DNA of 64,000 bases. It comes from Gillisia lutea. Lineage in GTDB: Bacteria; Bacteroidota; Bacteroidia; Flavobacteriales; Flavobacteriaceae. A program made the position numbers and the translations under genes. Each line of letters starts with the position of its first letter. Position 1 is the first letter of the stretch. Below, one piece after another: positions 1-64,000 of the stretch. The stretch covers positions 124,001-188,000 of the forward strand of contig NZ_JAKGTH010000009.1 of NCBI RefSeq assembly GCF_021568705.1. The letters run 5' to 3'. Under the pieces are notes generated by a model. The model saw nothing but the letters and a program-made list of their open reading frames with translations, was not told the origin of the DNA and did no database searches.

Positions 1-807
1 GCTCATTTTAACTTCTATTTCTTGAAGCGCAATCTCATGTTCAGGATTGGTCAGGGAATTGCGTATGCTACTCAACCATATGATCCTGAGACTAATTACA
101 TCAATAATGCTTACGGTTCTAGATTATTAAGTTCCACGTATTTGATGGCCAATTATCAAAAGCAAAATATTTATAAGGGTTTAGGTGTGCAGGGCGGAGT
201 TTCACTCATTCATTATTCTAATGCCGATTTTAAATCTCCCAATAACAGCACAAATACTTTTACATTCAACCTTGGGGTGAACTATCTCTTAGAACATGAA
301 AATATTCCGCAGTATATTCCAAAGGATCCGGCAGAGAAAAGATATACTGAACCGATTCATTACAACTTTGTGCTTAGGAGTGGAGTGAATACCACCGGGG
401 TTATTGGCTCTAAGCAATATCCTTTTTTAACTATATCGACTTATGCTGATAAGGTGATCAATAAAAAGAGCACGTTGCAGGCGGGAGCTGAGGTATTCTT
501 TTCGAAAGCTTTAGAAGAATTCATTTATTATCAGTCGGTAGCCTTTCCACAGGGAAAAACAGAAGGAGATGAAGATGCGAAGCGAGTGGGTGTATTTGTA
601 GGACATAAGCTAACCTTCAATAAAATGTCGCTTATTACTCAACTGGGATATTATGCGTACTATCCTTATGATAATTATGTGGAAAGAGTTTATAACAGAT
701 TAGGACTGGAGCGAAAAATATCTGAGCATTTATGGGCATCGGTAACAGTTCGTTCTCATGCTGCCAATGCTGAAGCAGTAGAATTTTCTCTCGGGTATAG
801 ATTATAG
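1..807 (+). CDS. Acyloxyacyl hydrolase, PagL-like lipid A 3-O-deacylase (5' end outside window)
   Basis: Outer-membrane beta-barrel lipase that in the PagL family removes a 3-O-linked acyl chain from lipid A. The frame is open from base 1 (A-H-F-N-F-Y-F-L-K-R), so the gene begins upstream and the TTG at 22 is not a real start. The family signature His-Tyr-Ser-Asn is visible, with the catalytic pair His at 211-213 and Ser at 217-219, followed by the usual proline/asparagine-rich turn. The C-terminus ends in a barrel-like strand with a terminal aromatic-rich GYRL. At the spacing where P. aeruginosa PagL has its third catalytic residue (Glu, 14 after the His) I read Asn. The next gene, a DUF2807 lipoprotein, follows closely and is probably co-transcribed. 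The family call is good; activity is inferred. Confidence 0.8.
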   Translation, partial: AHFNFYFLKRNLMFRIGQGIAYATQPYDPETNYINNAYGSRLLSSTYLMANYQKQNIYKGLGVQGGVSLIHYSNADFKSPNNSTNTFTFNLGVNYLLEHENIPQYIPKDPAEKRYTEPIHYNFVLRSGVNTTGVIGSKQYPFLTISTYADKVINKKSTLQAGAEVFFSKALEEFIYYQSVAFPQGKTEGDEDAKRVGVFVGHKLTFNKMSLITQLGYYAYYPYDNYVERVYNRLGLERKISEHLWASVTVRSHAANAEAVEFSLGYRL

Positions 808-858
808 ATCATGAGAAATAGCAAAGATAAAATGAAGCGCTTCAGTAAAATTTATACT

Positions 859-1617
859 ATGAAAAAGCTGTACTTTATAATATTTTCTCTTTTATTCATT
901 TGTAGTTGTGATACAGAAGATGCACCGGGTTGTTTTAAAAAAGCTGGCGATATTGTAATAGATGAAGTAGAGGTGGCGCCATTTAACGAAATTATTGTTT
1001 ACGAAAGAGTGAAGCTTTTTATAGAGCAGGGGCCCGTTCAAAAGATAGTGATAGAGACAGGTAAAAATTTACGCAAGGATGTATCGGTAAGTGTTGAAAA
1101 TAATCGCTTAAGTATTAGAAATGAAAATTCCTGCAATCTTTTTCGGGAGTATGATCTTACTAAGGTATATGTTACGCTTCCTAATTTAACCTGGCTTCAA
1201 AACAGCAGCGGGAGTGCGGTGGAGAGTATAGGACAGTTGAAATTAGATAATCTCTGGCTGCGCTCCGTGAATCAGGAAGACGATCTTTCCATTCATACCG
1301 ATGGCGATTTTATTCTGGATCTGCATGTACAATCGCTTCGCATTACTAATGATAATGTGTCTAACTATTTTCTTAAAGGAAAGGCAGAGAATTTTAATGC
1401 GTTTTTTGCTGCCGGAGATGGCAGATTAGAAGCCACAGATTTAATAGTTCAGAATTATGAGATCTTTCATCGTGGAACCAATAAAATGATCGTGAATCCT
1501 CAAAAATCTATAAAAGGAGAAATTAGAAGCAGTGGAGACGTTATTGCTAAAAATCGTCCCCCAATAGTTAATGTGGAAGAATTTTATACTGGAAAACTTA
1601 TTTTTGAAGTGCCTTGA
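859..1617 (+). CDS. DUF2807 (head GIN domain) lipoprotein
   Basis: Putative surface or periplasmic lipoprotein of the DUF2807/GIN family, whose members fold as a right-handed beta-helix; function unknown. The start is placed at the ATG at 859, which gives a lysine-rich N-terminus, a hydrophobic stretch and the lipobox I-C-S-C, all typical of a lipoprotein signal. Starting at 811 would add 16 charged residues before the signal, which is unlikely. The body shows repeated short beta strands with the alternating pattern of this family (V-F-N-E-I-I-V, K-V-Y-V-T-L-P, then several D/N-rich turns). It lies just downstream of the PagL-like gene. Secretion is seen from the sequence; any role in envelope maintenance is inference. 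Confidence 0.75.
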   Translation: MKKLYFIIFSLLFICSCDTEDAPGCFKKAGDIVIDEVEVAPFNEIIVYERVKLFIEQGPVQKIVIETGKNLRKDVSVSVENNRLSIRNENSCNLFREYDLTKVYVTLPNLTWLQNSSGSAVESIGQLKLDNLWLRSVNQEDDLSIHTDGDFILDLHVQSLRITNDNVSNYFLKGKAENFNAFFAAGDGRLEATDLIVQNYEIFHRGTNKMIVNPQKSIKGEIRSSGDVIAKNRPPIVNVEEFYTGKLIFEVP

Positions 1618-1658
1618 TAATTAGTCTCTTAGGTTGAATAATAAGCTTTTTTAAAAAT

Positions 1659-2558
1659 CTATTGCCCGCTTGTCAATTCGGCGAAAAGCGTTTCCAGATT
1701 TTTTGTTTTTCGGTTGAGCTGAAGCGTTTTTAAACCGTTATCATGAGCAAAATCGAATACCGCCGGCCGCATATCTTTTGTAGTGTCAAATTTCAATTCA
1801 TAATGAAAGCCGCCAATGTTCTTGGCAACTATTAAATGAGGTAAGGCATTTAAAGCAACTTCTTCAATTCGATAATCAAATTCAACTTGAATAATCTGTT
1901 CATTCTCATCTCTCAGCTCCTTCATCTTCTTATCGGCAACGATCTTCCCCTTATTAATAATGATCACCCTGTCGCAAATAGCTTCCACCTCCTGCATAAT
2001 ATGTGTAGAGAGAAAGATGGTCTTCTCTTTTCCAATAGTTGAAATTAGGTTTCTTATTTCTGTTAACTGATTTGGATCTAAACCAGTTGTGGGTTCATCT
2101 AAAATCAATACTGCAGGGTCATGTAATAATGCCGCAGCAAGTCCTACCCGCTGGCGATAGCCTTTAGAGAGCTGCTCGATCTTTTTATTTGCTTCGGGGA
2201 GCAATCCGGTAAGAGCAATTACTTCCTCTATTCTCTTTTTATCGATTTTATATACTGAAGCATTAAAAGACAAATATTCCCTCACATACATCTCGGTGTA
2301 TAAAGGGTTATGCTCAGGCAAATACCCAATGTTTTGTTGAATAGCCTTTAGATCGTCCTTTAATGAAATATCATTTAGGCTCGCCGATCCTTCTGATGGT
2401 GAAATATAGCCTGTAAGTATTTTCATTAGAGTAGATTTTCCGGCACCATTTGGCCCTAGAAACCCAACGATCTCTCCCTTTTGAATACTGAAAGAAATAT
2501 TGTCCAGCGCTTTTTGTGCTGCGTAGAACTTCGATATATTTTGGACTAAAATAGACAT
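1659..2558 (-). CDS. gldA: Gliding motility-associated ABC transporter ATP-binding protein GldA
   Basis: ATPase subunit of the GldA-GldF-GldG ABC complex, required for gliding in Flavobacterium johnsoniae although absent from some gliders. It has one nucleotide-binding domain: Walker A GPNGAGKST at residues 35-43, the signature LSKGYRQ at about 130-136, Walker B LILDEP at 151-156, and the switch histidine in LSTHIMQ. At 299 residues the length is normal. A generic ABC-2 ATPase is possible, but the sequence reads as the GldA subgroup and gldB and gldC lie in the same window. The partner permeases gldF and gldG are not here. A -7 box TACTTTTG on the minus strand (2573-2580) lies 14 bases before the start. 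Confidence 0.85.
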   Translation of the reverse strand: MSILVQNISKFYAAQKALDNISFSIQKGEIVGFLGPNGAGKSTLMKILTGYISPSEGSASLNDISLKDDLKAIQQNIGYLPEHNPLYTEMYVREYLSFNASVYKIDKKRIEEVIALTGLLPEANKKIEQLSKGYRQRVGLAAALLHDPAVLILDEPTTGLDPNQLTEIRNLISTIGKEKTIFLSTHIMQEVEAICDRVIIINKGKIVADKKMKELRDENEQIIQVEFDYRIEEVALNALPHLIVAKNIGGFHYELKFDTTKDMRPAVFDFAHDNGLKTLQLNRKTKNLETLFAELTSGQ

Positions 2559-2572
2559 GAATTCACTTTTGT

Positions 2573-2580
2573 CAAAAGTA
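2573..2580 (-). promoter_or_regulatory. -7 box upstream of gldA
   Basis: Reading the minus strand gives TACTTTTG, a full match to the Bacteroidetes -7 consensus TAnnTTTG, 14 bases upstream of the gldA start. No clear TTG -33 element at the expected distance was found. Confidence 0.45.
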
Positions 2581-2742
2581 AGCAGATAAATATAAATTTC
2601 TTTATATGAAATTAAATATGATGAGCTTAAAGCTTTCTTTCTTCAAAATTAGAAAGTTGCCGAAACCGTTTTCGTATAAAAAGTATTTTTTTTGTACGAT
2701 TATTAAATATAAATTATAAATTAGCTTTATTCAATTAGAACA

Positions 2743-2820
2743 ATGAGCAATTTAATTACTTGGAACGCATTCTATTATTTTTATTTCTTTTATAGAGATA
2801 GAATCGGGAGCGCTGTGTAA
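2743..2820 (+). CDS. Phe/Tyr-rich leader peptide of the aromatic amino acid operon
   Basis: A 25-codon open frame, ATG at 2743 and TAA at 2818-2820, whose centre reads F-Y-Y-F-Y-F-F-Y, eight consecutive Phe or Tyr codons (residues 10-17), with a Trp codon just before. It sits 22 bases upstream of a perfect terminator hairpin and 72 bases upstream of pheA, the first gene of a Phe/Tyr biosynthesis operon. This is the arrangement of ribosome-mediated attenuators such as E. coli pheL. The codons after the run (Arg-Ile-Gly) contain AATCGGGA (2802-2809), which can pair with TCCTGATT (2848-2855) in the terminator's first arm. The peptide itself probably has no function after synthesis. The sequence pattern is seen directly; the mechanism is inference. 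Confidence 0.8.
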   Translation: MSNLITWNAFYYFYFFYRDRIGSAV

Positions 2821-2878
2821 TTAAAATAATGAATTATATATAAAAGGTCCTGATTTTCTAAATCAGGACCTTTTTTTT
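2769..2878 (+). promoter_or_regulatory. Phe/Tyr transcription attenuator (alternative RNA structures)
   Basis: Four segments can form the classical alternatives. Segment 1 ATTCTAT (2769-2775, in the leader) pairs with segment 2 ATAGAAT (2798-2804). Segment 2, as AATCGGGA (2802-2809), pairs with segment 3 TCCTGATT (2848-2855) with a single G-U pair, forming an antiterminator. Segment 3 pairs with segment 4 as the terminator stem 2842-2874. A ribosome stalled on the Phe/Tyr run (2770-2793) would cover segment 1 and free segment 2, allowing read-through into pheA. Pairings were found by eye and no folding energies were computed. Confidence 0.7.
2842..2878 (+). terminator. Intrinsic terminator of the pheA leader (attenuator)
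   Basis: A perfect 15-bp stem, AAAAGGTCCTGATTT (2842-2856) with its complement (2860-2874), a three-base loop TCT, and a run of T to 2878. It ends 14 bases before the pheA start codon. A terminator directly in front of a gene and behind a leader peptide makes sense only if it is conditional. Confidence 0.9.
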
Positions 2879-2892
2879 ATTTCAATTTTAAA

Positions 2893-3717
2893 ATGGACAA
2901 AATTATAGGAATTCAGGGAGTACAAGGTTCTTTTCATCATTTGGTGGCACAGGAATATTTTGGGCCAGATGTGAACATTCAGGAATGCATGACGTTTCAT
3001 GAACTGGTAAATAGACTTGTTGCGGGAGAATCTCAGGAAGCAGTTATGGCTATAGAAAATTCTATTGCAGGGTCTATTCTTCCTAATTATGCCTTGATTG
3101 ATGAGCATAATTTAAAAGTCGTGGGGGAGCATTACATTCCTATTAATATGAATTTGATGGCACTTCCAGGTCAGGACATTGCCGCTATTAAGAAGGTATA
3201 TTCTCACCCGATGGCATTACTTCAGTGTAAAGAATTCTTTAAAGGTTATCCTCATATTAAATTAATTGAAGATGAAGATACTGCCGAGGTTGCCAGACGA
3301 ATTTCTCAGAAGCAATCGAAAGGAGTAGCCGCGGTTGCAAGTAAAACCGCCGCAGAGATCTTTGGATTAGAAATACTTGCAGAGAGTATTCATACCAAAA
3401 AAAGCAACGCTACCCGATTCCTCATTATAAGCACCAAGCAAAAAGAACCGAATGGCGTTAAAATAGACAAGGCTTCTTTAAAATTTGAACTGGAGAGTAA
3501 ACGAGGAAGCCTTGTTTCAGTATTAAATATAATTAGAGATTTTAACTTGGATATGACCAAGATCCAATCCATGCCTATTATTGAAACTCCCTGGAAATAT
3601 TCTTTTTTCGTGGATGTGACCTTTGAAGATTATAAAGAGTTTTTAAAGGCCATGGAAATCTTGGAAGTGATGACAGAACAATTAAAAATATTAGGAACCT
3701 ACAAAAATAGCTTATAA
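2893..3717 (+). CDS. pheA: Prephenate dehydratase
   Basis: Converts prephenate to phenylpyruvate, the committed step to phenylalanine, in the cytoplasm. The prephenate dehydratase domain covers about residues 4-180, with the ENS motif at 55-57 and the catalytic Thr-Arg-Phe at 174-176. An ACT domain follows at about 195-270, with GSLVSVL and a KIQSMP segment in place of the usual KIESRP, which probably binds Phe for feedback control. It is monofunctional (274 residues, no chorismate mutase domain); the mutase is fused to the last gene of the operon. The stop codon overlaps the next start (TAATG), implying translational coupling. Expression is probably controlled by the leader at 2743-2878. Confidence 0.93.
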   Translation: MDKIIGIQGVQGSFHHLVAQEYFGPDVNIQECMTFHELVNRLVAGESQEAVMAIENSIAGSILPNYALIDEHNLKVVGEHYIPINMNLMALPGQDIAAIKKVYSHPMALLQCKEFFKGYPHIKLIEDEDTAEVARRISQKQSKGVAAVASKTAAEIFGLEILAESIHTKKSNATRFLIISTKQKEPNGVKIDKASLKFELESKRGSLVSVLNIIRDFNLDMTKIQSMPIIETPWKYSFFVDVTFEDYKEFLKAMEILEVMTEQLKILGTYKNSL

Positions 3718-4862
3718 TGATTCAGGCCAATAGATTAAACCAGGTGCAGGAATACTATTTCTCTTCGAAGTTGAGAGAAGTGCGTGCGCTGGAGGCTCAG
3801 GGGAAACCCATTATAAATTTAGGAATTGGTAGTCCGGATCTGCCTCCACCACCTCAGGTTGTGGAAGGTTTAAATAAGGCGCTTACAAACTCGGCAGCAC
3901 ACCAGTATCAGCCATATAAGGGCACTACCGATTTTCGAAATGCCATTCAGGAATTTTACAAATCTCATTATAATGTAGCGCTGGATCCTGAAAATGAGAT
4001 CTTGCCTTTAATGGGAAGCAAAGAAGGAATTCTGCATATTTCTATGGCTTTTTTGAATGAAGGAGATGAGGTATTAATCCCAAATCCCGGATATCCAACT
4101 TATTCTTCAGTAACAAAATTGGTAGGTGCCACAGCTGTTAATTACGATCTGGATGAAGCCGGGAATTGGCTGCCTGATCTTGAAAGCTTGGGGAAAAGAG
4201 ACCTAAGTAAGGTAAAGCTGATGTGGGTTAATTATCCGCATATGCCAACCGGGGCCTCGGCTACAGATAAGGTGTTTAAAGACCTGGTTGCTTTTGCGAA
4301 AGAGCATCATATCTTAATTGTTAATGACAACCCTTACAGCTTCATTTTAAATGAACATCCAAAAAGCATTTTAGAAGTAGAAGGAGCTAAAGATGTAGTG
4401 TTAGAACTTAATTCACTTAGCAAGAGCTTTAATATGGCGGGTTGGCGTATTGGAATGTTATGCGGAAATGAAAAGTTTTTAAGCAATGTATTGAAAGTGA
4501 AATCTAATATGGATAGTGGAATGTTCTATCCTTTACAGGCGGGGGCTGCCATAGCTTTAAGGTTGCCAAAAGAGTGGTTTAATTCTTTAAATGAAGTGTA
4601 TTCCACAAGAAAAGAATTGGTTTTAGAACTGGCTGCAGCTTTAAATTGCAAGCCTGCACCGGAACAAACAGGATTGTTCGTTTGGGCAAAAGTACCGGTG
4701 GGAACAACTTCCGAGGTATTTGTAGATCAATTATTACATACACATGATTTGTTTGCAACTCCGGGATTCATATTTGGAAGTCAGGGGGAAGGATATATTC
4801 GCTTTTCACTTTGTACACCCGAAGAAACAATTAAAGAAGCAATAAAAAGAGTTACAAAATGA
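3717..4862 (+). CDS. Class I/II pyridoxal-phosphate aminotransferase (aromatic or aspartate type)
   Basis: Fold type I aminotransferase of 381 residues, positioned to transaminate phenylpyruvate and hydroxyphenylpyruvate (or prephenate) in the Phe/Tyr operon. The Schiff-base lysine is in SLSKSFN (Lys236). The PLP-binding segment is D-N-P-Y (204-207). The usual N-P-T-G motif reads M-P-T-G (176-179), so the conserved Asn that contacts the cofactor oxygen is replaced by Met. The start overlaps the pheA stop by one base and the stop overlaps the tyrA start by four. Substrate choice between aromatic and other amino acids cannot be read from sequence; the operon makes an aromatic role likely. Confidence 0.88.
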   Translation: MIQANRLNQVQEYYFSSKLREVRALEAQGKPIINLGIGSPDLPPPPQVVEGLNKALTNSAAHQYQPYKGTTDFRNAIQEFYKSHYNVALDPENEILPLMGSKEGILHISMAFLNEGDEVLIPNPGYPTYSSVTKLVGATAVNYDLDEAGNWLPDLESLGKRDLSKVKLMWVNYPHMPTGASATDKVFKDLVAFAKEHHILIVNDNPYSFILNEHPKSILEVEGAKDVVLELNSLSKSFNMAGWRIGMLCGNEKFLSNVLKVKSNMDSGMFYPLQAGAAIALRLPKEWFNSLNEVYSTRKELVLELAAALNCKPAPEQTGLFVWAKVPVGTTSEVFVDQLLHTHDLFATPGFIFGSQGEGYIRFSLCTPEETIKEAIKRVTK

Positions 4863-5707
4863 GAGTTCATATAATTGGAGTAGGATTAATAGGGGGCTCA
4901 TTTGCTTTGGATATTCGAAATGCATATCCAGATGTACAATTAGTGGGAGTAGATACAGAACCTCTTCATTTGGAAAAAGCCCTTAGTTTGGGGATCATTG
5001 ATGAAATAGCCGATCTTGATGATGTTTCTACAAGCGATATTGCTATAGTAGCAGTGCCTGTAGATGTGAGTATCCACTTAGTTAAAACGATACTGGATAA
5101 AATTGGGGAGCAAACTTTGGTTATAGATACAGGTTCTACAAAAGGAAAGCTTTGCGAAGCGGTTATTCAGCATGAAAAACGAAGAAATTTCCTGGCGGCT
5201 CATCCAATTGCCGGTACAGAGTTCTCAGGGCCGGAAGCAGCAATTTCCAATCTTTATAGAAATAAGACCAACATTATTTGTGAGGTGGAGAAAACAGCTT
5301 TTAAATTTCAGGAGCGAGCATTAGATATTTTTCAGCGTTTGGGAATGAGAATCTGTTATATGGATGCAAAATCTCATGACAGGCATATTGCCTATGTGTC
5401 GCATCTTTCTCACATAAGCTCCTTTATGCTAGGGAAAACTGTGTTGGAAAAGGAAAAGAATGAGCGTAATATCTTTGATCTCGCAGGAAGCGGATTTGCT
5501 TCAACAGTACGACTTGCTAAAAGTTCGCCGGCAATGTGGTCACCTATTTTTGAGCAGAATAAAGAAAACGTAGTGGAAATATTAGATGAATACATTCATA
5601 ATTTAACGAACTTCAAGAAGCTTATAGAAGAGGATGATTTCAAAGAGGTTTATAAGGAGATGGAGAGAACTAACCACATTAAAGCAATATTAAACGGAAT
5701 TAACTAA
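4859..5707 (+). CDS. tyrA: Prephenate dehydrogenase
   Basis: NAD(P)-dependent oxidative decarboxylation of prephenate to 4-hydroxyphenylpyruvate, the tyrosine branch. The N-terminal Rossmann motif G-V-G-L-I-G-G lies at residues 7-13, with an acidic residue ending strand 2 (GVDTE). The substrate segment AAHPIAGTEFSGP holds the conserved His at 115. At 282 residues it is the short form without chorismate mutase or ACT domain. ATGA overlap with the preceding aminotransferase indicates coupling. Having tyrA and pheA in one transcript fits a leader that senses both Phe and Tyr. Confidence 0.92.
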   Translation: MRVHIIGVGLIGGSFALDIRNAYPDVQLVGVDTEPLHLEKALSLGIIDEIADLDDVSTSDIAIVAVPVDVSIHLVKTILDKIGEQTLVIDTGSTKGKLCEAVIQHEKRRNFLAAHPIAGTEFSGPEAAISNLYRNKTNIICEVEKTAFKFQERALDIFQRLGMRICYMDAKSHDRHIAYVSHLSHISSFMLGKTVLEKEKNERNIFDLAGSGFASTVRLAKSSPAMWSPIFEQNKENVVEILDEYIHNLTNFKKLIEEDDFKEVYKEMERTNHIKAILNGIN

Positions 5708-5733
5708 AACATTAATTATAGAAATCGATTAAA

Positions 5734-6816
5734 ATGGAAAATAAGAAAGAATTAGGGGATTGGTTAAAGAAATTCAATTTGGACCACCCATTGGTAATTG
5801 CCGGTCCGTGTAGTGCGGAGACCGAAGAGCAGGTAGTAAAGATCGCCCATCAGCTAAAAGACAGTGATGTAAGTGTGCTTCGTGCAGGAATTTGGAAACC
5901 ACGTACAAGACCCGGTAACTTTGAAGGTGTTGGGGCTTTAGGTTTAAAATGGATGCAGACTGCAAAGGAGGAAACGGGGATGTTAACCACTACCGAAGTT
6001 GCGAATCCTAATCATGTTGAACTGGCTTTAAAACATGATGTAGATATCTTGTGGATTGGGGCAAGAACTACGGTTTCACCATTTATTGTACAAGAGATCG
6101 CAGATGCTCTGAAGGGCACCGATAAAACTGTCTTGGTGAAAAACCCGGTGAATCCAGATCTTTCATTGTGGCTTGGAGCTGTAGAGCGTTTATATACTGC
6201 CGATATTAAGAATTTGGGGGTTATTCACAGAGGGTTTTCAGCATATGAGAAAACTAAATACCGTAATAATCCGGAATGGCAGATCGCTATCGATTTACAA
6301 AATAAATTCCCAGATCTACCATTAATATTAGATCCTTCGCATATTGCAGGAAGAAGAGACCTTATTTTTGACCTAAGTCAGACAGCACTAGATCTAAATT
6401 ACGACGGATTAATGATTGAAACTCATTACGATCCTGATAATGCCTGGAGTGATGCTGCACAGCAAATCACCCCAGCTACTCTTATCCAGATCATGAAAGA
6501 TCTAAAGATTAGAAAAGAAGTAGGGGAGAATGAAGAATTTCAAAATAACCTAAAAAACCTGCGTGCTAAAATTGATATTGCCGATCATCAGCTATTGGAA
6601 ACGCTTTCAAAAAGAATGAAAATTTCAGATGAAATTGGAAAGATCAAAAAGAACCAGAACGTAGCAATCTTACAGACTTCACGTTGGAATGAGATCTTAG
6701 GAAAAATGATTTTAGAGGGAGAACAACAAGGTTTGAGCGAAGAATTCGTTCTAAAGATGTTCAAGGCGATTCATCAGGAATCTATCAATCATCAGAAAAA
6801 GATTATAAGCGAATAG
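5734..6816 (+). CDS. Bifunctional DAHP synthase / chorismate mutase
   Basis: Opens the shikimate pathway by joining phosphoenolpyruvate and erythrose 4-phosphate, and also converts chorismate to prephenate. Residues about 15-260 form the DAHP synthase (KDO8P synthase-like) barrel, with VIAGPCSAET at 21-30, a WKPRTRPGNFEG segment and ILDPSHIAG near the C-terminal end. Residues about 272-355 form a helical AroQ-type chorismate mutase (LRAKIDIADHQLLETLSKRM). The fusion links entry and branch point of the pathway, so feedback through the mutase domain is possible. It is the last gene of the operon and is followed by a terminator at 6841-6874. The pathway genes aroA (13.7 kb) and others lie elsewhere. 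Confidence 0.92.
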   Translation: MENKKELGDWLKKFNLDHPLVIAGPCSAETEEQVVKIAHQLKDSDVSVLRAGIWKPRTRPGNFEGVGALGLKWMQTAKEETGMLTTTEVANPNHVELALKHDVDILWIGARTTVSPFIVQEIADALKGTDKTVLVKNPVNPDLSLWLGAVERLYTADIKNLGVIHRGFSAYEKTKYRNNPEWQIAIDLQNKFPDLPLILDPSHIAGRRDLIFDLSQTALDLNYDGLMIETHYDPDNAWSDAAQQITPATLIQIMKDLKIRKEVGENEEFQNNLKNLRAKIDIADHQLLETLSKRMKISDEIGKIKKNQNVAILQTSRWNEILGKMILEGEQQGLSEEFVLKMFKAIHQESINHQKKIISE

Positions 6817-6840
6817 TAAAATTATTCATTTAGCAGAAAT

Positions 6841-6874
6841 AAAAAAACCTCAACATATTTATGTGAGGTTTTTT
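6841..6874. terminator. Terminator between the aromatic operon and the convergent gene
   Basis: Stem AAAAAACCTCA (6841-6851) and TGAGGTTTTTT (6863-6873) with an 11-base loop. A-run and T-run on opposite sides let it serve both the operon on the plus strand and the gene at 6896-7543 on the minus strand. Confidence 0.8.
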
Positions 6875-6895
6875 TATTTACAATAATCGAAAACA

Positions 6896-7543
6896 TTATT
6901 TGGTGTATGCCAAACGCCTGGAAGCTTTTCTCATTAGAGTGTTTATAAGAGAATCGGTGCTGCTTCCTAGACCTCCAGAAACGCGCTTGTTGTAGTTCCA
7001 AAGTAACTCTCCATTTGCTGCGTTATTTACGCTCATATTAATTGTGGCAGAATTGGTACTTCCCCAAAAACCTACAAGCAGTCCTAGCGCGATTGAAGCT
7101 CCATCAGACATTGGTTTATCTGTTTCAAACGTCCCCGTAATAATTGCATCAACTTCTAAAAGCTCGGCAAGTTCTTCGGGGGTATATAAAGAAAGCTTTT
7201 CCATTTCATTTTTACTTAATAAGGCATTGGTCTTTTTAGGGTCCTGAACACTAATAGTTAGAGATCCTCTTTTTTGTCTTTGTAAAAACCAGGTATACAT
7301 AGATTGCTGTATAGCTAAACCTTCACTTTTCTCCATATCCAAAAGCTGCTCCGGAGTAATATCTTTCATTTGTTTAGGTCTTAAGGTAACCTTGGCATCA
7401 AAAGGAAGGATTGCAATTATTGTATGTTCTTTAGCTAATTCTTCAAAATTAGGATGTTCAAAAAGGTTGGTTTGGGCATACCCCGTAACACTAGAAATAA
7501 CAAATAATGTTGCAATGAATAATTTAAGTGTAGTTTTGTACAT
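6896..7543 (-). CDS. Secreted protein of unknown function with CsgG/TolB-N-like pattern
   Basis: I do not recognise a named family. The protein has 215 residues and a clear signal peptide (K-T-T-L-K-L-F-I-A-T-L-F, cleavage near G-Y-A-Q at about residue 24). The mature part begins with IIAILPFDAKV and later has VDAIITGTFE, the strand patterns seen at the start and middle of CsgG, TolB N-terminal and similar envelope lipoproteins. A short Gly/Ala-rich hydrophobic stretch (ASIALGLLVGF) follows, then LLWNYNKRVSGG. A periplasmic protein of that fold is a reasonable inference. It has its own minus-strand -7 box TATATTTG at 7570-7577 and converges on the aromatic operon. Confidence 0.55.
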   Translation of the reverse strand: MYKTTLKLFIATLFVISSVTGYAQTNLFEHPNFEELAKEHTIIAILPFDAKVTLRPKQMKDITPEQLLDMEKSEGLAIQQSMYTWFLQRQKRGSLTISVQDPKKTNALLSKNEMEKLSLYTPEELAELLEVDAIITGTFETDKPMSDGASIALGLLVGFWGSTNSATINMSVNNAANGELLWNYNKRVSGGLGSSTDSLINTLMRKASRRLAYTK

Positions 7544-7569
7544 AATTGATGTTTTTTTGATTGTAAAAT

Positions 7570-7577
7570 CAAATATA
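7570..7577 (-). promoter_or_regulatory. -7 box of the secreted-protein gene
   Basis: The minus strand reads TATATTTG, an 8/8 match to TAnnTTTG, 26 bases before the start at 7543. Confidence 0.5.
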
Positions 7578-7630
7578 TGTTAAAAAGGATTTAATAAAGA
7601 GTTGAATTTTAAGATTTTTTTAAGAACGAT

Positions 7631-8584
7631 ATGAAGGGTGTAGTCTACAAATCTACTGGGAGTTGGTACCTAGTAAAAACTGCTGAAGGAAAAGTTTATA
7701 ATTGCCGGATTAAAGGTAAATTCCGAATGAAGGGAATTAAAAGCACTAACCCTGTGGCAGTTGGAGATAAGGTGGAATTTGATCTTGAAGAAACCGGAGA
7801 TGATGTTTTTGGAGTAATAAAAACTATAGAAGAACGTGATAATTATATTATTAGAAAGTCGGTAAACCTTTCTAAGCAAACACATATTATTGCTTCCAAT
7901 ATAGATCAGGCTTTTCTATTAGTCACCCTAAATAATCCTCCTACCTTCACTACTTTTATTGATAGATTTCTGGTTACAGCTGAGGCCTATCATATAAAAA
8001 CCATCTTATTATTCAATAAAATTGATACGTATACGCCTGAAGAAACCGATGAAATAAAATATCTGGCAGCACTCTATAGAAATATTGGCTACGAATGTAT
8101 TGGGATTTCGGCTAAGACAGGAAAGAATATAGATAAGGTAAAGGAGATGATGATAGGAAAGACGAGTATGTTCTCAGGGCATAGTGGCACGGGAAAGTCT
8201 ACTTTAATAAATGCCTTAGAGCCTTCTTTAGATCTTAAAACCTCTCAAATTAGTGCGCAACATAAACAAGGTCAACACACAACTACTTTTGCTGAAATGT
8301 ACGATCTCTCTTTTGATGCACGAATAATTGATACGCCCGGTATTAAAGGATTTGGAGTGGTGGAGATGGAGAAGGAAGAGCTGGGAAATTATTTTCCTGA
8401 ATTCTTTGCGGTAAAACAGGATTGTAAATTCCATAACTGTCTTCATATTGAAGAGCCAAAATGCGCTGTGAAAGAAGGTTTAGAAAATGGAACAATTGCC
8501 TGGTCCAGGTACAAGAGTTACCTGCAAATTATGTCGGGTGAAGATGAGCAGCAATACCGAGTTGATAATTATAGTGAGGAATAG
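7631..8584 (+). CDS. rsgA: Ribosome small-subunit-dependent GTPase RsgA
   Basis: Circularly permuted GTPase that helps mature the 30S subunit. An N-terminal OB-like domain (residues 1-70) precedes the G motifs in permuted order: NKID (129-132), P-loop GHSGTGKST (183-191) and DTPG (234-237). The C-terminal zinc site has Cys265, Cys270, His272 and Cys278. Length 317 residues is normal. dtd starts three bases after the stop, so the two are probably one transcript. Confidence 0.95.
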   Translation: MKGVVYKSTGSWYLVKTAEGKVYNCRIKGKFRMKGIKSTNPVAVGDKVEFDLEETGDDVFGVIKTIEERDNYIIRKSVNLSKQTHIIASNIDQAFLLVTLNNPPTFTTFIDRFLVTAEAYHIKTILLFNKIDTYTPEETDEIKYLAALYRNIGYECIGISAKTGKNIDKVKEMMIGKTSMFSGHSGTGKSTLINALEPSLDLKTSQISAQHKQGQHTTTFAEMYDLSFDARIIDTPGIKGFGVVEMEKEELGNYFPEFFAVKQDCKFHNCLHIEEPKCAVKEGLENGTIAWSRYKSYLQIMSGEDEQQYRVDNYSEE

Positions 8585-8586
8585 GA

Positions 8587-9039
8587 ATGAGAATAGTTTT
8601 GCAAAGAGTATCTCAAGCGTCTGTCACTATTGAAAATAAAATCAATTCAGAAATTGGGACAGGTGTGCTGCTTTTAGTTGGGATTGAAGAAAATGATACT
8701 TTAGAAGACATACAATGGCTTTGCGGGAAAGTTGTTAAAATGCGAATTTTTAATGATGAAGCAGGGGTAATGAATCGGTCGCTTCTTGATATAGAAGGAG
8801 AAGCTTTGGTAATTAGCCAGTTTACATTGTATGCCAGTACCAAAAAAGGAAATAGACCCAGCTATATTAAAGCTGCGAAACCAGAAGTTGCTATCCCTTT
8901 GTACGAGCAGTTTATAAATGAGTTAGAAACGATACTTCAAAAGAAGGTGGGTACTGGAATATTTGGTGCCGATATGAAAATTAGCTTAATAAACGATGGT
9001 CCGGTTACTATTTTAATTGATTCTAAAAATCGGGAATAA
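8587..9039 (+). CDS. dtd: D-aminoacyl-tRNA deacylase
   Basis: Hydrolyses D-amino acids (and glycine mischarged on tRNA-Ala) from tRNA. Both family motifs are present: SQFTLYA at 77-83 and NDGPVT at 136-141 with the Gly-cisPro dipeptide. Length 150 residues is typical. It follows rsgA almost without a gap, a common pairing in flavobacteria as far as I recall. The next gene has its own likely promoter at 9041-9070. Confidence 0.95.
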   Translation: MRIVLQRVSQASVTIENKINSEIGTGVLLLVGIEENDTLEDIQWLCGKVVKMRIFNDEAGVMNRSLLDIEGEALVISQFTLYASTKKGNRPSYIKAAKPEVAIPLYEQFINELETILQKKVGTGIFGADMKISLINDGPVTILIDSKNRE

Positions 9040-9040
9040 T

Positions 9041-9070
9041 TTGCAAATTGTTAATTAAAGTCTAATTTTA
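9041..9070 (+). promoter_or_regulatory. Candidate promoter of the DUF3857 pair
   Basis: TTG at 9041-9043, 19-base spacer, then TAATTTTA at 9063-9070 (7 of 8 to TAnnTTTG). It lies 20 bases before the ATG at 9090. Confidence 0.4.
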
Positions 9071-9089
9071 GGAAAATTTTTTTACTAAA

Positions 9090-11000
9090 ATGAGATTTAA
9101 ATTCCTTTTTATTCTGCTAATAGCAGGATGCACTACTATTTCCTATAGTCAAGATATTCAATTTCCGATTTCTGAAATTCCATTAAAATTAATACTTAAT
9201 GCCAACACCGTTTTAAGAGCGGAAGAGGTTGTTGTTGATATCGATGATCTAGACAAAATGACCATCCATAGCAAAAAGGTGATCACAGTTTTAAATTCTT
9301 CCGGAGACGATCAAGTTTCAACAGGGGAGTATTACGATGAGAATTCCAGGATTAAAAAGCAAAAAGTTGTAGTTTACAATGCTAAGGGTGAGAAGATTAA
9401 GGAGTTTAAGCAAAGAGATTTTAAAGATGTTAGTGGGGTAAGTTCTAACGATCTGTATAGTGATAATAGAATTAGTTACCTAGATTATACTCCTTTAGAA
9501 TATCCATATACCATAGAGTATAATAGTGAGATACTTACCAATAGTACCGTTTTTATACGTTCATGGACACCAATTGATAATTACTACCAGAGTGTCCAGT
9601 TTTCCTCTTACAAAATTAATAATCCCAAAAACATAGCCTTAAGAGTTAAAGAAGAAAATCTGGGCGATACCATAACCAGCTCCACTTCTAATTATAATGT
9701 TCATTATGAAGTTAGGAACTTAGCAGCTTATGAGGCTGAAGATTTAAGCCCTTCTTTAAAGAGCATTACTCCAAAAGTGAAAGTCGCCCTTAATCAGTTT
9801 TCCTTAGTGGGAGTAACGGGGGAAGCAGAAAATTGGTCAGATTTCGGAAAGTGGCAGTATGAAAATTTATTGAAGCACAGAAATCAACTTTCCGGCAAAA
9901 CTATTTCAGATATAAATATGCTTACTAAAGGTGTAATAGACACACTTGAAAAAGCAAGGATCATTTATCAGTATGTTCAAAATAAAACCAGATATATCAG
10001 CATTCAGTTAGGAATTGGTGGGTGGATGCCAATGCTCGCCATGGAAGTTGACGATCTGGGTTATGGAGATTGCAAAGCACTCACCAATTACACAAAATCT
10101 ATTCTGGAAAGTCAGGGAATCACTTCGTATTACACAGTGGTATATGCAGGCGAGGAGAAACGCGATATTGATGCAGACTTCGCTTCCATGCAGGGAAACC
10201 ATGTTATATTGAATATTCCGCAGGAAAATGAAGATGTATGGCTGGAATGTACCAGCCAAACGCACCCTTTTAATTATCTGGGTGATTTTACAGATAACAG
10301 GAATGTGCTTCTTGTAAAGCCCACTGGTGGAGAGATTGTTAAAACTAAGAAGTATAATACCGAAGAGAATATTACTAAAACTCTAGCTACTATTACTTTA
10401 GAAAAAGATGGGCTTTTTACTGCAGAAGGAAGTAGAAATACTTTCGGGGTGGAATATGGAAATTATTATGGCTTACAGCAAATTACTGAAAAAAGACAGA
10501 AAACCTATTATAAGAATTTGCTAGGGCATTTAAAATACCTTGAAATTAAAGCGATCAATTTTAAGAATCATAAAAAAGAAAGGAGTTTTGAAGAAAATTT
10601 GAAGCTCTCAGGATCCCATTTTGGAACCAATGCAGGCTCGCGTATTCTGGTTCCTTTAAGCATTTTTAAAGTTGAAACGGAAAATGCACCGAGATATAGC
10701 ACCAGACAGTACCCCTTGGAAATTTCACGAGGTAAGACGGTAATCGATGAATTTACAATAGAATTACCTGAGAATTACGGAATTGAAACACTTCCACAAT
10801 CGAAGGAGATTGAAAACCAATTTGGTAGTTATAGTTTTAAGGTAGAACCTCAAGATCTAAATAAAATAAAAGTTTCCAGAAAGTACGTATTAAGAGATGG
10901 GGTATGGAAAAAAGAGGAATACGAAGCTTTCCGAGAATTCATGAATCAAGTAAACGTATATAATAATCAAAAAGCAGTTATAACAGTTATCAATAAATAA
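9090..11000 (+). CDS. DUF3857 / transglutaminase-like secreted protein, catalytically intact
   Basis: Large exported protein with an N-terminal DUF3857 region (about residues 35-215) and a transglutaminase-like domain (about 275-400). The Cys is in GYGDCKAL (Cys328), the His in GNHVIL (His371), and the acidic position reads Glu386 in WLECTS where Asp is usual. The C-terminal third is predicted beta-rich. The signal contains both a lipobox-like I-A-G-C and a later S-Y-S-Q, so lipoprotein or plain secretion are both possible. It is followed after six bases by a paralogue. Substrate and reaction are unknown; the family occurs widely in Bacteroidetes. Confidence 0.8.
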   Translation: MRFKFLFILLIAGCTTISYSQDIQFPISEIPLKLILNANTVLRAEEVVVDIDDLDKMTIHSKKVITVLNSSGDDQVSTGEYYDENSRIKKQKVVVYNAKGEKIKEFKQRDFKDVSGVSSNDLYSDNRISYLDYTPLEYPYTIEYNSEILTNSTVFIRSWTPIDNYYQSVQFSSYKINNPKNIALRVKEENLGDTITSSTSNYNVHYEVRNLAAYEAEDLSPSLKSITPKVKVALNQFSLVGVTGEAENWSDFGKWQYENLLKHRNQLSGKTISDINMLTKGVIDTLEKARIIYQYVQNKTRYISIQLGIGGWMPMLAMEVDDLGYGDCKALTNYTKSILESQGITSYYTVVYAGEEKRDIDADFASMQGNHVILNIPQENEDVWLECTSQTHPFNYLGDFTDNRNVLLVKPTGGEIVKTKKYNTEENITKTLATITLEKDGLFTAEGSRNTFGVEYGNYYGLQQITEKRQKTYYKNLLGHLKYLEIKAINFKNHKKERSFEENLKLSGSHFGTNAGSRILVPLSIFKVETENAPRYSTRQYPLEISRGKTVIDEFTIELPENYGIETLPQSKEIENQFGSYSFKVEPQDLNKIKVSRKYVLRDGVWKKEEYEAFREFMNQVNVYNNQKAVITVINK

Positions 11001-11006
11001 TTCCCC

Positions 11007-13055
11007 ATGAAAAAAATCTACTTAAGTTATTGTTTAATACTAGTTGCTCTTACCAGTAATGCACAGGATTTCCGTTATGGAAAGGTTTCCGAAGAGGAGG
11101 TGAAATCCACTTCTTTTGAAGCTGATCCGGAAGCGAATGCAGTTGTACTATATAGAGAACAAAACCTGTCTTATGAATTCTCCAAAGAAAAAGGTTTTGA
11201 ACTGGTAGAGGAAATATATGAGCGCGTAAAGATTTACAATAAGGAAGGCTTCGATTGGGCTACCAGAGATATTGAAGTCTATGTCTCTGGAAATAGCAAG
11301 GAGAAAATAACGGGCTTAAAAGGAGAAACCTATAATATGGTAGACGGAAAACTGCGTTCGGTCAAGCTGGATAAGGATGGTATTTTTGAAGAAGAAGTCA
11401 ACAAATATCGTAATAAGGTGAAATTTACCATGCCGGCGATACAGGAAGGGAGCGTAATAGAATTTAAATATACCAGAATATCCCCATTTATTACTTCTAT
11501 AGATGATATACCATTACAATATACCATTCCTATTCAAAAATTGAATTTTGAGGTGTCAATTCCTGAATATTATAAATTCAATACTCATTTCAATGCAAGA
11601 AGTACTATTGCTTATAATTTGGATAAAAAATCTGGTAGAGGAAGTTTCACGATTACCGAAGTGAATAGAAGTGGTGGGAAAGTTGTCTCACATTCTACAA
11701 GTAGACAAAAAGTAGATTATAAAGAAGAGATCTATGAGATAAATAAAGAAAATATTCCAGCTTTAAAAAGTGAGCCTTTTTTGGATAATCTTAATAATTA
11801 TGCCGGGTTTCTTAAAATGGAATTAGTATATATAAAGTATCCTAACTCTACCTTAGAAAATTATGCCGAAAGCTGGGAAAATGTAGTTCACAAGATCAAT
11901 TTAGCTTCTGGTTTTGGAGGTCAATTAGATAAGACAGGCTATTTTGATGATGATCTTAAAACGGTTTTGGCAGGTAAAATAGGAGACAGGGAAAAAACGA
12001 TTGCAATCCTCGATTTTATCAAGTCTAAAGTTAAATGGAACGATTACTTGGGATATTACGCTGAAAATGGAGTGAAAGACGCCTATAAAGATGGGGTTGG
12101 TAATGTTGGAGATATAAATTTGATGTTAACTGCAATGCTACGTTATGCCGGCCTAGATGCCAACCCGGTTTTACTAAGTACCAGGAATAATGGAGTTCCG
12201 GTTTATCCAACCAGAAAAGGATTCAATTATGTAGTAGCATCTGTAAAGGTGAATGGCCAAATTCTATTGTTAGATGCTACCGATGAGAATTCAGAACCTA
12301 ATATTTTGCCTCAACATGCTAGTAATTGGTTGGGTAGAATGGTGAAAAAGGATGGGACTTCCGAGTTAGTCGATCTAATGAATTCAGGTATTTCAGATTC
12401 AAAGCAAATATTAAAAATTGAGTTTGAAGATAATTTAGACATTTCGGGAAGTTTTACAAAAATCGACAATGGGCATTTCGCAAAGGAATTTCGAGACACG
12501 TATTCAGAAATGAGCTCGGATGATTTTCTTAAAGAACTGGAAGAAGGAAAAGGTGACATTATTATTCAGGATGTTGAGGTAGAAAACAGAGATGCACTTT
12601 ATGAAGATCTCACACAGAAATATCATTTTACACTTAAAAATGGAATTGAAAAAATCAATGAGAATATTTATATGAAACCCATGTTCTTTCTCGCTCAAAA
12701 CAATAATCCATTCAAAGCAGAAGAAAGACTTTACCCAATCTTTTTCAAATATCCCTCGATGGAGTCGAAAACAGTTTATATTAAGGTGCCTGATAATTAT
12801 GAGGTAACATCTTTGCCTGAAAGTAAAATGATTGAGCTAAATGGGGGGCAAGGATTATATAAATTCATAATTTTGCAAAGTGGAAATTATATCAGGATAA
12901 CTTCAGAATTACACATGAACTCTGTGGTTTTTACAACAAATGATTATGAGTCTTTGAAAACATTTTACAGTGAAATGGTTTTAAAAAATTCAGAGACCAT
13001 CGTATTAACTAAATTACAAGATGAAAATAAAGAACGCTCAACTGGAAGTAGATAA
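11007..13055 (+). CDS. DUF3857 / transglutaminase-fold protein, probably non-catalytic
   Basis: Second of a tandem pair, 682 residues, with a signal peptide (cleavage near S-N-A-Q, residue 20). DUF3857 covers about 40-240 and the transglutaminase-like fold about 310-430. Aligned by eye with its neighbour, the GYGDC motif reads G-V-G-N-V (363-367), so the Cys is Val367. The His position in F-N-Y-V-V is Tyr408, while the Asp in L-L-D-A-T (423) remains. It is therefore probably not an enzyme and may bind or scaffold. Its last 35 bases overlap the next coding region. Confidence 0.78.
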   Translation: MKKIYLSYCLILVALTSNAQDFRYGKVSEEEVKSTSFEADPEANAVVLYREQNLSYEFSKEKGFELVEEIYERVKIYNKEGFDWATRDIEVYVSGNSKEKITGLKGETYNMVDGKLRSVKLDKDGIFEEEVNKYRNKVKFTMPAIQEGSVIEFKYTRISPFITSIDDIPLQYTIPIQKLNFEVSIPEYYKFNTHFNARSTIAYNLDKKSGRGSFTITEVNRSGGKVVSHSTSRQKVDYKEEIYEINKENIPALKSEPFLDNLNNYAGFLKMELVYIKYPNSTLENYAESWENVVHKINLASGFGGQLDKTGYFDDDLKTVLAGKIGDREKTIAILDFIKSKVKWNDYLGYYAENGVKDAYKDGVGNVGDINLMLTAMLRYAGLDANPVLLSTRNNGVPVYPTRKGFNYVVASVKVNGQILLLDATDENSEPNILPQHASNWLGRMVKKDGTSELVDLMNSGISDSKQILKIEFEDNLDISGSFTKIDNGHFAKEFRDTYSEMSSDDFLKELEEGKGDIIIQDVEVENRDALYEDLTQKYHFTLKNGIEKINENIYMKPMFFLAQNNNPFKAEERLYPIFFKYPSMESKTVYIKVPDNYEVTSLPESKMIELNGGQGLYKFIILQSGNYIRITSELHMNSVVFTTNDYESLKTFYSEMVLKNSETIVLTKLQDENKERSTGSR

Positions 13056-13347
13056 CTGGATTAAGGAGCACGGGGTGCGCTATTTTAATGAGCTTACCAA
13101 TATGGTCCAATTAACCGAAGAGGTAGGAGAGGTAGCTCGTATCATTGCTCGCCGATATGGGGAGCAAAGCGAAAAGGAAAGCGATAAGAATAAAGACTTG
13201 GGAGAAGAACTTGCAGATGTATTGTTTGTAGTGCTTTGTCTTGCCAATCAGACCGGGATAGATCTTCAGGATGCGTTTGATAAGAAATTGGATTTGAAGA
13301 CCAAACGTGATCATGATAGACACCAAAATAACGAAAAACTGAAGTAG
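13021..13347 (+). CDS. MazG-like nucleotide pyrophosphohydrolase
   Basis: Small all-helical NTP pyrophosphohydrolase of 108 residues that hydrolyses nucleoside triphosphates to monophosphates. The metal-binding motifs are visible: LTEEVGEVARI (E-E-x-x-E) and DLGEELADVLFV (E-E-x-x-D). The start at 13021 overlaps the previous gene by 35 bases in another frame, but homologous proteins begin the same way (KNAQLEVDNWI), so I keep it. A housecleaning role on damaged nucleotides is the family expectation. Confidence 0.85.
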   Translation: MKIKNAQLEVDNWIKEHGVRYFNELTNMVQLTEEVGEVARIIARRYGEQSEKESDKNKDLGEELADVLFVVLCLANQTGIDLQDAFDKKLDLKTKRDHDRHQNNEKLK

Positions 13348-13350
13348 GCA

Positions 13351-13611
13351 ATGTTCAAAGAAATTATCAATAATAAATCCTTCTGGAAATCGGTAGCTGG
13401 AATGGGCGTAGCTTTCGTTAGCATATATCTAATTGTGACAATACTTTTTTTCTACGGATTTAATTTTTCTGATTTTTATGATGAAAAACTGGCCGACGGG
13501 CAATGGGTGGGATTTGTAATTATATGTTTTTTATCGGCTTTAGTATATGGTTTTATAGTTTCTTTTGGACAGTTCATGTCTAAGATGAAAAAGGAGCAGA
13601 GAGACCAATAA
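13351..13611 (+). CDS. Small two-helix membrane protein, function unknown
   Basis: 86 residues with two hydrophobic helices (about 15-37 and 50-72) and a charged C-terminal tail rich in Lys and Glu. It starts three bases after the MazG-like gene and is probably in the same transcript. I recall no functional assignment. The position just before aroA may be chance, since aroA has its own -7 box. Confidence 0.6.
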   Translation: MFKEIINNKSFWKSVAGMGVAFVSIYLIVTILFFYGFNFSDFYDEKLADGQWVGFVIICFLSALVYGFIVSFGQFMSKMKKEQRDQ

Positions 13612-13619
13612 AAAATCAG

Positions 13620-13627
13620 TAGTTTTG
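13620..13627 (+). promoter_or_regulatory. -7 box upstream of aroA
   Basis: TAGTTTTG matches TAnnTTTG at 8/8 and ends 28 bases before the aroA ATG. No convincing -33 TTG. Confidence 0.4.
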
Positions 13628-13655
13628 AATAAAGGTAACACCTAAGTCAAAATTC

Positions 13656-14885
13656 ATGAACATTCAAATATCACATCCCGGAACTAAGTTATCGGGTGAT
13701 CTGCAAATAACAGGCTCTAAAAGTGAATCTAATAGAGTACTTATTTTACAGGCAGTATATCCATCCATTAAGATAGAAAACCTGTCTAACAGTGATGATA
13801 CCAAGGTGCTTAAAAAGGCTTTAAGCCAAGCCAGTGGTACAATAGATATACATCATGCCGGGACAGCAATGCGATTTTTAACCGCATACCTGGCCGTATA
13901 TGAGGGAGGCAATTTTATTCTTACGGGGAGTGAGAGAATGAAGGAACGCCCAATTAAATTACTAGTGGACGCTCTAAGATCTATGGGTGCAAATATAGAA
14001 TATGTAGTAAATGAAGGATTTCCTCCTTTGCGTATTCAAGGAAAGAAACTTACCTGTAATGAGGTGAAGTTAAAAGCAAATATTAGTAGTCAATATATCT
14101 CGGCTTTAATGCTTATCGCGCCATCCTTGCCAGAAGGTTTAGTTATCGATTTAGAGGGGCCATTAACATCGGCTCCCTACATCTCTATGACTATAGACAT
14201 TCTTCAGCATTTTGGAATTGAAGCTAGGTTAGAACCACAGCGCATAGTAATAGAGCCAAGGGCAAAAGTTTTGAATAAAACCTTACATGTAGAGTCCGAT
14301 TGGAGTTCGGCATCATATTTTTACAGCCTGGTAGCTTTAAGCGAAGATGCAGAGATCAAACTTTCCAATTATAGAAACGAAAGTTTGCAGGGAGATTCAA
14401 ATGTAGCGAATATCTATAAGCAGTTGGGAGTTGAAACAACTTTCCATGAAAATGCTATCAGTTTGAAAAAGGTCTCTCATAAGAAACCGTTGCGGCTAGG
14501 GCTGGATCTTAAAAATACGCCAGATCTTGCTCAAACAATTGCCGTTACTTGCTTAGGTTTGGGAATAGAATGCAACTTAAGCGGACTTCATACTTTGAAA
14601 ATAAAAGAGACTGATAGGCTTCAGGCACTTAAAAATGAAATGGAAAAGTTTGGAGCTACAGTAAATATTACTAACGATAATCTTCAATTACTGTCATGTG
14701 CCAGTTTAAAGGAGAATGTGCAGGTAGCTACTTACAATGATCATCGAATGGCCATGGCCTTTGCTCCCCTAGCTTTAAAAACCAGCTTACTGGTTAATGA
14801 TGCCGAGGTGGTTTCGAAATCGTATCCCGAATTTTGGGAACATTTAAAAGCCTTGAAATTTGAGGTGAAACAGCATGATAACTAA
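13656..14885 (+). CDS. aroA: 3-Phosphoshikimate 1-carboxyvinyltransferase (EPSP synthase)
   Basis: Sixth step of the shikimate pathway: transfers enolpyruvate from PEP to shikimate 3-phosphate. The motif GSKSESNRV near residue 20, the PEP/glyphosate-region segment HHAGTAMRFLTAYL (glycine followed by T-A-M-R), and KIKETDRLQAL and NDHRMAMAFAPLAL near the C-terminus are all present. The 409-residue length is slightly below the 427 of E. coli AroA. It is physically separate from the Phe/Tyr operon at 2.9-6.8 kb. Confidence 0.95.
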   Translation: MNIQISHPGTKLSGDLQITGSKSESNRVLILQAVYPSIKIENLSNSDDTKVLKKALSQASGTIDIHHAGTAMRFLTAYLAVYEGGNFILTGSERMKERPIKLLVDALRSMGANIEYVVNEGFPPLRIQGKKLTCNEVKLKANISSQYISALMLIAPSLPEGLVIDLEGPLTSAPYISMTIDILQHFGIEARLEPQRIVIEPRAKVLNKTLHVESDWSSASYFYSLVALSEDAEIKLSNYRNESLQGDSNVANIYKQLGVETTFHENAISLKKVSHKKPLRLGLDLKNTPDLAQTIAVTCLGLGIECNLSGLHTLKIKETDRLQALKNEMEKFGATVNITNDNLQLLSCASLKENVQVATYNDHRMAMAFAPLALKTSLLVNDAEVVSKSYPEFWEHLKALKFEVKQHDN

Positions 14886-14912
14886 TCATTTATTAAATAA
14901 ATAGGCATTTAC

Positions 14913-14944
14913 TTGACAACCCCTATCTTGAGGTTGTATATTTG
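14913..14944 (+). promoter_or_regulatory. Promoter of queA
   Basis: TTG (14913-14915), 21-base spacer, TATATTTG (14937-14944), a full -7 match. It lies 20 bases before the start at 14965. Confidence 0.65.
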
Positions 14945-14964
14945 CAGCCTTTAAAAATTGAACT

Positions 14965-16020
14965 ATGGGAATGAAACTTTCACAATTTGGTTTTGATCTG
15001 CCACCAGAACTTTTAGCCGAGTATCCTGCCGAAAACAGAGATGAAGCGCGCTTAATGGTTCTTAACAGAAAAGACCAGACAATTGAGCATAAATTATTCA
15101 AGGATCTTATGGATTATTTTGAACCGCACGATGTTATGGTTTTGAATAATACCAAAGTATTTCCTGCACGATTATACGGAAATAAGGAAAAAACAGGAGC
15201 GCGTATTGAAGTGTTTTTGTTAAGAGAACTTAATCCGGAAACAAAATTATGGGATGTACTTGTAGATCCTGCTAGAAAAATTAGAATTGGTAACAAGCTT
15301 TATTTTGGAGAAGATGAAAGCTTGGTAGCAGAAGTTATAGATAATACAACCTCTAGAGGTAGAACACTTCGTTTTTTATATGATGGTTCTTATCAGGAAT
15401 TCAGAAAGAAATTACAGGAATTAGGTGAAACGCCGCTTCCTAAATATATTAAGAGAGAAGTACAGCCGGAAGATCAGGAAAGATATCAAACTATCTACGC
15501 CAAAAAGGAAGGTGCTGTAGCTGCTCCAACTGCAGGATTGCACTTTTCTAAACATTTACTGAAACGTTTAGAGATAAAAGGGATAGATTTTGCCGAAGTA
15601 ACGCTACATGTTGGATTAGGAACTTTTAGCCCTGTTGAGGTTGAAGATCTTTCTAAACATAAAATGGACAGTGAAGAAGCATATATCGATTCTGCTGCAA
15701 CTACTGTAATTAATAAAGCCATTGAAGAAAAAAGAAGAATTTGTGCCGTAGGAACAACTGTAATGAGAGTTCTTGAAAGTTCTGTTTCTTCTAATCATAC
15801 TTTAAATGAATTTAGCGGATGGACCAATAAATTTATATTCCCTCCGTACGATTTCAGTATCGCAAATTGTATGATAACGAATTTCCATACTCCTAAGTCT
15901 ACACTTATGATGATGGTATCTGCTTTTGCAGGTCATGATTTTATGAAGAAAGCGTATGCTGAAGCGATCAAGGAAAAATATAATTTCTATAGCTATGGAG
16001 ATGCTATGTTAATTATCTAA
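14965..16020 (+). CDS. queA: S-adenosylmethionine:tRNA ribosyltransferase-isomerase
   Basis: Makes epoxyqueuosine in tRNA by transferring the ribosyl part of SAM to 7-aminomethyl-7-deazaguanine. The family start [14 protein letters not shown], the central [16 protein letters not shown], the [10 protein letters not shown] segment and [10 protein letters not shown] near the end are present. Length 351 residues is normal. The ATG at 14965 is used; a second in-frame ATG at 14971 (M-K-L-S-Q-F) is an equally possible start. A strong terminator follows at 16041. Confidence 0.95.
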
Positions 16021-16040
16021 ACATATTCTTAGAATAATTT

Positions 16041-16080
16041 AAAACCACGAATTACAATTTGTAATTCGTGGTTTTTTTTT
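16041..16080 (+). terminator. Terminator downstream of queA
   Basis: AAACCACGAATTAC and its exact complement around a five-base loop (16042-16074), followed by T to 16080. Confidence 0.9.
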
Positions 16081-16158
16081 GAAACCATGTTGTATAGCCG
16101 GTTTTTCCATATTTAATTCTTCATTTTTAGTTTATTCTTTTAATCTTCTAATTCTTCT

Positions 16159-16166
16159 TACTTTTG
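16159..16166 (+). promoter_or_regulatory. -7 box abutting the rlmN start
   Basis: TACTTTTG (8/8) ends only four bases before the GTG start at 16171, which would put transcription start at or just inside the start codon. See findings on leaderless mRNAs. Confidence 0.5.
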
Positions 16167-16170
16167 CACT

Positions 16171-17214
16171 GTGAAAGATAAGAAGAAAGATATACGGGCT
16201 TTAACCAAACAGCAACTTCAGGACTTTTTTGTCGCTCAGGGCGATAAATCATTTCGTGGTTCTCAGGTTTATGAATGGCTATGGAGTAAGAGTGCGCATA
16301 GTTTTGAGGATATGACCAATATCTCTAAGGCTACACGCCAAATGATGGAAGAAAATTTTGTGATCAATCACATTCGCGTAGACCAAATGCAGCGTAGTAG
16401 CGATGGTACAATAAAAAATGCAGTTAAACTACATGATAACCTTACTGTAGAATCTGTTCTTATTCCTACACCTAAAAGAACTACCGCCTGCGTCTCTTCT
16501 CAGGTTGGATGTAGTTTGGATTGTAAATTTTGCGCTACTGCAACTCTAAAAAGAATGCGAAATCTGAATCCCGACGAGATCTACGATCAGGTAGTGGCTA
16601 TAGATAATGAAAGTAGGTTGTATTTCGATAAACCTCTTTCAAACATTGTTTTCATGGGGATGGGAGAACCTCTTATGAACTATAATAATGTGATGAAGGC
16701 TGTAGAAAAGATCACTTCCAAAGAAGGTTTAGGAATGTCTTCTAAGCGAATTACCATTTCGACTTCCGGAGTTCCTAAAATGATCAAAAAACTGGCAGAT
16801 GATGAAACCAAGATCAAATTGGCAGTTTCTTTACACTCTGCAATTGATGAAGTGAGAACCACCATCATGCCTTTTAATGAAACTTTCCCTTTAGCCGAAC
16901 TACGTGAAGCATTAGAATATTGGTATGCTAAAACAAAGAGCCGGATCACGTACGAATATATTATCTGGGAAGGAATTAATGATACTCGTAAAGACGCTGA
17001 AGCGCTGGTGAAATTCTGTAAATATGTACCATGTAAAGTAAATATTATAGAGTATAATCCTATAGACGATGGTGTTTTTCAGCAAGCTTCTTCGGCAGCC
17101 ACTGTTATGTATGAATCTATGCTGGAGCGTAACGGAATTACCGTAACAGTAAGAAGATCGAGAGGGAAAGATATTGATGCAGCTTGTGGGCAATTGGCAA
17201 ATAAATCATCATAA
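16171..17214 (+). CDS. rlmN: 23S rRNA (adenine2503-C2) methyltransferase / tRNA A37 methyltransferase
   Basis: Radical SAM enzyme that methylates C2 of A2503 in 23S rRNA and A37 in some tRNAs. The iron-sulfur motif CSLDCKFC has Cys114, Cys118 and Cys121. The methyl-carrying Cys near the C-terminus is Cys339 (D-A-A-C-G-Q). Start is GTG at 16171, giving the Lys-rich KDKKKDIRALTK start typical of flavobacterial homologues. The upstream -7 box is so close that the mRNA is probably leaderless. Confidence 0.94.
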   Translation: MKDKKKDIRALTKQQLQDFFVAQGDKSFRGSQVYEWLWSKSAHSFEDMTNISKATRQMMEENFVINHIRVDQMQRSSDGTIKNAVKLHDNLTVESVLIPTPKRTTACVSSQVGCSLDCKFCATATLKRMRNLNPDEIYDQVVAIDNESRLYFDKPLSNIVFMGMGEPLMNYNNVMKAVEKITSKEGLGMSSKRITISTSGVPKMIKKLADDETKIKLAVSLHSAIDEVRTTIMPFNETFPLAELREALEYWYAKTKSRITYEYIIWEGINDTRKDAEALVKFCKYVPCKVNIIEYNPIDDGVFQQASSAATVMYESMLERNGITVTVRRSRGKDIDAACGQLANKSS

Positions 17215-17248
17215 TAAATACAGACCTGTAAATAAGATAATCTTTAGC

Positions 17249-17256
17249 TATATTTG
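17249..17256 (+). promoter_or_regulatory. -7 box of the polyprenyl synthase gene
   Basis: TATATTTG (8/8), eight bases before the ATG at 17265, so the 5' leader would be at most a few bases. Confidence 0.5.
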
Positions 17257-17264
17257 AAACCCTT

Positions 17265-18242
17265 ATGAAGGTTATCTCACAAATAAAATTGCCGGTAGAG
17301 AAGGAAATGGAACTTTTTGAAAAAAAGTTCTTCGAATCCATGTCTTCTAAAGTAGCTTTACTTAACCGCATCACTCATTACATAGTAAATCGAAAAGGGA
17401 AGCAAATGCGACCTATGTTCGTGTTCTTGGTGGCTAAAATGGTATCGGAAGGAACTGTGAATGAACGTACTTATCGCGGAGCTTCAGTAATAGAACTTAT
17501 TCATACAGCAACTTTAGTACATGATGATGTTGTAGACGATTCGAATAGAAGGCGTGGTTTTTTCAGTATTAATGCATTATGGAAAAATAAGATCGCCGTT
17601 TTAGTTGGAGATTATCTGCTTTCTAAAGGTTTATTACTTTCTATAGATAATAATGATTTCGATTTATTGAAGATCATTTCTGTGGCTGTTAAAGAAATGA
17701 GTGAAGGAGAATTACTTCAAATTGAAAAAGCCCGAAAACTCGATATTACCGAAGATATCTATTATGATATCATTCGCCAAAAAACCGCAACGCTTATTGC
17801 GGCTTGTTGTGCTTTAGGTGCAGCGTCTGTAAAACCAGATTCTGAAGAGATCGAAAAGATGAGAAGGTTTGGAGAGCTTATAGGGATGGCTTTCCAAATA
17901 AAAGATGACTTATTTGATTATGGTGGCGAAAAGATTGGAAAACCTACCGGCATTGATATTAAAGAGCAGAAAATGACCTTACCGCTTATCTATGCGCTCA
18001 ATAATTCTGAACCAAAGGAAAAGAAGTGGATCATTAATTCAGTTAAAAACCATAATAAAGATAAAAAGCGTGTAAATGAAGTCATTTCGCTGGTAAAAGC
18101 TCGTGGCGGCTTAGATTACGCAGTGACTAAAATGAAGGAATTCCAGCAAGAAGCACTTTCTATATTAGGTAGTTACCCAAACTCTCCCTTTAAAGATTCA
18201 CTTATTCTCATGGTGAATTACGTTATTGAACGTAAAAAATAA
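17265..18242 (+). CDS. All-trans polyprenyl diphosphate synthase
   Basis: Head-to-tail prenyltransferase that extends farnesyl or geranyl diphosphate with IPP. The first Asp-rich motif is HDDVVDDS (Asp87-Asp92) followed by RRG; the second is IKDDLFDYGG. At 325 residues it matches octaprenyl/hexaprenyl synthases. In flavobacteria the product is usually the side chain of menaquinone-6, so a hexaprenyl product is a family-based inference. rlmN ends 50 bases upstream, but a separate -7 box is present. Confidence 0.88.
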   Translation: MKVISQIKLPVEKEMELFEKKFFESMSSKVALLNRITHYIVNRKGKQMRPMFVFLVAKMVSEGTVNERTYRGASVIELIHTATLVHDDVVDDSNRRRGFFSINALWKNKIAVLVGDYLLSKGLLLSIDNNDFDLLKIISVAVKEMSEGELLQIEKARKLDITEDIYYDIIRQKTATLIAACCALGAASVKPDSEEIEKMRRFGELIGMAFQIKDDLFDYGGEKIGKPTGIDIKEQKMTLPLIYALNNSEPKEKKWIINSVKNHNKDKKRVNEVISLVKARGGLDYAVTKMKEFQQEALSILGSYPNSPFKDSLILMVNYVIERKK

Positions 18243-18366
18243 TTTTTTAAGTTACCTCTGTTTTTTTTAAATGTCTTAAACCCTTGTAATATTTAGGCTA
18301 CGAGTGTTTTTTTTGATTTTTATAAAAGAAATAATCAACTTTTTGGATAAAATAAAATACACCTAG

Positions 18367-18393
18367 GCAACCTTTTGTAACTTCTTTGCGTCT
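18367..18393 (+). promoter_or_regulatory. ECF-type promoter in front of the sigma factor gene
   Basis: GCAACC (18367-18372), a 16-base spacer, and CGTCT (18389-18393) match the AAC...CGTC form recognised by ECF sigma factors rather than the housekeeping TAnnTTTG form. The position, 32 bases before the sigma gene, suggests autoregulation. Confidence 0.6.
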
Positions 18394-18424
18394 TTATATA
18401 TAGAAGGCCTTTAATAGAAACTTA

Positions 18425-18988
18425 GTGAAAGTAATAGCTCTTTTTAAGGAGGAAACTCATTTAATTGACAGTGCTGCCAAGAATAACCGGCAGGCACAGC
18501 AGCAATTATATGATACTTATTCTGGAAAGATGCTGTCGGTTTGCAGAATGTATGTTAAAGATATACATCATGCCGAAGAAGTTATGTTGAATGGCTTTTT
18601 TAAGGTGTTCACACATCTCAATGATTTTAAGGGAGAAGGAAGCTTTGAAGGTTGGATTAGAAGAATCATGATTCGGGAATCGATCTCATTTCTAAGGAGC
18701 AAAAAACAGCTTGAATTTAGTGAAGAGGTCTTTGAAAAGAATGTGATGCACTCTAATAATGTGGTTTCACAACTGGAAGTAGATCACATACAGCAACTCA
18801 TAGATGCTTTGCCCGAAGGCTATAAAGTGGTTTTTGTAATGTATGCCATTGAAGGTTATAAGCATCAGGAGATCGCTAATATGCTTAATATAACTGAGGG
18901 TACTTCAAAATCTCAATTATTTAAAGCTAGAAAGATACTGAAGGAAAAATTGGAATTAGAAAATAGTGCGGGTTATGGAATCAAATAA
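18425..18988 (+). CDS. ECF RNA polymerase sigma factor
   Basis: Alternative sigma factor of 187 residues. Region 2 (about 20-90) contains the typical HHAEEVMLNGFFKVFTHL helix and FEGWIRRIMIRESISFLR; region 4 (about 120-180) is a helix-turn-helix with LPEGYKVVFVMYAIEGYKHQ and EIANMLNITEGTSKSQL. Start is GTG at 18425. The next gene overlaps and encodes a single-pass protein that is the likely anti-sigma factor. The ECF-like promoter upstream suggests self-activation. Inducing signal unknown. Confidence 0.9.
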   Translation: MKVIALFKEETHLIDSAAKNNRQAQQQLYDTYSGKMLSVCRMYVKDIHHAEEVMLNGFFKVFTHLNDFKGEGSFEGWIRRIMIRESISFLRSKKQLEFSEEVFEKNVMHSNNVVSQLEVDHIQQLIDALPEGYKVVFVMYAIEGYKHQEIANMLNITEGTSKSQLFKARKILKEKLELENSAGYGIK

Positions 18989-19730
18989 ATTTGAAAATGC
19001 AGTGAAGCAGCAGCTTCAAGATCGAGAACTAACTCCTTCTGCCAATAGCTGGAATAAGTTGCAGGGAATGTTAGAAACTGAAGAAAAGAAAAAGCAGCCG
19101 AAACAGCGCATTTGGTGGCTTGGAATAGCTGCAACAATTTTAGCGGGAATCGTGGTGTTTAGTTTCTTCTTTAATAAAGTGGAACCAACTCCTCAGGTAG
19201 TGGAAACTCCGGTTGAAACTGTGCCCGAAACCCCCGTAAAAAAAGTTTCTGCTAATACCTTGTTAGTGTCTAAAGAAGAAATAGCAGTGGTTGAAGAGGC
19301 GAAAGTTTCAAAAGCAAATTCCATTAAGAAGAAGAATGAGGCGAAAACACCAATTACTGAAAGAGAACCTTTGTTGGCCTTGGTTGAAAGTGGTACACAT
19401 TTAAAAGAAGCTAAGCCTTATCATCAAAATACCGATTCTATATTGCAAAATAGTTTGGAAAAAGCAGATCATGGACTCACAGAGAATGTTATTGAGACCA
19501 ATAATACCGGAGATATTTCTGACGAAGAATTAGATATGTTACTGGCACAAGCGACTTCAAAAATAAAACAGGAACAAAATTTTAAACATCTGTTGAGTAA
19601 GGTTAACGCCAATAGTTTATTGGAAAATGCAGAAATGGAAATGGACGATTCATTTAGAGCAAAAGTCTTTGAAGTGCTTAAAGAACAATATTTAGCTGCT
19701 AAAACTGCAGTTACCACAAGAAATTATTAA
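18975..19730 (+). CDS. Putative anti-sigma factor, single-pass membrane protein
   Basis: 252 residues from the ATG at 18975, which overlaps the sigma stop; a GTG at 18966 is possible but less likely. The N-terminal cytoplasmic part (1-45) has the F-E-N-A-V-K and NSWNKLQGML pattern of Bacteroidetes anti-sigma partners. One transmembrane helix is near 47-67 (WWLGIAATILAG). The outside part is Pro/Val/Thr- and Lys/Glu-rich and low in complexity, then a helical C-terminus. There is no recognisable catalytic or zinc motif. Partnership with the sigma factor is inferred from overlap and topology. Confidence 0.6.
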   Translation: MESNKFENAVKQQLQDRELTPSANSWNKLQGMLETEEKKKQPKQRIWWLGIAATILAGIVVFSFFFNKVEPTPQVVETPVETVPETPVKKVSANTLLVSKEEIAVVEEAKVSKANSIKKKNEAKTPITEREPLLALVESGTHLKEAKPYHQNTDSILQNSLEKADHGLTENVIETNNTGDISDEELDMLLAQATSKIKQEQNFKHLLSKVNANSLLENAEMEMDDSFRAKVFEVLKEQYLAAKTAVTTRNY

Positions 19731-19826
19731 GTGATAGAAACGCTTAAATCATAAAAAGTTTGAATTAGCCGAATTCATCAATCGTCTTTAAATAGACAAA
19801 TCATTCATCAATCAAGTCCAAAAACT

Positions 19827-19845
19827 ACCTCTCTTAAGGAGAGGT
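19827..19845. repeat. Short palindromic element
   Basis: ACCTCTC-TTAAG-GAGAGGT, a perfect 7-bp inverted repeat around a five-base loop. Similar short palindromes occur between flavobacterial genes, as I recall. It could be a repeat-family member or a processing hairpin between the anti-sigma gene and the next gene. Only one copy is seen here. Confidence 0.35.
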
Positions 19846-19872
19846 GGTGAGAGGACGTTAAAAACAATCATC

Positions 19873-20910
19873 ATGAAGACAATTACTATTTATCTTACCC
19901 TTTTATTGTTGAGTATTGCAATGTACACCGCTCAAGCTCAAAATGATACTATTGCTAGCAAGGAATCGAGAATTCAAACTTTAAAGCAGAATATTATCGA
20001 CGAGGAGAAAGCTGCATTAAAAATTAAACTAGAAGGGATCGAATACCGTTTAAAAAGAGAATACATCACCCAGGAAGAGGCAGATAAACTTAAGTCGGAA
20101 GCTGCAGAATATCATGCATTGAACATTGAGAATAGAATTGCTATCATGGAAAATGAAGCTGCTTTAAGACAACGAAAAGATGAAGAAGGAGGAGATTACA
20201 TTGAGATTTTTGGCGATGGTAAGCTTATCCATTATTCACAAAGTAATCGCAAGATGAAGCGTCCTTACGACAGAAGAACTAGTAGTGATCTGGTATTGGC
20301 TGTGGGTCTTAATAATGCTATTTCTGATGAAAACTCTTTAGATGACTCCGATTTTAAACTGGCCGGTAGCAGGTTCTTTGAAATTGGTTGGGCGTGGAAA
20401 ACGAGGGTTTTTGATAATTCGAACTGGCTTCGGGTAAAATATGGGTTTTCATTTCAATTCAATGGGTTGAAACCAACAGATAACAGATATTTTGTAGAGA
20501 ATGGTGATCTTACTCAGTTAGAAGAATTTCCCCTAGATCTAAACAAGTCGAAATTTAGAATGGATAACTTGGTGATTCCTGTACATTTTGAATTTGGTCC
20601 CTCTGATAAGGATGAGCGAGAAGAATATTTCAGGTATTCTACGCACGATAAGTTTAAGATTGGAATTGGGGGATATGCGGGTATCAACATTGGGGAACGT
20701 CAAAAATTGAAATATAAAGAAGATGGCGATAAAGTGAAGGATAAATTAAAAGGTGACTATAATACAAATGATGTAGTCTACGGGTTAAGTAGTTACGTAA
20801 GTTTAGGGGGAGTGGCCCTATACGCTAAATATGATCTAAGCCCTATCTTTAAAGATCCTAATATTGAGCTAAGAAACATCTCTTTTGGACTAAGATTTGA
20901 TATAGATTAA
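19873..20910 (+). CDS. Secreted protein with coiled coil and outer-membrane-barrel-like C-terminus
   Basis: 345 residues. Signal peptide with cleavage near Q-A-Q (about residue 22). Residues 30-105 are strongly helical and charged, with a heptad-like pattern that suggests a coiled coil. Residues 125-345 alternate polar and aromatic residues in amphipathic strands and end ISFGLRFDID, like small outer-membrane porin-type barrels (PF13568-like). It lies 142 bases behind the sigma/anti-sigma pair and may be one of their targets. No function can be assigned. Confidence 0.55.
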   Translation: MKTITIYLTLLLLSIAMYTAQAQNDTIASKESRIQTLKQNIIDEEKAALKIKLEGIEYRLKREYITQEEADKLKSEAAEYHALNIENRIAIMENEAALRQRKDEEGGDYIEIFGDGKLIHYSQSNRKMKRPYDRRTSSDLVLAVGLNNAISDENSLDDSDFKLAGSRFFEIGWAWKTRVFDNSNWLRVKYGFSFQFNGLKPTDNRYFVENGDLTQLEEFPLDLNKSKFRMDNLVIPVHFEFGPSDKDEREEYFRYSTHDKFKIGIGGYAGINIGERQKLKYKEDGDKVKDKLKGDYNTNDVVYGLSSYVSLGGVALYAKYDLSPIFKDPNIELRNISFGLRFDID

Positions 20911-20930
20911 TAACAATCTGCTAAGTTGTG

Positions 20931-20976
20931 AGAGAGAATAGTTTTCAGGATTCTGAAAATTGTTCTCTCTTTTTTT
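20931..20976 (+). terminator. Terminator upstream of dnaG
   Basis: AGAGAGAA...GTTTTCAG pairs with CTGAAAAT...TTCTCTCT across a short loop, followed by seven T. It closes the sigma-factor region transcript. Confidence 0.75.
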
Positions 20977-20989
20977 ATTCTTACATTTG
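20960..20989 (+). promoter_or_regulatory. Candidate dnaG promoter
   Basis: TTG (20960-20962), 19-base spacer, TACATTTG (20982-20989, 8/8). The -33 element lies inside the preceding terminator. The dnaG start is 34 bases downstream. Confidence 0.5.
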
Positions 20990-21023
20990 AAGATATCTTT
21001 CAATAATACATTTCCACAACACA

Positions 21024-22982
21024 TTGATTTCAAAAAACACTATAGATCAGGTATTTGAGACCGCCCGGGTAGAAGAAGTTCTCGGAGATTTTGTGCAATT
21101 AAAAAAATCTGGTTCCAACTTTAAAGGTTTAAGCCCTTTTACCGATGAGCGTTCTCCTAGTTTTATGGTGTCTCCCGTAAAGCAGATATGGAAGGACTTT
21201 TCCAGCGGAAAGGGCGGCAATGTTGTTGCATTTTTAATGGAACATGAGCATTTTACTTATCCCGAAGCTATTAAGTATCTTGCCAAAAAGTATAATATTG
21301 AAATCGAGGAGACCGAACAATCTGACGAGCAAAAACAGCAGGCAGACGAGCGTGAAAGTATGTATCTCGTCTCTGAATTTGCTAGTAAATATTTTCAGAA
21401 CACCCTTTTAAAAACTGAGCAAGGAAAAGCTATCGGTTTGAGCTACTTTAAAGAACGTGGCTTCACCGATGATACCATTAAAAAGTTTGAACTAGGATAC
21501 TGTCTGGACGAGTGGGATGCCTTCACTTCTGAAGCGATAAGAAAAGGATATCAGCTCAACTTTTTGGAAAAAACAGGACTTACTATTGTTAAAGGTGAAA
21601 AGCAATTCGACAGATTTAAAGGTCGGGTAATGTTTCCTATTCACTCCATGTCTGGTAGAGTTTTAGGCTTTGGAGGAAGAATTCTTACCAACGATAAAAA
21701 GGCTGCTAAATATTTGAATTCTCCCGAAAGTGAACTTTACCACAAAAGTAAAGTTCTTTATGGAATTAATTACGCGAAGCAGGCGATTGCCAAGGAAGAC
21801 AACTGTTATTTGGTAGAGGGGTATACCGATGTTATTCAGTTTCATCAAACCGGGATTGAAAATGTTGTTTCTTCTTCTGGAACGGCGCTTACCACAGAAC
21901 AAATCAGGTTAATTAACAGACTTACCAAAAACATCACTGTACTCTTTGATGGCGATGCGGCGGGAATGCGTGCATCTATTCGAGGGATAGACCTTATTCT
22001 GGAACAAGGTATGAATGTGAAAGTTTGTATGTTTCCAGATGGTGAAGATCCGGATAGTTTTGCACGTAAGAATTCCTTAACCGAGTTACAAGAGTATTTA
22101 GAAGAAAATGCAAAAGATTTTATAGAATTCAAAGCTTCCTTACTATACCAAGATGCTAAGAATGATCCTGTGAAGAGGGCTACTCTAATTCAGGATATGG
22201 TGTCTAGCATAGCTAAAATACCTAATCAAATTCAGCAAGAAATATATATTCAGGAGTGTTCCCGAATCATGCATATTTCTGAAGAGGTATTGTTTTCAAC
22301 ACTTTCTCAAATCCTGGTAAAAGAGGGGAAGGCCACTCCTGCTGCTCCTTCTAAGCCTAAAGGTATGGAGGTTGTAAGAGAGCCTGAAATCCCTAAGACA
22401 AAAGTAGATGAGCAGTTTTTATTAGAGCGGAAGATAATTAGTCTTTTACTGCTATATGGAACAGTAGAAGAGGAGTTTGAAGATATGGTTTTAAAGGAGA
22501 ATGAGAAAGGGGAGCTGGTAATGGAACCAGAATTACAGAAAGCTAAGGTATTTCAAAAAATATTTTTAGATCTCCAGGAGGATGAGGTAGCTTTTACCAA
22601 CGGTCTTTTTCAGGAATTGTATACTATGGTAATTTCTACTTTAAATGAAGAAGGAGGGCTAAGTCTGGATGTTTTTGTAAACCAATTGAACTCAGAGCTT
22701 TCAGGAGAGGTTACTACAATTTTGATGGAGGAGGAGCAATATACGCTTCATGATTGGGAAAGAATGGAAATTATGGTAAAGACCAAAGACATGTCTGTTG
22801 CCCGATTAGTGGAAGAAACAATTTTAGCGTTGAGAAGATTTTTGATCAATCAGAAAATAGAAGAACTTTCTAATATCATTAAAGAAGCTGAAGAAGAAGA
22901 TAGAATATCAGCTATTACAGATATTATGGATTATCAATCCTTGAAAATGCTCTTATCAAAAAAGCTGAATAGAGTTATGTAG
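21024..22982 (+). CDS. dnaG: DNA primase without zinc ligands
   Basis: Synthesises RNA primers at the replication fork. The N-terminal region keeps the fold pattern of the CHC2 zinc domain, but the four ligands are replaced: Ser37, Thr40, Asp58 and Ser61 stand where Cys, His, Cys and Cys are expected. The TOPRIM core is intact (NCYLVEGYTDVI and VLFDGDAAG). A C-terminal helicase-interaction domain follows to residue 652. Start is TTG at 21024, giving M-I-S-K-N-T-I-D; no ATG fits. The last 8 bases overlap the convergent response regulator gene. I recall the same loss in other flavobacterial primases. Confidence 0.92.
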   Translation: MISKNTIDQVFETARVEEVLGDFVQLKKSGSNFKGLSPFTDERSPSFMVSPVKQIWKDFSSGKGGNVVAFLMEHEHFTYPEAIKYLAKKYNIEIEETEQSDEQKQQADERESMYLVSEFASKYFQNTLLKTEQGKAIGLSYFKERGFTDDTIKKFELGYCLDEWDAFTSEAIRKGYQLNFLEKTGLTIVKGEKQFDRFKGRVMFPIHSMSGRVLGFGGRILTNDKKAAKYLNSPESELYHKSKVLYGINYAKQAIAKEDNCYLVEGYTDVIQFHQTGIENVVSSSGTALTTEQIRLINRLTKNITVLFDGDAAGMRASIRGIDLILEQGMNVKVCMFPDGEDPDSFARKNSLTELQEYLEENAKDFIEFKASLLYQDAKNDPVKRATLIQDMVSSIAKIPNQIQQEIYIQECSRIMHISEEVLFSTLSQILVKEGKATPAAPSKPKGMEVVREPEIPKTKVDEQFLLERKIISLLLLYGTVEEEFEDMVLKENEKGELVMEPELQKAKVFQKIFLDLQEDEVAFTNGLFQELYTMVISTLNEEGGLSLDVFVNQLNSELSGEVTTILMEEEQYTLHDWERMEIMVKTKDMSVARLVEETILALRRFLINQKIEELSNIIKEAEEEDRISAITDIMDYQSLKMLLSKKLNRVM

Positions 22983-23613
22983 TTCTAAGCTGTAAGAGTC
23001 GGGATTGATGAATTAAATCGGCCAGATTATCTACTTTTAATTTCTTCAGAAGTCGTGTTTTATATGTGCTTACTGTTTTCTCATTAATGTCCAGAGATTC
23101 GGCAATGTCTTTGTTTCTTTTTCCTGAGGAAAGTAAATTCAATACTTCGGCTTCTCTGGTAGAAAGTTTTTTAAACTTGGCAATTAACCCACTGTTACTT
23201 GATAGTCCGGAGTTTATTTTTTCTGAAATATTCTTATTCAAATAAATTCCTCCTCGCGCCACCTGATTGATGGCTGCTTGCAGTACCTGAGTGGAAGCTG
23301 TTTTTGAAAGGTATCCCGAGGCACCGGCTTTAATAGAACTTAAGGCATACATCTCTTCCGGATGACAACTTAAAATCAACATTTTTACTTTAGGAAATTC
23401 AGACTTTATATTTCTAAGTGCTAGAATACCGTCAATTTGCGGAAGATCTAATTCCATAATCAATACATCCGGAATTTGATTTCTTAGAAATTTATATAAA
23501 TCATTTCCGTTGCTTACACTGCCCACAACTTGTAAATTGATGTTGTTATTGAACAATGAAGCTATTCCTTCCCGGGTTACAGGATGGTGATCTGCTAATA
23601 ATACTGTGCTCAT
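22975..23613 (-). CDS. NarL/FixJ-type response regulator with altered phosphorylation site
   Basis: 212 residues: receiver domain (1-120) and LuxR-type helix-turn-helix (about 148-208, LSTREAEVLNLLSSGKRNKD, then TVSTYKTRLLKKL). In the receiver the phospho-acceptor position in PDVLIMELDLP is Glu54 instead of Asp, and one of the two acidic pocket residues is His (A-D-H-H, residues 7-10). The conserved Lys104 and switch Ser82 remain. No histidine kinase gene is adjacent. It may work without phosphorylation, the Glu acting as a permanent mimic. Targets unknown. Confidence 0.88.
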   Translation of the reverse strand: MSTVLLADHHPVTREGIASLFNNNINLQVVGSVSNGNDLYKFLRNQIPDVLIMELDLPQIDGILALRNIKSEFPKVKMLILSCHPEEMYALSSIKAGASGYLSKTASTQVLQAAINQVARGGIYLNKNISEKINSGLSSNSGLIAKFKKLSTREAEVLNLLSSGKRNKDIAESLDINEKTVSTYKTRLLKKLKVDNLADLIHQSRLLQLRTT

Positions 23614-23745
23614 AAATCTTATTTAACACTAAAAAATTACGACAGTAGGGGATTAGGTAATTTAGCTGGTTATGAAAATGTTTATCTAAAATTAATCGAT
23701 AAAATTTTCAATTTCGGTATAGATAAGATTTATTCGATAAAAAGA

Positions 23746-24537
23746 TTATTTTTTAAGATGAACGGGAATGTTACACACAGGAATTGGAAGCATTTTATGT
23801 TGGTTAATAGTGTTTAAGCGCTTGTATATTTTGAAGACTTCCTGCTCTCTTCCTGTGAAGTGCGATGCGGTTTTATTCTGTTCGTCCATTATCATGGCCC
23901 ACTCAAGCTCGTCGTAGCTAGCGCCTATCTGGTCTTCGTCGCTTCTGCCATCTCCAAAAAGTCCATCTGTAGGAGGAGCATTAAGAATTTCATTATTTAC
24001 GTTTAAAAATCTTCCCAACTCATACACTTCACTTTTCATCAAATCGGCAATAGGACTAAGGTCTACCCCGCCATCACCATATTTAGAGTAAAATCCTACA
24101 CCAAAATCTTCCACTTTGTTCCCCGTTCCAGCCACCAAATATCCATGAAGTCCTGCAAAATAATATAAGGTAGTCATTCTAAAGCGAGCCCGGGTATTGG
24201 CTAGCGATAAATGAAGGTTAGGATTTTCTTCGCCATCCGGAAGTGCTTTTTTAAAATCTTCAAAAGCGGAAGTAAGATCTACATGAAGGTTGGTAACATT
24301 GGCATAGTGTTCTTTAAGATAGTTGATATGTTTAAGACCTCTGCTTACCTGGTTGGGATCTTGGTGTATAGGCATTTCTAAACATAAGGTACGCATTCCG
24401 GTTTTGGCACAAAGAGCAGAAGTTACGGCAGAGTCTATTCCTCCACTAATTCCTACAACAAAACCATTTAAATTGGCAGAAGTTGCATATTCCTTTAACC
24501 AATTTACTATATGATCTACCACCTTTTCCGTTTGCAT
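23746..24537 (-). CDS. nadE: NH3-dependent NAD+ synthetase
   Basis: Last step of NAD biosynthesis, amidating deamido-NAD with ammonia and ATP. The PP-loop ATPase motif SGGIDS is at residues 31-36. Length (263) and absence of a nitrilase domain mark the ammonia-dependent form. It is divergent from gldB; nadE next to gldB-gldC is a conserved flavobacterial neighbourhood. A minus-strand TAAATTTG box (24579-24586) overlaps the gldB promoter region. Confidence 0.94.
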   Translation of the reverse strand: MQTEKVVDHIVNWLKEYATSANLNGFVVGISGGIDSAVTSALCAKTGMRTLCLEMPIHQDPNQVSRGLKHINYLKEHYANVTNLHVDLTSAFEDFKKALPDGEENPNLHLSLANTRARFRMTTLYYFAGLHGYLVAGTGNKVEDFGVGFYSKYGDGGVDLSPIADLMKSEVYELGRFLNVNNEILNAPPTDGLFGDGRSDEDQIGASYDELEWAMIMDEQNKTASHFTGREQEVFKIYKRLNTINQHKMLPIPVCNIPVHLKK

Positions 24538-24542
24538 AATTT

Positions 24543-24586
24543 TTGGGTGTTTAAGTTTGTAAGTAATACCTTTGCAAACAAATTTA
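24543..24586. promoter_or_regulatory. Divergent promoters of gldB (+) and nadE (-)
   Basis: Plus strand: TTG (24543-24545), 21-base spacer, TACCTTTG (24567-24574). Minus strand: TAAATTTG at 24579-24586. Both -7 boxes match fully, and the two start regions lie within 15 bases of one another, so the transcripts may interfere. Confidence 0.6.
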
Positions 24587-24641
24587 GCATATAAACTGAG
24601 TTATAAAAATTTCACCTCATAAAAGCTTTATAAAAACTCCT

Positions 24642-25601
24642 ATGTTTAGAAAAATATGTTTCTTTCTAATTTTACTTTCTGTTTTCTCTTGTGAGAAAAA
24701 GTCGGAAGTTGAACGTGAGATCGAAAAAATTCCAATAGAATTCAATTTGGTGAGGTTTGATAAGGAGTTTGCGGCTGTAAATGCAGAGAAGTTACCTGCT
24801 CTAAAAAGCAAATATCCCTTTCTATTTCCTAGTAACTATCCTGATAGTTTATGGTTAGTAAAGATTAATGATAGCATCCAACAGGAATTAAATACGGAAG
24901 TTTTATCGGCGTTCCCTAATTTTGATAAGGAAGAAGAGGAGTTGCAATCGCTTTTTCAACATATAGAATATTACTTCCCTTCTTTTGAGAGCCCGGAAGT
25001 ATTCACCATCACTTCGGAAGTAGATTATAAGAATAAAGTCTTATTAGCAAATAATTACCTGTTCATTTCATTAGATACTTATTTAGGAAAGGAACATCCA
25101 TTTTATATGGGTATACAGGAATTCTTAAAGAAGAATTTTGAAAAAGATCAAATTTTGCCAGATGTTGCCAATGCATATGCAAAAAAATATGTGCCTCAAC
25201 CTACCAGTAGAGTGTTTTTAGATCATATGTTATACTATGGGAAGATTCTTTATTTGAAAGATAAATGGCTTACAGAAACTCCCGACTTCAACAAGATTGG
25301 TTATACTTCAAAGGAAATGGACTGGGCAGTGGCTAATGAAGATCAAATATGGCGCTATTTTGTAGAGCGCAAGCTTATCTTCGATTCAGATACACAGTTA
25401 TATACCAGGTTTTTATATCCTGCGCCCTTCTCTAAATTCTATTTAGAGCTGGATAATGAAGCACCGGCAATGCTGGGACAATTTATTGGGTGGCAGATCG
25501 TCCGGGCGTATATGGATAAAAATGATGTCGGGCTTCAGGAATTATTGGATACCGATGCGGAAACAATTTTTAATAAAGCAAATTATAAACCAAAGAAATA
25601 A
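24642..25601 (+). CDS. gldB: Gliding motility lipoprotein GldB
   Basis: Envelope lipoprotein essential for gliding in F. johnsoniae; molecular role unsettled. The N-terminus has the lipobox V-F-S-C with Cys17, followed by a charged stretch. The 319-residue body matches GldB in length and in segments such as EFNLVRFDKEF and HMLYYGKILYLKD. The stop codon overlaps the gldC start by one base (TAATG), implying coupling. Expressed from the promoter at 24543-24574 with a leader of about 60 bases. Confidence 0.9.
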   Translation: MFRKICFFLILLSVFSCEKKSEVEREIEKIPIEFNLVRFDKEFAAVNAEKLPALKSKYPFLFPSNYPDSLWLVKINDSIQQELNTEVLSAFPNFDKEEEELQSLFQHIEYYFPSFESPEVFTITSEVDYKNKVLLANNYLFISLDTYLGKEHPFYMGIQEFLKKNFEKDQILPDVANAYAKKYVPQPTSRVFLDHMLYYGKILYLKDKWLTETPDFNKIGYTSKEMDWAVANEDQIWRYFVERKLIFDSDTQLYTRFLYPAPFSKFYLELDNEAPAMLGQFIGWQIVRAYMDKNDVGLQELLDTDAETIFNKANYKPKK

Positions 25602-25936
25602 TGGCAGAATATAAAAAATCTGAAATAAATATAGAAGTGGTTCTAGATGAGAACCGAGTTCCGGAAGAGTTGTATTGGAGTGCAGAGGACGGAGACATTT
25701 ACAAAGAGGAGGCGAAGGCAATGTTACTTTCTATGTGGGATAGTAAACAACAGGAAACTTTACGCATAGATTTATGGACGAAAGATATGCCTGTAGATGA
25801 AATGAAGAAATTCTTTCACCAGACCTTAGTGGCTATGAGCGATACTTTTAATAGAGCCACTCAGGATGAAAAAATGACGGCGACCATGAAGGATTTTTGC
25901 GATTATTTTGCAGAAAAGTTAGAATTAAAGAAGTAA
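25601..25936 (+). CDS. gldC: Gliding motility protein GldC
   Basis: Small soluble protein of 111 residues (YKKSEINIEVVLDENRVPEE near the start), always paired with gldB in flavobacteria. In F. johnsoniae loss of gldC impairs gliding without abolishing it. No signal peptide. It ends just before a bidirectional terminator shared with rho. Confidence 0.92.
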   Translation: MAEYKKSEINIEVVLDENRVPEELYWSAEDGDIYKEEAKAMLLSMWDSKQQETLRIDLWTKDMPVDEMKKFFHQTLVAMSDTFNRATQDEKMTATMKDFCDYFAEKLELKK

Positions 25937-25952
25937 GGAGTTTTTTAATAAA

Positions 25953-25987
25953 AAAAAGCCCGGTAATTTTAAATTACCGGGCTTTTT
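25953..25987. terminator. Bidirectional terminator between gldC and rho
   Basis: A 17-bp perfect stem containing AGCCCGGTAATTT and its complement, A-rich on one flank and T-rich on the other, between two convergent genes. Confidence 0.9.
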
Positions 25988-26007
25988 AATTTATAAAATG
26001 AGAGAAT

Positions 26008-27753
26008 TTATCCGTTCATTGAAATTAAAAACTCTTCATTGTTTTTCGTTTGTTTGAATCTTTCGTTAATGAATTCCATAGCTTCTACAGGATTCATGTC
26101 TGAAAGATATTTTCTCATTACCCACATGCGTTGTAAAGTGTTATCGTCTAATAATAGATCGTCACGACGCGTGCTTGAAGAAGTAAGATCGATTGCAGGG
26201 AATATTCTTCGATTTGCAATTTTTCTATCCAATTGAAGTTCCATGTTACCAGTACCTTTAAATTCTTCAAAGATCACTTCATCCATTTTAGAACCGGTAT
26301 CAGTTAAGGCTGTTGCGATAATAGACAAGGAACCACCGCCTTCAATATTACGCGCAGCTCCAAAGAAACGCTTAGGCTTATGTAATGCATTTGCATCTAC
26401 ACCACCACTTAATACTTTTCCACTGGCAGGTTGTACAGTGTTATATGCTCTGGCTAAACGAGTTATAGAATCAAGTAAGATAACTACATCATGTCCACAT
26501 TCCACCATTCTCTTGGCTTTTTCCAAGACGATATTGGCAACTTTCACATGTTCGTGAGCTTCTCTGTCGAAAGTGGAAGCTACAACCTCTCCTTTTACAT
26601 TACGCTGCATATCGGTCACCTCTTCCGGGCGTTCATCTATTAATAAGATGATCTGGTACACTTCAGGATGATTGGCTGCAATTGCATTGGCAATATCCTT
26701 AAGCAACATTGTTTTACCTGTTTTTGGCTGAGAAACAATCATTCCACGCTGTCCTTTCCCAATGGGAGAGAAAAGATCGATAATTCTGGTAGAAATAGTG
26801 CTCTGTCTTTCAGCTATATTGAATTTTTCATTCGGAAAAAGTGGAGTTAAATGCTCAAATGAGATTCTATCTCTAACTACCTGAGGATCTAAACCGTTGA
26901 TTTTGCTGATCTTTATTAATGGAAAATATTTTTCACCTTCTTTAGGTGGTCTAATTTGTCCTAAAACAGTATCCCCGGTTTTAAGTCCGAATAACCTGAT
27001 CTGAGATTGAGATACGTAAATATCATCAGGAGAAGAAAGGTAGTTGTAATCAGATGATCTCAGGAAACCATAGTTGTCCTGCATGATATCCAGTACTCCT
27101 TCGCTCTCAATAATAGCATCAAATTCATAATCCGGTTCACGATACCTGTTGCGGTTATCACGGTTGCCGTTGCTTTTTGAATCCGATTGTTTGCTGCCAC
27201 GAGATTCTTTACGACTATCTCTAGGATTGCGTGGATTATCTTTATTAGAGTCTTTAGAAGAGTTTCCGTTGGCATCCTCTTTTCTGGAAGTATGAGGAGG
27301 TCTTGGGGTTGGACGTTTTTTATCGTCTCCCGATCTGTCACCTTCAGGCCGTTTCTTAGGATCTTCTGTTCTTTTTGAAGGGGGACGCTGTTGGTGTTCT
27401 CTTTTATTATCGGTTTTGGATTCTGCTGTTACATCAGGATTTTTCCTATCCTGTCTTGGTTTGTTTTGAGGAGAACCTATTTTTTTTGAAGGAGTTCTCT
27501 CTGGAGCAGATTGTTCTTTAGTTTTTTTAGAAGCTTCGTCTTTAGGAGTATTAGGGGGAGTTGTTGCCGCTGGCGCAGCTTTTTCTTCACTTAAAACCTC
27601 CTTAACTTTACCTGGGTTTGCAGCTTGATAATCTAATATTTGATATACCAGATCTAGTTTTTTAAGCGTGCGATATTTTGGAACATTTAAAGATTTAGCA
27701 ATGTCCTGAAGCTCAGGCAGCTTCTTAGCTTTTAATTCTGAAATTTCAAACAT
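26008..27753 (-). CDS. rho: Transcription termination factor Rho with long disordered insert
   Basis: Hexameric RNA helicase that ends transcription. Residues 1-50 are the Rho N-terminal helical domain; 55-208 are an extremely polar stretch of Lys, Arg, Asp, Asn, Ser, Gly and Pro; 209-285 the RNA-binding OB domain ([15 protein letters not shown]); then the RecA-type motor with Walker A SQPKTGKT (341-348). Total 581 residues against 419 in E. coli, the difference being the insert. In Bacteroides thetaiotaomicron the comparable insert has been reported to drive condensate formation. Convergent with gldC. Confidence 0.95.
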
Positions 27754-27919
27754 GTATGAGTATGAATAAGTTTTGTGTTTGTTAAGTGTAAACTTCTCGA
27801 GGAAGAATCGAAAAAAAAAAGGAGACTTAAGTAACCTATATTGAAGTGGTTACGAATTCTTAATGCAATAATACAACTTTATTTTAAATTTTATGATAAG
27901 GTTTCTAAAAAGAAACTCT

Positions 27920-27927
27920 TATTTTTG
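27920..27927 (+). promoter_or_regulatory. -7 box that fixes the DUF4293 start
   Basis: TATTTTTG (8/8) lies 22 bases before the ATG at 27950 and downstream of the earlier in-frame start at 27893, so the later start is preferred. Confidence 0.6.
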
Positions 27928-27949
27928 CCCTCATAATTACCAATTTTAC

Positions 27950-28360
27950 ATGTTACAACGAATTCAAACCATTTATTTATTTATTGCTGCTTTACTTAGT
28001 GGTGTTTTAATATTTTTTGTTTCTTTGTGGAGTAATGAGGCTGGAGAACCTGTAATTGTACAGGATGTTTTACTGGCTTTCGCAATGTTCCTTGGTTCTG
28101 CAGCGTTATCGCTTATAACCATATTTTTATTTAAAAATAGAAAGCTTCAGTTTGTGCTGGGGCGTATCAATATATTATTAAACTTTTTTTTACTAGGAGT
28201 TTTCGTGTATTGGTCACTAACTGTACCTGGAGAGATGCAAATCTCTGAGAAAGGTATTGGGATGTTTATTCCTGTTCTTTCTATCGTTTTTTTAGTTTTA
28301 GCCAATAAGGCTATAAAAAAGGATGAAGATCTCGTAAAATCTGTAGACCGATTTCGTTAA
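27950..28360 (+). CDS. DUF4293 four-helix membrane protein
   Basis: 136 residues with four hydrophobic helices (about 5-25, 40-60, 68-88, 105-122) and a short basic C-terminus. The start M-L-Q-R-I-Q-T-I-Y is the family's usual opening. An upstream in-frame ATG at 27893 would add a Cys/His-rich segment and precedes the promoter, so I reject it. It is divergent from rho, a recurrent arrangement in this group as I recall. Function unknown. Confidence 0.82.
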   Translation: MLQRIQTIYLFIAALLSGVLIFFVSLWSNEAGEPVIVQDVLLAFAMFLGSAALSLITIFLFKNRKLQFVLGRINILLNFFLLGVFVYWSLTVPGEMQISEKGIGMFIPVLSIVFLVLANKAIKKDEDLVKSVDRFR

Positions 28361-28390
28361 ACCTATTATCTTAGTGTTATTAGTGCGTAA

Positions 28391-28421
28391 AAAACCCAAA
28401 GTGAAAACTTTGGGTTTTTTT
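28391..28421. terminator. Terminator between DUF4293 gene and phosphodiesterase gene
   Basis: AAAACCCAAAGT and its complement around a GAAA loop, with a T run to 28421 and A-rich 5' flank; works for both convergent genes. Confidence 0.85.
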
Positions 28422-28453
28422 ATTGTTAACTTTAACTATCAAATAAAAGATAC

Positions 28454-28942
28454 TTATTCCAATTCTATAACTTCAAGGTCGTAGATGTTCTTGTCTTCAA
28501 TTTTAAACCTTAGCATAGTTCTTTTTTTATGAAAGCCGTGTTTTCCTGCTGCGCCGGGATTCATGTGTAATAGCTTTAACTGTTTATCATTCATCACTTT
28601 TAAAATATGGGAATGACCGGAAATGAAAAGCTGTGGCGGATTTTTATAGATATCTTCTTTTACAGCCGGGGAGTATTTGCCGGGATATCCCCCAATATGT
28701 GTTATCCATACATCAACACCTTCACAAAAAAAACGGTTATTAAGTGGGAATTCCTTTCGTACTTCATGGTCATCAATATTTCCGAACACCGCTTTTAATG
28801 GCTTGATTTTCTTTAATTCATCAGTGACATTTATTTGTCCAATATCTCCGGCATGCCATATTTCATCTGCTTCGCCAGCATAATGTAAGATTCTGTCGTC
28901 AATATGGCTATGGGTGTCGCTTAATAATAATATTTTCTTCAA
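28454..28942 (-). CDS. YfcE/MJ0936-type metallophosphoesterase
   Basis: Small calcineurin-like phosphodiesterase of 162 residues. Metal-binding motifs in order: LSDTHSH, WHAGDIG, FGNIDDHE and ISGHSHI, then a final H-M-N-P-G. Substrate is unknown; family members hydrolyse model phosphodiesters and some act on cyclic nucleotides. It is divergent from truA. Confidence 0.88.
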   Translation of the reverse strand: MKKILLLSDTHSHIDDRILHYAGEADEIWHAGDIGQINVTDELKKIKPLKAVFGNIDDHEVRKEFPLNNRFFCEGVDVWITHIGGYPGKYSPAVKEDIYKNPPQLFISGHSHILKVMNDKQLKLLHMNPGAAGKHGFHKKRTMLRFKIEDKNIYDLEVIELE

Positions 28943-29017
28943 ATCGGTATTAAAATTTATTTCATGAAACTTTTTAAATCTAGTTTGCCGCAGCTGTGAG
29001 GCTTATTAAGTTTGCCG

Positions 29018-29025
29018 TATCTTTG
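29018..29025 (+). promoter_or_regulatory. -7 box upstream of truA
   Basis: TATCTTTG (8/8), 30 bases before the TTG start of truA. Confidence 0.45.
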
Positions 29026-29055
29026 CGAACAATCACGTAAAAGTATCAATTTAGA

Positions 29056-29802
29056 TTGAGATATTTTATAGAACTGGCTTATAACGGCAAGGCATATCAT
29101 GGGTGGCAGAACCAGCCCGACGCTATTAGCGTACAGGAAACTTTGGAAAAAGCCTTGAATATTTCTCTACAGGAACATACTCCTGTAGTAGGAGCTGGAA
29201 GGACAGACGCCGGGGTTCATGCTACTAATTATTTGGCACATTTTGATTCTGGAAAACATATAGAAAAAGAGAAGTTTATATTTAAACTGAATTCTATTTT
29301 GCCAGATGATATTGCCGTGTATGATTTGTTTGAAGTTAACGACGAAGCTCATGCGCGTTTTGATGCCACAAGCCGAAGTTATGAATATCATGTGGTTCAA
29401 AAAAAGGATCCATTTGAATTTGAGACGGCTCATTACGTTAAGAATGAGTTGGATATAGAAAAGATGAATACCGCAGCACAACTTCTACTGCAGTATACAG
29501 ATTTCAAATGTTTCTCAAAATCTAAGACTGATGTGAAAACCTATAATTGTAATATAGTTTCGGCATATTGGGAAAAGCGTGATAATAAATTGGTATTTCA
29601 TATTACTGCAGATAGGTTCTTGCGTAATATGGTTCGGGCAATTGTAGGCACGTTACTTCAAATTGGCTTGGGGAAAATGCCGGAAGCCCGATTGCATGAA
29701 ATTATTGCCAGTAGGGACAGACAAAATGCGGGAACTTCGGTGCCGGCAAAAGGTCTTTTTTTAACAAGAATTGAATATCCAACATCTATTTTAAATAAGT
29801 AA
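29056..29802 (+). CDS. truA: tRNA pseudouridine(38-40) synthase
   Basis: Isomerises uridines 38-40 in the anticodon stem. The catalytic Asp is in GAGRTDAGVHA; RYFIELAYNG at the start and a FLRNMVRAIVGT segment are also typical. Start is TTG at 29056; there is no in-frame ATG before the conserved region. The next gene begins one base after the stop. Confidence 0.94.
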   Translation: MRYFIELAYNGKAYHGWQNQPDAISVQETLEKALNISLQEHTPVVGAGRTDAGVHATNYLAHFDSGKHIEKEKFIFKLNSILPDDIAVYDLFEVNDEAHARFDATSRSYEYHVVQKKDPFEFETAHYVKNELDIEKMNTAAQLLLQYTDFKCFSKSKTDVKTYNCNIVSAYWEKRDNKLVFHITADRFLRNMVRAIVGTLLQIGLGKMPEARLHEIIASRDRQNAGTSVPAKGLFLTRIEYPTSILNK

Positions 29803-31572
29803 ATGGCTTCAGCTTCAGGAAATGCTTTTGATTTTAGTCTGTTTAAAAGACTGATTAGATATACGAATCCTTATAAATGGACATTCTATTTTGTTGCCGT
29901 TGCAGCAATCTTGTTGTCCTTCTTCGCGGTGCTTAGACCGTATTTATTGCAGGTTACTATAGATGATTCTATCGTGCCTAAGGATAATGACAATCTTATA
30001 TTTTACATCAGTATGATGTTGATTGCATTGTTCCTGGAAGTCATCTTTCAATTCCTTTTTATCTATTTCGCAAACTGGTTGGGGCAGGAAGTAATTCGGG
30101 ATCTAAGAGTAAATCTCTTTGAGCATATGCTTCAATTCAAAATGAAGTATTACGATAAATCGGCTGTGGGAAGGTTGGTAACACGAGCGGTTAGCGATAT
30201 TGAAACCATTGCAAGTATTTTTAGTGAAGGTTTGTTCATGATAGCCAGCGATCTTTTAAAGATGTTGGTAGTGTTAGGATTCATGTTTTATAACAGCTGG
30301 CAACTAACGCTGTTGGTGCTAACGGTACTTCCATTCATTCTATATGCAACAAGGGTTTTTCAAAAGAAGATGAAAATAGCTTTTGAAGATGTTCGAAATC
30401 AGGTAGCCAACCTCAATACTTTCGTGCAGGAACGTATCACGGGAATGAAGATCGTACAACTTTTTACTCGTGAAAAGGTAGAGTATGAGAATTTTAAGGA
30501 AATTAACGATAAACACCGTAAAGCCTGGGTGAAAACAGTGTGGTATAACTCTATCTTCTTTCCTATTGCTGAAATGTCTACTTCTATCACTATCGGTTTA
30601 ATTGTGTGGTATGGAGGTTTGCGAGTAGTAGATAATGATGCGATTAGTTTAGGGATTATTATCATGTTTATAGAACTCTCACAAATGTTATTTCGCCCAT
30701 TACGCCAGATTGCCGATAAATTTAATACCCTGCAAATGGGGATGGTAGCCGCAAACAGAGTTTTTGGGATCTTGGATACAGAATCTAGCATTCCTGATAC
30801 TGGTACTGTAAAAATAGGGAAGCTAAAGGGGGCTATTGAATTTAAAGATGTTAGGTTTGGATATATTGAAGAGGAAGAGGTTTTAAAGGGCGTTTCTTTT
30901 AAAGCGAATACTGGTGAAACCATCGCGATTGTGGGGGCAACAGGAGCCGGAAAATCTACGATAATCAATTTGCTGAATCGTTTCTACGAAATTAACAGCG
31001 GCCAAATTCTGGTTGATGGAATAGATATTACAGATATTCCTTTAAAATCTTTACGTTCTGAAATTGCTGTAGTACTTCAAAATGTGTTCTTGTTTGCAGA
31101 CACCATTGTGAATAATATTACCCTGAACCATCCCGAAATTACTGAGGAAGACGTGGTAAAGGCAGCAAAGGAAATTGGGATTCACGACTTTATAAATTCT
31201 CTTCCAAATGGCTATCATTATAATGTAAAAGAGCGTGGAGTGATGCTCTCCTCAGGGCAGCGACAATTGATCTCCTTTTTAAGAGCCTATGTAAGTAACC
31301 CTAGTATATTGGTGTTAGATGAAGCAACTTCTTCAGTAGATTCTTACAGCGAGCAGCTAATTCAAGATGCAACCGATAAAATTACTGAGGGGAGGACCTC
31401 AATAGTAATTGCTCACAGGCTTGCTACTATTAAAAAAGCAGACAAGATAATTGTAATGGATGCAGGTAGAATAGTAGAAATGGGAACTCATCGTGAATTA
31501 TTAGCCGTAGAAAATGGATATTACAAGAATTTATACGAAGTTCAGTTTATGGCTGAGGAAAGTATGAGATAA
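29803..31572 (+). CDS. ABC transporter, fused membrane and ATPase domains (MsbA-like)
   Basis: Half-transporter exporter of 589 residues. The first 330 residues hold about six transmembrane helices; the ATPase follows with Walker A GATGAGKST, Q-loop VVLQNVFLF, signature LSSGQRQL, Walker B LVLDEATSSVD and switch AHRLAT. The signature begins L-S-S-G, as in lipid or multidrug exporters of this group. Directly abuts truA, so co-transcribed. Substrate cannot be told; lipid A or drug export are the usual possibilities. Confidence 0.88.
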   Translation: MASASGNAFDFSLFKRLIRYTNPYKWTFYFVAVAAILLSFFAVLRPYLLQVTIDDSIVPKDNDNLIFYISMMLIALFLEVIFQFLFIYFANWLGQEVIRDLRVNLFEHMLQFKMKYYDKSAVGRLVTRAVSDIETIASIFSEGLFMIASDLLKMLVVLGFMFYNSWQLTLLVLTVLPFILYATRVFQKKMKIAFEDVRNQVANLNTFVQERITGMKIVQLFTREKVEYENFKEINDKHRKAWVKTVWYNSIFFPIAEMSTSITIGLIVWYGGLRVVDNDAISLGIIIMFIELSQMLFRPLRQIADKFNTLQMGMVAANRVFGILDTESSIPDTGTVKIGKLKGAIEFKDVRFGYIEEEEVLKGVSFKANTGETIAIVGATGAGKSTIINLLNRFYEINSGQILVDGIDITDIPLKSLRSEIAVVLQNVFLFADTIVNNITLNHPEITEEDVVKAAKEIGIHDFINSLPNGYHYNVKERGVMLSSGQRQLISFLRAYVSNPSILVLDEATSSVDSYSEQLIQDATDKITEGRTSIVIAHRLATIKKADKIIVMDAGRIVEMGTHRELLAVENGYYKNLYEVQFMAEESMR

Positions 31573-31603
31573 CTTTTACGAATTTCTCTTTACAAATTAT
31601 TAA

Positions 31604-31631
31604 TCGGGCTGCGATAGCTATCAATGCCCGA
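31604..31631. repeat. Palindromic intergenic element
   Basis: TCGGGC (31604-31609) and GCCCGA (31626-31631) enclose a second palindrome GATAGCTATC. GC-rich in an AT-rich gap with no T run, so it is not a simple terminator; a dispersed repeat is possible. The rest of the gap 31573-31756 shows nothing I can name. Confidence 0.4.
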
Positions 31632-31756
31632 CATCATTTATTTACATAATTTTTTTCTTCCCTGGAATAGTTGAACCTAGCTATTCCTGAATCAGAGTAT
31701 TGGTTAATATGTTCAGTTTCTCTTTCTAATTAACCAAAATATAACCATCGTCATAA

Positions 31757-31784
31757 TTGTAGAATATTACGGAAACTACCTTTG
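31757..31784 (+). promoter_or_regulatory. Promoter of the FadL-family gene
   Basis: TTG (31757-31759), 17-base spacer, TACCTTTG (31777-31784, 8/8). Because it overlaps an earlier in-frame start at 31782, it supports the start at 31872. Confidence 0.55.
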
Positions 31785-31871
31785 ATAAAGGCTTTTAGCT
31801 TTCAATATAGCAGATTGAGAAGTGTATTACCTTCAATTTTTGCATCTAACTATTCTTTAAAATTTTCAATT

Positions 31872-33185
31872 ATGAGAAATTTTTTAATAATCAGCAGTTT
31901 ATTGCTTTTTTCGACCTTTGCATTTTCACAGGCAGGCCACATTATGCAGGGAGTAGGCGCAGTTAATATGTCTATGGGAGGTGCTTCTACAGCGCAACCA
32001 CTCGATATTTCGGGGGCATTGCAATGGAATCCGGCAACTATTTCGGTTTTCAATGAAAATACCATCAAATTTGATTTGGGAATGTTTTTTTCTTCTCCAG
32101 AACTAAGTTCTACTGCACCCGAATTTGATGAGACCGGCAATCCCACCGGGAATTTCTTTAGTGGTTCCACTAAAGATGATAGAGGGGTTTCCCCGATGCC
32201 GGCATTAGCAATGGTTTGGGGTAAAGAAGATAGCAAACATACTTTTGGTGCTTTTTTGTTTGGTATTAGCGGATTTGGGGTTGATTTCCCTGAAAGTATG
32301 AGCAACCCAATAAACATGCCTCAAAGCATGGGTGGTTTTGGACATATTGAATCTGATTATATGCTCTTGCAAGGTGGTGTAACCTATGCCTATCAATTAA
32401 CAGATAATTTAGCGATAGGTATAAATCCAACTATTAACTATGCAGCACTGGAATTATTACCTAATCCTACTGCGAATCCTACCATGGCTGGATATCCAGG
32501 AACCGATAGAGCATCGGCTATTGGGTTTGGAGGACAGATTGGATTATTTTATACTACAAAAACAGGATTCAAAGCCGGAGTTTCTTATAAAACCACACAG
32601 CATTTTAGTGACTTTGAATTTGATAATACTTATTTGGATAGTTCGACTTCATCAAATAAGTTTAATATGGATTATCCCTCCATACTCTCTTTTGGATTAG
32701 GGTATTCCTTGGGTAATATTGACCTAGCTTTAGATTATAGAATTGTAGATTATGAAAATACCGATGGCTTTTCTGAAACAGGTTGGACACAAACAGCCTC
32801 CGTAAAAGGATTTGGCTGGGAAAACATCTCTATTCTATCAGCTGGTATTCAATACAAAGGATTTGAAAAATTCCCTATACGATTAGGCTATACGTATAGT
32901 TCAAAGCCTATTAATGAAGATGTTGCATTCTTCAACATTCCCGCGACTGCAGTTATAAAACATGCTTTTCAGGCAGGCTTTAGCTATAAAGCTGGAAAGA
33001 ACCTGTCTTTAGATGCTGTCTATCATCACGGGGCTAGTGATGGAACAACTTCCGGTCCCTTGCTTAATCCTGCCTTTATTCAGAACTACCCTCCTTACGG
33101 AGCTATCCCGGGTAGTGAGGTGGCCTATGATATGACTACAGATATGATAATGCTAGGTATTTCCTATACTTTTAATAAGCCATAA
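31872..33185 (+). CDS. OmpP1/FadL-family outer membrane transport protein
   Basis: Outer-membrane barrel for hydrophobic compounds, 437 residues from the ATG at 31872, which opens a standard signal peptide (NFLIISSLLLFSTFAFSQ). The earlier in-frame ATG at 31782 lies in the promoter and would bury the signal. The mature N-terminus has the family pattern: GVGAVNMSMGGASTAQP, then SGALQWNPAT. The C-terminal half has regular alternating strands and ends MLGISYTFNKP. Substrate unknown; long-chain fatty acids or hydrocarbons in characterised members. Confidence 0.85.
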   Translation: MRNFLIISSLLLFSTFAFSQAGHIMQGVGAVNMSMGGASTAQPLDISGALQWNPATISVFNENTIKFDLGMFFSSPELSSTAPEFDETGNPTGNFFSGSTKDDRGVSPMPALAMVWGKEDSKHTFGAFLFGISGFGVDFPESMSNPINMPQSMGGFGHIESDYMLLQGGVTYAYQLTDNLAIGINPTINYAALELLPNPTANPTMAGYPGTDRASAIGFGGQIGLFYTTKTGFKAGVSYKTTQHFSDFEFDNTYLDSSTSSNKFNMDYPSILSFGLGYSLGNIDLALDYRIVDYENTDGFSETGWTQTASVKGFGWENISILSAGIQYKGFEKFPIRLGYTYSSKPINEDVAFFNIPATAVIKHAFQAGFSYKAGKNLSLDAVYHHGASDGTTSGPLLNPAFIQNYPPYGAIPGSEVAYDMTTDMIMLGISYTFNKP

Positions 33186-33275
33186 AAATTGAAAAGTAAC
33201 TTTGAGCTATTATCTGCGTTTTCCTACTGATATTGCATAGTAGGGTCTATAAGATTGGTGGGGAGACAAGGGTAG

Positions 33276-33330
33276 TAAACTAAGAGAAGATTTAACTCAA
33301 TTTAATTAAGTTAGGTCTTCTCTTAGTTTA
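33276..33330. repeat. Long inverted repeat spanning the 3' end of cdaA
   Basis: Arms 33276-33297 and 33309-33330 pair over 22 bp with two mismatches that are G-U or A-C depending on strand; the loop is 11 bases and contains the cdaA stop codon. The first nine pairs (TAAACTAAG) are perfect. No T run follows on the minus strand, so it is not a classical terminator. Confidence 0.6.
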
Positions 33331-34079
33331 TTAATAAGCTCATCGGTATCTTCAAAAATCACAAATTCTCCATCTTTTACGTAGGAAATCTGTCCGGTTT
33401 CTTCACTTACTACTAAGGCGAGTGCGTCCGTTTTCTCAGTAATTCCAACTGCCGCCCGGTGTCTCAATCCAAATCTTAAAGGGATGGATCTATCATTGGA
33501 TACTGGTAATATCACTCTGGTAGCTGATATCTTATTATCTGCAATTACAATGGCGCCATCATGTAAAGGAGAGTTCTTGTAAAATATAGACTCGATGATG
33601 GGCTGATTAATCTCAATATTCATCGTATCACCTGTATTCTTAACAAAATCTAGGTTGGTGCTCTTTTCAATAATTATAATAGCACCGGTATAATCTCTTC
33701 CCATACTCTCACAAGCTTTTACTATAGCATTGATGTTGGTGTTGATCTGGGTTTCATCTTTAACAAATTTGAATTGTCTCAAGAATTTTTTTCGTTGGGT
33801 AAAGTTGGTCGAGCCAATCATCAATAGGAATTTCCTGATCTCTTGCTGAAAAACAACTATAAGAGCGAACATCCCTACGCCTATAAACTCACCAAAAATT
33901 CCGCTAAGCAGTTCCATTTGAAGAAGGCGGGTAATTTGCCACATAAAATAAACCATTCCCACCCCAATAAAAATATTAACGGCTACAGTACCCTTTACAA
34001 GTTTATATAGATAATAAAGTAGAATGGCAACAAATACAATATCTACAATATCGAGTATGCGGAGGTTTAGGAAATCCAA
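33306..34079 (-). CDS. cdaA: Diadenylate cyclase CdaA
   Basis: Makes cyclic di-AMP from two ATP. Three transmembrane helices (about 12-32, 36-52, 58-80) precede the DAC domain, with the catalytic motifs DGAIVI and RFGLRHRAAVG. This is the CdaA (YbbP) architecture, 257 residues. folP lies immediately upstream on the same strand (36 bases), a common flavobacterial pair, so they are probably co-transcribed. No c-di-AMP phosphodiesterase is seen in the window. Confidence 0.92.
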   Translation of the reverse strand: MDFLNLRILDIVDIVFVAILLYYLYKLVKGTVAVNIFIGVGMVYFMWQITRLLQMELLSGIFGEFIGVGMFALIVVFQQEIRKFLLMIGSTNFTQRKKFLRQFKFVKDETQINTNINAIVKACESMGRDYTGAIIIIEKSTNLDFVKNTGDTMNIEINQPIIESIFYKNSPLHDGAIVIADNKISATRVILPVSNDRSIPLRFGLRHRAAVGITEKTDALALVVSEETGQISYVKDGEFVIFEDTDELINKLREDLT

Positions 34080-34115
34080 ATTTTGAGACTTTATGTAAAA
34101 ATAGAAAATATAAGT

Positions 34116-34940
34116 TTAGTTTGTAAGTTGAGATGTTAATTTGACAACTTCCATGGCTTCTTTAACGTCGTGTACCCTTAAAATATGCGCTCCTTTAGAA
34201 ACAGCAAGGGTATTTAAAACAGAGGTTCCATTTAAAGCATCTTCAGCATTAAAACCAAGCGTTTTATAAATCATAGATTTTCGAGATAGGCCAGCTAATA
34301 TGGGGAGATCTAACATTTTGAAGAGTTCTAAATGCGATAAAAGCTCAAAATTTTGAGCGATGTTCTTCGAGAATCCAAATCCGGGATCTATAATAATGTC
34401 GTTTATTCCCGCAGCTCGGGCAAGTGTAATCTTTTCTGAAAAATAATATAAAATATCCTGCGTAAGGTTGTTGTATTCATTTAAATCTTTCATGGTTTCA
34501 GGAGTGCCCCGCATATGCATCATGATATAAGGCACCTGATATTTCGCAACGGTTTCCATCATTTTTTCATCTAAATTTCCTGCTGAAATGTCGTTGATAA
34601 TCGCAGCGCCTGCTTCTATTGCTTTTGCCGCCACCTCGCTTCTAAAGGTGTCTATTGATATAATGCTTTCCGGAAAATTTTTCTGAATAGCTTCAACTGC
34701 AGGTACAACTCTGGATATCTCTTCAGTGATGCTGATGTTATCTGCTCCCGGCCTACTACTATAACCTCCAATATCCAAAAAAGTAGTGCCTTGTTCCAGC
34801 ATTGTTTCCGCAGATTTTATCAGTTCTTTTAAAGAGCTGCTTCTACTGTTTTCATAAAAAGAATCCGGGGTAATGTTCAAGATTCCCATTACTTTGGGAG
34901 TAGAAAGATCTATAAGCGTTCCTTTACAATTAATGGTCAT
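34116..34940 (-). CDS. folP: Dihydropteroate synthase
   Basis: Joins p-aminobenzoate to the pterin diphosphate in folate synthesis; sulfonamide target. Motifs: VMGILNITPDSFYENSRS near the start, LDIGGYSSRPGA, ISIDTFRSEVA and DPGFGFSKN. Length 274 residues normal. First gene of a pair with cdaA and divergent from the DUF1599 gene. Confidence 0.94.
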   Translation of the reverse strand: MTINCKGTLIDLSTPKVMGILNITPDSFYENSRSSSLKELIKSAETMLEQGTTFLDIGGYSSRPGADNISITEEISRVVPAVEAIQKNFPESIISIDTFRSEVAAKAIEAGAAIINDISAGNLDEKMMETVAKYQVPYIMMHMRGTPETMKDLNEYNNLTQDILYYFSEKITLARAAGINDIIIDPGFGFSKNIAQNFELLSHLELFKMLDLPILAGLSRKSMIYKTLGFNAEDALNGTSVLNTLAVSKGAHILRVHDVKEAMEVVKLTSQLTN

Positions 34941-35037
34941 GTGAATGCGATTGATTTCAATAGCCGGTAGGTTATGAAAAATTAACTTTGACTATCTTAA
35001 TTATTTGCCCGAAATTTACGCAAATTAGAATGTTTTT

Positions 35038-35583
35038 ATGAAGGATACTTCAAAACAATACGATGCGGTCATTAAAACCTGCCGAGACTTGTTTGTCAAT
35101 AAAATGAAAGATTACGGAAGTGCTTGGAGAATTTTAAGACTTCCTTCCCTTACCGACCAAATTTTTATCAAGGCACAGCGAATTCGCAGTCTTCAGGAAA
35201 ATGCTGTAAGAAGAGTAGATGAGGGGGAAAAGCCGGAATTTATTGGTATCATTAACTATTCGGTTATGGCGCTCATTCAGTTAGAAAAGGGAATTGCTAC
35301 TCAGCCGGATCTCTCTCCAGAAGAAGCTTTGGAATTGTATGACCTGAAAATCGCACAAACCAAAGAACTTATGGAAAATAAGAACCATGATTATGGAGAA
35401 GCCTGGCGTGACATGCGCGTAAGCTCTCTTACCGATCTTATTATTCAGAAATTACTACGGGTAAAACAAATAGAAGATAACAAAGGAAAGACCTTGGTGA
35501 GTGAAGGAATTGATGCTAATTATCAGGATATGATCAATTACGCGATTTTTGCCATGATCTTAATGAATGATTCTCCAGAATAA
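35038..35583 (+). CDS. DUF1599 protein made of two related halves
   Basis: 181 residues built from two copies of one motif: MKDYGSAWRILRLPSLTDQI in the first half and NHDYGEAWRDMRVSSLTDLI in the second, each followed by K-x-x-R and an Asn-Tyr-x-x-M/F-A helix (IINYSVMALI, MINYAIFAMI). Helical, no signal. The family function is unknown to me; the name only records a conserved domain. It begins a run with a DoxX protein, tpiA and prmA. Confidence 0.85.
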   Translation: MKDTSKQYDAVIKTCRDLFVNKMKDYGSAWRILRLPSLTDQIFIKAQRIRSLQENAVRRVDEGEKPEFIGIINYSVMALIQLEKGIATQPDLSPEEALELYDLKIAQTKELMENKNHDYGEAWRDMRVSSLTDLIIQKLLRVKQIEDNKGKTLVSEGIDANYQDMINYAIFAMILMNDSPE

Positions 35584-35595
35584 TAAAGTGTATTT

Positions 35596-36690
35596 ATGAA
35601 GTTACTTGTTGGGATTGCCAGAATATTTGTCGGGATATTATTTATTATTTCCGGATTTATCAAGTTAAATGATCCCATAGGCTTTTCCTTTAAGTTACAA
35701 GAGTATTTTGGAGCAGAGGTACTTAATTTAGAATTTTTAATTCCCTTTGCCTTAGTGATTGCCATTATTTTGGTGGTATTTGAGTTGGTATTAGGAGTGA
35801 TGCTTATAATAGGGTATCTGCCAAAATTCACTATGTGGAGTTTGCTGCTCATGATTCTCTTCTTCACCTTTCTCACATTTTACTCGGCATATTTTAATAA
35901 AGTAACCGATTGCGGCTGTTTTGGAGATGCCATGCCTTTAACGCCTTGGCAATCTTTTACGAAGGACGTGATTTTGCTTGTTTTAATACTGATACTTTTT
36001 TTTAATCAAAAAATGATCACTCCCATACTGGTGCCCGCTTCCCATAGATGGGTGATATTCCTGGCATTTATGCTTTCTTTCCTTTTTGGCTACCATGTAT
36101 TAATGCATTTGCCATTTTTTGACTTTAGAGCATATAAAGTGGGAAACAACATTTTGGAAGAAATGGAACTGCCCCCGGATGCTAAAAAAGCTGAATATGA
36201 ATACAGGTGGAAGTTCCTTCAAGACGGAGAAGAGATAGTAATTATCAATAAAGGGGCTTATCCACAAGTTAAAGGTGAATATATAGGTGTTGAAACTGTT
36301 ACCATTTCTGAAGGAGATGTGCCCGCGGTTCATGATTTTATTATTATGCACAATGATCAAGATGTAACCCTAGAACTACTTAATGAACCTAAGCTGCTAT
36401 TGATAGTTGCCTATAATTTAAGAAGTACTGAGCTGGAAGGATTTAAAGCTGTTAAAAGGCTTGCATCGAAAGCGCAAGCTAAAGGTTATAAAGTTGTGGG
36501 ATTAACTTCCTCGGGAAAAGAATTACAGCAGGAATTAATAGCGAAATTCAATTTAACATTGGATTTTTATACAAGTGATGAAACCACGCTGAAAACCATT
36601 GTAAGGGCAAATCCGGGAATTTTGATTTTGAACAGAGGAACCATTACTCAAAAAGTTCACTGGTTTGATGCAGACGAGATTCAGCTGTAA
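35596..36690 (+). CDS. DoxX-type membrane protein (BT_3928 family)
   Basis: 364 residues. N-terminal DoxX-like part with four helices (about 5-25, 48-72, 75-95, 115-135) and a DCGCFGD loop near residue 108; then another helix near 150-170. The C-terminal 130 residues are soluble and have the spacing of a thioredoxin-like fold (LLLIVAYNL..., KVVGLTSSG) without a CXXC. Twelve bases after the DUF1599 gene. Possibly a redox partner protein; not demonstrated. Confidence 0.8.
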   Translation: MKLLVGIARIFVGILFIISGFIKLNDPIGFSFKLQEYFGAEVLNLEFLIPFALVIAIILVVFELVLGVMLIIGYLPKFTMWSLLLMILFFTFLTFYSAYFNKVTDCGCFGDAMPLTPWQSFTKDVILLVLILILFFNQKMITPILVPASHRWVIFLAFMLSFLFGYHVLMHLPFFDFRAYKVGNNILEEMELPPDAKKAEYEYRWKFLQDGEEIVIINKGAYPQVKGEYIGVETVTISEGDVPAVHDFIIMHNDQDVTLELLNEPKLLLIVAYNLRSTELEGFKAVKRLASKAQAKGYKVVGLTSSGKELQQELIAKFNLTLDFYTSDETTLKTIVRANPGILILNRGTITQKVHWFDADEIQL

Positions 36691-36730
36691 CAGTATTTCT
36701 GACGCTTAGATTATTAATGGATGTTAATCC

Positions 36731-36763
36731 TTGTTACTTTCTTTAAGCGAATCAATATATTTG
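36731..36763 (+). promoter_or_regulatory. Promoter of tpiA
   Basis: TTG (36731-36733), 22-base spacer, TATATTTG (36756-36763, 8/8). Supports tpiA as the first gene of a new transcript. Confidence 0.55.
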
Positions 36764-36854
36764 TGAAACATAAAAAATAAGTTTAGAATTTAATCATTAA
36801 TTGACTACAAAGCTCAATTTAAAGGAGTTAATAAAATCAACTAAAATAAAAACC

Positions 36855-37610
36855 ATGAGAAAGAATATAGTTGCAGGAAACTGGAAAATGAATAATGATC
36901 TTGCTGAAACTCAAGAATTATTATCACATATAAAATTACAGTGGGTGAAAGAACCAAAGGCAGAAGTTATCGTTGCTCCGTCCTACATCAGCCTGTATAA
37001 CACCTTTCAATCTCTAAAAGATACTCCTATAAAGGTAGCTGCCCAAAACATGCATTTTGCTGAAAATGGTGCCTATACAGGGGAAGTTTCAGGAAAAATG
37101 TTGAAGAGCGTTGGTGTGGACACTGTAATAATTGGCCATAGTGAGCGTCGTGCTTATTTTAATGAAACTGATGAAGTTTTAGCTAAAAAAGTAACTTCTG
37201 CAATTAGTCAGGAAATGACCGTTATCTTTTGTTTTGGAGAAGAATTAAAAGACAGAAAATCTGATAATCATTTTGAATTGGTAAAAGAGCAGTTAGAAAA
37301 CGGACTTTTTCATATTTCTAAAGACGACTGGAAAAATGTAGTATTGGCTTATGAGCCGGTTTGGGCCATAGGAACAGGAGAGACGGCTTCTCCAGAACAA
37401 GCTCAGGAAATGCATGCTTACGTTAGGAAATTAGTAGCCGATAAATTTGATGAACTTACAGCAAGCCAAGTTTCAATATTATATGGTGGAAGTGTAAAAC
37501 CGAATAACGCTAAAGAGATATTTGTGAAAGAAGATGTAGATGGCGGCCTTATTGGAGGTGCTAGCTTGAATGCTGTAGATTTTTTAACCATTGTAAATTC
37601 ATTTGAATAA
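36855..37610 (+). CDS. tpiA: Triosephosphate isomerase
   Basis: Interconverts dihydroxyacetone phosphate and glyceraldehyde 3-phosphate. NIVAGNWKMN at the start, IIGHSERRAYFNE with the catalytic His, and LAYEPVWAIGTG with the catalytic Glu are present, then ILYGGSVKP. The ATG at 36855 is chosen because it gives the invariant N-terminus; the in-frame TTG at 36801 would add 18 unrelated residues. The stop overlaps prmA's start by one base. Confidence 0.96.
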   Translation: MRKNIVAGNWKMNNDLAETQELLSHIKLQWVKEPKAEVIVAPSYISLYNTFQSLKDTPIKVAAQNMHFAENGAYTGEVSGKMLKSVGVDTVIIGHSERRAYFNETDEVLAKKVTSAISQEMTVIFCFGEELKDRKSDNHFELVKEQLENGLFHISKDDWKNVVLAYEPVWAIGTGETASPEQAQEMHAYVRKLVADKFDELTASQVSILYGGSVKPNNAKEIFVKEDVDGGLIGGASLNAVDFLTIVNSFE

Positions 37611-38446
37611 TGCCCTTAAATTATATTGAATTCGACTTTAAGATCAGTCCGCTTCAGCCTGCTAGCGAAATATTGATAGCTGAGCTGGGTTATGCTGGTT
37701 TTGAAAGTTTTGTGGAGAATGAAGATGGTGTAACGGCCTATATTCAGGTAGAGGAATTAGATGAAGAGCAATTAGCAGGAATTCATATTTTACATTCCGG
37801 GGAATTTGATATTAGCTATACTTCGAAAGAAGTAGAACAAGTTAACTGGAATGAGGCCTGGGAGAAGAATTTCTCTCCTATTGTGGTAGACGATAATTGT
37901 TCGGTGCGTGCACCATTTCATGAAAAACCGGCAACGGAATTTGATATTGTTATCGAACCTAAAATGTCGTTTGGAACCGGGCATCATGCTACAACACATA
38001 TGATGTTACAATTTATCTTAAAGGAAGACTGGGAAGGAAAATCGGTGCTGGATATGGGCTGCGGAACAGGTGTCTTGGCTATTTTAGCTGAAATGCGAGG
38101 AGCTACACAAATAGATGCAATAGACATTGATAATTGGTGTTTTTTGAACACTGAAGAAAATGTTGAGCGAAATAATTGTAAGAATATATCTGTGTATGAA
38201 GGTGCAGCAGAATTGCTCGAAGGAAAGTATTATGACAGTATTATAGCTAATATCAATAGAAATATTCTTTTAGAGGATATTCGTATTTATAGTAAGTGCT
38301 TAAGCACTGGCGGTAAGCTGTTTTTAAGCGGGTTTTATACAGAAGATATTAAATTGATAGAAGCAGAGTGCAACAAACACGGGCTTAGCTTAGAAGCAGA
38401 ATTGAATCGAGATAATTGGGCGGCAGTAAGCTTTTTAAAGAACTAA
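37610..38446 (+). CDS. prmA: Ribosomal protein L11 methyltransferase
   Basis: SAM-dependent methyltransferase of L11. N-terminal recognition domain (1-90), linker with KMSFGTGHHATT, then the SAM motif DMGCGTGVLAI and the NPPY-like motif read as I-A-N-I-N-R-N. 278 residues. Overlaps tpiA by one base (TAATG), so translation is coupled. Confidence 0.93.
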   Translation: MPLNYIEFDFKISPLQPASEILIAELGYAGFESFVENEDGVTAYIQVEELDEEQLAGIHILHSGEFDISYTSKEVEQVNWNEAWEKNFSPIVVDDNCSVRAPFHEKPATEFDIVIEPKMSFGTGHHATTHMMLQFILKEDWEGKSVLDMGCGTGVLAILAEMRGATQIDAIDIDNWCFLNTEENVERNNCKNISVYEGAAELLEGKYYDSIIANINRNILLEDIRIYSKCLSTGGKLFLSGFYTEDIKLIEAECNKHGLSLEAELNRDNWAAVSFLKN

Positions 38447-38462
38447 ATTTTATAAGATTTTG

Positions 38463-38470
38463 TATCTTTG
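38463..38470 (+). promoter_or_regulatory. -7 box of clpS
   Basis: TATCTTTG (8/8), 30 bases before the clpS ATG. Confidence 0.5.
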
Positions 38471-38500
38471 TAACTGAATTTCAATAGATAACATAGGAAG

Positions 38501-38779
38501 ATGAGCACGAAAGAAGAAGTATTAGAAAAGGTGAAAACCAAATCTGAAAAGCAGCAGAACTACGAAATTGTACTTTTTAATGATGATCACAATACGTTCG
38601 ATCATGTTATTGACACCCTTATCAATGTCTGTGATCATACTCCAGAACAGGCAGAGCAATGCTCTATTTTGGTGCATTACAAAGGGAAATGCACCGTAAA
38701 AACAGGGGCGTATCCAGACCTCAAGCCAAAGTGTTCTAAATTATTAGACGCAGGACTAAGCGCGGAAATTGTTGGATAA
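38501..38779 (+). CDS. clpS: ATP-dependent Clp protease adaptor ClpS
   Basis: N-end rule adaptor for ClpAP/ClpCP, 92 residues. YEIVLFNDDHNTFDHVI carries the substrate-pocket Asn-Asp-Asp, and a later H-x-x-G-K-C-T-V-K-T-G segment is typical. The short N-terminal extension is disordered. Own promoter; ClpA/C is not in the window. Confidence 0.94.
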   Translation: MSTKEEVLEKVKTKSEKQQNYEIVLFNDDHNTFDHVIDTLINVCDHTPEQAEQCSILVHYKGKCTVKTGAYPDLKPKCSKLLDAGLSAEIVG

Positions 38780-38918
38780 TCTTCATGTTTTGTAAGAAAA
38801 TCATTAATTAAACGTAAATAAATTCTTACAATTATAAATATTTTGTTAAGTTTAGGTCAGAATTAGTTCAGATTTTGAAGCACCCAAATTAAAATCAACT
38901 ATCTATTAAAACCTACTT

Positions 38919-39755
38919 ATGAAATTAAACAAACTATTTTTATTCCTTGCTGGTACAGGAATAATTTTCACCTCTTGTGAAAAGGAAGAATTAACAACTA
39001 CTGATGAAACCATGGCAGTAGAAACCCAATCAAAAGTACCACAATCTGTATTAGATCAAATAACTGCGCTTCACTTCAACCCCGAGGGTGCTGAAGTAGG
39101 AAAGGTATTACTTCCCGATGGCAGTTTTGAAAAGACCTACATAGTGGAAGGTGATATTATTCTAAGTGCTGATCAACTTAATAATTTGAGCCCGAGTAAT
39201 ATTACAGATAAACAATACCGAACCAACAATCTTGTTAGTAATAACCGCACTATCAACATTATTGGCTATACCGGAGGTTCTCAAGCTTTAACATCTAAGC
39301 AACGTACGGCACTTCAATATGCCGTGGCAAACTACAATGCCTTAAATATTGGATTGGATTTCACATTGACTTTTGGAACCAATTATACTCCTTATGATAT
39401 TGTGGTTTATCAAACCAACAACGGTCAGGCTGGAGGAGTGGCAGGTTTTCCAAGTGGAGGAAATCCTTATAAATACGTTCAAATTTTCAACGGAATGGAA
39501 AATTACAGCGTAGATACCAATGAGCATGTAATGACTCACGAAATTGGACACACTTTAGGAATGCGTCATACCGACTGGTTTAGCCGTCAGAGCTGTGGAC
39601 AATCTGGAGAATCTGCTGGATCTGATGGAGCTGTTCATATTCCTGGTACCCCAACCGGATATGATGCTACTTCAGTAATGTTAGCTTGTTTCTCTGCTAG
39701 TGAAGATGGAGAATTTGGAGCTAATGATGTCACCGCATTCGAATACTTGTATTAA
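38919..39755 (+). CDS. Lipoprotein zinc metallopeptidase, M57/HEIGH family
   Basis: 278 residues with a lipobox (I-F-T-S-C, Cys20), a Thr/Glu-rich linker and a metzincin-type domain. The zinc site HEIGHTLGMRH is at 207-217, followed by a Met-turn like segment (S-V-M-L-A-C). The family is annotated as dual-action HEIGH metallopeptidase in other Bacteroidetes. Surface-exposed protease is the likely role; substrate unknown. A GC-rich hairpin follows at 39784-39805. Confidence 0.85.
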   Translation: MKLNKLFLFLAGTGIIFTSCEKEELTTTDETMAVETQSKVPQSVLDQITALHFNPEGAEVGKVLLPDGSFEKTYIVEGDIILSADQLNNLSPSNITDKQYRTNNLVSNNRTINIIGYTGGSQALTSKQRTALQYAVANYNALNIGLDFTLTFGTNYTPYDIVVYQTNNGQAGGVAGFPSGGNPYKYVQIFNGMENYSVDTNEHVMTHEIGHTLGMRHTDWFSRQSCGQSGESAGSDGAVHIPGTPTGYDATSVMLACFSASEDGEFGANDVTAFEYLY

Positions 39756-39783
39756 AATAAATGGGTGTTTCAAAATCATATAC

Positions 39784-39805
39784 AATGGGCGCTTTTGCGC
39801 CCATT
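39784..39805 (+). terminator. Hairpin downstream of the HEIGH peptidase
   Basis: AATGGGCGC-TTTT-GCGCCCATT followed by CTACTTTTTA, an interrupted T run. Probable terminator. Confidence 0.6.
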
Positions 39806-39859
39806 TCTACTTTTTATAAAAAAAATGAAATTATGCTTTCATATAGTGAAAATATAGCA

Positions 39860-39867
39860 TATATTTG
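39860..39867 (+). promoter_or_regulatory. -7 box of the tRNA-Arg gene
   Basis: TATATTTG (8/8), 12 bases before the first tRNA base. Confidence 0.6.
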
Positions 39868-39879
39868 CACCCGCAAAAC

Positions 39880-39953
39880 GGCCTCGTGGCGCAACTGAAT
39901 AGCGCACTTGATTACGGCTCAAGAGGTTCCAGGTTTGAATCCTGGCGAGGTCA
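39880..39953 (+). tRNA. tRNA-Arg, anticodon ACG
   Basis: All arms pair: acceptor GGCCTCG with CGAGGTC (one G-U), D stem GCGC/GCGC, anticodon stem CTTGA/TCAAG with loop TTACGGC (anticodon ACG), T stem CCAGG/CCTGG. The 3' CCA is not encoded. ACG is normally edited to ICG and reads CGU, CGC and CGA. Confidence 0.95.
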
Positions 39954-39960
39954 CAAAATT

Positions 39961-39993
39961 AAATCCTAATTACTTAGTAATTAGGATTTTTTT
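39961..39993 (+). terminator. Terminator after tRNA-Arg
   Basis: AAATCCTAATTAC and exact complement around a three-base loop, then T7. Confidence 0.85.
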
Positions 39994-40043
39994 ATTTTAT
40001 AAAAATTACATCTTTATCATTATTCGAAAATGCAACGGATATA

Positions 40044-41204
40044 TTAGTGAGTATCTTTTTCAAGTACCTTCCCATAAACAGGAGTAATAAAATTACCATT
40101 TAAAAACTGCTTAGGGTCTATTTGACTTTGGAGTATAATTCCCTTTTTAGAAGATTCCAATAAAAATTGAGCTGCCTGAAGCAAGGGAGTAGCGGTTGTA
40201 GTTTGAATTGCCCGTAAGATATGTTTACCAACTTTTTGAGGTAGTATGCGTTTAGAGATTTCCTCTCTTCTCAATATTCCTTGTGAATCCTTACCTTCCA
40301 CAGCGGCATATAATACAATTTGATCATATTCTATATTAGGAATTAAGATTTGCATTTTTTGCTGTAGGCCTTTAATATTACCATATTTGTTTCCCAAGCT
40401 TGCTATTTGTTCTTTTATCCACGAGTAATGGCCTGGCCATCGAAGCGTTTTATAATCGAGTGTTTTTACCTTCCCAGACAAAGCATCAGGAAGATCTGCC
40501 GCACCGCCTGAAGTTAGATCTTCTTCATAGGTGATACCATCAATGATAATTTGTGACCTTTCAGATAATGCAGGGAGGCTTGTTTTTTCAGAATTCCTCA
40601 GCGCTACTACATCCTTTAAATATTCGGTAGCGACTCCCACGGGGCTCCAGGTAAAACCATAATAATGTGGTGCCACGGCATTCATAGTTAGAGCACCTAC
40701 TTTCATCTCTAGTTTATCAACTTTTCCTACTTTATAATCATTGCAGAATTGTTGAAAAAGGCCATTGGCCAAAACATCTATATACCCAGGGGCAAGACCG
40801 GTTTGAAGAATAAATCCTGTTTCGGCATCTTTTGCCACAGCCATTATTTGATTGGTCTCGTTTACATATTCTGTGAGATTCACATAATGTAAATGATAGT
40901 CTTTAGCAAGCTTGGCGATTTTTGGTGCTAAACTACCGGGTAAACAATCAAGAATTATATCTCCTTGGTTGAGTATCGTTTGCATCTCTTCGGTAATGCC
41001 TTCCGCGGGAAGATGAAAGGCAGAAATAGAACAAGCTTGGGTAGTACCTCTTTCAATCCACTTTGCCATAGCATAAGCATTCTCAAGAGTTCGATTTCCA
41101 ATAAAGAGATTGGGAGGAGTAGTACTCCACTCCATAAGAATTAGACCGGCAGCCTGGGCTATTCCCCCGGCGCCGACAATAATAATATTTGCCCGCTTAA
41201 TCAT
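40044..41204 (-). CDS. Saccharopine dehydrogenase-like NAD(P)-binding protein
   Basis: 386 residues. N-terminal Rossmann fold begins IIIVGAGGIAQAAG; the C-terminal part matches the saccharopine/lysine 6-dehydrogenase superfamily. The exact reaction cannot be told: related enzymes act on saccharopine, lysine or carboxyspermidine. No neighbouring lysine pathway gene. Gene begins M-I-K-R-A-N. Confidence 0.72.
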   Translation of the reverse strand: MIKRANIIIVGAGGIAQAAGLILMEWSTTPPNLFIGNRTLENAYAMAKWIERGTTQACSISAFHLPAEGITEEMQTILNQGDIILDCLPGSLAPKIAKLAKDYHLHYVNLTEYVNETNQIMAVAKDAETGFILQTGLAPGYIDVLANGLFQQFCNDYKVGKVDKLEMKVGALTMNAVAPHYYGFTWSPVGVATEYLKDVVALRNSEKTSLPALSERSQIIIDGITYEEDLTSGGAADLPDALSGKVKTLDYKTLRWPGHYSWIKEQIASLGNKYGNIKGLQQKMQILIPNIEYDQIVLYAAVEGKDSQGILRREEISKRILPQKVGKHILRAIQTTTATPLLQAAQFLLESSKKGIILQSQIDPKQFLNGNFITPVYGKVLEKDTH

Positions 41205-41367
41205 ACCTTAAGTTAGTACTTTTTTGTCTATAATGGATTAGGTTATATTAAAAAACGTAGTAGGAATGTTTCCTTTTTAATTTAAAATTGCTGCTTCTAA
41301 ATGTTATAACACTTCTATATCTTGTTTTATTATATGTGTAAGATTTTGTGGAGGGGTAAAATGAATT

Positions 41368-41493
41368 ATGAAAATTTTAGAAGATTGGATAAAAACATTT
41401 AATCTAAGTAACTTAGCAGGATTGAATATTAAAGAAACTACAAATCTAGATGGAATTCCTCTATCTATAATTTTCACCCTTAGAAATGACTAA
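41368..41493 (+). CDS. Possible 41-residue peptide overlapping the anmK start
   Basis: ATG at 41368, preceded by GGAGGGG at 41351-41357, unusually purine-rich for this genome; reads 41 codons and ends TAA at 41491-41493, overlapping the anmK start. Sequence (starting K-I-L-E-D-W-I-K) is not recognised. It could be a coupled leader peptide, a decayed gene tail or chance. Low confidence. Confidence 0.25.
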   Translation: MKILEDWIKTFNLSNLAGLNIKETTNLDGIPLSIIFTLRND

Positions 41494-42562
41494 AAGATCA
41501 TTTAACGTCATTGGCCTAATGTCAGGAACTTCTCTTGACGGATTAGACCTCGCTTATTGCAAAATTTTTAAAGAAGAAAATGCTTGGAACTTTAAGCTGT
41601 TAAAATCCAGGAGTATAAATTATACCGAAGTTTTTCGGAATACCCTGAAAGCAAGTGTAACTCTTTCTTCCGTTAATTTACTCATTTTGAATAATAGTTT
41701 TGGAACATATCTGGGTGAGCAAGTGCGTGATTTTATAAATGAAGAGCAATTGGAAGTCGATTTTATTTCCAGTCATGGACACACTGTTTTTCATCAGCCT
41801 GAGAAAGGACTTACTTATCAAATAGGTTCCGGTCAACATATTGCAACTGCCAGTAATCTTAAAGTGATTTCCGACTTCAGGACAAAGGATGTGACATTAG
41901 GGGGTCAGGGAGCACCGTTTGTTCCCATAGGGGATCAACTTTTCTTTTCGGACTTTGATTTTTGTCTTAATCTGGGAGGAATTAGCAATATTTCCTATTC
42001 CGAAGAGGGCAAGAGGATAGCCTTTGATATCTCTCCGGTGAACATGCTTTTGAATCACCTTACCAATAAAATAGGAAAAGCATATGATGACAATGGAAAC
42101 CTTGCGAGAAAGGGAACTTTAAATTCAGAACTATTGAAGGAACTGAATGAGCTGGAATTTTATAAACTCCCTTTTCCCAAATCGTTAGGTTATGAATGGT
42201 TTCAGGAGAAAGTTATTCCAATTATAGATGCTAGTAGTAATAGTATTGAAGACCTTCTCCATACTTCCGTGCATCATATCGCCTATCAAATAGCCGAATG
42301 TGTAAATAGTACTGCTAAAGATGCTTCTTCCAAACTTCTTGCAACGGGAGGGGGCGCTAAAAATGGTTTCTTTATTGAAACCTTACAGCAATACTTACAA
42401 ACCACTAAATTGATTGTGCCTAATGAAGAGCTCATAGATTTTAAAGAAGCTATCGTATTTGCTTTAATGGGAGCTTTGCGAGAAACAGAAGAAATAAATG
42501 TTCTTAGTTCAGTAACAGGTGCGTGTAGGAATTCGTGCTCTGGAGTTATCTATTTACCGTAA
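41486..42562 (+). CDS. anmK: Anhydro-N-acetylmuramic acid kinase
   Basis: Phosphorylates and opens 1,6-anhydro-MurNAc during cell wall recycling, giving MurNAc 6-phosphate. IGLMSGTSLDGLDLAY, SHGHTVFHQP, LNLGGISNISY and LATGGGAKN are the family's ATP and sugar motifs. 358 residues. No other recycling gene (murQ, nagZ) is visible in the window. Next gene has a separate strong promoter. Confidence 0.94.
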   Translation: MTKRSFNVIGLMSGTSLDGLDLAYCKIFKEENAWNFKLLKSRSINYTEVFRNTLKASVTLSSVNLLILNNSFGTYLGEQVRDFINEEQLEVDFISSHGHTVFHQPEKGLTYQIGSGQHIATASNLKVISDFRTKDVTLGGQGAPFVPIGDQLFFSDFDFCLNLGGISNISYSEEGKRIAFDISPVNMLLNHLTNKIGKAYDDNGNLARKGTLNSELLKELNELEFYKLPFPKSLGYEWFQEKVIPIIDASSNSIEDLLHTSVHHIAYQIAECVNSTAKDASSKLLATGGGAKNGFFIETLQQYLQTTKLIVPNEELIDFKEAIVFALMGALRETEEINVLSSVTGACRNSCSGVIYLP

Positions 42563-42594
42563 GTTTTGACATTTTACACATTATTCACTAAAAT

Positions 42595-42624
42595 TTGTTC
42601 ACTTAACACCTTTAGCTATATTTG
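42595..42624 (+). promoter_or_regulatory. Promoter of the amino acid symporter, abutting its start
   Basis: TTG (42595-42597), 19-base spacer, TATATTTG (42617-42624): a perfect match to the Bacteroidetes consensus. The ATG at 42628 is only three bases beyond the -7 box. Confidence 0.7.
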
Positions 42625-42627
42625 CTT

Positions 42628-44013
42628 ATGACCACACTTGACAGTTTTATTGCCGAATTTGCCTCTTTTGTTTGGGGATTACCACTTTTAATTTTGCTTA
42701 TCGGCGGCGGATTCTATCTTCTAATAATTTCAAAATTTCTTCCTTTCAGGTATTTAGGACATGCCTTGCAGGTGTTACGAGGAAAGTATGACAATCCGGA
42801 TGATCCCGGAGAGATAAGTCATTTTCAAGCTTTATCTACTGCCTTGTCTGCTACCGTGGGAATGGGGAATATTGCGGGAGTGGCAGTGGCCATAGCCATT
42901 GGAGGTCCCGGAGCGATATTTTGGATGTGGGTGAGTGCAATTATAGGTATGGCGACCAAATTCTTTACCAACAGTTTGGCGGTAATGTACAGAGGAAAAG
43001 ATAGCGATGGTAAAATCCAGGGAGGTCCTATGTACTTTATAATGGAAGGTTTAGGGAAAAAATGGAAGCCAATGGCTATTATGTTTAGTGTAGCAGGTCT
43101 GGTGGGAGCATTACCGGTGTTTAATGTGAATCAATTAACTCAGGCTATCAATTATATTTTGCTTGAGCCTAATGGAGTAGAAGTAGGTTTGACAACTAAT
43201 TTAATGATTGGGCTCGTACTAGTAATTATAACGTCTATTGTAATTTTTGGCGGGCTTAATAGAATCAGTAAAACTGTATCTAAGTTAGTACCTGGGATGG
43301 TTGCTCTTTATTTCTTTTCGGTTTTGATCATACTTTTTATCAATCTAGATCAAGTACCCTATTATTTCTCCTTGATCTTTAAAGAAGCTTTTGCAGCCAA
43401 ATTTTATACCGGTGAACCGTTTTTAGGTGGGGTTCTGGGTGGTTTGATCATTCTTGGAATTCGACGTGGTGCATTCTCTAATGAAGCGGGGATTGGAACA
43501 GCGCCTATGGCTCATGGTGCGGCAAAGACCAATGAACCTATAAGAGAAGGTTTGGTGGCTATGCTAGGACCTGCCATCGATACCATTGTGGTATGTACTC
43601 TTACGGCTTTGGCGATATTGGTTACCGGAGTTTGGCAAACTTCTGAGCAGAATGGGGTGAGTTTGACTGCTGCAGCATTCAACGATTCTATCCCTGTTTT
43701 TGGAAATTACCTGTTGCTAATTTGTATTGCCATATTTAGTATTTCTTCCTTATTTTCTTATTCATATTACGGAACAAAGTGCTTGTCATTTTTAATAGGT
43801 GCCGATAAAAAACACTACTATAACTATTTCTACATCCTTAGTATTTTGATGGGGGCAACTACAACGCTTAGTATGATGATCAACCTAATTGATGGATTCT
43901 TCGCCTTGATGGCAATTCCCACCATGGTATCTACATTAATTTTAGCGCCTAGCGTGCTTAGTGCAGCTAAAGATTATTTTAAGAGAATGAAGGCTAATAA
44001 ACAAAGGGCGTAA
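42628..44013 (+). CDS. Alanine/glycine:cation symporter (AGCS family)
   Basis: Sodium- or proton-coupled amino acid uptake, 461 residues with about ten hydrophobic helices. Family signature near residue 70: FQALSTALSATVGMGNIAGV; also KTFFTNSLAV-like and GGPMYFI. The start is set at ATG 42628 because the TTG at 42622 lies inside the -7 box. Substrate alanine or glycine by family; D-alanine is possible. Confidence 0.9.
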   Translation: MTTLDSFIAEFASFVWGLPLLILLIGGGFYLLIISKFLPFRYLGHALQVLRGKYDNPDDPGEISHFQALSTALSATVGMGNIAGVAVAIAIGGPGAIFWMWVSAIIGMATKFFTNSLAVMYRGKDSDGKIQGGPMYFIMEGLGKKWKPMAIMFSVAGLVGALPVFNVNQLTQAINYILLEPNGVEVGLTTNLMIGLVLVIITSIVIFGGLNRISKTVSKLVPGMVALYFFSVLIILFINLDQVPYYFSLIFKEAFAAKFYTGEPFLGGVLGGLIILGIRRGAFSNEAGIGTAPMAHGAAKTNEPIREGLVAMLGPAIDTIVVCTLTALAILVTGVWQTSEQNGVSLTAAAFNDSIPVFGNYLLLICIAIFSISSLFSYSYYGTKCLSFLIGADKKHYYNYFYILSILMGATTTLSMMINLIDGFFALMAIPTMVSTLILAPSVLSAAKDYFKRMKANKQRA

Positions 44014-44035
44014 CCAATATATACAAACAAAAAAG

Positions 44036-44060
44036 AATCCCGGTATTAGCCGGGATTTTT
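44036..44060. terminator. Terminator between symporter and S9 peptidase genes
   Basis: AATCCCGG and CCGGGATT around a six-base loop, T-rich on the plus side; convergent genes. Confidence 0.8.
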
Positions 44061-44073
44061 GATTTTATAACTC

Positions 44074-46443
44074 TTATTTATTGAGAAGTGTTTCATTAAA
44101 TAAGTTAAGAATACGTTTGTATTCATCGGTCCAACTGCTGGGTTCTATGAAACCGTGATCTTCTACAGGGTATAAGGCCATTTCCCAGTTTTCTTTTTTA
44201 AGTTCTATTAAACGCTGAGAAAGACGAACTACATCCTGAAAGTGTACATTTACGTCGAGCATTCCATGTGCAATTAATAAATTCCCTTTTAGGCCTTCAG
44301 CAAAATAGATAGGAGAAGATTGTTTGTAGGCAATAGGGTCTTGTTCAGGAGTATTCAAGATATTCGAGGTGTATCCGTCGTTATAATGAGCCCAATCGGT
44401 TACCGAGCGTAAAGCTGCTCCAGATTTGAAGGTTTCTGCTTCATTGAATAAAGCCATTAATGTAATGAAGCCACCATAACTTCCACCATAGATCCCAATG
44501 TTGTCTTTGTCTATACCATGTTCTGCAACCAGGTATTCAGCCCCATCCACTTGGTCAGATAAATCTTTACCGCCCATATGTCTATAAATACCTGTTCTCC
44601 AATCTCGGCCATACCCGGCGCTTCCCCTGTAATCGATATCCAGAACAGTATAACCCAAGTCGGTTAATAAATTATGGAACATATATTCCCTAAAATAACT
44701 GGACCACCATTTATGTGCGTTTTGAAGGTATCCTGCGCCATGAACAAATATTACTGCAGTTCCATTTTTATTAGAAATTTCGGGTTGATAAATTCTAGCA
44801 GGTACCATTGTTCCATCTTCAGCTTGAAATTTTATTAAATCGGGATCTCTCCATTTATAAGCTGTAAATTCTTCCGATTGCCCGGAAGTGAGTTGTTTTG
44901 CTATAGAATTGGAAGAAGTCTTTTTAATGTATAACTCCCATGGTTTGTTGCTGTATGAATAAAGAATTACCATTTGTTTTTCATCTGGCGATAGGTATAC
45001 ATCGTTATTCCCGATCACTGTGGTAAGTTTCTCCATTTTTCCTCCATACAACGGCATTTTATAAAAATGACGTTCTCCCGGTCCTTCCTGTGAGGTAGTT
45101 AGGTACCAGGATTTTTTATCTGAAGAAATAAAAGGTTCAAAAACTTCATACTCACCTGCAGTAAGAGCCTGTTTGTTGGTTGTTTCAATATTCAATAAAT
45201 ATAAATGGGAATAACCACTTTGTTCAGATTGAAAATAGATCGTTTTATTATCTGGCAACCAGCCCAGCGTCCCACTGCTATATGAATAACCTATTCCCGG
45301 ACCAGCGATCCAGGCTTCATCTCTTTGCCTGTCTAAATTTTTAAGCTTACCAGTATCTAAATCTAATAAAGTGATCCATCTGTCCTTATTATCGGTAGAA
45401 CGAATATTCACAATAGCATTCTGGCTATCATCCGAAAAAATTGTACTCCATGGAATTACACTTCTATCAGATTTCTCCCAGGTTCTATTCGGATAATATT
45501 TAACATAATCTGGCTGGTCTTGTATCCCCGGAAGATTATTTGTTTGAGCAGGATAAACAGTATCTTTTTCAATGTTGTATATCAGCAAATCTATTTTTCC
45601 AGGCTCATCTCCCACCTTACTTCTGGTGTTGAGGTCCTGGGTATATCCGGAAGCATCTACATAATTGGGAACTATGGTATTTTTATTGTCGCTTCTGGTA
45701 ATTAAGTTGAATGTAGCATATTTACCCGAAGGTGAAAGTTGAAGATTGCTAATAACTTTGCTCCCGGTGTAAAAGACGAAAGGATCCTTTTTGACCATTT
45801 CCTTATAAGCATCACTTTTTTCCTTCTTCTCTTTTCTTTCTTTTATGATCTGAAGTAAGCTGAGGTTTTCATTTTCAAGCCATTCATCTTTTTTAGTTTT
45901 TTTTGTATCATTTTCCTTTTTCTCTGTGTTTTTGATGTTGGTCACCTTTTTAATCGAGCCAGAGGAAAGAGAGTATATATAAATGTTGTCGTTAAAATTA
46001 AAGGAAACCAGATCCTCATTTTCCATAAATTGCGGATTGCTTATACGCTCCCCAAGATCTATCAGGGTACTGCTGGAATTTGTTTTAGTGATTAACATTT
46101 TTAAGTGACCATCTTGAGTGTATATCCTCTTCGAACGTTTCGAATTATAATCCCCATATACAGACTCTAGTTTTTGTTCTTCAGAAAAAGAAGCTTTTAT
46201 AATTTCATCAGGATTCTTTAAGTTGATCTTATATAAAGAATCAGCAGGGTCTTTCTGAAGATTATAATTGAAATAAATAGTCTTACTATCGGCGCTCCAT
46301 TTTATATTAGAAGGAAAAGTCCCCATCCAGCTGGGGTCCTGCATTATTTTATCGACACTTAATTCGCTGGTTTGCGCGAAGATTATTTGAGTGTTTAATA
46401 CTAGAAATAGTACAATAGAAATTTTTTGTAAAGATGTGTGCAT
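44074..46443 (-). CDS. Secreted S9 prolyl oligopeptidase-family peptidase
   Basis: About 789 residues, start placed at the ATG that opens a signal peptide (M-H-T-S-L-Q-K, then hydrophobic core to F-A-Q), nine codons after the first possible one. N-terminal two thirds is a WD40/beta-propeller-like part with Asp-rich strands; a Lys/Glu-rich insert is near residues 190-215. The C-terminal alpha/beta-hydrolase has GGSYGGF (Ser), GMLDVNVHFQD (Asp) and EDHGF (His). Resembles DPP IV-type peptidases of the periplasm. Divergent from apt. Confidence 0.9.
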   Translation of the reverse strand: MHTSLQKISIVLFLVLNTQIIFAQTSELSVDKIMQDPSWMGTFPSNIKWSADSKTIYFNYNLQKDPADSLYKINLKNPDEIIKASFSEEQKLESVYGDYNSKRSKRIYTQDGHLKMLITKTNSSSTLIDLGERISNPQFMENEDLVSFNFNDNIYIYSLSSGSIKKVTNIKNTEKKENDTKKTKKDEWLENENLSLLQIIKERKEKKEKSDAYKEMVKKDPFVFYTGSKVISNLQLSPSGKYATFNLITRSDNKNTIVPNYVDASGYTQDLNTRSKVGDEPGKIDLLIYNIEKDTVYPAQTNNLPGIQDQPDYVKYYPNRTWEKSDRSVIPWSTIFSDDSQNAIVNIRSTDNKDRWITLLDLDTGKLKNLDRQRDEAWIAGPGIGYSYSSGTLGWLPDNKTIYFQSEQSGYSHLYLLNIETTNKQALTAGEYEVFEPFISSDKKSWYLTTSQEGPGERHFYKMPLYGGKMEKLTTVIGNNDVYLSPDEKQMVILYSYSNKPWELYIKKTSSNSIAKQLTSGQSEEFTAYKWRDPDLIKFQAEDGTMVPARIYQPEISNKNGTAVIFVHGAGYLQNAHKWWSSYFREYMFHNLLTDLGYTVLDIDYRGSAGYGRDWRTGIYRHMGGKDLSDQVDGAEYLVAEHGIDKDNIGIYGGSYGGFITLMALFNEAETFKSGAALRSVTDWAHYNDGYTSNILNTPEQDPIAYKQSSPIYFAEGLKGNLLIAHGMLDVNVHFQDVVRLSQRLIELKKENWEMALYPVEDHGFIEPSSWTDEYKRILNLFNETLLNK

Positions 46444-46597
46444 AGATGAAATTAGTTTAATAATCAACAAATTGATTGTAGCAAGATAAATAAAAAATTG
46501 TCCTAACAGTCCACTCTCTGGTCGTCCTTGAAAAAGAGAATTAAAAAAAGCCTGTGTTATTTCATAAAGGAAAACCTATGTTTTTTATCTTGCAGAT

Positions 46598-47113
46598 ATG
46601 ATTCACCTAGATAAATTTATTCGTGACATTCCAAATTTCCCAAAAGAAGGAATTCGGTTCAAGGATATCACGCCTTTGCTGAAAGACCCCAGAGCTGTAA
46701 AAGAAGCCTTAACACAACTATTGGAACTTTTAGGAAACCATACAATTGATAAAGTTGTGGGAATTGAATCTCGTGGGTTTTTCTTCGGAATGCTTATAGC
46801 GCAAGAATTGGGCGCAGGATTTGTACCCATGAGAAAACCCGGAAAACTTCCATATACCACTTTTTCTGAAAAATATGAATTAGAGTATGGTTTCGACGCT
46901 TTGGAAATTCATGAAGATGCCATCGCAAATGGAGAGAGGGTTTTACTTCATGATGATGTTCTTGCTACTGGGGGCACGGCTAAAGTTGCCTGTAACTTAA
47001 TTGAAAAACTGGGTGGGGAGATCGTGCAATGCAACTTTTTAATGGAACTATCTTTTTTGAATGGAATTGAAAAATTGCAGGGTTACGAAGTAAAGTCGGT
47101 ATTGAAATATTAA
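46598..47113 (+). CDS. apt: Adenine phosphoribosyltransferase
   Basis: Salvages adenine to AMP with PRPP. The PRPP motif LLHDDVLATGGTA is at about 124-136, and GIESRGFFFG and PMRKPGKLP are present. 171 residues. The 3' end overlaps, tail to tail, a 50-residue gene on the other strand. Confidence 0.95.
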   Translation: MIHLDKFIRDIPNFPKEGIRFKDITPLLKDPRAVKEALTQLLELLGNHTIDKVVGIESRGFFFGMLIAQELGAGFVPMRKPGKLPYTTFSEKYELEYGFDALEIHEDAIANGERVLLHDDVLATGGTAKVACNLIEKLGGEIVQCNFLMELSFLNGIEKLQGYEVKSVLKY

Positions 47114-47262
47114 TCCAATGCGTTTTTGGTAACCCACAATTTCCAGCCAATTATGGCCATTTGAACTTTAGTTGCTTTCTGTAGGTCCAAGCGCTTTTTA
47201 GAATAGCTTGGCAGTACAGCTTTGTTAAATTTAGAAAGAAATCGAAAGAAACTCTTCTTCAT
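47110..47262 (-). CDS. Conserved 50-residue basic protein of unknown function
   Basis: Reads from ATG (minus, 47260-47262) to TAA: M-K-K-S-F-F-R-F-L, Lys-rich to residue 30, then QMAIIGWKLWVTKNALD. It overlaps the apt stop by four bases on the opposite strand. I recall nearly identical small proteins next to apt in flavobacteria, some labelled SsrA-binding protein; at 50 residues it cannot be SmpB, so that name looks wrong. A nucleic-acid or membrane-surface binder is possible from the charge. Confidence 0.7.
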   Translation of the reverse strand: MKKSFFRFLSKFNKAVLPSYSKKRLDLQKATKVQMAIIGWKLWVTKNALD

Positions 47263-47314
47263 ATAGAAACCAGTTTTTTTCAAAGATATTGAAAATGAGA
47301 ATATAATGAACTAA

Positions 47315-47352
47315 AAAGTGGATAGGCACTAATAATAGCGCCTATCCACTTT
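47315..47352 (-). terminator. Terminator of the M56 gene
   Basis: AAAGTGGATAGGC and exact complement around a 12-base loop, followed on the minus strand by T5. Lies 23 bases after the M56 stop. Confidence 0.8.
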
Positions 47353-47374
47353 CGTTAGCTAATAAAGTTTTCTA

Positions 47375-49156
47375 TTATTCTTTCTTTGTCTTTGTTGTGA
47401 TCTCTATAACTCCATGCATACCTTTTTCTCCGTATTTTTTTGTAGCCGCATCACCTTTTAAAACATCGACTCTTTCGATGTCTTGGGGGCTGGTAGTATT
47501 AATAATTAGATCGGATGCTTGTTCCTGTCCATCTATAACTACTAAAGGTTTTTCGTTCTTATTCTGAAAGACGATCTCTGTTTTGGTGTCTTCAGGAGCT
47601 TTTCCTTTTTCAGCCTTGTTCAGTTTTATAACTTTTGTAGCTTTATTTGTTTTCCAAGTAAGGGAATCCTTAGAGGTAAATATTACTTTGCTACTGTTAT
47701 TACTATATGCTCTAATCACCTTAACTGTTCTTTCGTTCTTCGGCTTAAGATCTACTATAACAACGCCATTTTTTCCTTTTGTTCCGTACTTTGTTGTAGC
47801 GCTCTTTCCTTTTAATACATCTACCATTTTTATAATGTTAGGATTTAAAGTATCTATTGCAATTGCGTCCACAATCTCATCATCAATAATATAAAGTAAG
47901 TCATTGTTTTCATTCTCGTCCTGTTTGTAAAATACAGTAGAAGAATTATTAGTCGTTACTTTTATATGTTTGGTGGCAGATTGGATATTCAGTTTCTCAT
48001 CTTCATTTAACGTTATGGTGAAAGTTTCTATGCCTTTAGAATCATTTACAGCATAAGCGCCAGATTCTTCGTTCGTCTTGTGTTTGTATTTAACCTTGAT
48101 ACCGGTAAGCTGCCCTTCATTAGAATATTTTACGTTTTTAAATTCAAGCTTAATTCCTGCTTTTTCAAACTCAGACTCATATTCTTTCAGGGTTTTTTCT
48201 GAAGTATTTTTATTAACAACTACTGAAATTAGATCGTTACTTTCGTACTCTACCTCTACCACTTCAATATTGCCGGAAGTTTTAACCTGTGCAAGCGTTT
48301 TTACATTGAAGCTTAGCATTAATGCGATAATAACTGGAAAAATTAAAGCAGCTTTCCAAGAGTTGTTAGTTTGTTTCGATTTGTTGTTTAACATAACTAT
48401 TCGTTTTTTGATAAATGATTGATGAAAATTATTAGTAAGGGCAAGATTGAAATTGCCTGTAGAAACTTTAATAAGAGCTTTTTGATATTCTTTAATTGAC
48501 GCGGGAACTTCGCTGGCGGTTTCATTATCTGCGATATATTCTAAATTTTGTTGAATACCTTTAATATAAAGCCATGCTAAGGGATTAAACCATTGGTATA
48601 TCAAGTGGAAATTTGCAATTAGAATATCGGCAGTATGCCATTGTCTTACATGTGTTTTTTCATGTTTCAAAATAAAATCTAATTCGGTTTCAGAATGTAA
48701 ATCAGGATTATAAACCACATAGTTCATAAATGAAAAAGGGGCGATTTCTTTTTCTGTGAGCACAAATTTTATATTTCCATCCTGATGGTAATCTTTCCCC
48801 AATATCAAATTTAAGAGTGACGAGGTTTGAAGAAGGAACCTGATTATCATGAAGCCTACTCCTAATAAATAGATCGTTAAAAGGACGTTCTCCCAAGTAA
48901 AATAAGAGTTCATGTTAGCAGTGCTTATATCTGTATAATTTACAGATGAAAGCTCTAATGGCTGTATAGGTGTTTCTATTAATACTGTCTTTGTGAAATA
49001 GATACCTGGTAGAATTGCAGCAGCAAATATTCCGCTCATCAAAAAACGTCTGTTTAAATTAAAAGTGATATCCTTTTTCAGCAGAAAATGATATATTCCG
49101 TAAAACAGGCTAATTAAAAAGCTGCTTTTCGCTAGGTATATTAAAAGATCATTCAT
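47375..49156 (-). CDS. BlaR1-like M56 metallopeptidase with two TonB-plug-like C-terminal domains
   Basis: About 593 residues from the ATG at 49156 (an earlier TTG is weaker). Four membrane helices, the zinc motif HEKTH (about 165-169) between helices three and four, then a long extracellular part. Near its end are two segments, VDVLKGKSATTKYGTKGKNG and VDVLKGDAATKKYGEKGMHG, each of TonB-receptor plug type, preceded by Y-I-I-D-D and V-V-I-D-G. It overlaps the BlaI-type repressor by eight bases and is probably the sensor that triggers its cleavage. Ligand unknown; beta-lactam sensing is not evident. Confidence 0.85.
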   Translation of the reverse strand: MNDLLIYLAKSSFLISLFYGIYHFLLKKDITFNLNRRFLMSGIFAAAILPGIYFTKTVLIETPIQPLELSSVNYTDISTANMNSYFTWENVLLTIYLLGVGFMIIRFLLQTSSLLNLILGKDYHQDGNIKFVLTEKEIAPFSFMNYVVYNPDLHSETELDFILKHEKTHVRQWHTADILIANFHLIYQWFNPLAWLYIKGIQQNLEYIADNETASEVPASIKEYQKALIKVSTGNFNLALTNNFHQSFIKKRIVMLNNKSKQTNNSWKAALIFPVIIALMLSFNVKTLAQVKTSGNIEVVEVEYESNDLISVVVNKNTSEKTLKEYESEFEKAGIKLEFKNVKYSNEGQLTGIKVKYKHKTNEESGAYAVNDSKGIETFTITLNEDEKLNIQSATKHIKVTTNNSSTVFYKQDENENNDLLYIIDDEIVDAIAIDTLNPNIIKMVDVLKGKSATTKYGTKGKNGVVIVDLKPKNERTVKVIRAYSNNSSKVIFTSKDSLTWKTNKATKVIKLNKAEKGKAPEDTKTEIVFQNKNEKPLVVIDGQEQASDLIINTTSPQDIERVDVLKGDAATKKYGEKGMHGVIEITTKTKKE

Positions 49157-49517
49157 TAGAATCTTTATTTTCAATAATATCTAAAATCTCTCTCAGCTCT
49201 GCTGCACTTATCTTTTCTTCCTTTGCGAAAAACGATACCATGCTCTTATAGGAGTTGTCAAAAAACTTCTTGCTAGCGGTCTGCATAAATTGCTTTCTAT
49301 ACTCTTCTTTACTAACGGCAGGGTAGTACTGATGCGTTTTACCAAACGCGGTATGAGCTATATACCCTTTTTCTTCTATATTCCTGATAATAGTAGAAAC
49401 AGTATTATAATGCAGATTCTTCTCTGGAATTTCGGCTAAAACTTCCTTAACGAAAGCTTTTTTGAGCTTCCATAGCACATGCATTATTTCTTCTTCTTTG
49501 TTGGTGAGTTTTTCCAT
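49149..49517 (-). CDS. BlaI/MecI/CopY-family transcriptional repressor
   Basis: 122 residues: winged helix (1-75, LTNKEEEIMHVLWKLKKAFV then NTVSTIIRNIEEKGYI) and a C-terminal dimerisation part. In characterised systems the M56 partner causes its proteolysis. Its own promoter (TATATTTG, minus, 49549-49556) carries two palindromic sites, the likely operators. Confidence 0.92.
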   Translation of the reverse strand: MEKLTNKEEEIMHVLWKLKKAFVKEVLAEIPEKNLHYNTVSTIIRNIEEKGYIAHTAFGKTHQYYPAVSKEEYRKQFMQTASKKFFDNSYKSMVSFFAKEEKISAAELREILDIIENKDSNE

Positions 49518-49548
49518 ATTTAAAGAGTAATATTCTTTGTGATCGGTT

Positions 49549-49592
49549 CAAATATAACTATAAAAATCGTTTCAAAACTATTTTTATAGTTA
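49549..49592 (-). promoter_or_regulatory. blaI promoter with two operators 20 bp apart
   Basis: Minus-strand -7 box TATATTTG at 49549-49556. Two 16-bp sites lie just upstream: AACTATAAAAATCGTT (49556-49571, one arm mismatch) and AACTATTTTTATAGTT (49576-49591, perfect six-base arms). Their centres are 20 bp, about two helical turns, apart. The pair also forms a 13-bp inverted repeat at 49555-49592. Position on the promoter fits repression. Confidence 0.75.
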
Positions 49593-49650
49593 AAATTAGA
49601 GAAGTGCACATAGTCCTAACTTTCTTTATCTTCGCCAAAAAATAGAATAA

Positions 49651-50595
49651 ATGAGCATTTTATATATTTTACTAGGTTTTGTATTACTGGTTGTTGGGGG
49701 AGAATTCTTGGTGAGATCTTCTGTGGCTTTATCCTTTAAATTAAAGCTATCTAAAATGGTGATAGGTTTAACCGTAGTGTCTTTTGCTACTTCGGCGCCA
49801 GAATTACTGGTTAGCTTACAAGCTGCTTTAAATGGATTTTCTGATATCTCCCTGGGAAATGTAATAGGATCCAACATAGCTAATATAGGATTGGTATTAG
49901 GAATTACTGCTATCATTGCCCCGCTTACGGTAGATAAAGATTTCTATAAATTCAACTGGCCGGTAATGATGGTCTTTTCTATGATGCTCTATTTCTTTTT
50001 AAGCAGTGGAGACAATTTATCCAGATTAGAAGGCATTGCATTGCTCTTAGGTATTGGATTATACCTTATAATATTGATTATGCGATCTCGTAAAGCCCAT
50101 GTAGAGGTAGATGGGGTAGACGATTCTTTGCTGCAAACCTCTAATTTTAAAATGATTGTTTGGTTACTTATTGGAGGAGTTGCCCTGTATGCAGGATCTG
50201 AGTTTTTAGTAACAGGAGCGGTAGATCTGGCTGAAATGATGGGGGTGAGTGAGCGCGTAATTTCGGTAACTATGATTGCTGTTGGAACAAGCGTTCCAGA
50301 GTTGGCAGCTTCGGTAATAGCCGCTTTAAGAAAGGAAAAAGCAATTTCTCTGGGGAACCTGATAGGTTCCAATATCTTCAACATTGCATCTGTATTGGGA
50401 GTGACAGCTCTTATTCAGCCTATAGCTGTTAAATCGGAAGCTATCCTAACCAGCGATATCTTTTGGATGATAGGTTTCGCATTTATATTAATTCCGTTAG
50501 TTCTTATTCCAAAGAAATTTGTTTTAAATCGCTATAAAGGCATTTTTTTGTTCGTTAGCTATGCTGTTTTTGTGGGATTAGCATTTTTAGGATAA
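49651..50595 (+). CDS. Calcium/sodium antiporter (CaCA family)
   Basis: 314 residues, about ten helices in two inverted halves. Each half has the alpha-repeat: SAPELLVSLQAAL and GNVIGSNIANIG in the first, SVPELAASVIAAL and GNLIGSNIFNIA in the second. Probably exports Ca2+ in exchange for Na+ or H+. Divergent from the BlaI gene; its start lies 59 bases from the operators, so it could be in the same regulon. Confidence 0.92.
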   Translation: MSILYILLGFVLLVVGGEFLVRSSVALSFKLKLSKMVIGLTVVSFATSAPELLVSLQAALNGFSDISLGNVIGSNIANIGLVLGITAIIAPLTVDKDFYKFNWPVMMVFSMMLYFFLSSGDNLSRLEGIALLLGIGLYLIILIMRSRKAHVEVDGVDDSLLQTSNFKMIVWLLIGGVALYAGSEFLVTGAVDLAEMMGVSERVISVTMIAVGTSVPELAASVIAALRKEKAISLGNLIGSNIFNIASVLGVTALIQPIAVKSEAILTSDIFWMIGFAFILIPLVLIPKKFVLNRYKGIFLFVSYAVFVGLAFLG

Positions 50596-50638
50596 TTTTA
50601 AGGGCATATTCTTATTTTAAGTATATTTTAATAATTTT

Positions 50639-50683
50639 CACCCCTTATTTTTAGGGGGTGTATTGGTAAAACGTGTATTTTTG
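50639..50683 (+). promoter_or_regulatory. glnN promoter with upstream inverted repeat
   Basis: TATTTTTG (8/8) at 50676-50683; upstream CACCCC (50639-50644) and GGGGTG (50655-50660) with a ten-base spacer. The repeat is where a -33 element would be, and no TTG is at the right distance, so an activator or repressor may bind there. Confidence 0.5.
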
Positions 50684-50717
50684 CGGGAATTAATCTTTAA
50701 TTTTCAAACAACACAAC

Positions 50718-52904
50718 ATGTCTACCTTAAGATTTCAAGCTTTAAAAGAAACCCTGAACCGTAAGCCAGTTCAAATTGATGAAACCCTAAGAAGATCAGA
50801 GCTCTTTGGAAAAAACGTTTTTAACGAAACGGTAATGAGACAATTCCTTACTAAGGAAGCTTACCAAAGTGTCGTTGATGCTAATATCAAGGGAACTAAA
50901 ATTAGCCGTGTAATTGCCGATCATATTTCTACCGGAATGAAAGAATGGGCGATCTCCAAAGGAGTTACTCATTATACTCACTGGTTTCAACCATTAACAG
51001 GTTCAACTGCAGAGAAACACGATGCTTTTTTTGAAACCATTGGCGATGGATTAGCTATTGAAAAATTTGCAGGTAGCCAATTAGTACAACAAGAACCCGA
51101 TGCTTCTAGCTTTCCAAATGGAGGTATAAGAAATACCTTTGAGGCTAGGGGGTACACTGCATGGGATCCAACATCTCCTGCATTTATTTATGGTACAACT
51201 TTATGTATTCCTACGGTATTCGTGTCTTATACCGGAGAGGCCTTAGATTATAAAACTCCTCTATTGCGAGCTTTACAAACGATAGATCAGGCAGCAACCG
51301 ATGTAGCTAAATATTTTGATAAAAATGTTACTAAAGTAACCGCAACCCTTGGTTGGGAGCAGGAATACTTTCTTATAGATTCTGCATTGGCAGCTTCTCG
51401 TCCCGATTTACAATTATCGGGTCGTACCCTTTTAGGTCATTCTCCTGCTAAAGGACAACAGTTGGATGATCATTATTTCGGGTCTATTCCTTCTCGTGTT
51501 CTTTCTTTTATGAGAGATTTAGAGATCGAATCTATGTTATTAGGAATACCTGTGAAAACCCGTCATAATGAAGTGGCTCCAAACCAGTTCGAGTTGGCAC
51601 CTATTTTTGAAGAAGCTAACTTGGCTGTAGATCATAACTCCTTATTAATGGATGTGATGGATAAAGTTGCTGAAAGACATAATTTTAAAGTGCTTTTTCA
51701 TGAAAAACCATTTAAGGGAATTAATGGAAGTGGTAAACATAACAACTGGTCGTTAAGTACAGATACGGGAGTTAATTTATTAGGGCCTGGAAGTACACCA
51801 ATGAAGAACTTGCAGTTTCTTACGTTCTTTATCAACACTATTAAAGCAGTGCATGATAATGAAGAATTGTTAAGAGCTACTATTGCAAGTGCGTCTAACG
51901 ATCATAGATTGGGAGCTAATGAAGCACCACCAGCAATTATTTCTGCCTTTATTGGAAGTCAGTTAACAGCGGTTCTGGATGAGCTTGAAAAAGTTACCGA
52001 TGGAAAACTTTCTCCTCAAGAGAAAACAGACCTTAAACTGAACGTTGTAGGGAAGATTCCTGAAATATTATTAGATAATACAGATAGAAACAGAACTTCT
52101 CCTTTCGCATTTACTGGTAATAAATTTGAATTTAGAGCTGTTGGTTCCACGGCTAACTGTGCGAGCCCAATGACTGTTTTAAATACTATAGTAGCGAAAC
52201 AACTTATAGAATTTAAAAAGAGTGTAGACAGTCTTGTGAAAGACAAAAAAATGAAGAAGGATGATGCCATCTTTAATGTGTTAAGAGAGTATATCAAAAA
52301 ATCTAAGAAAATTCGTTTTGAAGGAGATGGTTACGGTGATGCATGGCAAGAAGAAGCAGCTAAAAGAGGATTAAGTAATAATAAGACAACTCCGTTGGCT
52401 TTACAGGCCCAAGTCTCTAAAAAGGCGATTGCGCTTTTTGAAGAAATGGGAGTAATGAATAAAAGGGAACTTGTAGCAAGACATGAGATCGAGCTGGAAG
52501 ATTATTCTATGCGCATTCAAATTGAAGGACGTATTTTAGGTGATATTGCTCGAAACCATGTAATTCCAACAGCAATTAGATATCAAAATATCTTAATTGA
52601 AAACGTACGTGGACTTAAAGAAATCTTCGAGTCTGATTTTGAAAAACATTCTAAAGAACAGTTGAGCATTATTAAAGAGATATCTAATCATATTGAAAAC
52701 ATTAATGCTGATGTTACCGATATGATTGAACAGCGTAAGAGAGCAAATGTTATTGAAGATGCCGAAAAACGTGCGTTTGCATATTGTGATGATGTGAAAC
52801 CATTCTTCGAAAAGATAAGATACCACTGTGATAAATTAGAGTTATTGGTAGATGATGAGCTTTGGCCATTAACCAAATATAGAGAGCTATTATTCACAAG
52901 ATAA
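50718..52904 (+). CDS. glnN: Glutamine synthetase type III
   Basis: 728-residue GSIII, the form common in Bacteroidetes and about 1.6 times the length of GSI. Assimilates ammonium into glutamate. The N-terminal part (FGKNVFNETVMRQFL; KGVTHYTHWFQPLTG), the ATP-binding region (GSGKHNNWSL) and the active-site NRTSPFAFTG are all present. A long C-terminal helical part (about 590-728) follows. A strong terminator is downstream; regulation by nitrogen is probable from the operator-like repeat. Confidence 0.95.
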   Translation: MSTLRFQALKETLNRKPVQIDETLRRSELFGKNVFNETVMRQFLTKEAYQSVVDANIKGTKISRVIADHISTGMKEWAISKGVTHYTHWFQPLTGSTAEKHDAFFETIGDGLAIEKFAGSQLVQQEPDASSFPNGGIRNTFEARGYTAWDPTSPAFIYGTTLCIPTVFVSYTGEALDYKTPLLRALQTIDQAATDVAKYFDKNVTKVTATLGWEQEYFLIDSALAASRPDLQLSGRTLLGHSPAKGQQLDDHYFGSIPSRVLSFMRDLEIESMLLGIPVKTRHNEVAPNQFELAPIFEEANLAVDHNSLLMDVMDKVAERHNFKVLFHEKPFKGINGSGKHNNWSLSTDTGVNLLGPGSTPMKNLQFLTFFINTIKAVHDNEELLRATIASASNDHRLGANEAPPAIISAFIGSQLTAVLDELEKVTDGKLSPQEKTDLKLNVVGKIPEILLDNTDRNRTSPFAFTGNKFEFRAVGSTANCASPMTVLNTIVAKQLIEFKKSVDSLVKDKKMKKDDAIFNVLREYIKKSKKIRFEGDGYGDAWQEEAAKRGLSNNKTTPLALQAQVSKKAIALFEEMGVMNKRELVARHEIELEDYSMRIQIEGRILGDIARNHVIPTAIRYQNILIENVRGLKEIFESDFEKHSKEQLSIIKEISNHIENINADVTDMIEQRKRANVIEDAEKRAFAYCDDVKPFFEKIRYHCDKLELLVDDELWPLTKYRELLFTR

Positions 52905-53215
52905 TGTGGATATTGTAGGAATATTCCTGTTAAAACCCTGATGCTATCAGGGTTTTTTTGTTTAAAATGAGAATATGTTAAAAAGATTAAGGTCTTTTAA
53001 CAAATATTTCAGTTGTTAGTCGAAAAGAATTTATTGTAAGTACTCTTTTTTATACATTAGCTATGCGATTCAGTGGAACCCTCACTCCAACCCCCTTACA
53101 AATGGATCGTACATAAATCACATACACCCCTTTATTGAATACCCGCCCCATAACTACGGATTAATTTCCGAGTTCAAATATGTAATTTTTATTAACCATT
53201 TAAATATTTACAATT
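52905..53215. other. 311-base gap before the curli operon with terminator and C-rich repeats
   Basis: Contains the glnN terminator (52932-52959) and, at 53077-53150, an unusual run of C-rich clusters on the plus strand: CCCCC (53091-53095), CCCC (53127-53130) and CCCGCCCC (53142-53149). These stand out in AT-rich DNA and are 40-120 bases before the operon, where an activator would bind. No open frame of note. A weak -7 like TAATTTTT is near 53182. Confidence 0.45.
52932..52959 (+). terminator. Terminator of glnN
   Basis: AAAACCCTGAT-GCT-ATCAGGGTTTT then T to 52959. Confidence 0.9.
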
Positions 53216-53980
53216 ATGAAAAAAGTTATGTTAAGCGCTCTAGCGCTAATGTGTGGAACTATGGTCTTTGCTCAGTACAATGCAAATGACAGTGACATTA
53301 ACCAAAACGGGTATTACCATACCGCTACTGTTAGTCAAGTTGGTACGAACATTCATACCTCCGTTATAAATCAGGATGGATTTAGCAGTGATGCAATGGT
53401 GACTCAAACCGGAGAATGGCAGAATTCGAACATTGATCAGCAGGATGAACAACAGCATGCTGAAGTGACTCAAAGCGGTCATGGAAATGACTCTCAAATT
53501 ACTCAGGTTGGTGATAATGATAATTTTTTCTGGTGGTTGGATCCAATTAATAATGAAGCTTACGTAACTCAATCAGGTCGTCATGATACTTCTGAAATCA
53601 ATCAAGATGGAGATGACAATAAGGCTACTGTTACTCAAAGTGGATTTTTTGATTATTCTGGTGTAGAGCAAGATGGAAGTAACAACGAAGCAACTGTATC
53701 TCAAAGTGGAAGATTTAATTATTCTGATGTAACCCAAGATGGAGGTTATAATGATGCCACAGTAACTCAAAGTGGATTCCGTCAACATTCTGAAGTAACT
53801 CAAGATGGTTGGAGAAACGACGCTACTGTATTACAATCTGGTGGTATTAACTACTCTTGGGTATTACAAGATGGTAATGATAACATGGCTAACGTAACTC
53901 AATCCGGTTATGGAGATGTTAGTAATGTAGATCAAATTGGAAATAACAACGCTTCTACTGTAACTCAGTCAAGTTTCTAA
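53216..53980 (+). CDS. csgA: Curlin-type major amyloid subunit (CsgA-like), ten 22-residue repeats
   Basis: Secreted amyloid monomer, 254 residues. Signal peptide to F-A-Q (about residue 19). The mature part is about 20 strands of 11 residues, alternating V-T-Q-S-G and V-x-Q-D-G types, that is ten 22-residue curlin repeats; E. coli CsgA has five. Gln and Asn/Ser ladders align in each repeat. An 11-residue insert with F-F-W-W-L-D-P (about 103-112) breaks the register once. Highly acidic. At DNA level the repeats have a 66-bp period. Leads an operon with csgE, csgF and csgG, so curli assignment is strong. Confidence 0.9.
   Translation: MKKVMLSALALMCGTMVFAQYNANDSDINQNGYYHTATVSQVGTNIHTSVINQDGFSSDAMVTQTGEWQNSNIDQQDEQQHAEVTQSGHGNDSQITQVGDNDNFFWWLDPINNEAYVTQSGRHDTSEINQDGDDNKATVTQSGFFDYSGVEQDGSNNEATVSQSGRFNYSDVTQDGGYNDATVTQSGFRQHSEVTQDGWRNDATVLQSGGINYSWVLQDGNDNMANVTQSGYGDVSNVDQIGNNNASTVTQSSF
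53564..53970 (+). repeat. 66-bp tandem coding repeats of the curlin gene
   Basis: CTCAAAGTGGA recurs with 66-bp spacing (near 53634, 53700 and 53766), and neighbouring units vary only in the turn codons. This is the DNA image of the 22-residue protein repeat and a substrate for expansion or contraction by slippage. Confidence 0.8.
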
Positions 53981-54010
53981 AGATCACTTTAAACATTAAA
54001 AATGTAAAGA

Positions 54011-54048
54011 AATTAAGAGTTGTTTTTAAGATAAAACAGCTCTTAATT
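54011..54048 (+). terminator. Intercistronic hairpin between curlin gene and rest of operon
   Basis: AATTAAGAGTTGTTTT pairs with AAAACAGCTCTTAATT (16 bp, one G-U) across a six-base loop; followed by TTCTTAATT, a weak T run. Probably a partial terminator or 3' stabiliser that raises curlin over secretion proteins. Confidence 0.7.
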
Positions 54049-54069
54049 TTCTTAATTAAAACTCGTATC

Positions 54070-54591
54070 ATGAAAAAACTAGTTTATTTTAGTTTCGTTC
54101 TGATGTTGTTTCTTGTCTCTTACTTCCCCTCAAATGCACAAATAATAACTACAATATCAGCGGAAGGTTATTCAACGACAAATTTACAGGAGTGGACACT
54201 TTTTTCTCAAAATAGGCCAGCCGATGCTCTTTTGGCTAACAGGTATCAACAGGGGAATCAAATCTATATCCAACAAATTGGTGATGGAAATATAGTGGAA
54301 TCAAACATCAATGCTAAAAAAAGTGATGTTGAATTTTCACAAGATGGTAATGATAATTTTATTAACTTAACTGCTAATGTTAAAAGCTTAGTGGCTGATG
54401 TGGAACAGAATGGGAATAATAACTACTTCTTAGACAGTGTTAATTCTCCCACCAGTAATATCTCTATTAACTTAACACAAAATGGAGATAATTTGCTTTT
54501 TGAAAGATATGGATCAAATTCCATAGGCGATAATATCAGGTTTAATATGACCGGAGATTCAAAATCGATTATTGTAAGAAATTATAAATAA
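54070..54591 (+). CDS. Second curlin-like protein (CsgB-like)
   Basis: 173 residues with signal peptide (cleavage near S-N-A-Q). The middle has short curlin-like units: IYIQQIGDGN, VEFSQDGNDN, ADVEQNGNNN and INLTQNGDN, each Q-x-G, but irregular and only about four. A basic C-terminus follows (I-I-V-R-N-Y-K), as in CsgB nucleators whose last repeat is charged. The position second in the operon fits a nucleator or minor subunit. Nucleator role is inference. Confidence 0.7.
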   Translation: MKKLVYFSFVLMLFLVSYFPSNAQIITTISAEGYSTTNLQEWTLFSQNRPADALLANRYQQGNQIYIQQIGDGNIVESNINAKKSDVEFSQDGNDNFINLTANVKSLVADVEQNGNNNYFLDSVNSPTSNISINLTQNGDNLLFERYGSNSIGDNIRFNMTGDSKSIIVRNYK

Positions 54592-54594
54592 AGA

Positions 54595-55362
54595 ATGGGA
54601 TTCGTAAAGAAAATATTAAAGTTTAGATGCTTAATTACTGTGTCATTCTTATTTGTTTTTTTTACCGGAGTTTCTCAAAATTTTAATTCAAAAGTGGAGG
54701 CTATAATTACAGCTTCCAATGTTAATGATGGAATCTTAGAACTTATTTCATCTGCAAAAAATTTAACTGAGGCTAACTATAGTTTACGTTATGAATTTTC
54801 TGTAATAACCTATGATGAAAATAATAACTCTTCTAAAAACGCTCAGTCCGGCCGCTTTACCTTAGAACCATTTGAAGTGAAAAGCCTGTCTACAACCTCA
54901 GTTTCTATAGGTTCAGGCCAAAAGACAATCATACTACTGGTAATCTACAATCAGGATGATGAAGTTATAGGAACCGCCAGAGAAGTATATAATGACAAGG
55001 AGGCGGAAAGTAAACCTGCTGAAGAAAAATTATCTTATCAAAGGCCTAACGAAGGAATAGAATTAACGGGAATGGTAACCGAGAACACCAAAACTAAACC
55101 GGGAAAAGATTTTTATGGTTTTTTCTATCAGAAATATAGTTTAAGCCCGGAACAGGGAAATAAGATTATTTCTATAGATGAGGTAATTAGTTTTGGGAGA
55201 ACCACCAAAATAATGGTGAAGGTGGAAGATAAAATTGTTTTTCAATTTTATGCAAGACCTAAACTGGATTACCTAGAGGAAAAAGCCGATCAGGCTTTAA
55301 GGCAAGTAAATCGGTATTTTGAATATCTCAAAAATAGAAGTGAAAGCATTAATCATTACTAA
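54595..55362 (+). CDS. csgE: CsgE with extra CsgH/CsgC-like N-terminal domain
   Basis: Curli secretion cap and specificity factor, 255 residues against 129 in E. coli. Signal peptide to about residue 28. The C-terminal half (155-248) is CsgE: GKDFYGFFYQKYSLSP, then a strand pair and a terminal helix. Residues 32-132 form a separate all-beta domain, with Y-S-L-R-Y-E-F, NAQSGRFTLEP and TIILLVIYN, resembling the Ig-like curlin chaperones CsgH and CsgC. A fusion would join the chaperone that stops early fibril formation to the channel adaptor. The CsgE call is firm; the N-domain assignment is inference. Confidence 0.82.
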   Translation: MGFVKKILKFRCLITVSFLFVFFTGVSQNFNSKVEAIITASNVNDGILELISSAKNLTEANYSLRYEFSVITYDENNNSSKNAQSGRFTLEPFEVKSLSTTSVSIGSGQKTIILLVIYNQDDEVIGTAREVYNDKEAESKPAEEKLSYQRPNEGIELTGMVTENTKTKPGKDFYGFFYQKYSLSPEQGNKIISIDEVISFGRTTKIMVKVEDKIVFQFYARPKLDYLEEKADQALRQVNRYFEYLKNRSESINHY

Positions 55363-55374
55363 ATACAAGCGCCT

Positions 55375-55782
55375 ATGAAATCTATAACTTTACTTTTCTT
55401 TCTTATTATTGCAGGTTGTTTTTATACCCAGGCTCAGGAATTGGTGTATAGACCTGTTAATTCTGCTTTTGGTGGGAATCCCTATAATTATCAGTGGCTT
55501 CTAAGCTCTGCACAATCGCAAAATGGATTTAAGGATCCTAACGCCTCGGGTAGTGAGGAGCTCACAGAATTAGAACAATTTACTAAAAGTCTTAATTCCC
55601 AACTTTTAGGTCAGGTTACCCGGCAATTATTTACCGATCAATTTGGAAATTCAGGCTTACAACCCGGAAGTTATACTTTTGGGAGTTTGGCGGTAGATAT
55701 TTACCCGTCAGACCAAGGTCTCGTTATAAATATATTAGACACTAATACAGGCGAACAAACCCAAATTATAATACCAAACTAA
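55375..55782 (+). CDS. csgF: Curli assembly protein CsgF
   Basis: Small exported factor that binds the CsgG pore and anchors the nucleator at the surface. 135 residues with signal peptide (to T-Q-A-Q). The mature N-terminus ELVYRPVNSAFGGNPYN is the conserved pore-binding segment, nearly as in E. coli. Twelve bases behind csgE and eight before csgG. Confidence 0.92.
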   Translation: MKSITLLFFLIIAGCFYTQAQELVYRPVNSAFGGNPYNYQWLLSSAQSQNGFKDPNASGSEELTELEQFTKSLNSQLLGQVTRQLFTDQFGNSGLQPGSYTFGSLAVDIYPSDQGLVINILDTNTGEQTQIIIPN

Positions 55783-55790
55783 CCTATCTT

Positions 55791-57188
55791 ATGAACGTTA
55801 ACAGACTTATTTGCATGGTTGTTTTAGTAACCATGTTCACTTCCTGCGGGGCGGTTTTTAACCAACCTGTAGATGTGAAAGAAGCCAGAATTGGCGAAAC
55901 CTCCGCCGTCACGGAAAGACTTCAAAATTTACCTCTCCCGGAAGAACCGGTAGTTGTAGGAGTCTATAATTTCCGAGATCTCACCGGGCAATACAAACCT
56001 TCGGAAACCGGAAGCACTTTTAGTACAGCTGTAACTCAGGGGGCTACTTCAATTTTAATTAAAGCTTTAGAAGATTCTCGTTGGTTCGTTCCTATAGAAA
56101 GAGAGAATATAGGAAACTTACTTAACGAACGTAATATAATTAGATCTACTCGTCAGGAATATAGAGCATCTTCCAATCCTTCTGAACCACAACTGCCACC
56201 GTTACTATATGCTGGTGTACTTTTAGAAGGAGGGATCGTTTCTTATGATACCAATATTATAACGGGTGGAATGGGAGCTCGCTATTTTGGTGCGGGAGGA
56301 AGTACTCAATACCGTCAAGACAGGGTTACAATTTACTTAAGGGCCATTTCTACCTCAAGCGGTAAAATCTTAAAGAATGTGTATATATCTAAAACCATTC
56401 TTTCACAAGCCTTAGATGCAAGTTTGTTCCGGTATGTAAACTTCCAAAGGTTATTGGAGGCTGAGATAGGTTTTACTCGTAACGAACCTGTGCAACTGGC
56501 TGTTAAAGAAGCCATAGAAAAGGCTGTAGAATCTCTTATTGTAGAAGGCGTTAAAGATGACCTGTGGAAAGTAAAGGAAGGAGAGGGAATTGAAGCGCAG
56601 TTAATAGCCAATTATGATGCAGAGAAGGAAGAGGCTGAATTAACTAAGCTCTATGATAGAAAATTTATTGAAAGGAACTATTCTAACTCCTTTGGGCTTA
56701 GTATGGGAACCTCTTTATTAAGTGGAGATTATTCTAAACAAGATGTAGGACCACTAGTAAAGATTGATTATGAGCGCAATGTTATTCCCTCATTTTCTTT
56801 AAATATTTCAGCTAGTGCCTTCGAGTTGAAAAGCGGAGAGAATTATTCTCAGAAATTTGTAGGTCTTGAGGCTAATGCAAAATATTTGGTCTTACCTAAC
56901 GATGATCTTGGTCCATATCTATACGGAGGCCCCGGTGTAATTTTAGGTTTAAATGGAGGAGATGTTCCTGATGGAATGAGCAATTCCCATTTCAAATTAC
57001 AGTATGGACTGGGTCTGGAATATATGCTTACTGAAAAGTTAGGATTGAAGGCATTTGCCGAGCATAATATCCTTTTTGATGATGAGTTGGATTATGTTAT
57101 CAATGGAAAGAGGGATGATCACTTCTTCAATTTCGGACTTGGCGTAAACTTCTATCTTGGTAAATCCAATCAGGAGAAAAACAATTAA
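55791..57188 (+). CDS. csgG: Curli secretion pore CsgG with C-terminal barrel-like extension
   Basis: Outer-membrane lipoprotein that forms the nonameric curli channel. Lipobox T-S-C-G (Cys19), then CsgG domain to about residue 265 (VVVGVYNFRDLTGQYK, FVPIERENIGNLLNER, LLEGGIVSYDTN). E. coli CsgG is 277 residues; this one is 465. The extra 190 residues have eight or so alternating strands (SNSFGLSMGTSLLSGDY ... FNFGLGVNFYLG), like a small outer-membrane barrel of the OmpA/porin type. The channel function is secure, the role of the extension is unknown. Confidence 0.92.
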   Translation: MNVNRLICMVVLVTMFTSCGAVFNQPVDVKEARIGETSAVTERLQNLPLPEEPVVVGVYNFRDLTGQYKPSETGSTFSTAVTQGATSILIKALEDSRWFVPIERENIGNLLNERNIIRSTRQEYRASSNPSEPQLPPLLYAGVLLEGGIVSYDTNIITGGMGARYFGAGGSTQYRQDRVTIYLRAISTSSGKILKNVYISKTILSQALDASLFRYVNFQRLLEAEIGFTRNEPVQLAVKEAIEKAVESLIVEGVKDDLWKVKEGEGIEAQLIANYDAEKEEAELTKLYDRKFIERNYSNSFGLSMGTSLLSGDYSKQDVGPLVKIDYERNVIPSFSLNISASAFELKSGENYSQKFVGLEANAKYLVLPNDDLGPYLYGGPGVILGLNGGDVPDGMSNSHFKLQYGLGLEYMLTEKLGLKAFAEHNILFDDELDYVINGKRDDHFFNFGLGVNFYLGKSNQEKNN

Positions 57189-57206
57189 ACTTAAAAGATT
57201 CATCCT

Positions 57207-58694
57207 ATGAAAATAGTAAAATATATATTCGTCTTTTTATTTATCTCCCTCCTTGTTGGATGTAGTGAAGATACAATAGATTCATTTGGGGTAGGTAAAA
57301 TTACAGGTACTGTAGTTTCTCAGGGAGACAACGAACCAATCCAAAATGTGAAAATTTCAACCAATCCTGTTACTTCTACCGTTTTTACCGATGAAAACGG
57401 AGATTTTGTAATAGAGAATGTGCCTGCAGCAGAATATTCAATTCAAGCTAAAAAGGACGGCTTGTTAACTAAATTTGAAGGTGCGACAGTGCTCTCAAAT
57501 GCTGAAATAAATGTTATTTTTGAAATGTTACCTGATACAGGAAACAATCGGGAACCTACTACACCTCAGGCAATTTTTCCTGAAGATAATTCTACAGATC
57601 AAGATGTAACAATAGATTTTTCCTGGAGTTCTAGCGATCCCGATGGAGATGAGCTTGTATATGAACTACAATTAAGGAATAACGTAAATAATGATATTTT
57701 AAAGTATTCCAGTATAGTAGACACTACCTATACGGTTGAAGGTTTGCAATTTGGTTATAAGTACTTCTGGCAAATTAAGGTTACAGATAGTATAAACGAA
57801 CCTGTTTTAAGTCCGGTTTACTCATTTCAAACTGCGCAATATCCAAAAAGCAGGTATTTGTATGTGAAAAAGGTGGCTGGGAATAATGTTATATACTCCT
57901 CCGATAACGAGGGAAATGAGTATCAACTCACTTCGTCTAATTTAAATAGCTTTAGGCCAGTTAAAAATAACGCATCCAATAAGATTGCATTTCTAAGAAC
58001 AGTAGGAGGACAAACCCATTTATTCACTATGGATCCTGATGGAGCAAATCAAATTCAGGTCACATCCAATATTCCGGTGAATGGATTTAATCTGGATAAG
58101 ATAAGTTTCTCTTGGGCTCAGGATGGTGCCACATTAGTCTACCCGAATTACTCTAAATTATATAGCATTAATGCAACAGGGGGCGGAACCGCATTAGTTT
58201 ATCAAACTCCTAGTGGTAAATTTATTACCAATGTAGCTGTAAGTAAGGATAATAGCATAATAGCATTACTCACTAATAATGCAAATGGTTATGATGCATC
58301 CATTTATACCATTGACTTTAGCGGAGCGCAGTTAACAACAATTATAGACAATGTTACCGGTGCACTTGGCGGTTTAGATATATCTGTAGATAAAAAAACA
58401 CTTTTATATACTAGAGATATATCTGCATATGAAAGTGATGATTATAGACAACTCAATTCTCATATCTTCCTGTATACTTTTGTAACAGGCGCAAGTTTGG
58501 ATATAAGCACTTCTAAAGAAAATGGAACAAACGATTTTGAGCCGAGATTTTCACCTAATGAAGCCTTAGTTATCTTTACCAATACATCTAATGATGGCTT
58601 ATCTGCCAGAAATATATTTACCACCGAGATTGGCGGGGAAGATTCTGAACGGACTTTGATATTTGAAAATTCAATGATGCCAGACTGGGAATAA
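57207..58694 (+). CDS. Large lipoprotein with carboxypeptidase-regulatory, FnIII and propeller-like domains
   Basis: 495 residues, last gene of the curli operon. Lipobox L-V-G-C (Cys19). Residues 30-112 are a CarboxypepD_reg-like domain (GKITGTVVSQGD, DENGDFVIENVPAAEYSI). Residues 120-210 are FnIII-like (FSWSSSDPDGDELVYELQLR, YKYFWQIKV). Residues 215-495 have TolB/WD40-type repeats (FTMDPDGANQIQVTSN, FEPRFSPNEALVIFTNTS). Could anchor or recognise the fibre at the surface, but no data. Followed by a terminator at 58714. Confidence 0.75.
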   Translation: MKIVKYIFVFLFISLLVGCSEDTIDSFGVGKITGTVVSQGDNEPIQNVKISTNPVTSTVFTDENGDFVIENVPAAEYSIQAKKDGLLTKFEGATVLSNAEINVIFEMLPDTGNNREPTTPQAIFPEDNSTDQDVTIDFSWSSSDPDGDELVYELQLRNNVNNDILKYSSIVDTTYTVEGLQFGYKYFWQIKVTDSINEPVLSPVYSFQTAQYPKSRYLYVKKVAGNNVIYSSDNEGNEYQLTSSNLNSFRPVKNNASNKIAFLRTVGGQTHLFTMDPDGANQIQVTSNIPVNGFNLDKISFSWAQDGATLVYPNYSKLYSINATGGGTALVYQTPSGKFITNVAVSKDNSIIALLTNNANGYDASIYTIDFSGAQLTTIIDNVTGALGGLDISVDKKTLLYTRDISAYESDDYRQLNSHIFLYTFVTGASLDISTSKENGTNDFEPRFSPNEALVIFTNTSNDGLSARNIFTTEIGGEDSERTLIFENSMMPDWE

Positions 58695-58713
58695 AATTAA
58701 AGATTCTATTTAA

Positions 58714-58751
58714 GCAAAAAGGGGCAGCTATAAATTAGTTGTCCCTTTTGC
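58714..58751 (+). terminator. Terminator of the curli operon
   Basis: About 14 bp stem (AAAAGGGGCAGCTA with TAGTTGTCCCTTTT, two G-U) around a five-base loop, T run continuing to 58755. Confidence 0.75.
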
Positions 58752-58785
58752 TTTTGTAATACTTCACTAAGAATTGAAATCTGCT

Positions 58786-58793
58786 TATATTTG
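58786..58793 (+). promoter_or_regulatory. -7 box of purM
   Basis: TATATTTG (8/8), 18 bases before the ATG at 58812; it overlaps an in-frame TTG at 58791, so that start is rejected. Confidence 0.5.
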
Positions 58794-58811
58794 AAATCTC
58801 AAAATAAGTCC

Positions 58812-59990
58812 ATGAGCCAGGAAATAAGTAAAAGATATGCCGGTCGCGGTGTCTCAGCAGGAAAAGAAGACGTGCACAACGCTATAAAAAATGTTGATAA
58901 AGGATTGTTCCCGAAGGCATTTTGTAAAATAGTGCCAGATTTCCTTACCGGTGATAATGAGCATTGCTTAATTATGCATGCCGATGGAGCAGGAACTAAA
59001 ACATCTTTGGCTTATATGTATTGGAAAGAGACTGGAGATATTTCTGTATGGAAAGGTGTTGCTCAAGATGCTCTAATCATGAATATCGACGATCTTCTTT
59101 GTGTGGGAGCCACAGATAATATTATGCTCTCCTCCACTATTGGGAGAAATAAGAATTTAATTCCGGGAGAAGTTATTTCAGCAATAATTAATGGTACCGA
59201 GGAATTGCTTGCCGATTTAAAAAAGTTTGGAGTGGAGATCCATTCTACTGGTGGTGAAACAGCCGATGTTGGAGACTTGGTTAGAACAATTATCGTCGAT
59301 TCCACAGTTACCGCTCGAATGAAAAGGGAAGATGTTATCGATAATGCCAATATAATTCCCGGTGATGTGATTGTGGGGCTTTCTTCTTATGGTCAGGCCA
59401 GCTATGAAAGAGAATATAACGGAGGTATGGGAAGTAATGGTTTAACCTCTGCAAGGCACGATGTTTTCTCCAAGATATTAGCTAAAAAATATCCAGAAAG
59501 TTTTGACGCTACTATTCCCGAAGAACTTGTTTATTCAGGGTCGAAATCACTAACAGATAAAGTTGAAAATTCTCCATTAGATGCTGGTAGATTAGTATTA
59601 TCACCAACAAGAACTTATGCTCCAATTATTAAAGAGGTGCTTTCAAAATATAATAGTAATCAAATCCATGGTATGGTTCATTGTAGTGGAGGAGCGCAAA
59701 CTAAAATCTTACATTTTATAGATAATTTACATATTATTAAAGATAATATGTTTGAGGTACCACCATTATTCAAGCTTATTCAACAGGAAAGTAAAACCGA
59801 TTGGAAGGAGATGTACCAGGTTTTCAATATGGGGCATCGTATGGAGTTGTATGTAGACCAGAGTATTGCTCAAGACCTAATTGAAATATCTAATTCTTAT
59901 AATGTAGAGGCTAAAATTATTGGAAAAGTAGAAGCTTCACAGTCCAAAAAATTAACCATTAATAGTGAATTTGGAACATTTCAATATTAG
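58812..59990 (+). CDS. purM: Phosphoribosylformylglycinamidine cyclo-ligase (AIR synthase)
   Basis: Fifth step of purine synthesis, closing the imidazole ring with ATP. About 392 residues, longer than the 345 of E. coli but normal for Bacteroidetes. Motifs: RGVSAGKEDVHNAIKNV, HADGAGTKTSLAYMYW, ALIMNIDDLLCVGA and GGETADVGD. C-terminal domain has GMGSNGLTSARHD and HCSGGAQTKIL. Start at ATG 58812 gives the M-S-Q-E-I-S-K-R-Y-A opening. Confidence 0.88.
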   Translation: MSQEISKRYAGRGVSAGKEDVHNAIKNVDKGLFPKAFCKIVPDFLTGDNEHCLIMHADGAGTKTSLAYMYWKETGDISVWKGVAQDALIMNIDDLLCVGATDNIMLSSTIGRNKNLIPGEVISAIINGTEELLADLKKFGVEIHSTGGETADVGDLVRTIIVDSTVTARMKREDVIDNANIIPGDVIVGLSSYGQASYEREYNGGMGSNGLTSARHDVFSKILAKKYPESFDATIPEELVYSGSKSLTDKVENSPLDAGRLVLSPTRTYAPIIKEVLSKYNSNQIHGMVHCSGGAQTKILHFIDNLHIIKDNMFEVPPLFKLIQQESKTDWKEMYQVFNMGHRMELYVDQSIAQDLIEISNSYNVEAKIIGKVEASQSKKLTINSEFGTFQY

Positions 59991-60403
59991 TGAATATTAT
60001 TTTCTCGTGCCGACTGGCAGTTCATTTTACGAAGTATTATAAATGAGTATAACTTAGCACGGCCGCTTTATACTTATTTATAATTTCTTTGTACGAAATA
60101 CAGTAAAATAGAATAGCTAATATTATTAGTACTACAATTGTATTATTTTTTCTTCTATAATATTAAATTTTGTCGTTTTCACCTGTTGAAAACGAAATAC
60201 CTCAAATTGAAAAGTTGCTTTTTTGTAATCATATTTTCTTATCTAGCTTTCATCATTAGTGTTGGACCAAATAAATGGCCTTACATATTTTATAAATTAG
60301 ATAAATCGGAAGATAGTTAGAGGATTTTTGCGATTTGCAGGTTTAACGTTCTTTAAACATATGTTAAACTCATATTGTTCTAACTTGAAAGAAAGATACC
60401 TAA
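59991..60403. other. 413-base gap; one weak small frame and an inverted repeat
   Basis: Very AT-rich. Contains a possible 44-residue peptide (60186-60320) and, just before the next gene, the palindrome GTTTAAC ... GTTAAAC (60341-60347 and 60363-60369, 15-base spacer). No terminator for purM and no clear -7 box. Confidence 0.4.
60186..60320 (+). CDS. Possible 44-residue single-helix membrane peptide
   Basis: Frame open from a TTG at 60186, reading K-T-K-Y-L-K, a hydrophobic helix (FFVIIFSYLAFIIS) and an ordered tail V-G-P-N-K-W-P-Y then charged end. The composition is that of a small membrane protein, but the start codon is poor and I know no family. May be chance in AT-rich DNA. Confidence 0.3.
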   Translation: MKTKYLKLKSCFFVIIFSYLAFIISVGPNKWPYIFYKLDKSEDS

Positions 60404-61096
60404 ATGAAGAAGTCAAAGTATTTTTTGTGGTTATTGGCTATCATCTTAATATGTCTGAATGCCTTTGTAATTATTTTTTTAGATGAAATAATAAACAGAT
60501 GGATTAGAGCTATTACCATGTTACTGTTTTTTGTGCTTTTTCTAAGCTCGAGATTCTACAACAAAAAGGGACTCATTGTATTTGCTCTATTACTTTTGTG
60601 TGACTTCTTGCTTATAAAATACGAAAATCCAATTTTCAATAATTTGATCTTTGTAATTAGATTGATTTGCTACCTTTTACTAGGCTTCATGGTAATTGGT
60701 TATATAAAGAAGCTTCAACTGAAGCTTTTACCCTCCATCATTTTTATAAGTGCCTTAGTCTTAAATCTATTTTTGCTCAATTACCTAAATGATACAATAA
60801 GTATGGGGAATGCCTCACCTATTCTAAATATCTTATTTCTAATTTATGGTATTTCTATAATATTTTGTGTGACTGCGGCGGTAACTTATAATAACAGATA
60901 CGACAATGATACATCACTGTTTTTTTTAGGAGCAGTTTTAGGTCTGGTCTTATCAGATTTAAGTTTTTTTATAGCATTCTACTTGGAGTTTTTCGAATTC
61001 TATTTAGTGGATAGAATAACAAATATTCTTGGGATAATTTTCCTATTAAAGTTCATGCAATTACAAAGAAGCTATAAAAAAGCGCTACTTGATTAA
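60404..61096 (+). CDS. Multi-pass membrane protein, YhhN-like
   Basis: 230 residues with seven to eight hydrophobic helices covering most of the length and a basic C-terminus (QLQRSYKKALL). The pattern and the segment S-L-F-F-L-G-A-V-L-G then S-D-L-S-F-F resemble YhhN/TMEM86 (lysoplasmalogenase-like) proteins; assignment is weak. Own transcript probably, with an inverted repeat 35-63 bases upstream. No catalytic residue can be named. Confidence 0.5.
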   Translation: MKKSKYFLWLLAIILICLNAFVIIFLDEIINRWIRAITMLLFFVLFLSSRFYNKKGLIVFALLLLCDFLLIKYENPIFNNLIFVIRLICYLLLGFMVIGYIKKLQLKLLPSIIFISALVLNLFLLNYLNDTISMGNASPILNILFLIYGISIIFCVTAAVTYNNRYDNDTSLFFLGAVLGLVLSDLSFFIAFYLEFFEFYLVDRITNILGIIFLLKFMQLQRSYKKALLD

Positions 61097-61233
61097 TATC
61101 GGTTCGGTTAAAAGACTTCAGTGATGCCTTCTTAAATCTAATCTTATAGAGAGCCGCTATCTTTGTTTAAATGCTATTCTAATAATTCGGACAAATTATC
61201 GTAAATTCGCCTTGAAAAATCATCCTAAAATTT

Positions 61234-62310
61234 ATGATTGAGAAGTTGAATATAGTGAAGCAGCGCTTTGATGAAGTGAATGATTTAATCATTCAACCAG
61301 AAATTATTTCTGATCAAAAGCGTTACATAGAATTAAATAAAGAATATAAAGATTTGAAGGCACTAATGGATGTGCGTGAGAAATATGTTGCATTAACCGA
61401 TAATATCAAAGAATCTGAAGAGATCATTGCCGACGGTAGTGATGCTGAAATGACCGAGATGGCCAAGATGCAGATGGAAGAAGCTAAAGGAGAACTCCCT
61501 GCTTTGGAAGAAAAGATTCGAATGATGTTGGTGCCCAAAGATCCTGAAGATGCCAAGAATGTTGTAATGGAAATTAGAGCTGGAACCGGAGGAGATGAAG
61601 CGAGTATTTTTGCAGGAGACCTTTATAAAATGTATACCAAATATGTTGAAAGTAGAGGCTGGAAATCTACTATTGTAGATTTTAACGAAGGTACCAGTGG
61701 TGGTTTTAAAGAAATTATCTTTGAAATTGCAGGAGAAGATGTATATGGAACTTTAAAGTTTGAAGCGGGAGTACATCGTGTACAGCGTGTTCCTCAAACC
61801 GAAACTCAGGGTAGAGTACACACTTCAGCAGCTACAGTTATGGTATTGCCGGAAGCTGAAGAATTTGATGTTGAGATTAATCCTAAGGATGTAAGAGTAG
61901 ATTATTTCTGTTCTTCCGGTCCTGGGGGTCAGTCGGTGAATACAACTTATTCTGCGGTTCGTCTTACCCACGTTCCAACAGGACTGGTAGCTCAGTGCCA
62001 GGATCAAAAGTCACAACATAAAAATAAGGAGAAAGCTTTTAGAGTTTTACGTTCTAGACTTTATGAAATGGAACTTGCCAAGAAACTTGAAGCAGATTCG
62101 GCTAAGAGAAACTCAATGGTTGCAAGTGGCGATAGAAGTGCAAAAATTAGAACATATAATTATTCTCAAGGAAGGGTTACCGATCATAGAATAAACTTAA
62201 CTTTGTATGATCTTTCCAATATTATAAATGGAGATATACAAAAGATAATTGATGAATTGCAGTTAGTAGAGAATACTGAAAAACTGAAGGAGAACAGTGA
62301 TGTTTTCTAA
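61234..62310 (+). CDS. prfA: Peptide chain release factor 1
   Basis: Recognises UAA and UAG stop codons. The tripeptide anticodon motif P-x-T reads PQT (187-189); the catalytic GGQ is at 231-233 in [12 protein letters not shown]. 358 residues. The P-x-T form separates it from RF2. A terminator follows at 62323. Confidence 0.95.
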
Positions 62311-62322
62311 ATTGATACTATC

Positions 62323-62348
62323 AAAATCCCGCTTTTGCGGGATTTTTT
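62323..62348 (+). terminator. Terminator after prfA
   Basis: AAAATCCCGC-TTTT-GCGGGATTTT with T to 62348. Confidence 0.85.
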
Positions 62349-62388
62349 GTGCCTTTTTACCAAATTAAAATTCTTAAAACCTCATTTT

Positions 62389-63207
62389 ATGACCACCAAG
62401 GCCCTTATTGAGCAGATACATAAGAAAAAATCTTTTTTATGCATAGGTCTGGATACCGATATGGATAAAATACCAACCTATTTATTATCTGAGGACGATC
62501 CAATTTTCAGCTTCAATAAAGCTATTATAGACGCTACGCACAAATATGCTGTAGCCTACAAACCTAATATAGCATTTTATGAAGCTTATGGCATAAAGGG
62601 ATGGAAATCTTTGAAGAAAACAATTGAATACATCAATCATAACTATCCTGAGATCTTTACCATTGCCGATGCAAAACGAGGTGATATCGGGAATACCTCT
62701 GCCATGTATGCAAAAGCATTTTTTCAGGAGTTGGCTTTTGATTCGGTTACTGTAGCGCCATATATGGGAAAAGATTCTGTTGAACCATTTTTGGAATTTC
62801 CAAATAAGCACACTATCATGCTGGCTTTAACTTCTAATGAAGGCGCCTTCGATTTTCAAACCTTGAAAACCAATGAGCAGGAATTGTATAAAACCGTGAT
62901 AGAGAAATCTAAATCCTGGAAAAATTCTGATCAGCTTATGTATGTAGTTGGAGCTACTAAAGCTGAATATTTAGGCGAAATCAGAAAAATTATACCAGAT
63001 AGTTTCTTGCTTGTTCCGGGAGTTGGGGCACAGGGCGGCCGCCTGGAAGAAGTTTGTAAATATGGGATGAATAAAGATGTAGGTTTGTTAATAAACTCAT
63101 CACGAGCTATTATCTACGCTTCAGAAACTTCAAATTTTGCTGAGATCGCTGCTGCAAAAGCTGAAGTGATACAAGGGCAAATGGCTGAACAGTTGGAAAG
63201 TCTTTAA
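62389..63207 (+). CDS. pyrF: Orotidine 5'-phosphate decarboxylase
   Basis: Last step of UMP synthesis. [14 protein letters not shown] at the start and the catalytic [11 protein letters not shown] are clear; 272 residues, the longer (type 2) form. The ATG at 62389 gives the family N-terminus; the earlier frame start at 62335 lies inside the prfA terminator. Confidence 0.93.
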
Positions 63208-63210
63208 ATT

Positions 63211-64000
63211 ATGCAATTTTCTGATCAGATAGGAAGATCATTTCATTTAGCAAAAACCCCGGAACGAATAGTTTCCTTGGTTCCTAGTCAAACTGAATTG
63301 CTTTCCTATTTGGGGTTAGAAGATAAGATTGTAGGTGTAACTAAATTTTGTGTACATCCTGAAGCCTTAAAGAAAAATAGCACAGTTGTTGGAGGTACTA
63401 AAAAAGTAGACTACGAAAAGATAGAAGCCTTAAAACCCGATATTATTCTTTGTAATAAAGAGGAAAATACCGAGGATATGGTTCTGGCATTGGAGAAAAT
63501 CGCACCCGTTCATGTTTCAGAAGTCATTACTTTTAAAGACGCATTACAACTTATTGGTTGTTATGGAAAGATATTTGGAAAAGAGCAAGAGGCCTCGTTG
63601 CTAACATTACAAATACAAAAGGAAAAAGAAGCCCTTTTGAAGGTGTTGCCCCTCAACAAGTTAAAAGTAGCATATCTTATATGGAGGAAACCTTGGATGG
63701 GGGCGGGTAAAAATACTTTCATTAATACCCTTTTAAGTATCAATAATTTTGAAAATGTTCTATCGGAAAAACAGGGGCGCTATCCTGAGGTGAATTTAAA
63801 AGACCTCAAAAAATCATCAGCAGATATTATTTTTCTTTCTTCCGAACCTTATCCTTTTAAAGAAGAACATATACGGGAAATTCAGGAAGAACTGCAAATT
63901 CCTGTTATTTTAGTAGATGGGGAATATTTTAGTTGGTATGGTTCCAGGCTTTTATCCTCAATCAGCTATTTTAAAGAACTTCAAACTAAATTATCTACCT
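63211..64000 (+). CDS. Helical-backbone metal/cobalamin receptor protein (3' end outside window)
   Basis: Frame open from ATG 63211 to the window end (263 codons). Begins QFSDQIGRSFHLAKTPERIV then SLVPSQTELLSYLGLEDKIVG, the typical opening of BtuF/FhuD-like receptors, and ends with LVDGEYFSWYGSRL. There is no signal peptide, which is unusual for a periplasmic binding protein but, as I recall, common in flavobacterial members. Three bases after pyrF. Ligand (iron chelate or cobalamin) unknown. Confidence 0.8.
   Translation, partial: MQFSDQIGRSFHLAKTPERIVSLVPSQTELLSYLGLEDKIVGVTKFCVHPEALKKNSTVVGGTKKVDYEKIEALKPDIILCNKEENTEDMVLALEKIAPVHVSEVITFKDALQLIGCYGKIFGKEQEASLLTLQIQKEKEALLKVLPLNKLKVAYLIWRKPWMGAGKNTFINTLLSINNFENVLSEKQGRYPEVNLKDLKKSSADIIFLSSEPYPFKEEHIREIQEELQIPVILVDGEYFSWYGSRLLSSISYFKELQTKLST

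Follow-up and report, generated by a model that had tools for sequence, protein, structure and literature searches.

The joint phenylalanine/tyrosine operon of Gillisia lutea is preceded by a short reading frame rich in Phe and Tyr codons, an intrinsic terminator and a competing antiterminator, and we consider it highly probable (at roughly 0.9) that the operon is controlled by a classical ribosome-mediated transcription attenuator. The reading is supported by comparison between genomes, i.e. by a conserved frame, the presence of both amino acids, a conserved terminator and spacing, and the coevolution of the two antiterminator segments. From this pattern we infer translation of the frame, termination in front of pheA, a response to starvation and the sufficiency of Tyr limitation alone. 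The DNA in question is a 64-kb stretch (64,000 nucleotides) of a Flavobacteriaceae genome, the whole of which is referred to below as the window.

Leader frame, pairings and proposed mechanism

An original prediction, made from the letters of the window, had placed a 25-codon frame with eight successive Phe/Tyr codons before a Phe/Tyr operon, and both the sequence and the Pfam assignments bear this out. Codons 10-17 of the leader read F-Y-Y-F-Y-F-F-Y, the operon runs in the order pheA, aminotransferase, tyrA and DAHP synthase/chorismate mutase, and the gene 5' of the leader lies in divergent orientation. The features are the following:

2717..2724, forward strand: probable -7 promoter element TAAATTAG, which we take to be of the flavobacterial TAnnTTTG type
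2743..2820, forward strand: leader peptide gene of 25 codons (ATG at 2743, TAA at 2818-2820), encoding MSNLITWNAFYYFYFFYRDRIGSAV
2761..2763, forward strand: conserved Trp codon 5' of the Phe/Tyr run (TGG in the aligned relatives)
2767..2772, forward strand: segment 1, GCATTC, with its partner at 2808-2813 (87.0% of helix cells paired)
2770..2793, forward strand: regulatory run of eight successive Phe/Tyr codons, assigned from the sequence, family conservation and the footprint model
2779..2803, forward strand: hairpin in which part of the run (2779-2788) pairs with 2794-2803
2802..2809, forward strand: segment 2, the antiterminator strand AATCGGGA, assigned from coevolution and swap tests
2842..2878, forward strand: intrinsic terminator of 15 pairs, AAAAGGTCCTGATTT-TCT-AAATCAGGACCTTTT at 2842-2874, with a T run to 2878
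2848..2855, forward strand: segment 3, TCCTGATT, part of the terminator 5' arm and common to antiterminator and terminator
2893..3717, forward strand: pheA, prephenate dehydratase (PDT; Pfam PF00800, 1.7e-58; ACT domain under its cut-off)
3717..4862, forward strand: class I/II aminotransferase (PF00155)
4859..5707, forward strand: tyrA, prephenate dehydrogenase (PF02153, PF20463; NF006307 over cut-off)
5734..6816, forward strand: DAHP synthase-chorismate mutase fusion (PF00793 and PF01817)

Segments 2 and 3 are complementary with one G-U pair, and the T run of the terminator ends 14 bases before pheA (2893). The terminator at this distance and the antiterminator had both been predicted, and both are present and conserved. 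The region thus combines a short frame rich in codons for the products of the operon, and presumably translated, with a putative terminator before pheA and an antiterminator that competes with it. Transcription would start just 5' of the leader, as the promoter motif suggests. With ample charged tRNA-Phe and tRNA-Tyr the ribosome would reach the stop codon and cover segment 2, upon which the terminator would form and RNA polymerase would halt 5' of pheA. If either charged tRNA were scarce, the ribosome would stall within the Phe/Tyr run and leave segment 2 free to pair with segment 3, which would break the terminator and allow the operon to be transcribed.

The run by itself is within chance, because a control pattern read backward matches twice in the 3.18-Mb genome, just as the eight-codon T[A/T][C/T] run does (its other site being antisense to a 274-codon ORF). 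What goes beyond chance is the position of the run before pheA and a terminator, repeated across relatives. The leader region also folds with a z-score of -5.25, none of 200 shuffles being equally stable. Among 411 shuffled regions the score never exceeded 3 of 10, and in an antisense control 5 of 137 regions scored 4-5 and none scored 6 or more, 18 of these 137 regions being in the wrong orientation at that point. A further scan of the 64-kb window looked for short frames that start with ATG, have the same residue at four of eight codons and have a terminator no more than 90 nt away; it returned two, namely the Phe/Tyr leader and a Lys-rich frame at 52327. The latter comprises 15 codons on the forward strand, is followed by a terminator-like site and is probably due to chance.

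Conservation of the leader and coevolution of its pairings

A scan with the PheA protein yielded 27 named loci, mostly from Gillisia and Salegentibacter, the nearest being from Gillisia; all four operon genes are present and in order in 24 of these 27, and two of the exceptions stop at contig edges. For the family sample 249 genomes were drawn, 228 of which had a pheA match, and 140 of the latter were examined, including 30 weaker matches. A leader was scored where at least five Phe/Tyr residues occurred within ten codons and a terminator was present. On this basis 132 of the 135 distinct upstream regions from the family have a leader with terminator before pheA (the window and the 27 named loci included, and two duplicate records, L031 and L033, taken out beforehand); the regions in which it was not found are L005, which lies at a contig edge, L064 and L126. 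In each of the 132 leaders both Phe and Tyr codons occur at least twice. The pattern is also specific to the frame, since at least six Phe/Tyr in ten codons are found in-frame in 131 of the 132 leaders and in either other frame in none.

Within the family, a leader was also present in 36 of 37 further cases, made up of the 30 weaker matches and seven other loci (the miss being L152). Outside the Flavobacteriaceae, where the loci are the best-scoring PheA matches only, a leader was found in 17 of 36, spread over ten families that share the order, class or phylum. The 53 additional leaders all contain Phe and at least two Tyr codons, i.e. the full set of 185 leaders keeps at least two Tyr codons in addition to Phe. 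Neither leader nor terminator was found upstream of pheA in six loci from one family of 600-kb genomes, and no leader in five loci from a family whose dehydratase is highly divergent. The 600-kb genomes (L181, L182, L184-L186 and L188) belong to the same order and retain pheA, as if the attenuator had been lost with genome reduction. These leaders point to classical attenuation through an interleaved Phe/Tyr run, a pattern conserved through the family and found in at least ten other families.

The signals around the frame recur as well. When three leaders of more than 35 residues were omitted, an element of the TAnnTTTG form was present in 125 of 129 leaders, in 123 cases starting 16-31 nt 5' of the ATG, as compared to 10 of 129 shuffled stretches. 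The leader start has an A at -3 in 107 of 129 cases, and A at this position is reported to promote initiation in Flavobacterium (PMC6847099). The stretch between terminator and pheA is variable, ranging from about 6 to 245 bases among L007, L011, L014, L017 and L061; the added sequence in L007 contains another long inverted repeat.

The pairings were compared in an alignment of 27 sequences, comprising the window and close relatives (L027 was omitted from an initial 28). Of the terminator cells 99.6% are paired, and three of its pairs have changed on both sides; for the antiterminator the figure is 93.1%, and all changes are single-sided. Across the family, the middle pair of the antiterminator is G-C in 59, A-U in 58 and G-U in 5 of 126 loci, and an unpaired A-C in 4 (six of the 132 loci were left out for want of an anchor), so that 122 of 126 are paired in this pooled count versus a shuffle maximum of 103. 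The duplex between a leader's own linker and terminator amounts to -10.9 kcal/mol versus -8.5 (sd 0.18) for permuted partners, a value reached in 0 of 5000 permutations.

Because relatives have a common history, independent pairs on the PheA tree were used in a swap test. It stands in for a count of changes at one antiterminator position (on an 80-row tree), where anchoring at a fixed offset misplaces the segments of distant loci. The test covered 94 rows, 13 of 107 having no usable PDT protein, and pairs less than 1 kcal/mol apart were excluded. In 23 of the 28 independent pairs that differed by at least 1 kcal/mol the own partners were better (p 0.0009), and over 50 random choices of pairs they were favoured in 12-17 of 14-22. 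Segment 2 had been selected as the best complement, and the uninterrupted antiterminator helix comprises just 5-6 pairs in 69 of the 132 loci. The comparisons indicate that antiterminator and terminator coevolve across the family. The original prediction had named a lack of conservation of the small frame or of the AATCGGGA/TCCTGATT pairing in relatives as grounds for refuting it, and it stands on both counts.

The prediction fared less well for a third structure, ATTCTAT (2769-2775) with ATAGAAT (2798-2804), which is present in the window but not conserved: 78.8% of its cells are paired in the 27 sequences versus 80.6% in shuffles. An alternative upstream pairing, GCATTC/GAATGC together with AATTA/TAATT, is paired in 87.5% of cells and has double changes in two pairs; in its segment 1 helix, GCATTC/GAATGC, one pair is doubly changed from G-C to A-U in 4 sequences. 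Conservation of this segment 1:2 pairing, the weaker one among the pairings, is partly supported by the alignment. The hairpin that the run forms with the bases 3' of it is paired in 97.8% of cells of the 27 sequences and may be a by-product of codon conservation, because it has zero double changes.

Spacing and the amino acids that may be sensed

The geometry was modelled for 129 of the 132 leaders (three were left out because their segment 2/3 helix had at most two G-C pairs), with the ribosome edge assumed at 13 nt past the first base of the A-site codon and the antiterminator probability taken just before the terminator 3' arm is transcribed. The distance from the end of the last Phe/Tyr codon to segment 2 is 5-14 nt, and 11 nt in 73 of the 129. 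Under the 13-nt edge a stalled ribosome leaves segment 2 free and a ribosome at the stop codon covers it: the mean antiterminator probability is 0.93 while the A site holds the last Phe/Tyr codon, falls to 0.53 one codon downstream and to 0.03 two codons downstream, and is 0.00 with the ribosome at the stop. The drop implies that the run ends where stalling would cease to help. Without a ribosome the model still prefers the antiterminator (mean 0.65, median 0.82), and default termination in untranslated leader RNA is therefore not predicted. The picture for the E. coli trp operon differs in this respect, as there termination occurs by default in untranslated RNA.

In the footprint model, the competent positions hold at least two Tyr and at least one Phe codon in all 129 leaders, a geometry that would permit the sensing of both amino acids; such dual sensing is likely. 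With a clearly lower probability, a real attenuator might respond to Phe alone, in which case the Tyr codons would be passengers that either serve a U-rich unstructured run or derive from Phe codons through T/A changes. Of 129 leaders, 105 have a Phe codon closest to segment 2, and for the aroR leader of Corynebacterium glutamicum, with its Phe-Tyr-Phe, a response to Phe and none to Tyr has been reported (PMC11802643). Speaking against passengers is that every one of the 185 leaders has two or more Tyr codons, and that two or more are at competent positions in each of the 129 that were modelled.

The genomes that appear unable to make Tyr from prephenate bear on the same point from both sides. 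Among 18 genomes chosen for a short-looking operon or a divergent PheA, 12 have no prephenate dehydrogenase above the Pfam cut-off, which is present in 14 of 14 controls; the 12 are L021 (Salinimicrobium sediminis, genome G436), G006, G076, G141, G078, G036, G067, G056, G011, G133, G098 and G090. Their leaders keep the Tyr codons, as the Phe-only alternative would allow. However, a member of the biopterin-dependent hydroxylase family is encoded in all 18 chosen genomes and hence in all 12, and such an enzyme could, judged by its family, make Tyr from Phe; Tyr sensing would then still make sense without prephenate dehydrogenase. In L021, G006, G076 and G141 a DAHP synthase match starts at most about 220 bases after the end of pheA.

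Sensing of both Phe and Tyr might also be extended to Trp, in that the Trp codon would stall ribosomes too and an operon with the sole DAHP synthase would answer all three aromatic amino acids, an extension that we regard as unlikely. Trp is present in 106 of the 132 family leaders, TGG is invariant in the 27 aligned sequences while the neighbouring codons are more variable, and a stall at the Trp codon frees segment 2 in 102 of 103 modelled leaders. Any upstream stall is competent in the model, so that geometry does not pick out Trp; moreover, a single codon makes a weak sensor and Trp is absent from 53 of the 185 leaders. As to the enzyme, no second DAHP synthase was found in the genome of the window, where the other PF00793 match is a KDO8P synthase, PF01474 has no match, and the operon enzyme is the only DAHP synthase found. 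But 35 of 37 Trp-less genomes likewise have just two PF00793 matches, and since these genomes mostly have no second DAHP synthase the case for Trp sensing is weak. A tie between the Trp codon and a single DAHP synthase found no support in the same count, as two PF00793 matches occur in 42 of 43 Trp-bearing genomes as well; the two were resolved as KDO8P synthase and operon enzyme in the genome of the window, and by position in 68 of 80 genomes. A third and far stronger PF00793 match (2.5e-85) was seen at G044:C59:40580-41305 and might be a second, different kind of DAHP synthase. Should one leader read all three aromatic tRNAs after all, which we think improbable, a single RNA switch would set the flux into the whole aromatic pathway, and in this family, perhaps far beyond, one switch would do the job of the separate attenuators and repressors of E. 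coli.

Readings that dispense with attenuation fare far worse. Reinitiation has been proposed at leader genes, for which Bacteroidetes show a peak at 11-14 bp (PMC4833913), and the short frame might act by translational coupling or reinitiation at pheA without transcription termination; the leader stop, though, lies 72 bases from pheA (up to about 300 in relatives) with the terminator in between, and the arms of that terminator covary, which makes this reading very improbable. The strong local structure might at first sight suggest a metabolite riboswitch, a T-box or the plain terminator of an upstream transcript, a still more remote option given that neither the window region nor any of 12 relatives has a match at the gathering score of an Rfam family, that the upstream neighbour is divergent, and that the reading frame, the run and the spacing are the things conserved.

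Relation to known attenuators and implications

The search against Rfam gave 38 matches in the region at E-values up to 10, all under their gathering scores, in agreement with the prediction that the leader is unlisted. Control codons for more than one pathway amino acid in one leader are familiar from the ilvGMEDA and thr operons of enterobacteria; the leaders described here resemble these in that respect, and concern other amino acids and other operons. The Bacteroid-trp RNA (RF01692) is a Trp leader attenuator, its amino acid and operon being other than here, and it is absent from the 38 matches. It was put forward as a cis-regulatory RNA candidate in Bacteroidetes (PMC2864571).

The closest counterpart by gene is the E. 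coli pheL-pheA system (RF01859, Phe_leader), in which a control-codon leader peptide likewise precedes the prephenate dehydratase gene and pheA is attenuated via Phe-charged tRNA (PMC11802643). The RF01859 model nevertheless gives this leader 19.2 bits against a cut-off of 55. The pheL peptide has control codons for Phe only, as the original prediction had held, whereas at least two Tyr codons are present in all 132 and all 53 leaders found here; and E. coli has tyrA and aroF on the opposite strand, as compared to one operon here. Closer in codon content is the aroR leader of C. glutamicum, which precedes aroF, a DAHP synthase gene (Neshat 2014, via PMC11802643), as this leader too mixes Phe and Tyr codons in one aromatic leader. 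It differs in having just three such codons, before a different operon and in another phylum.

The principle of attenuation in these bacteria is not new, because it has been suggested for Flavobacterium psychrophilum and Bacteroides thetaiotaomicron. In the former, a member of the same family, 'strong clues' for leader-peptide attenuation before amino-acid biosynthesis operons are mentioned in general terms (PMC9723704), and a Phe/Tyr leader may be among those candidates; in the latter, short frames resembling leader peptides are described (PMC7366714). A survey of 2010 presented its own Firmicutes case as, so far as the authors knew, the first leader peptide demonstrated outside Proteobacteria and Actinobacteria (PMC2965389). 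No description of a Phe/Tyr leader in Bacteroidetes was found in the portions of the literature that were searched, a scope that does not extend to the comparative study of Lopatovskaya and colleagues from 2010. What appears to be new is the interleaved Phe/Tyr run within classical attenuation, the principle itself being already known.

The attenuator would provide one clear switch for aromatic amino acid synthesis in bacteria whose gene regulation is little mapped. It would also be a natural and widespread case of two interleaved kinds of control codon, and as such would merit an Rfam family of its own. At a more general level it raises the question whether a mixed run lets either of two tRNAs throw the switch, in the manner of an OR gate, or responds to one tRNA alone, as reported for Corynebacterium.
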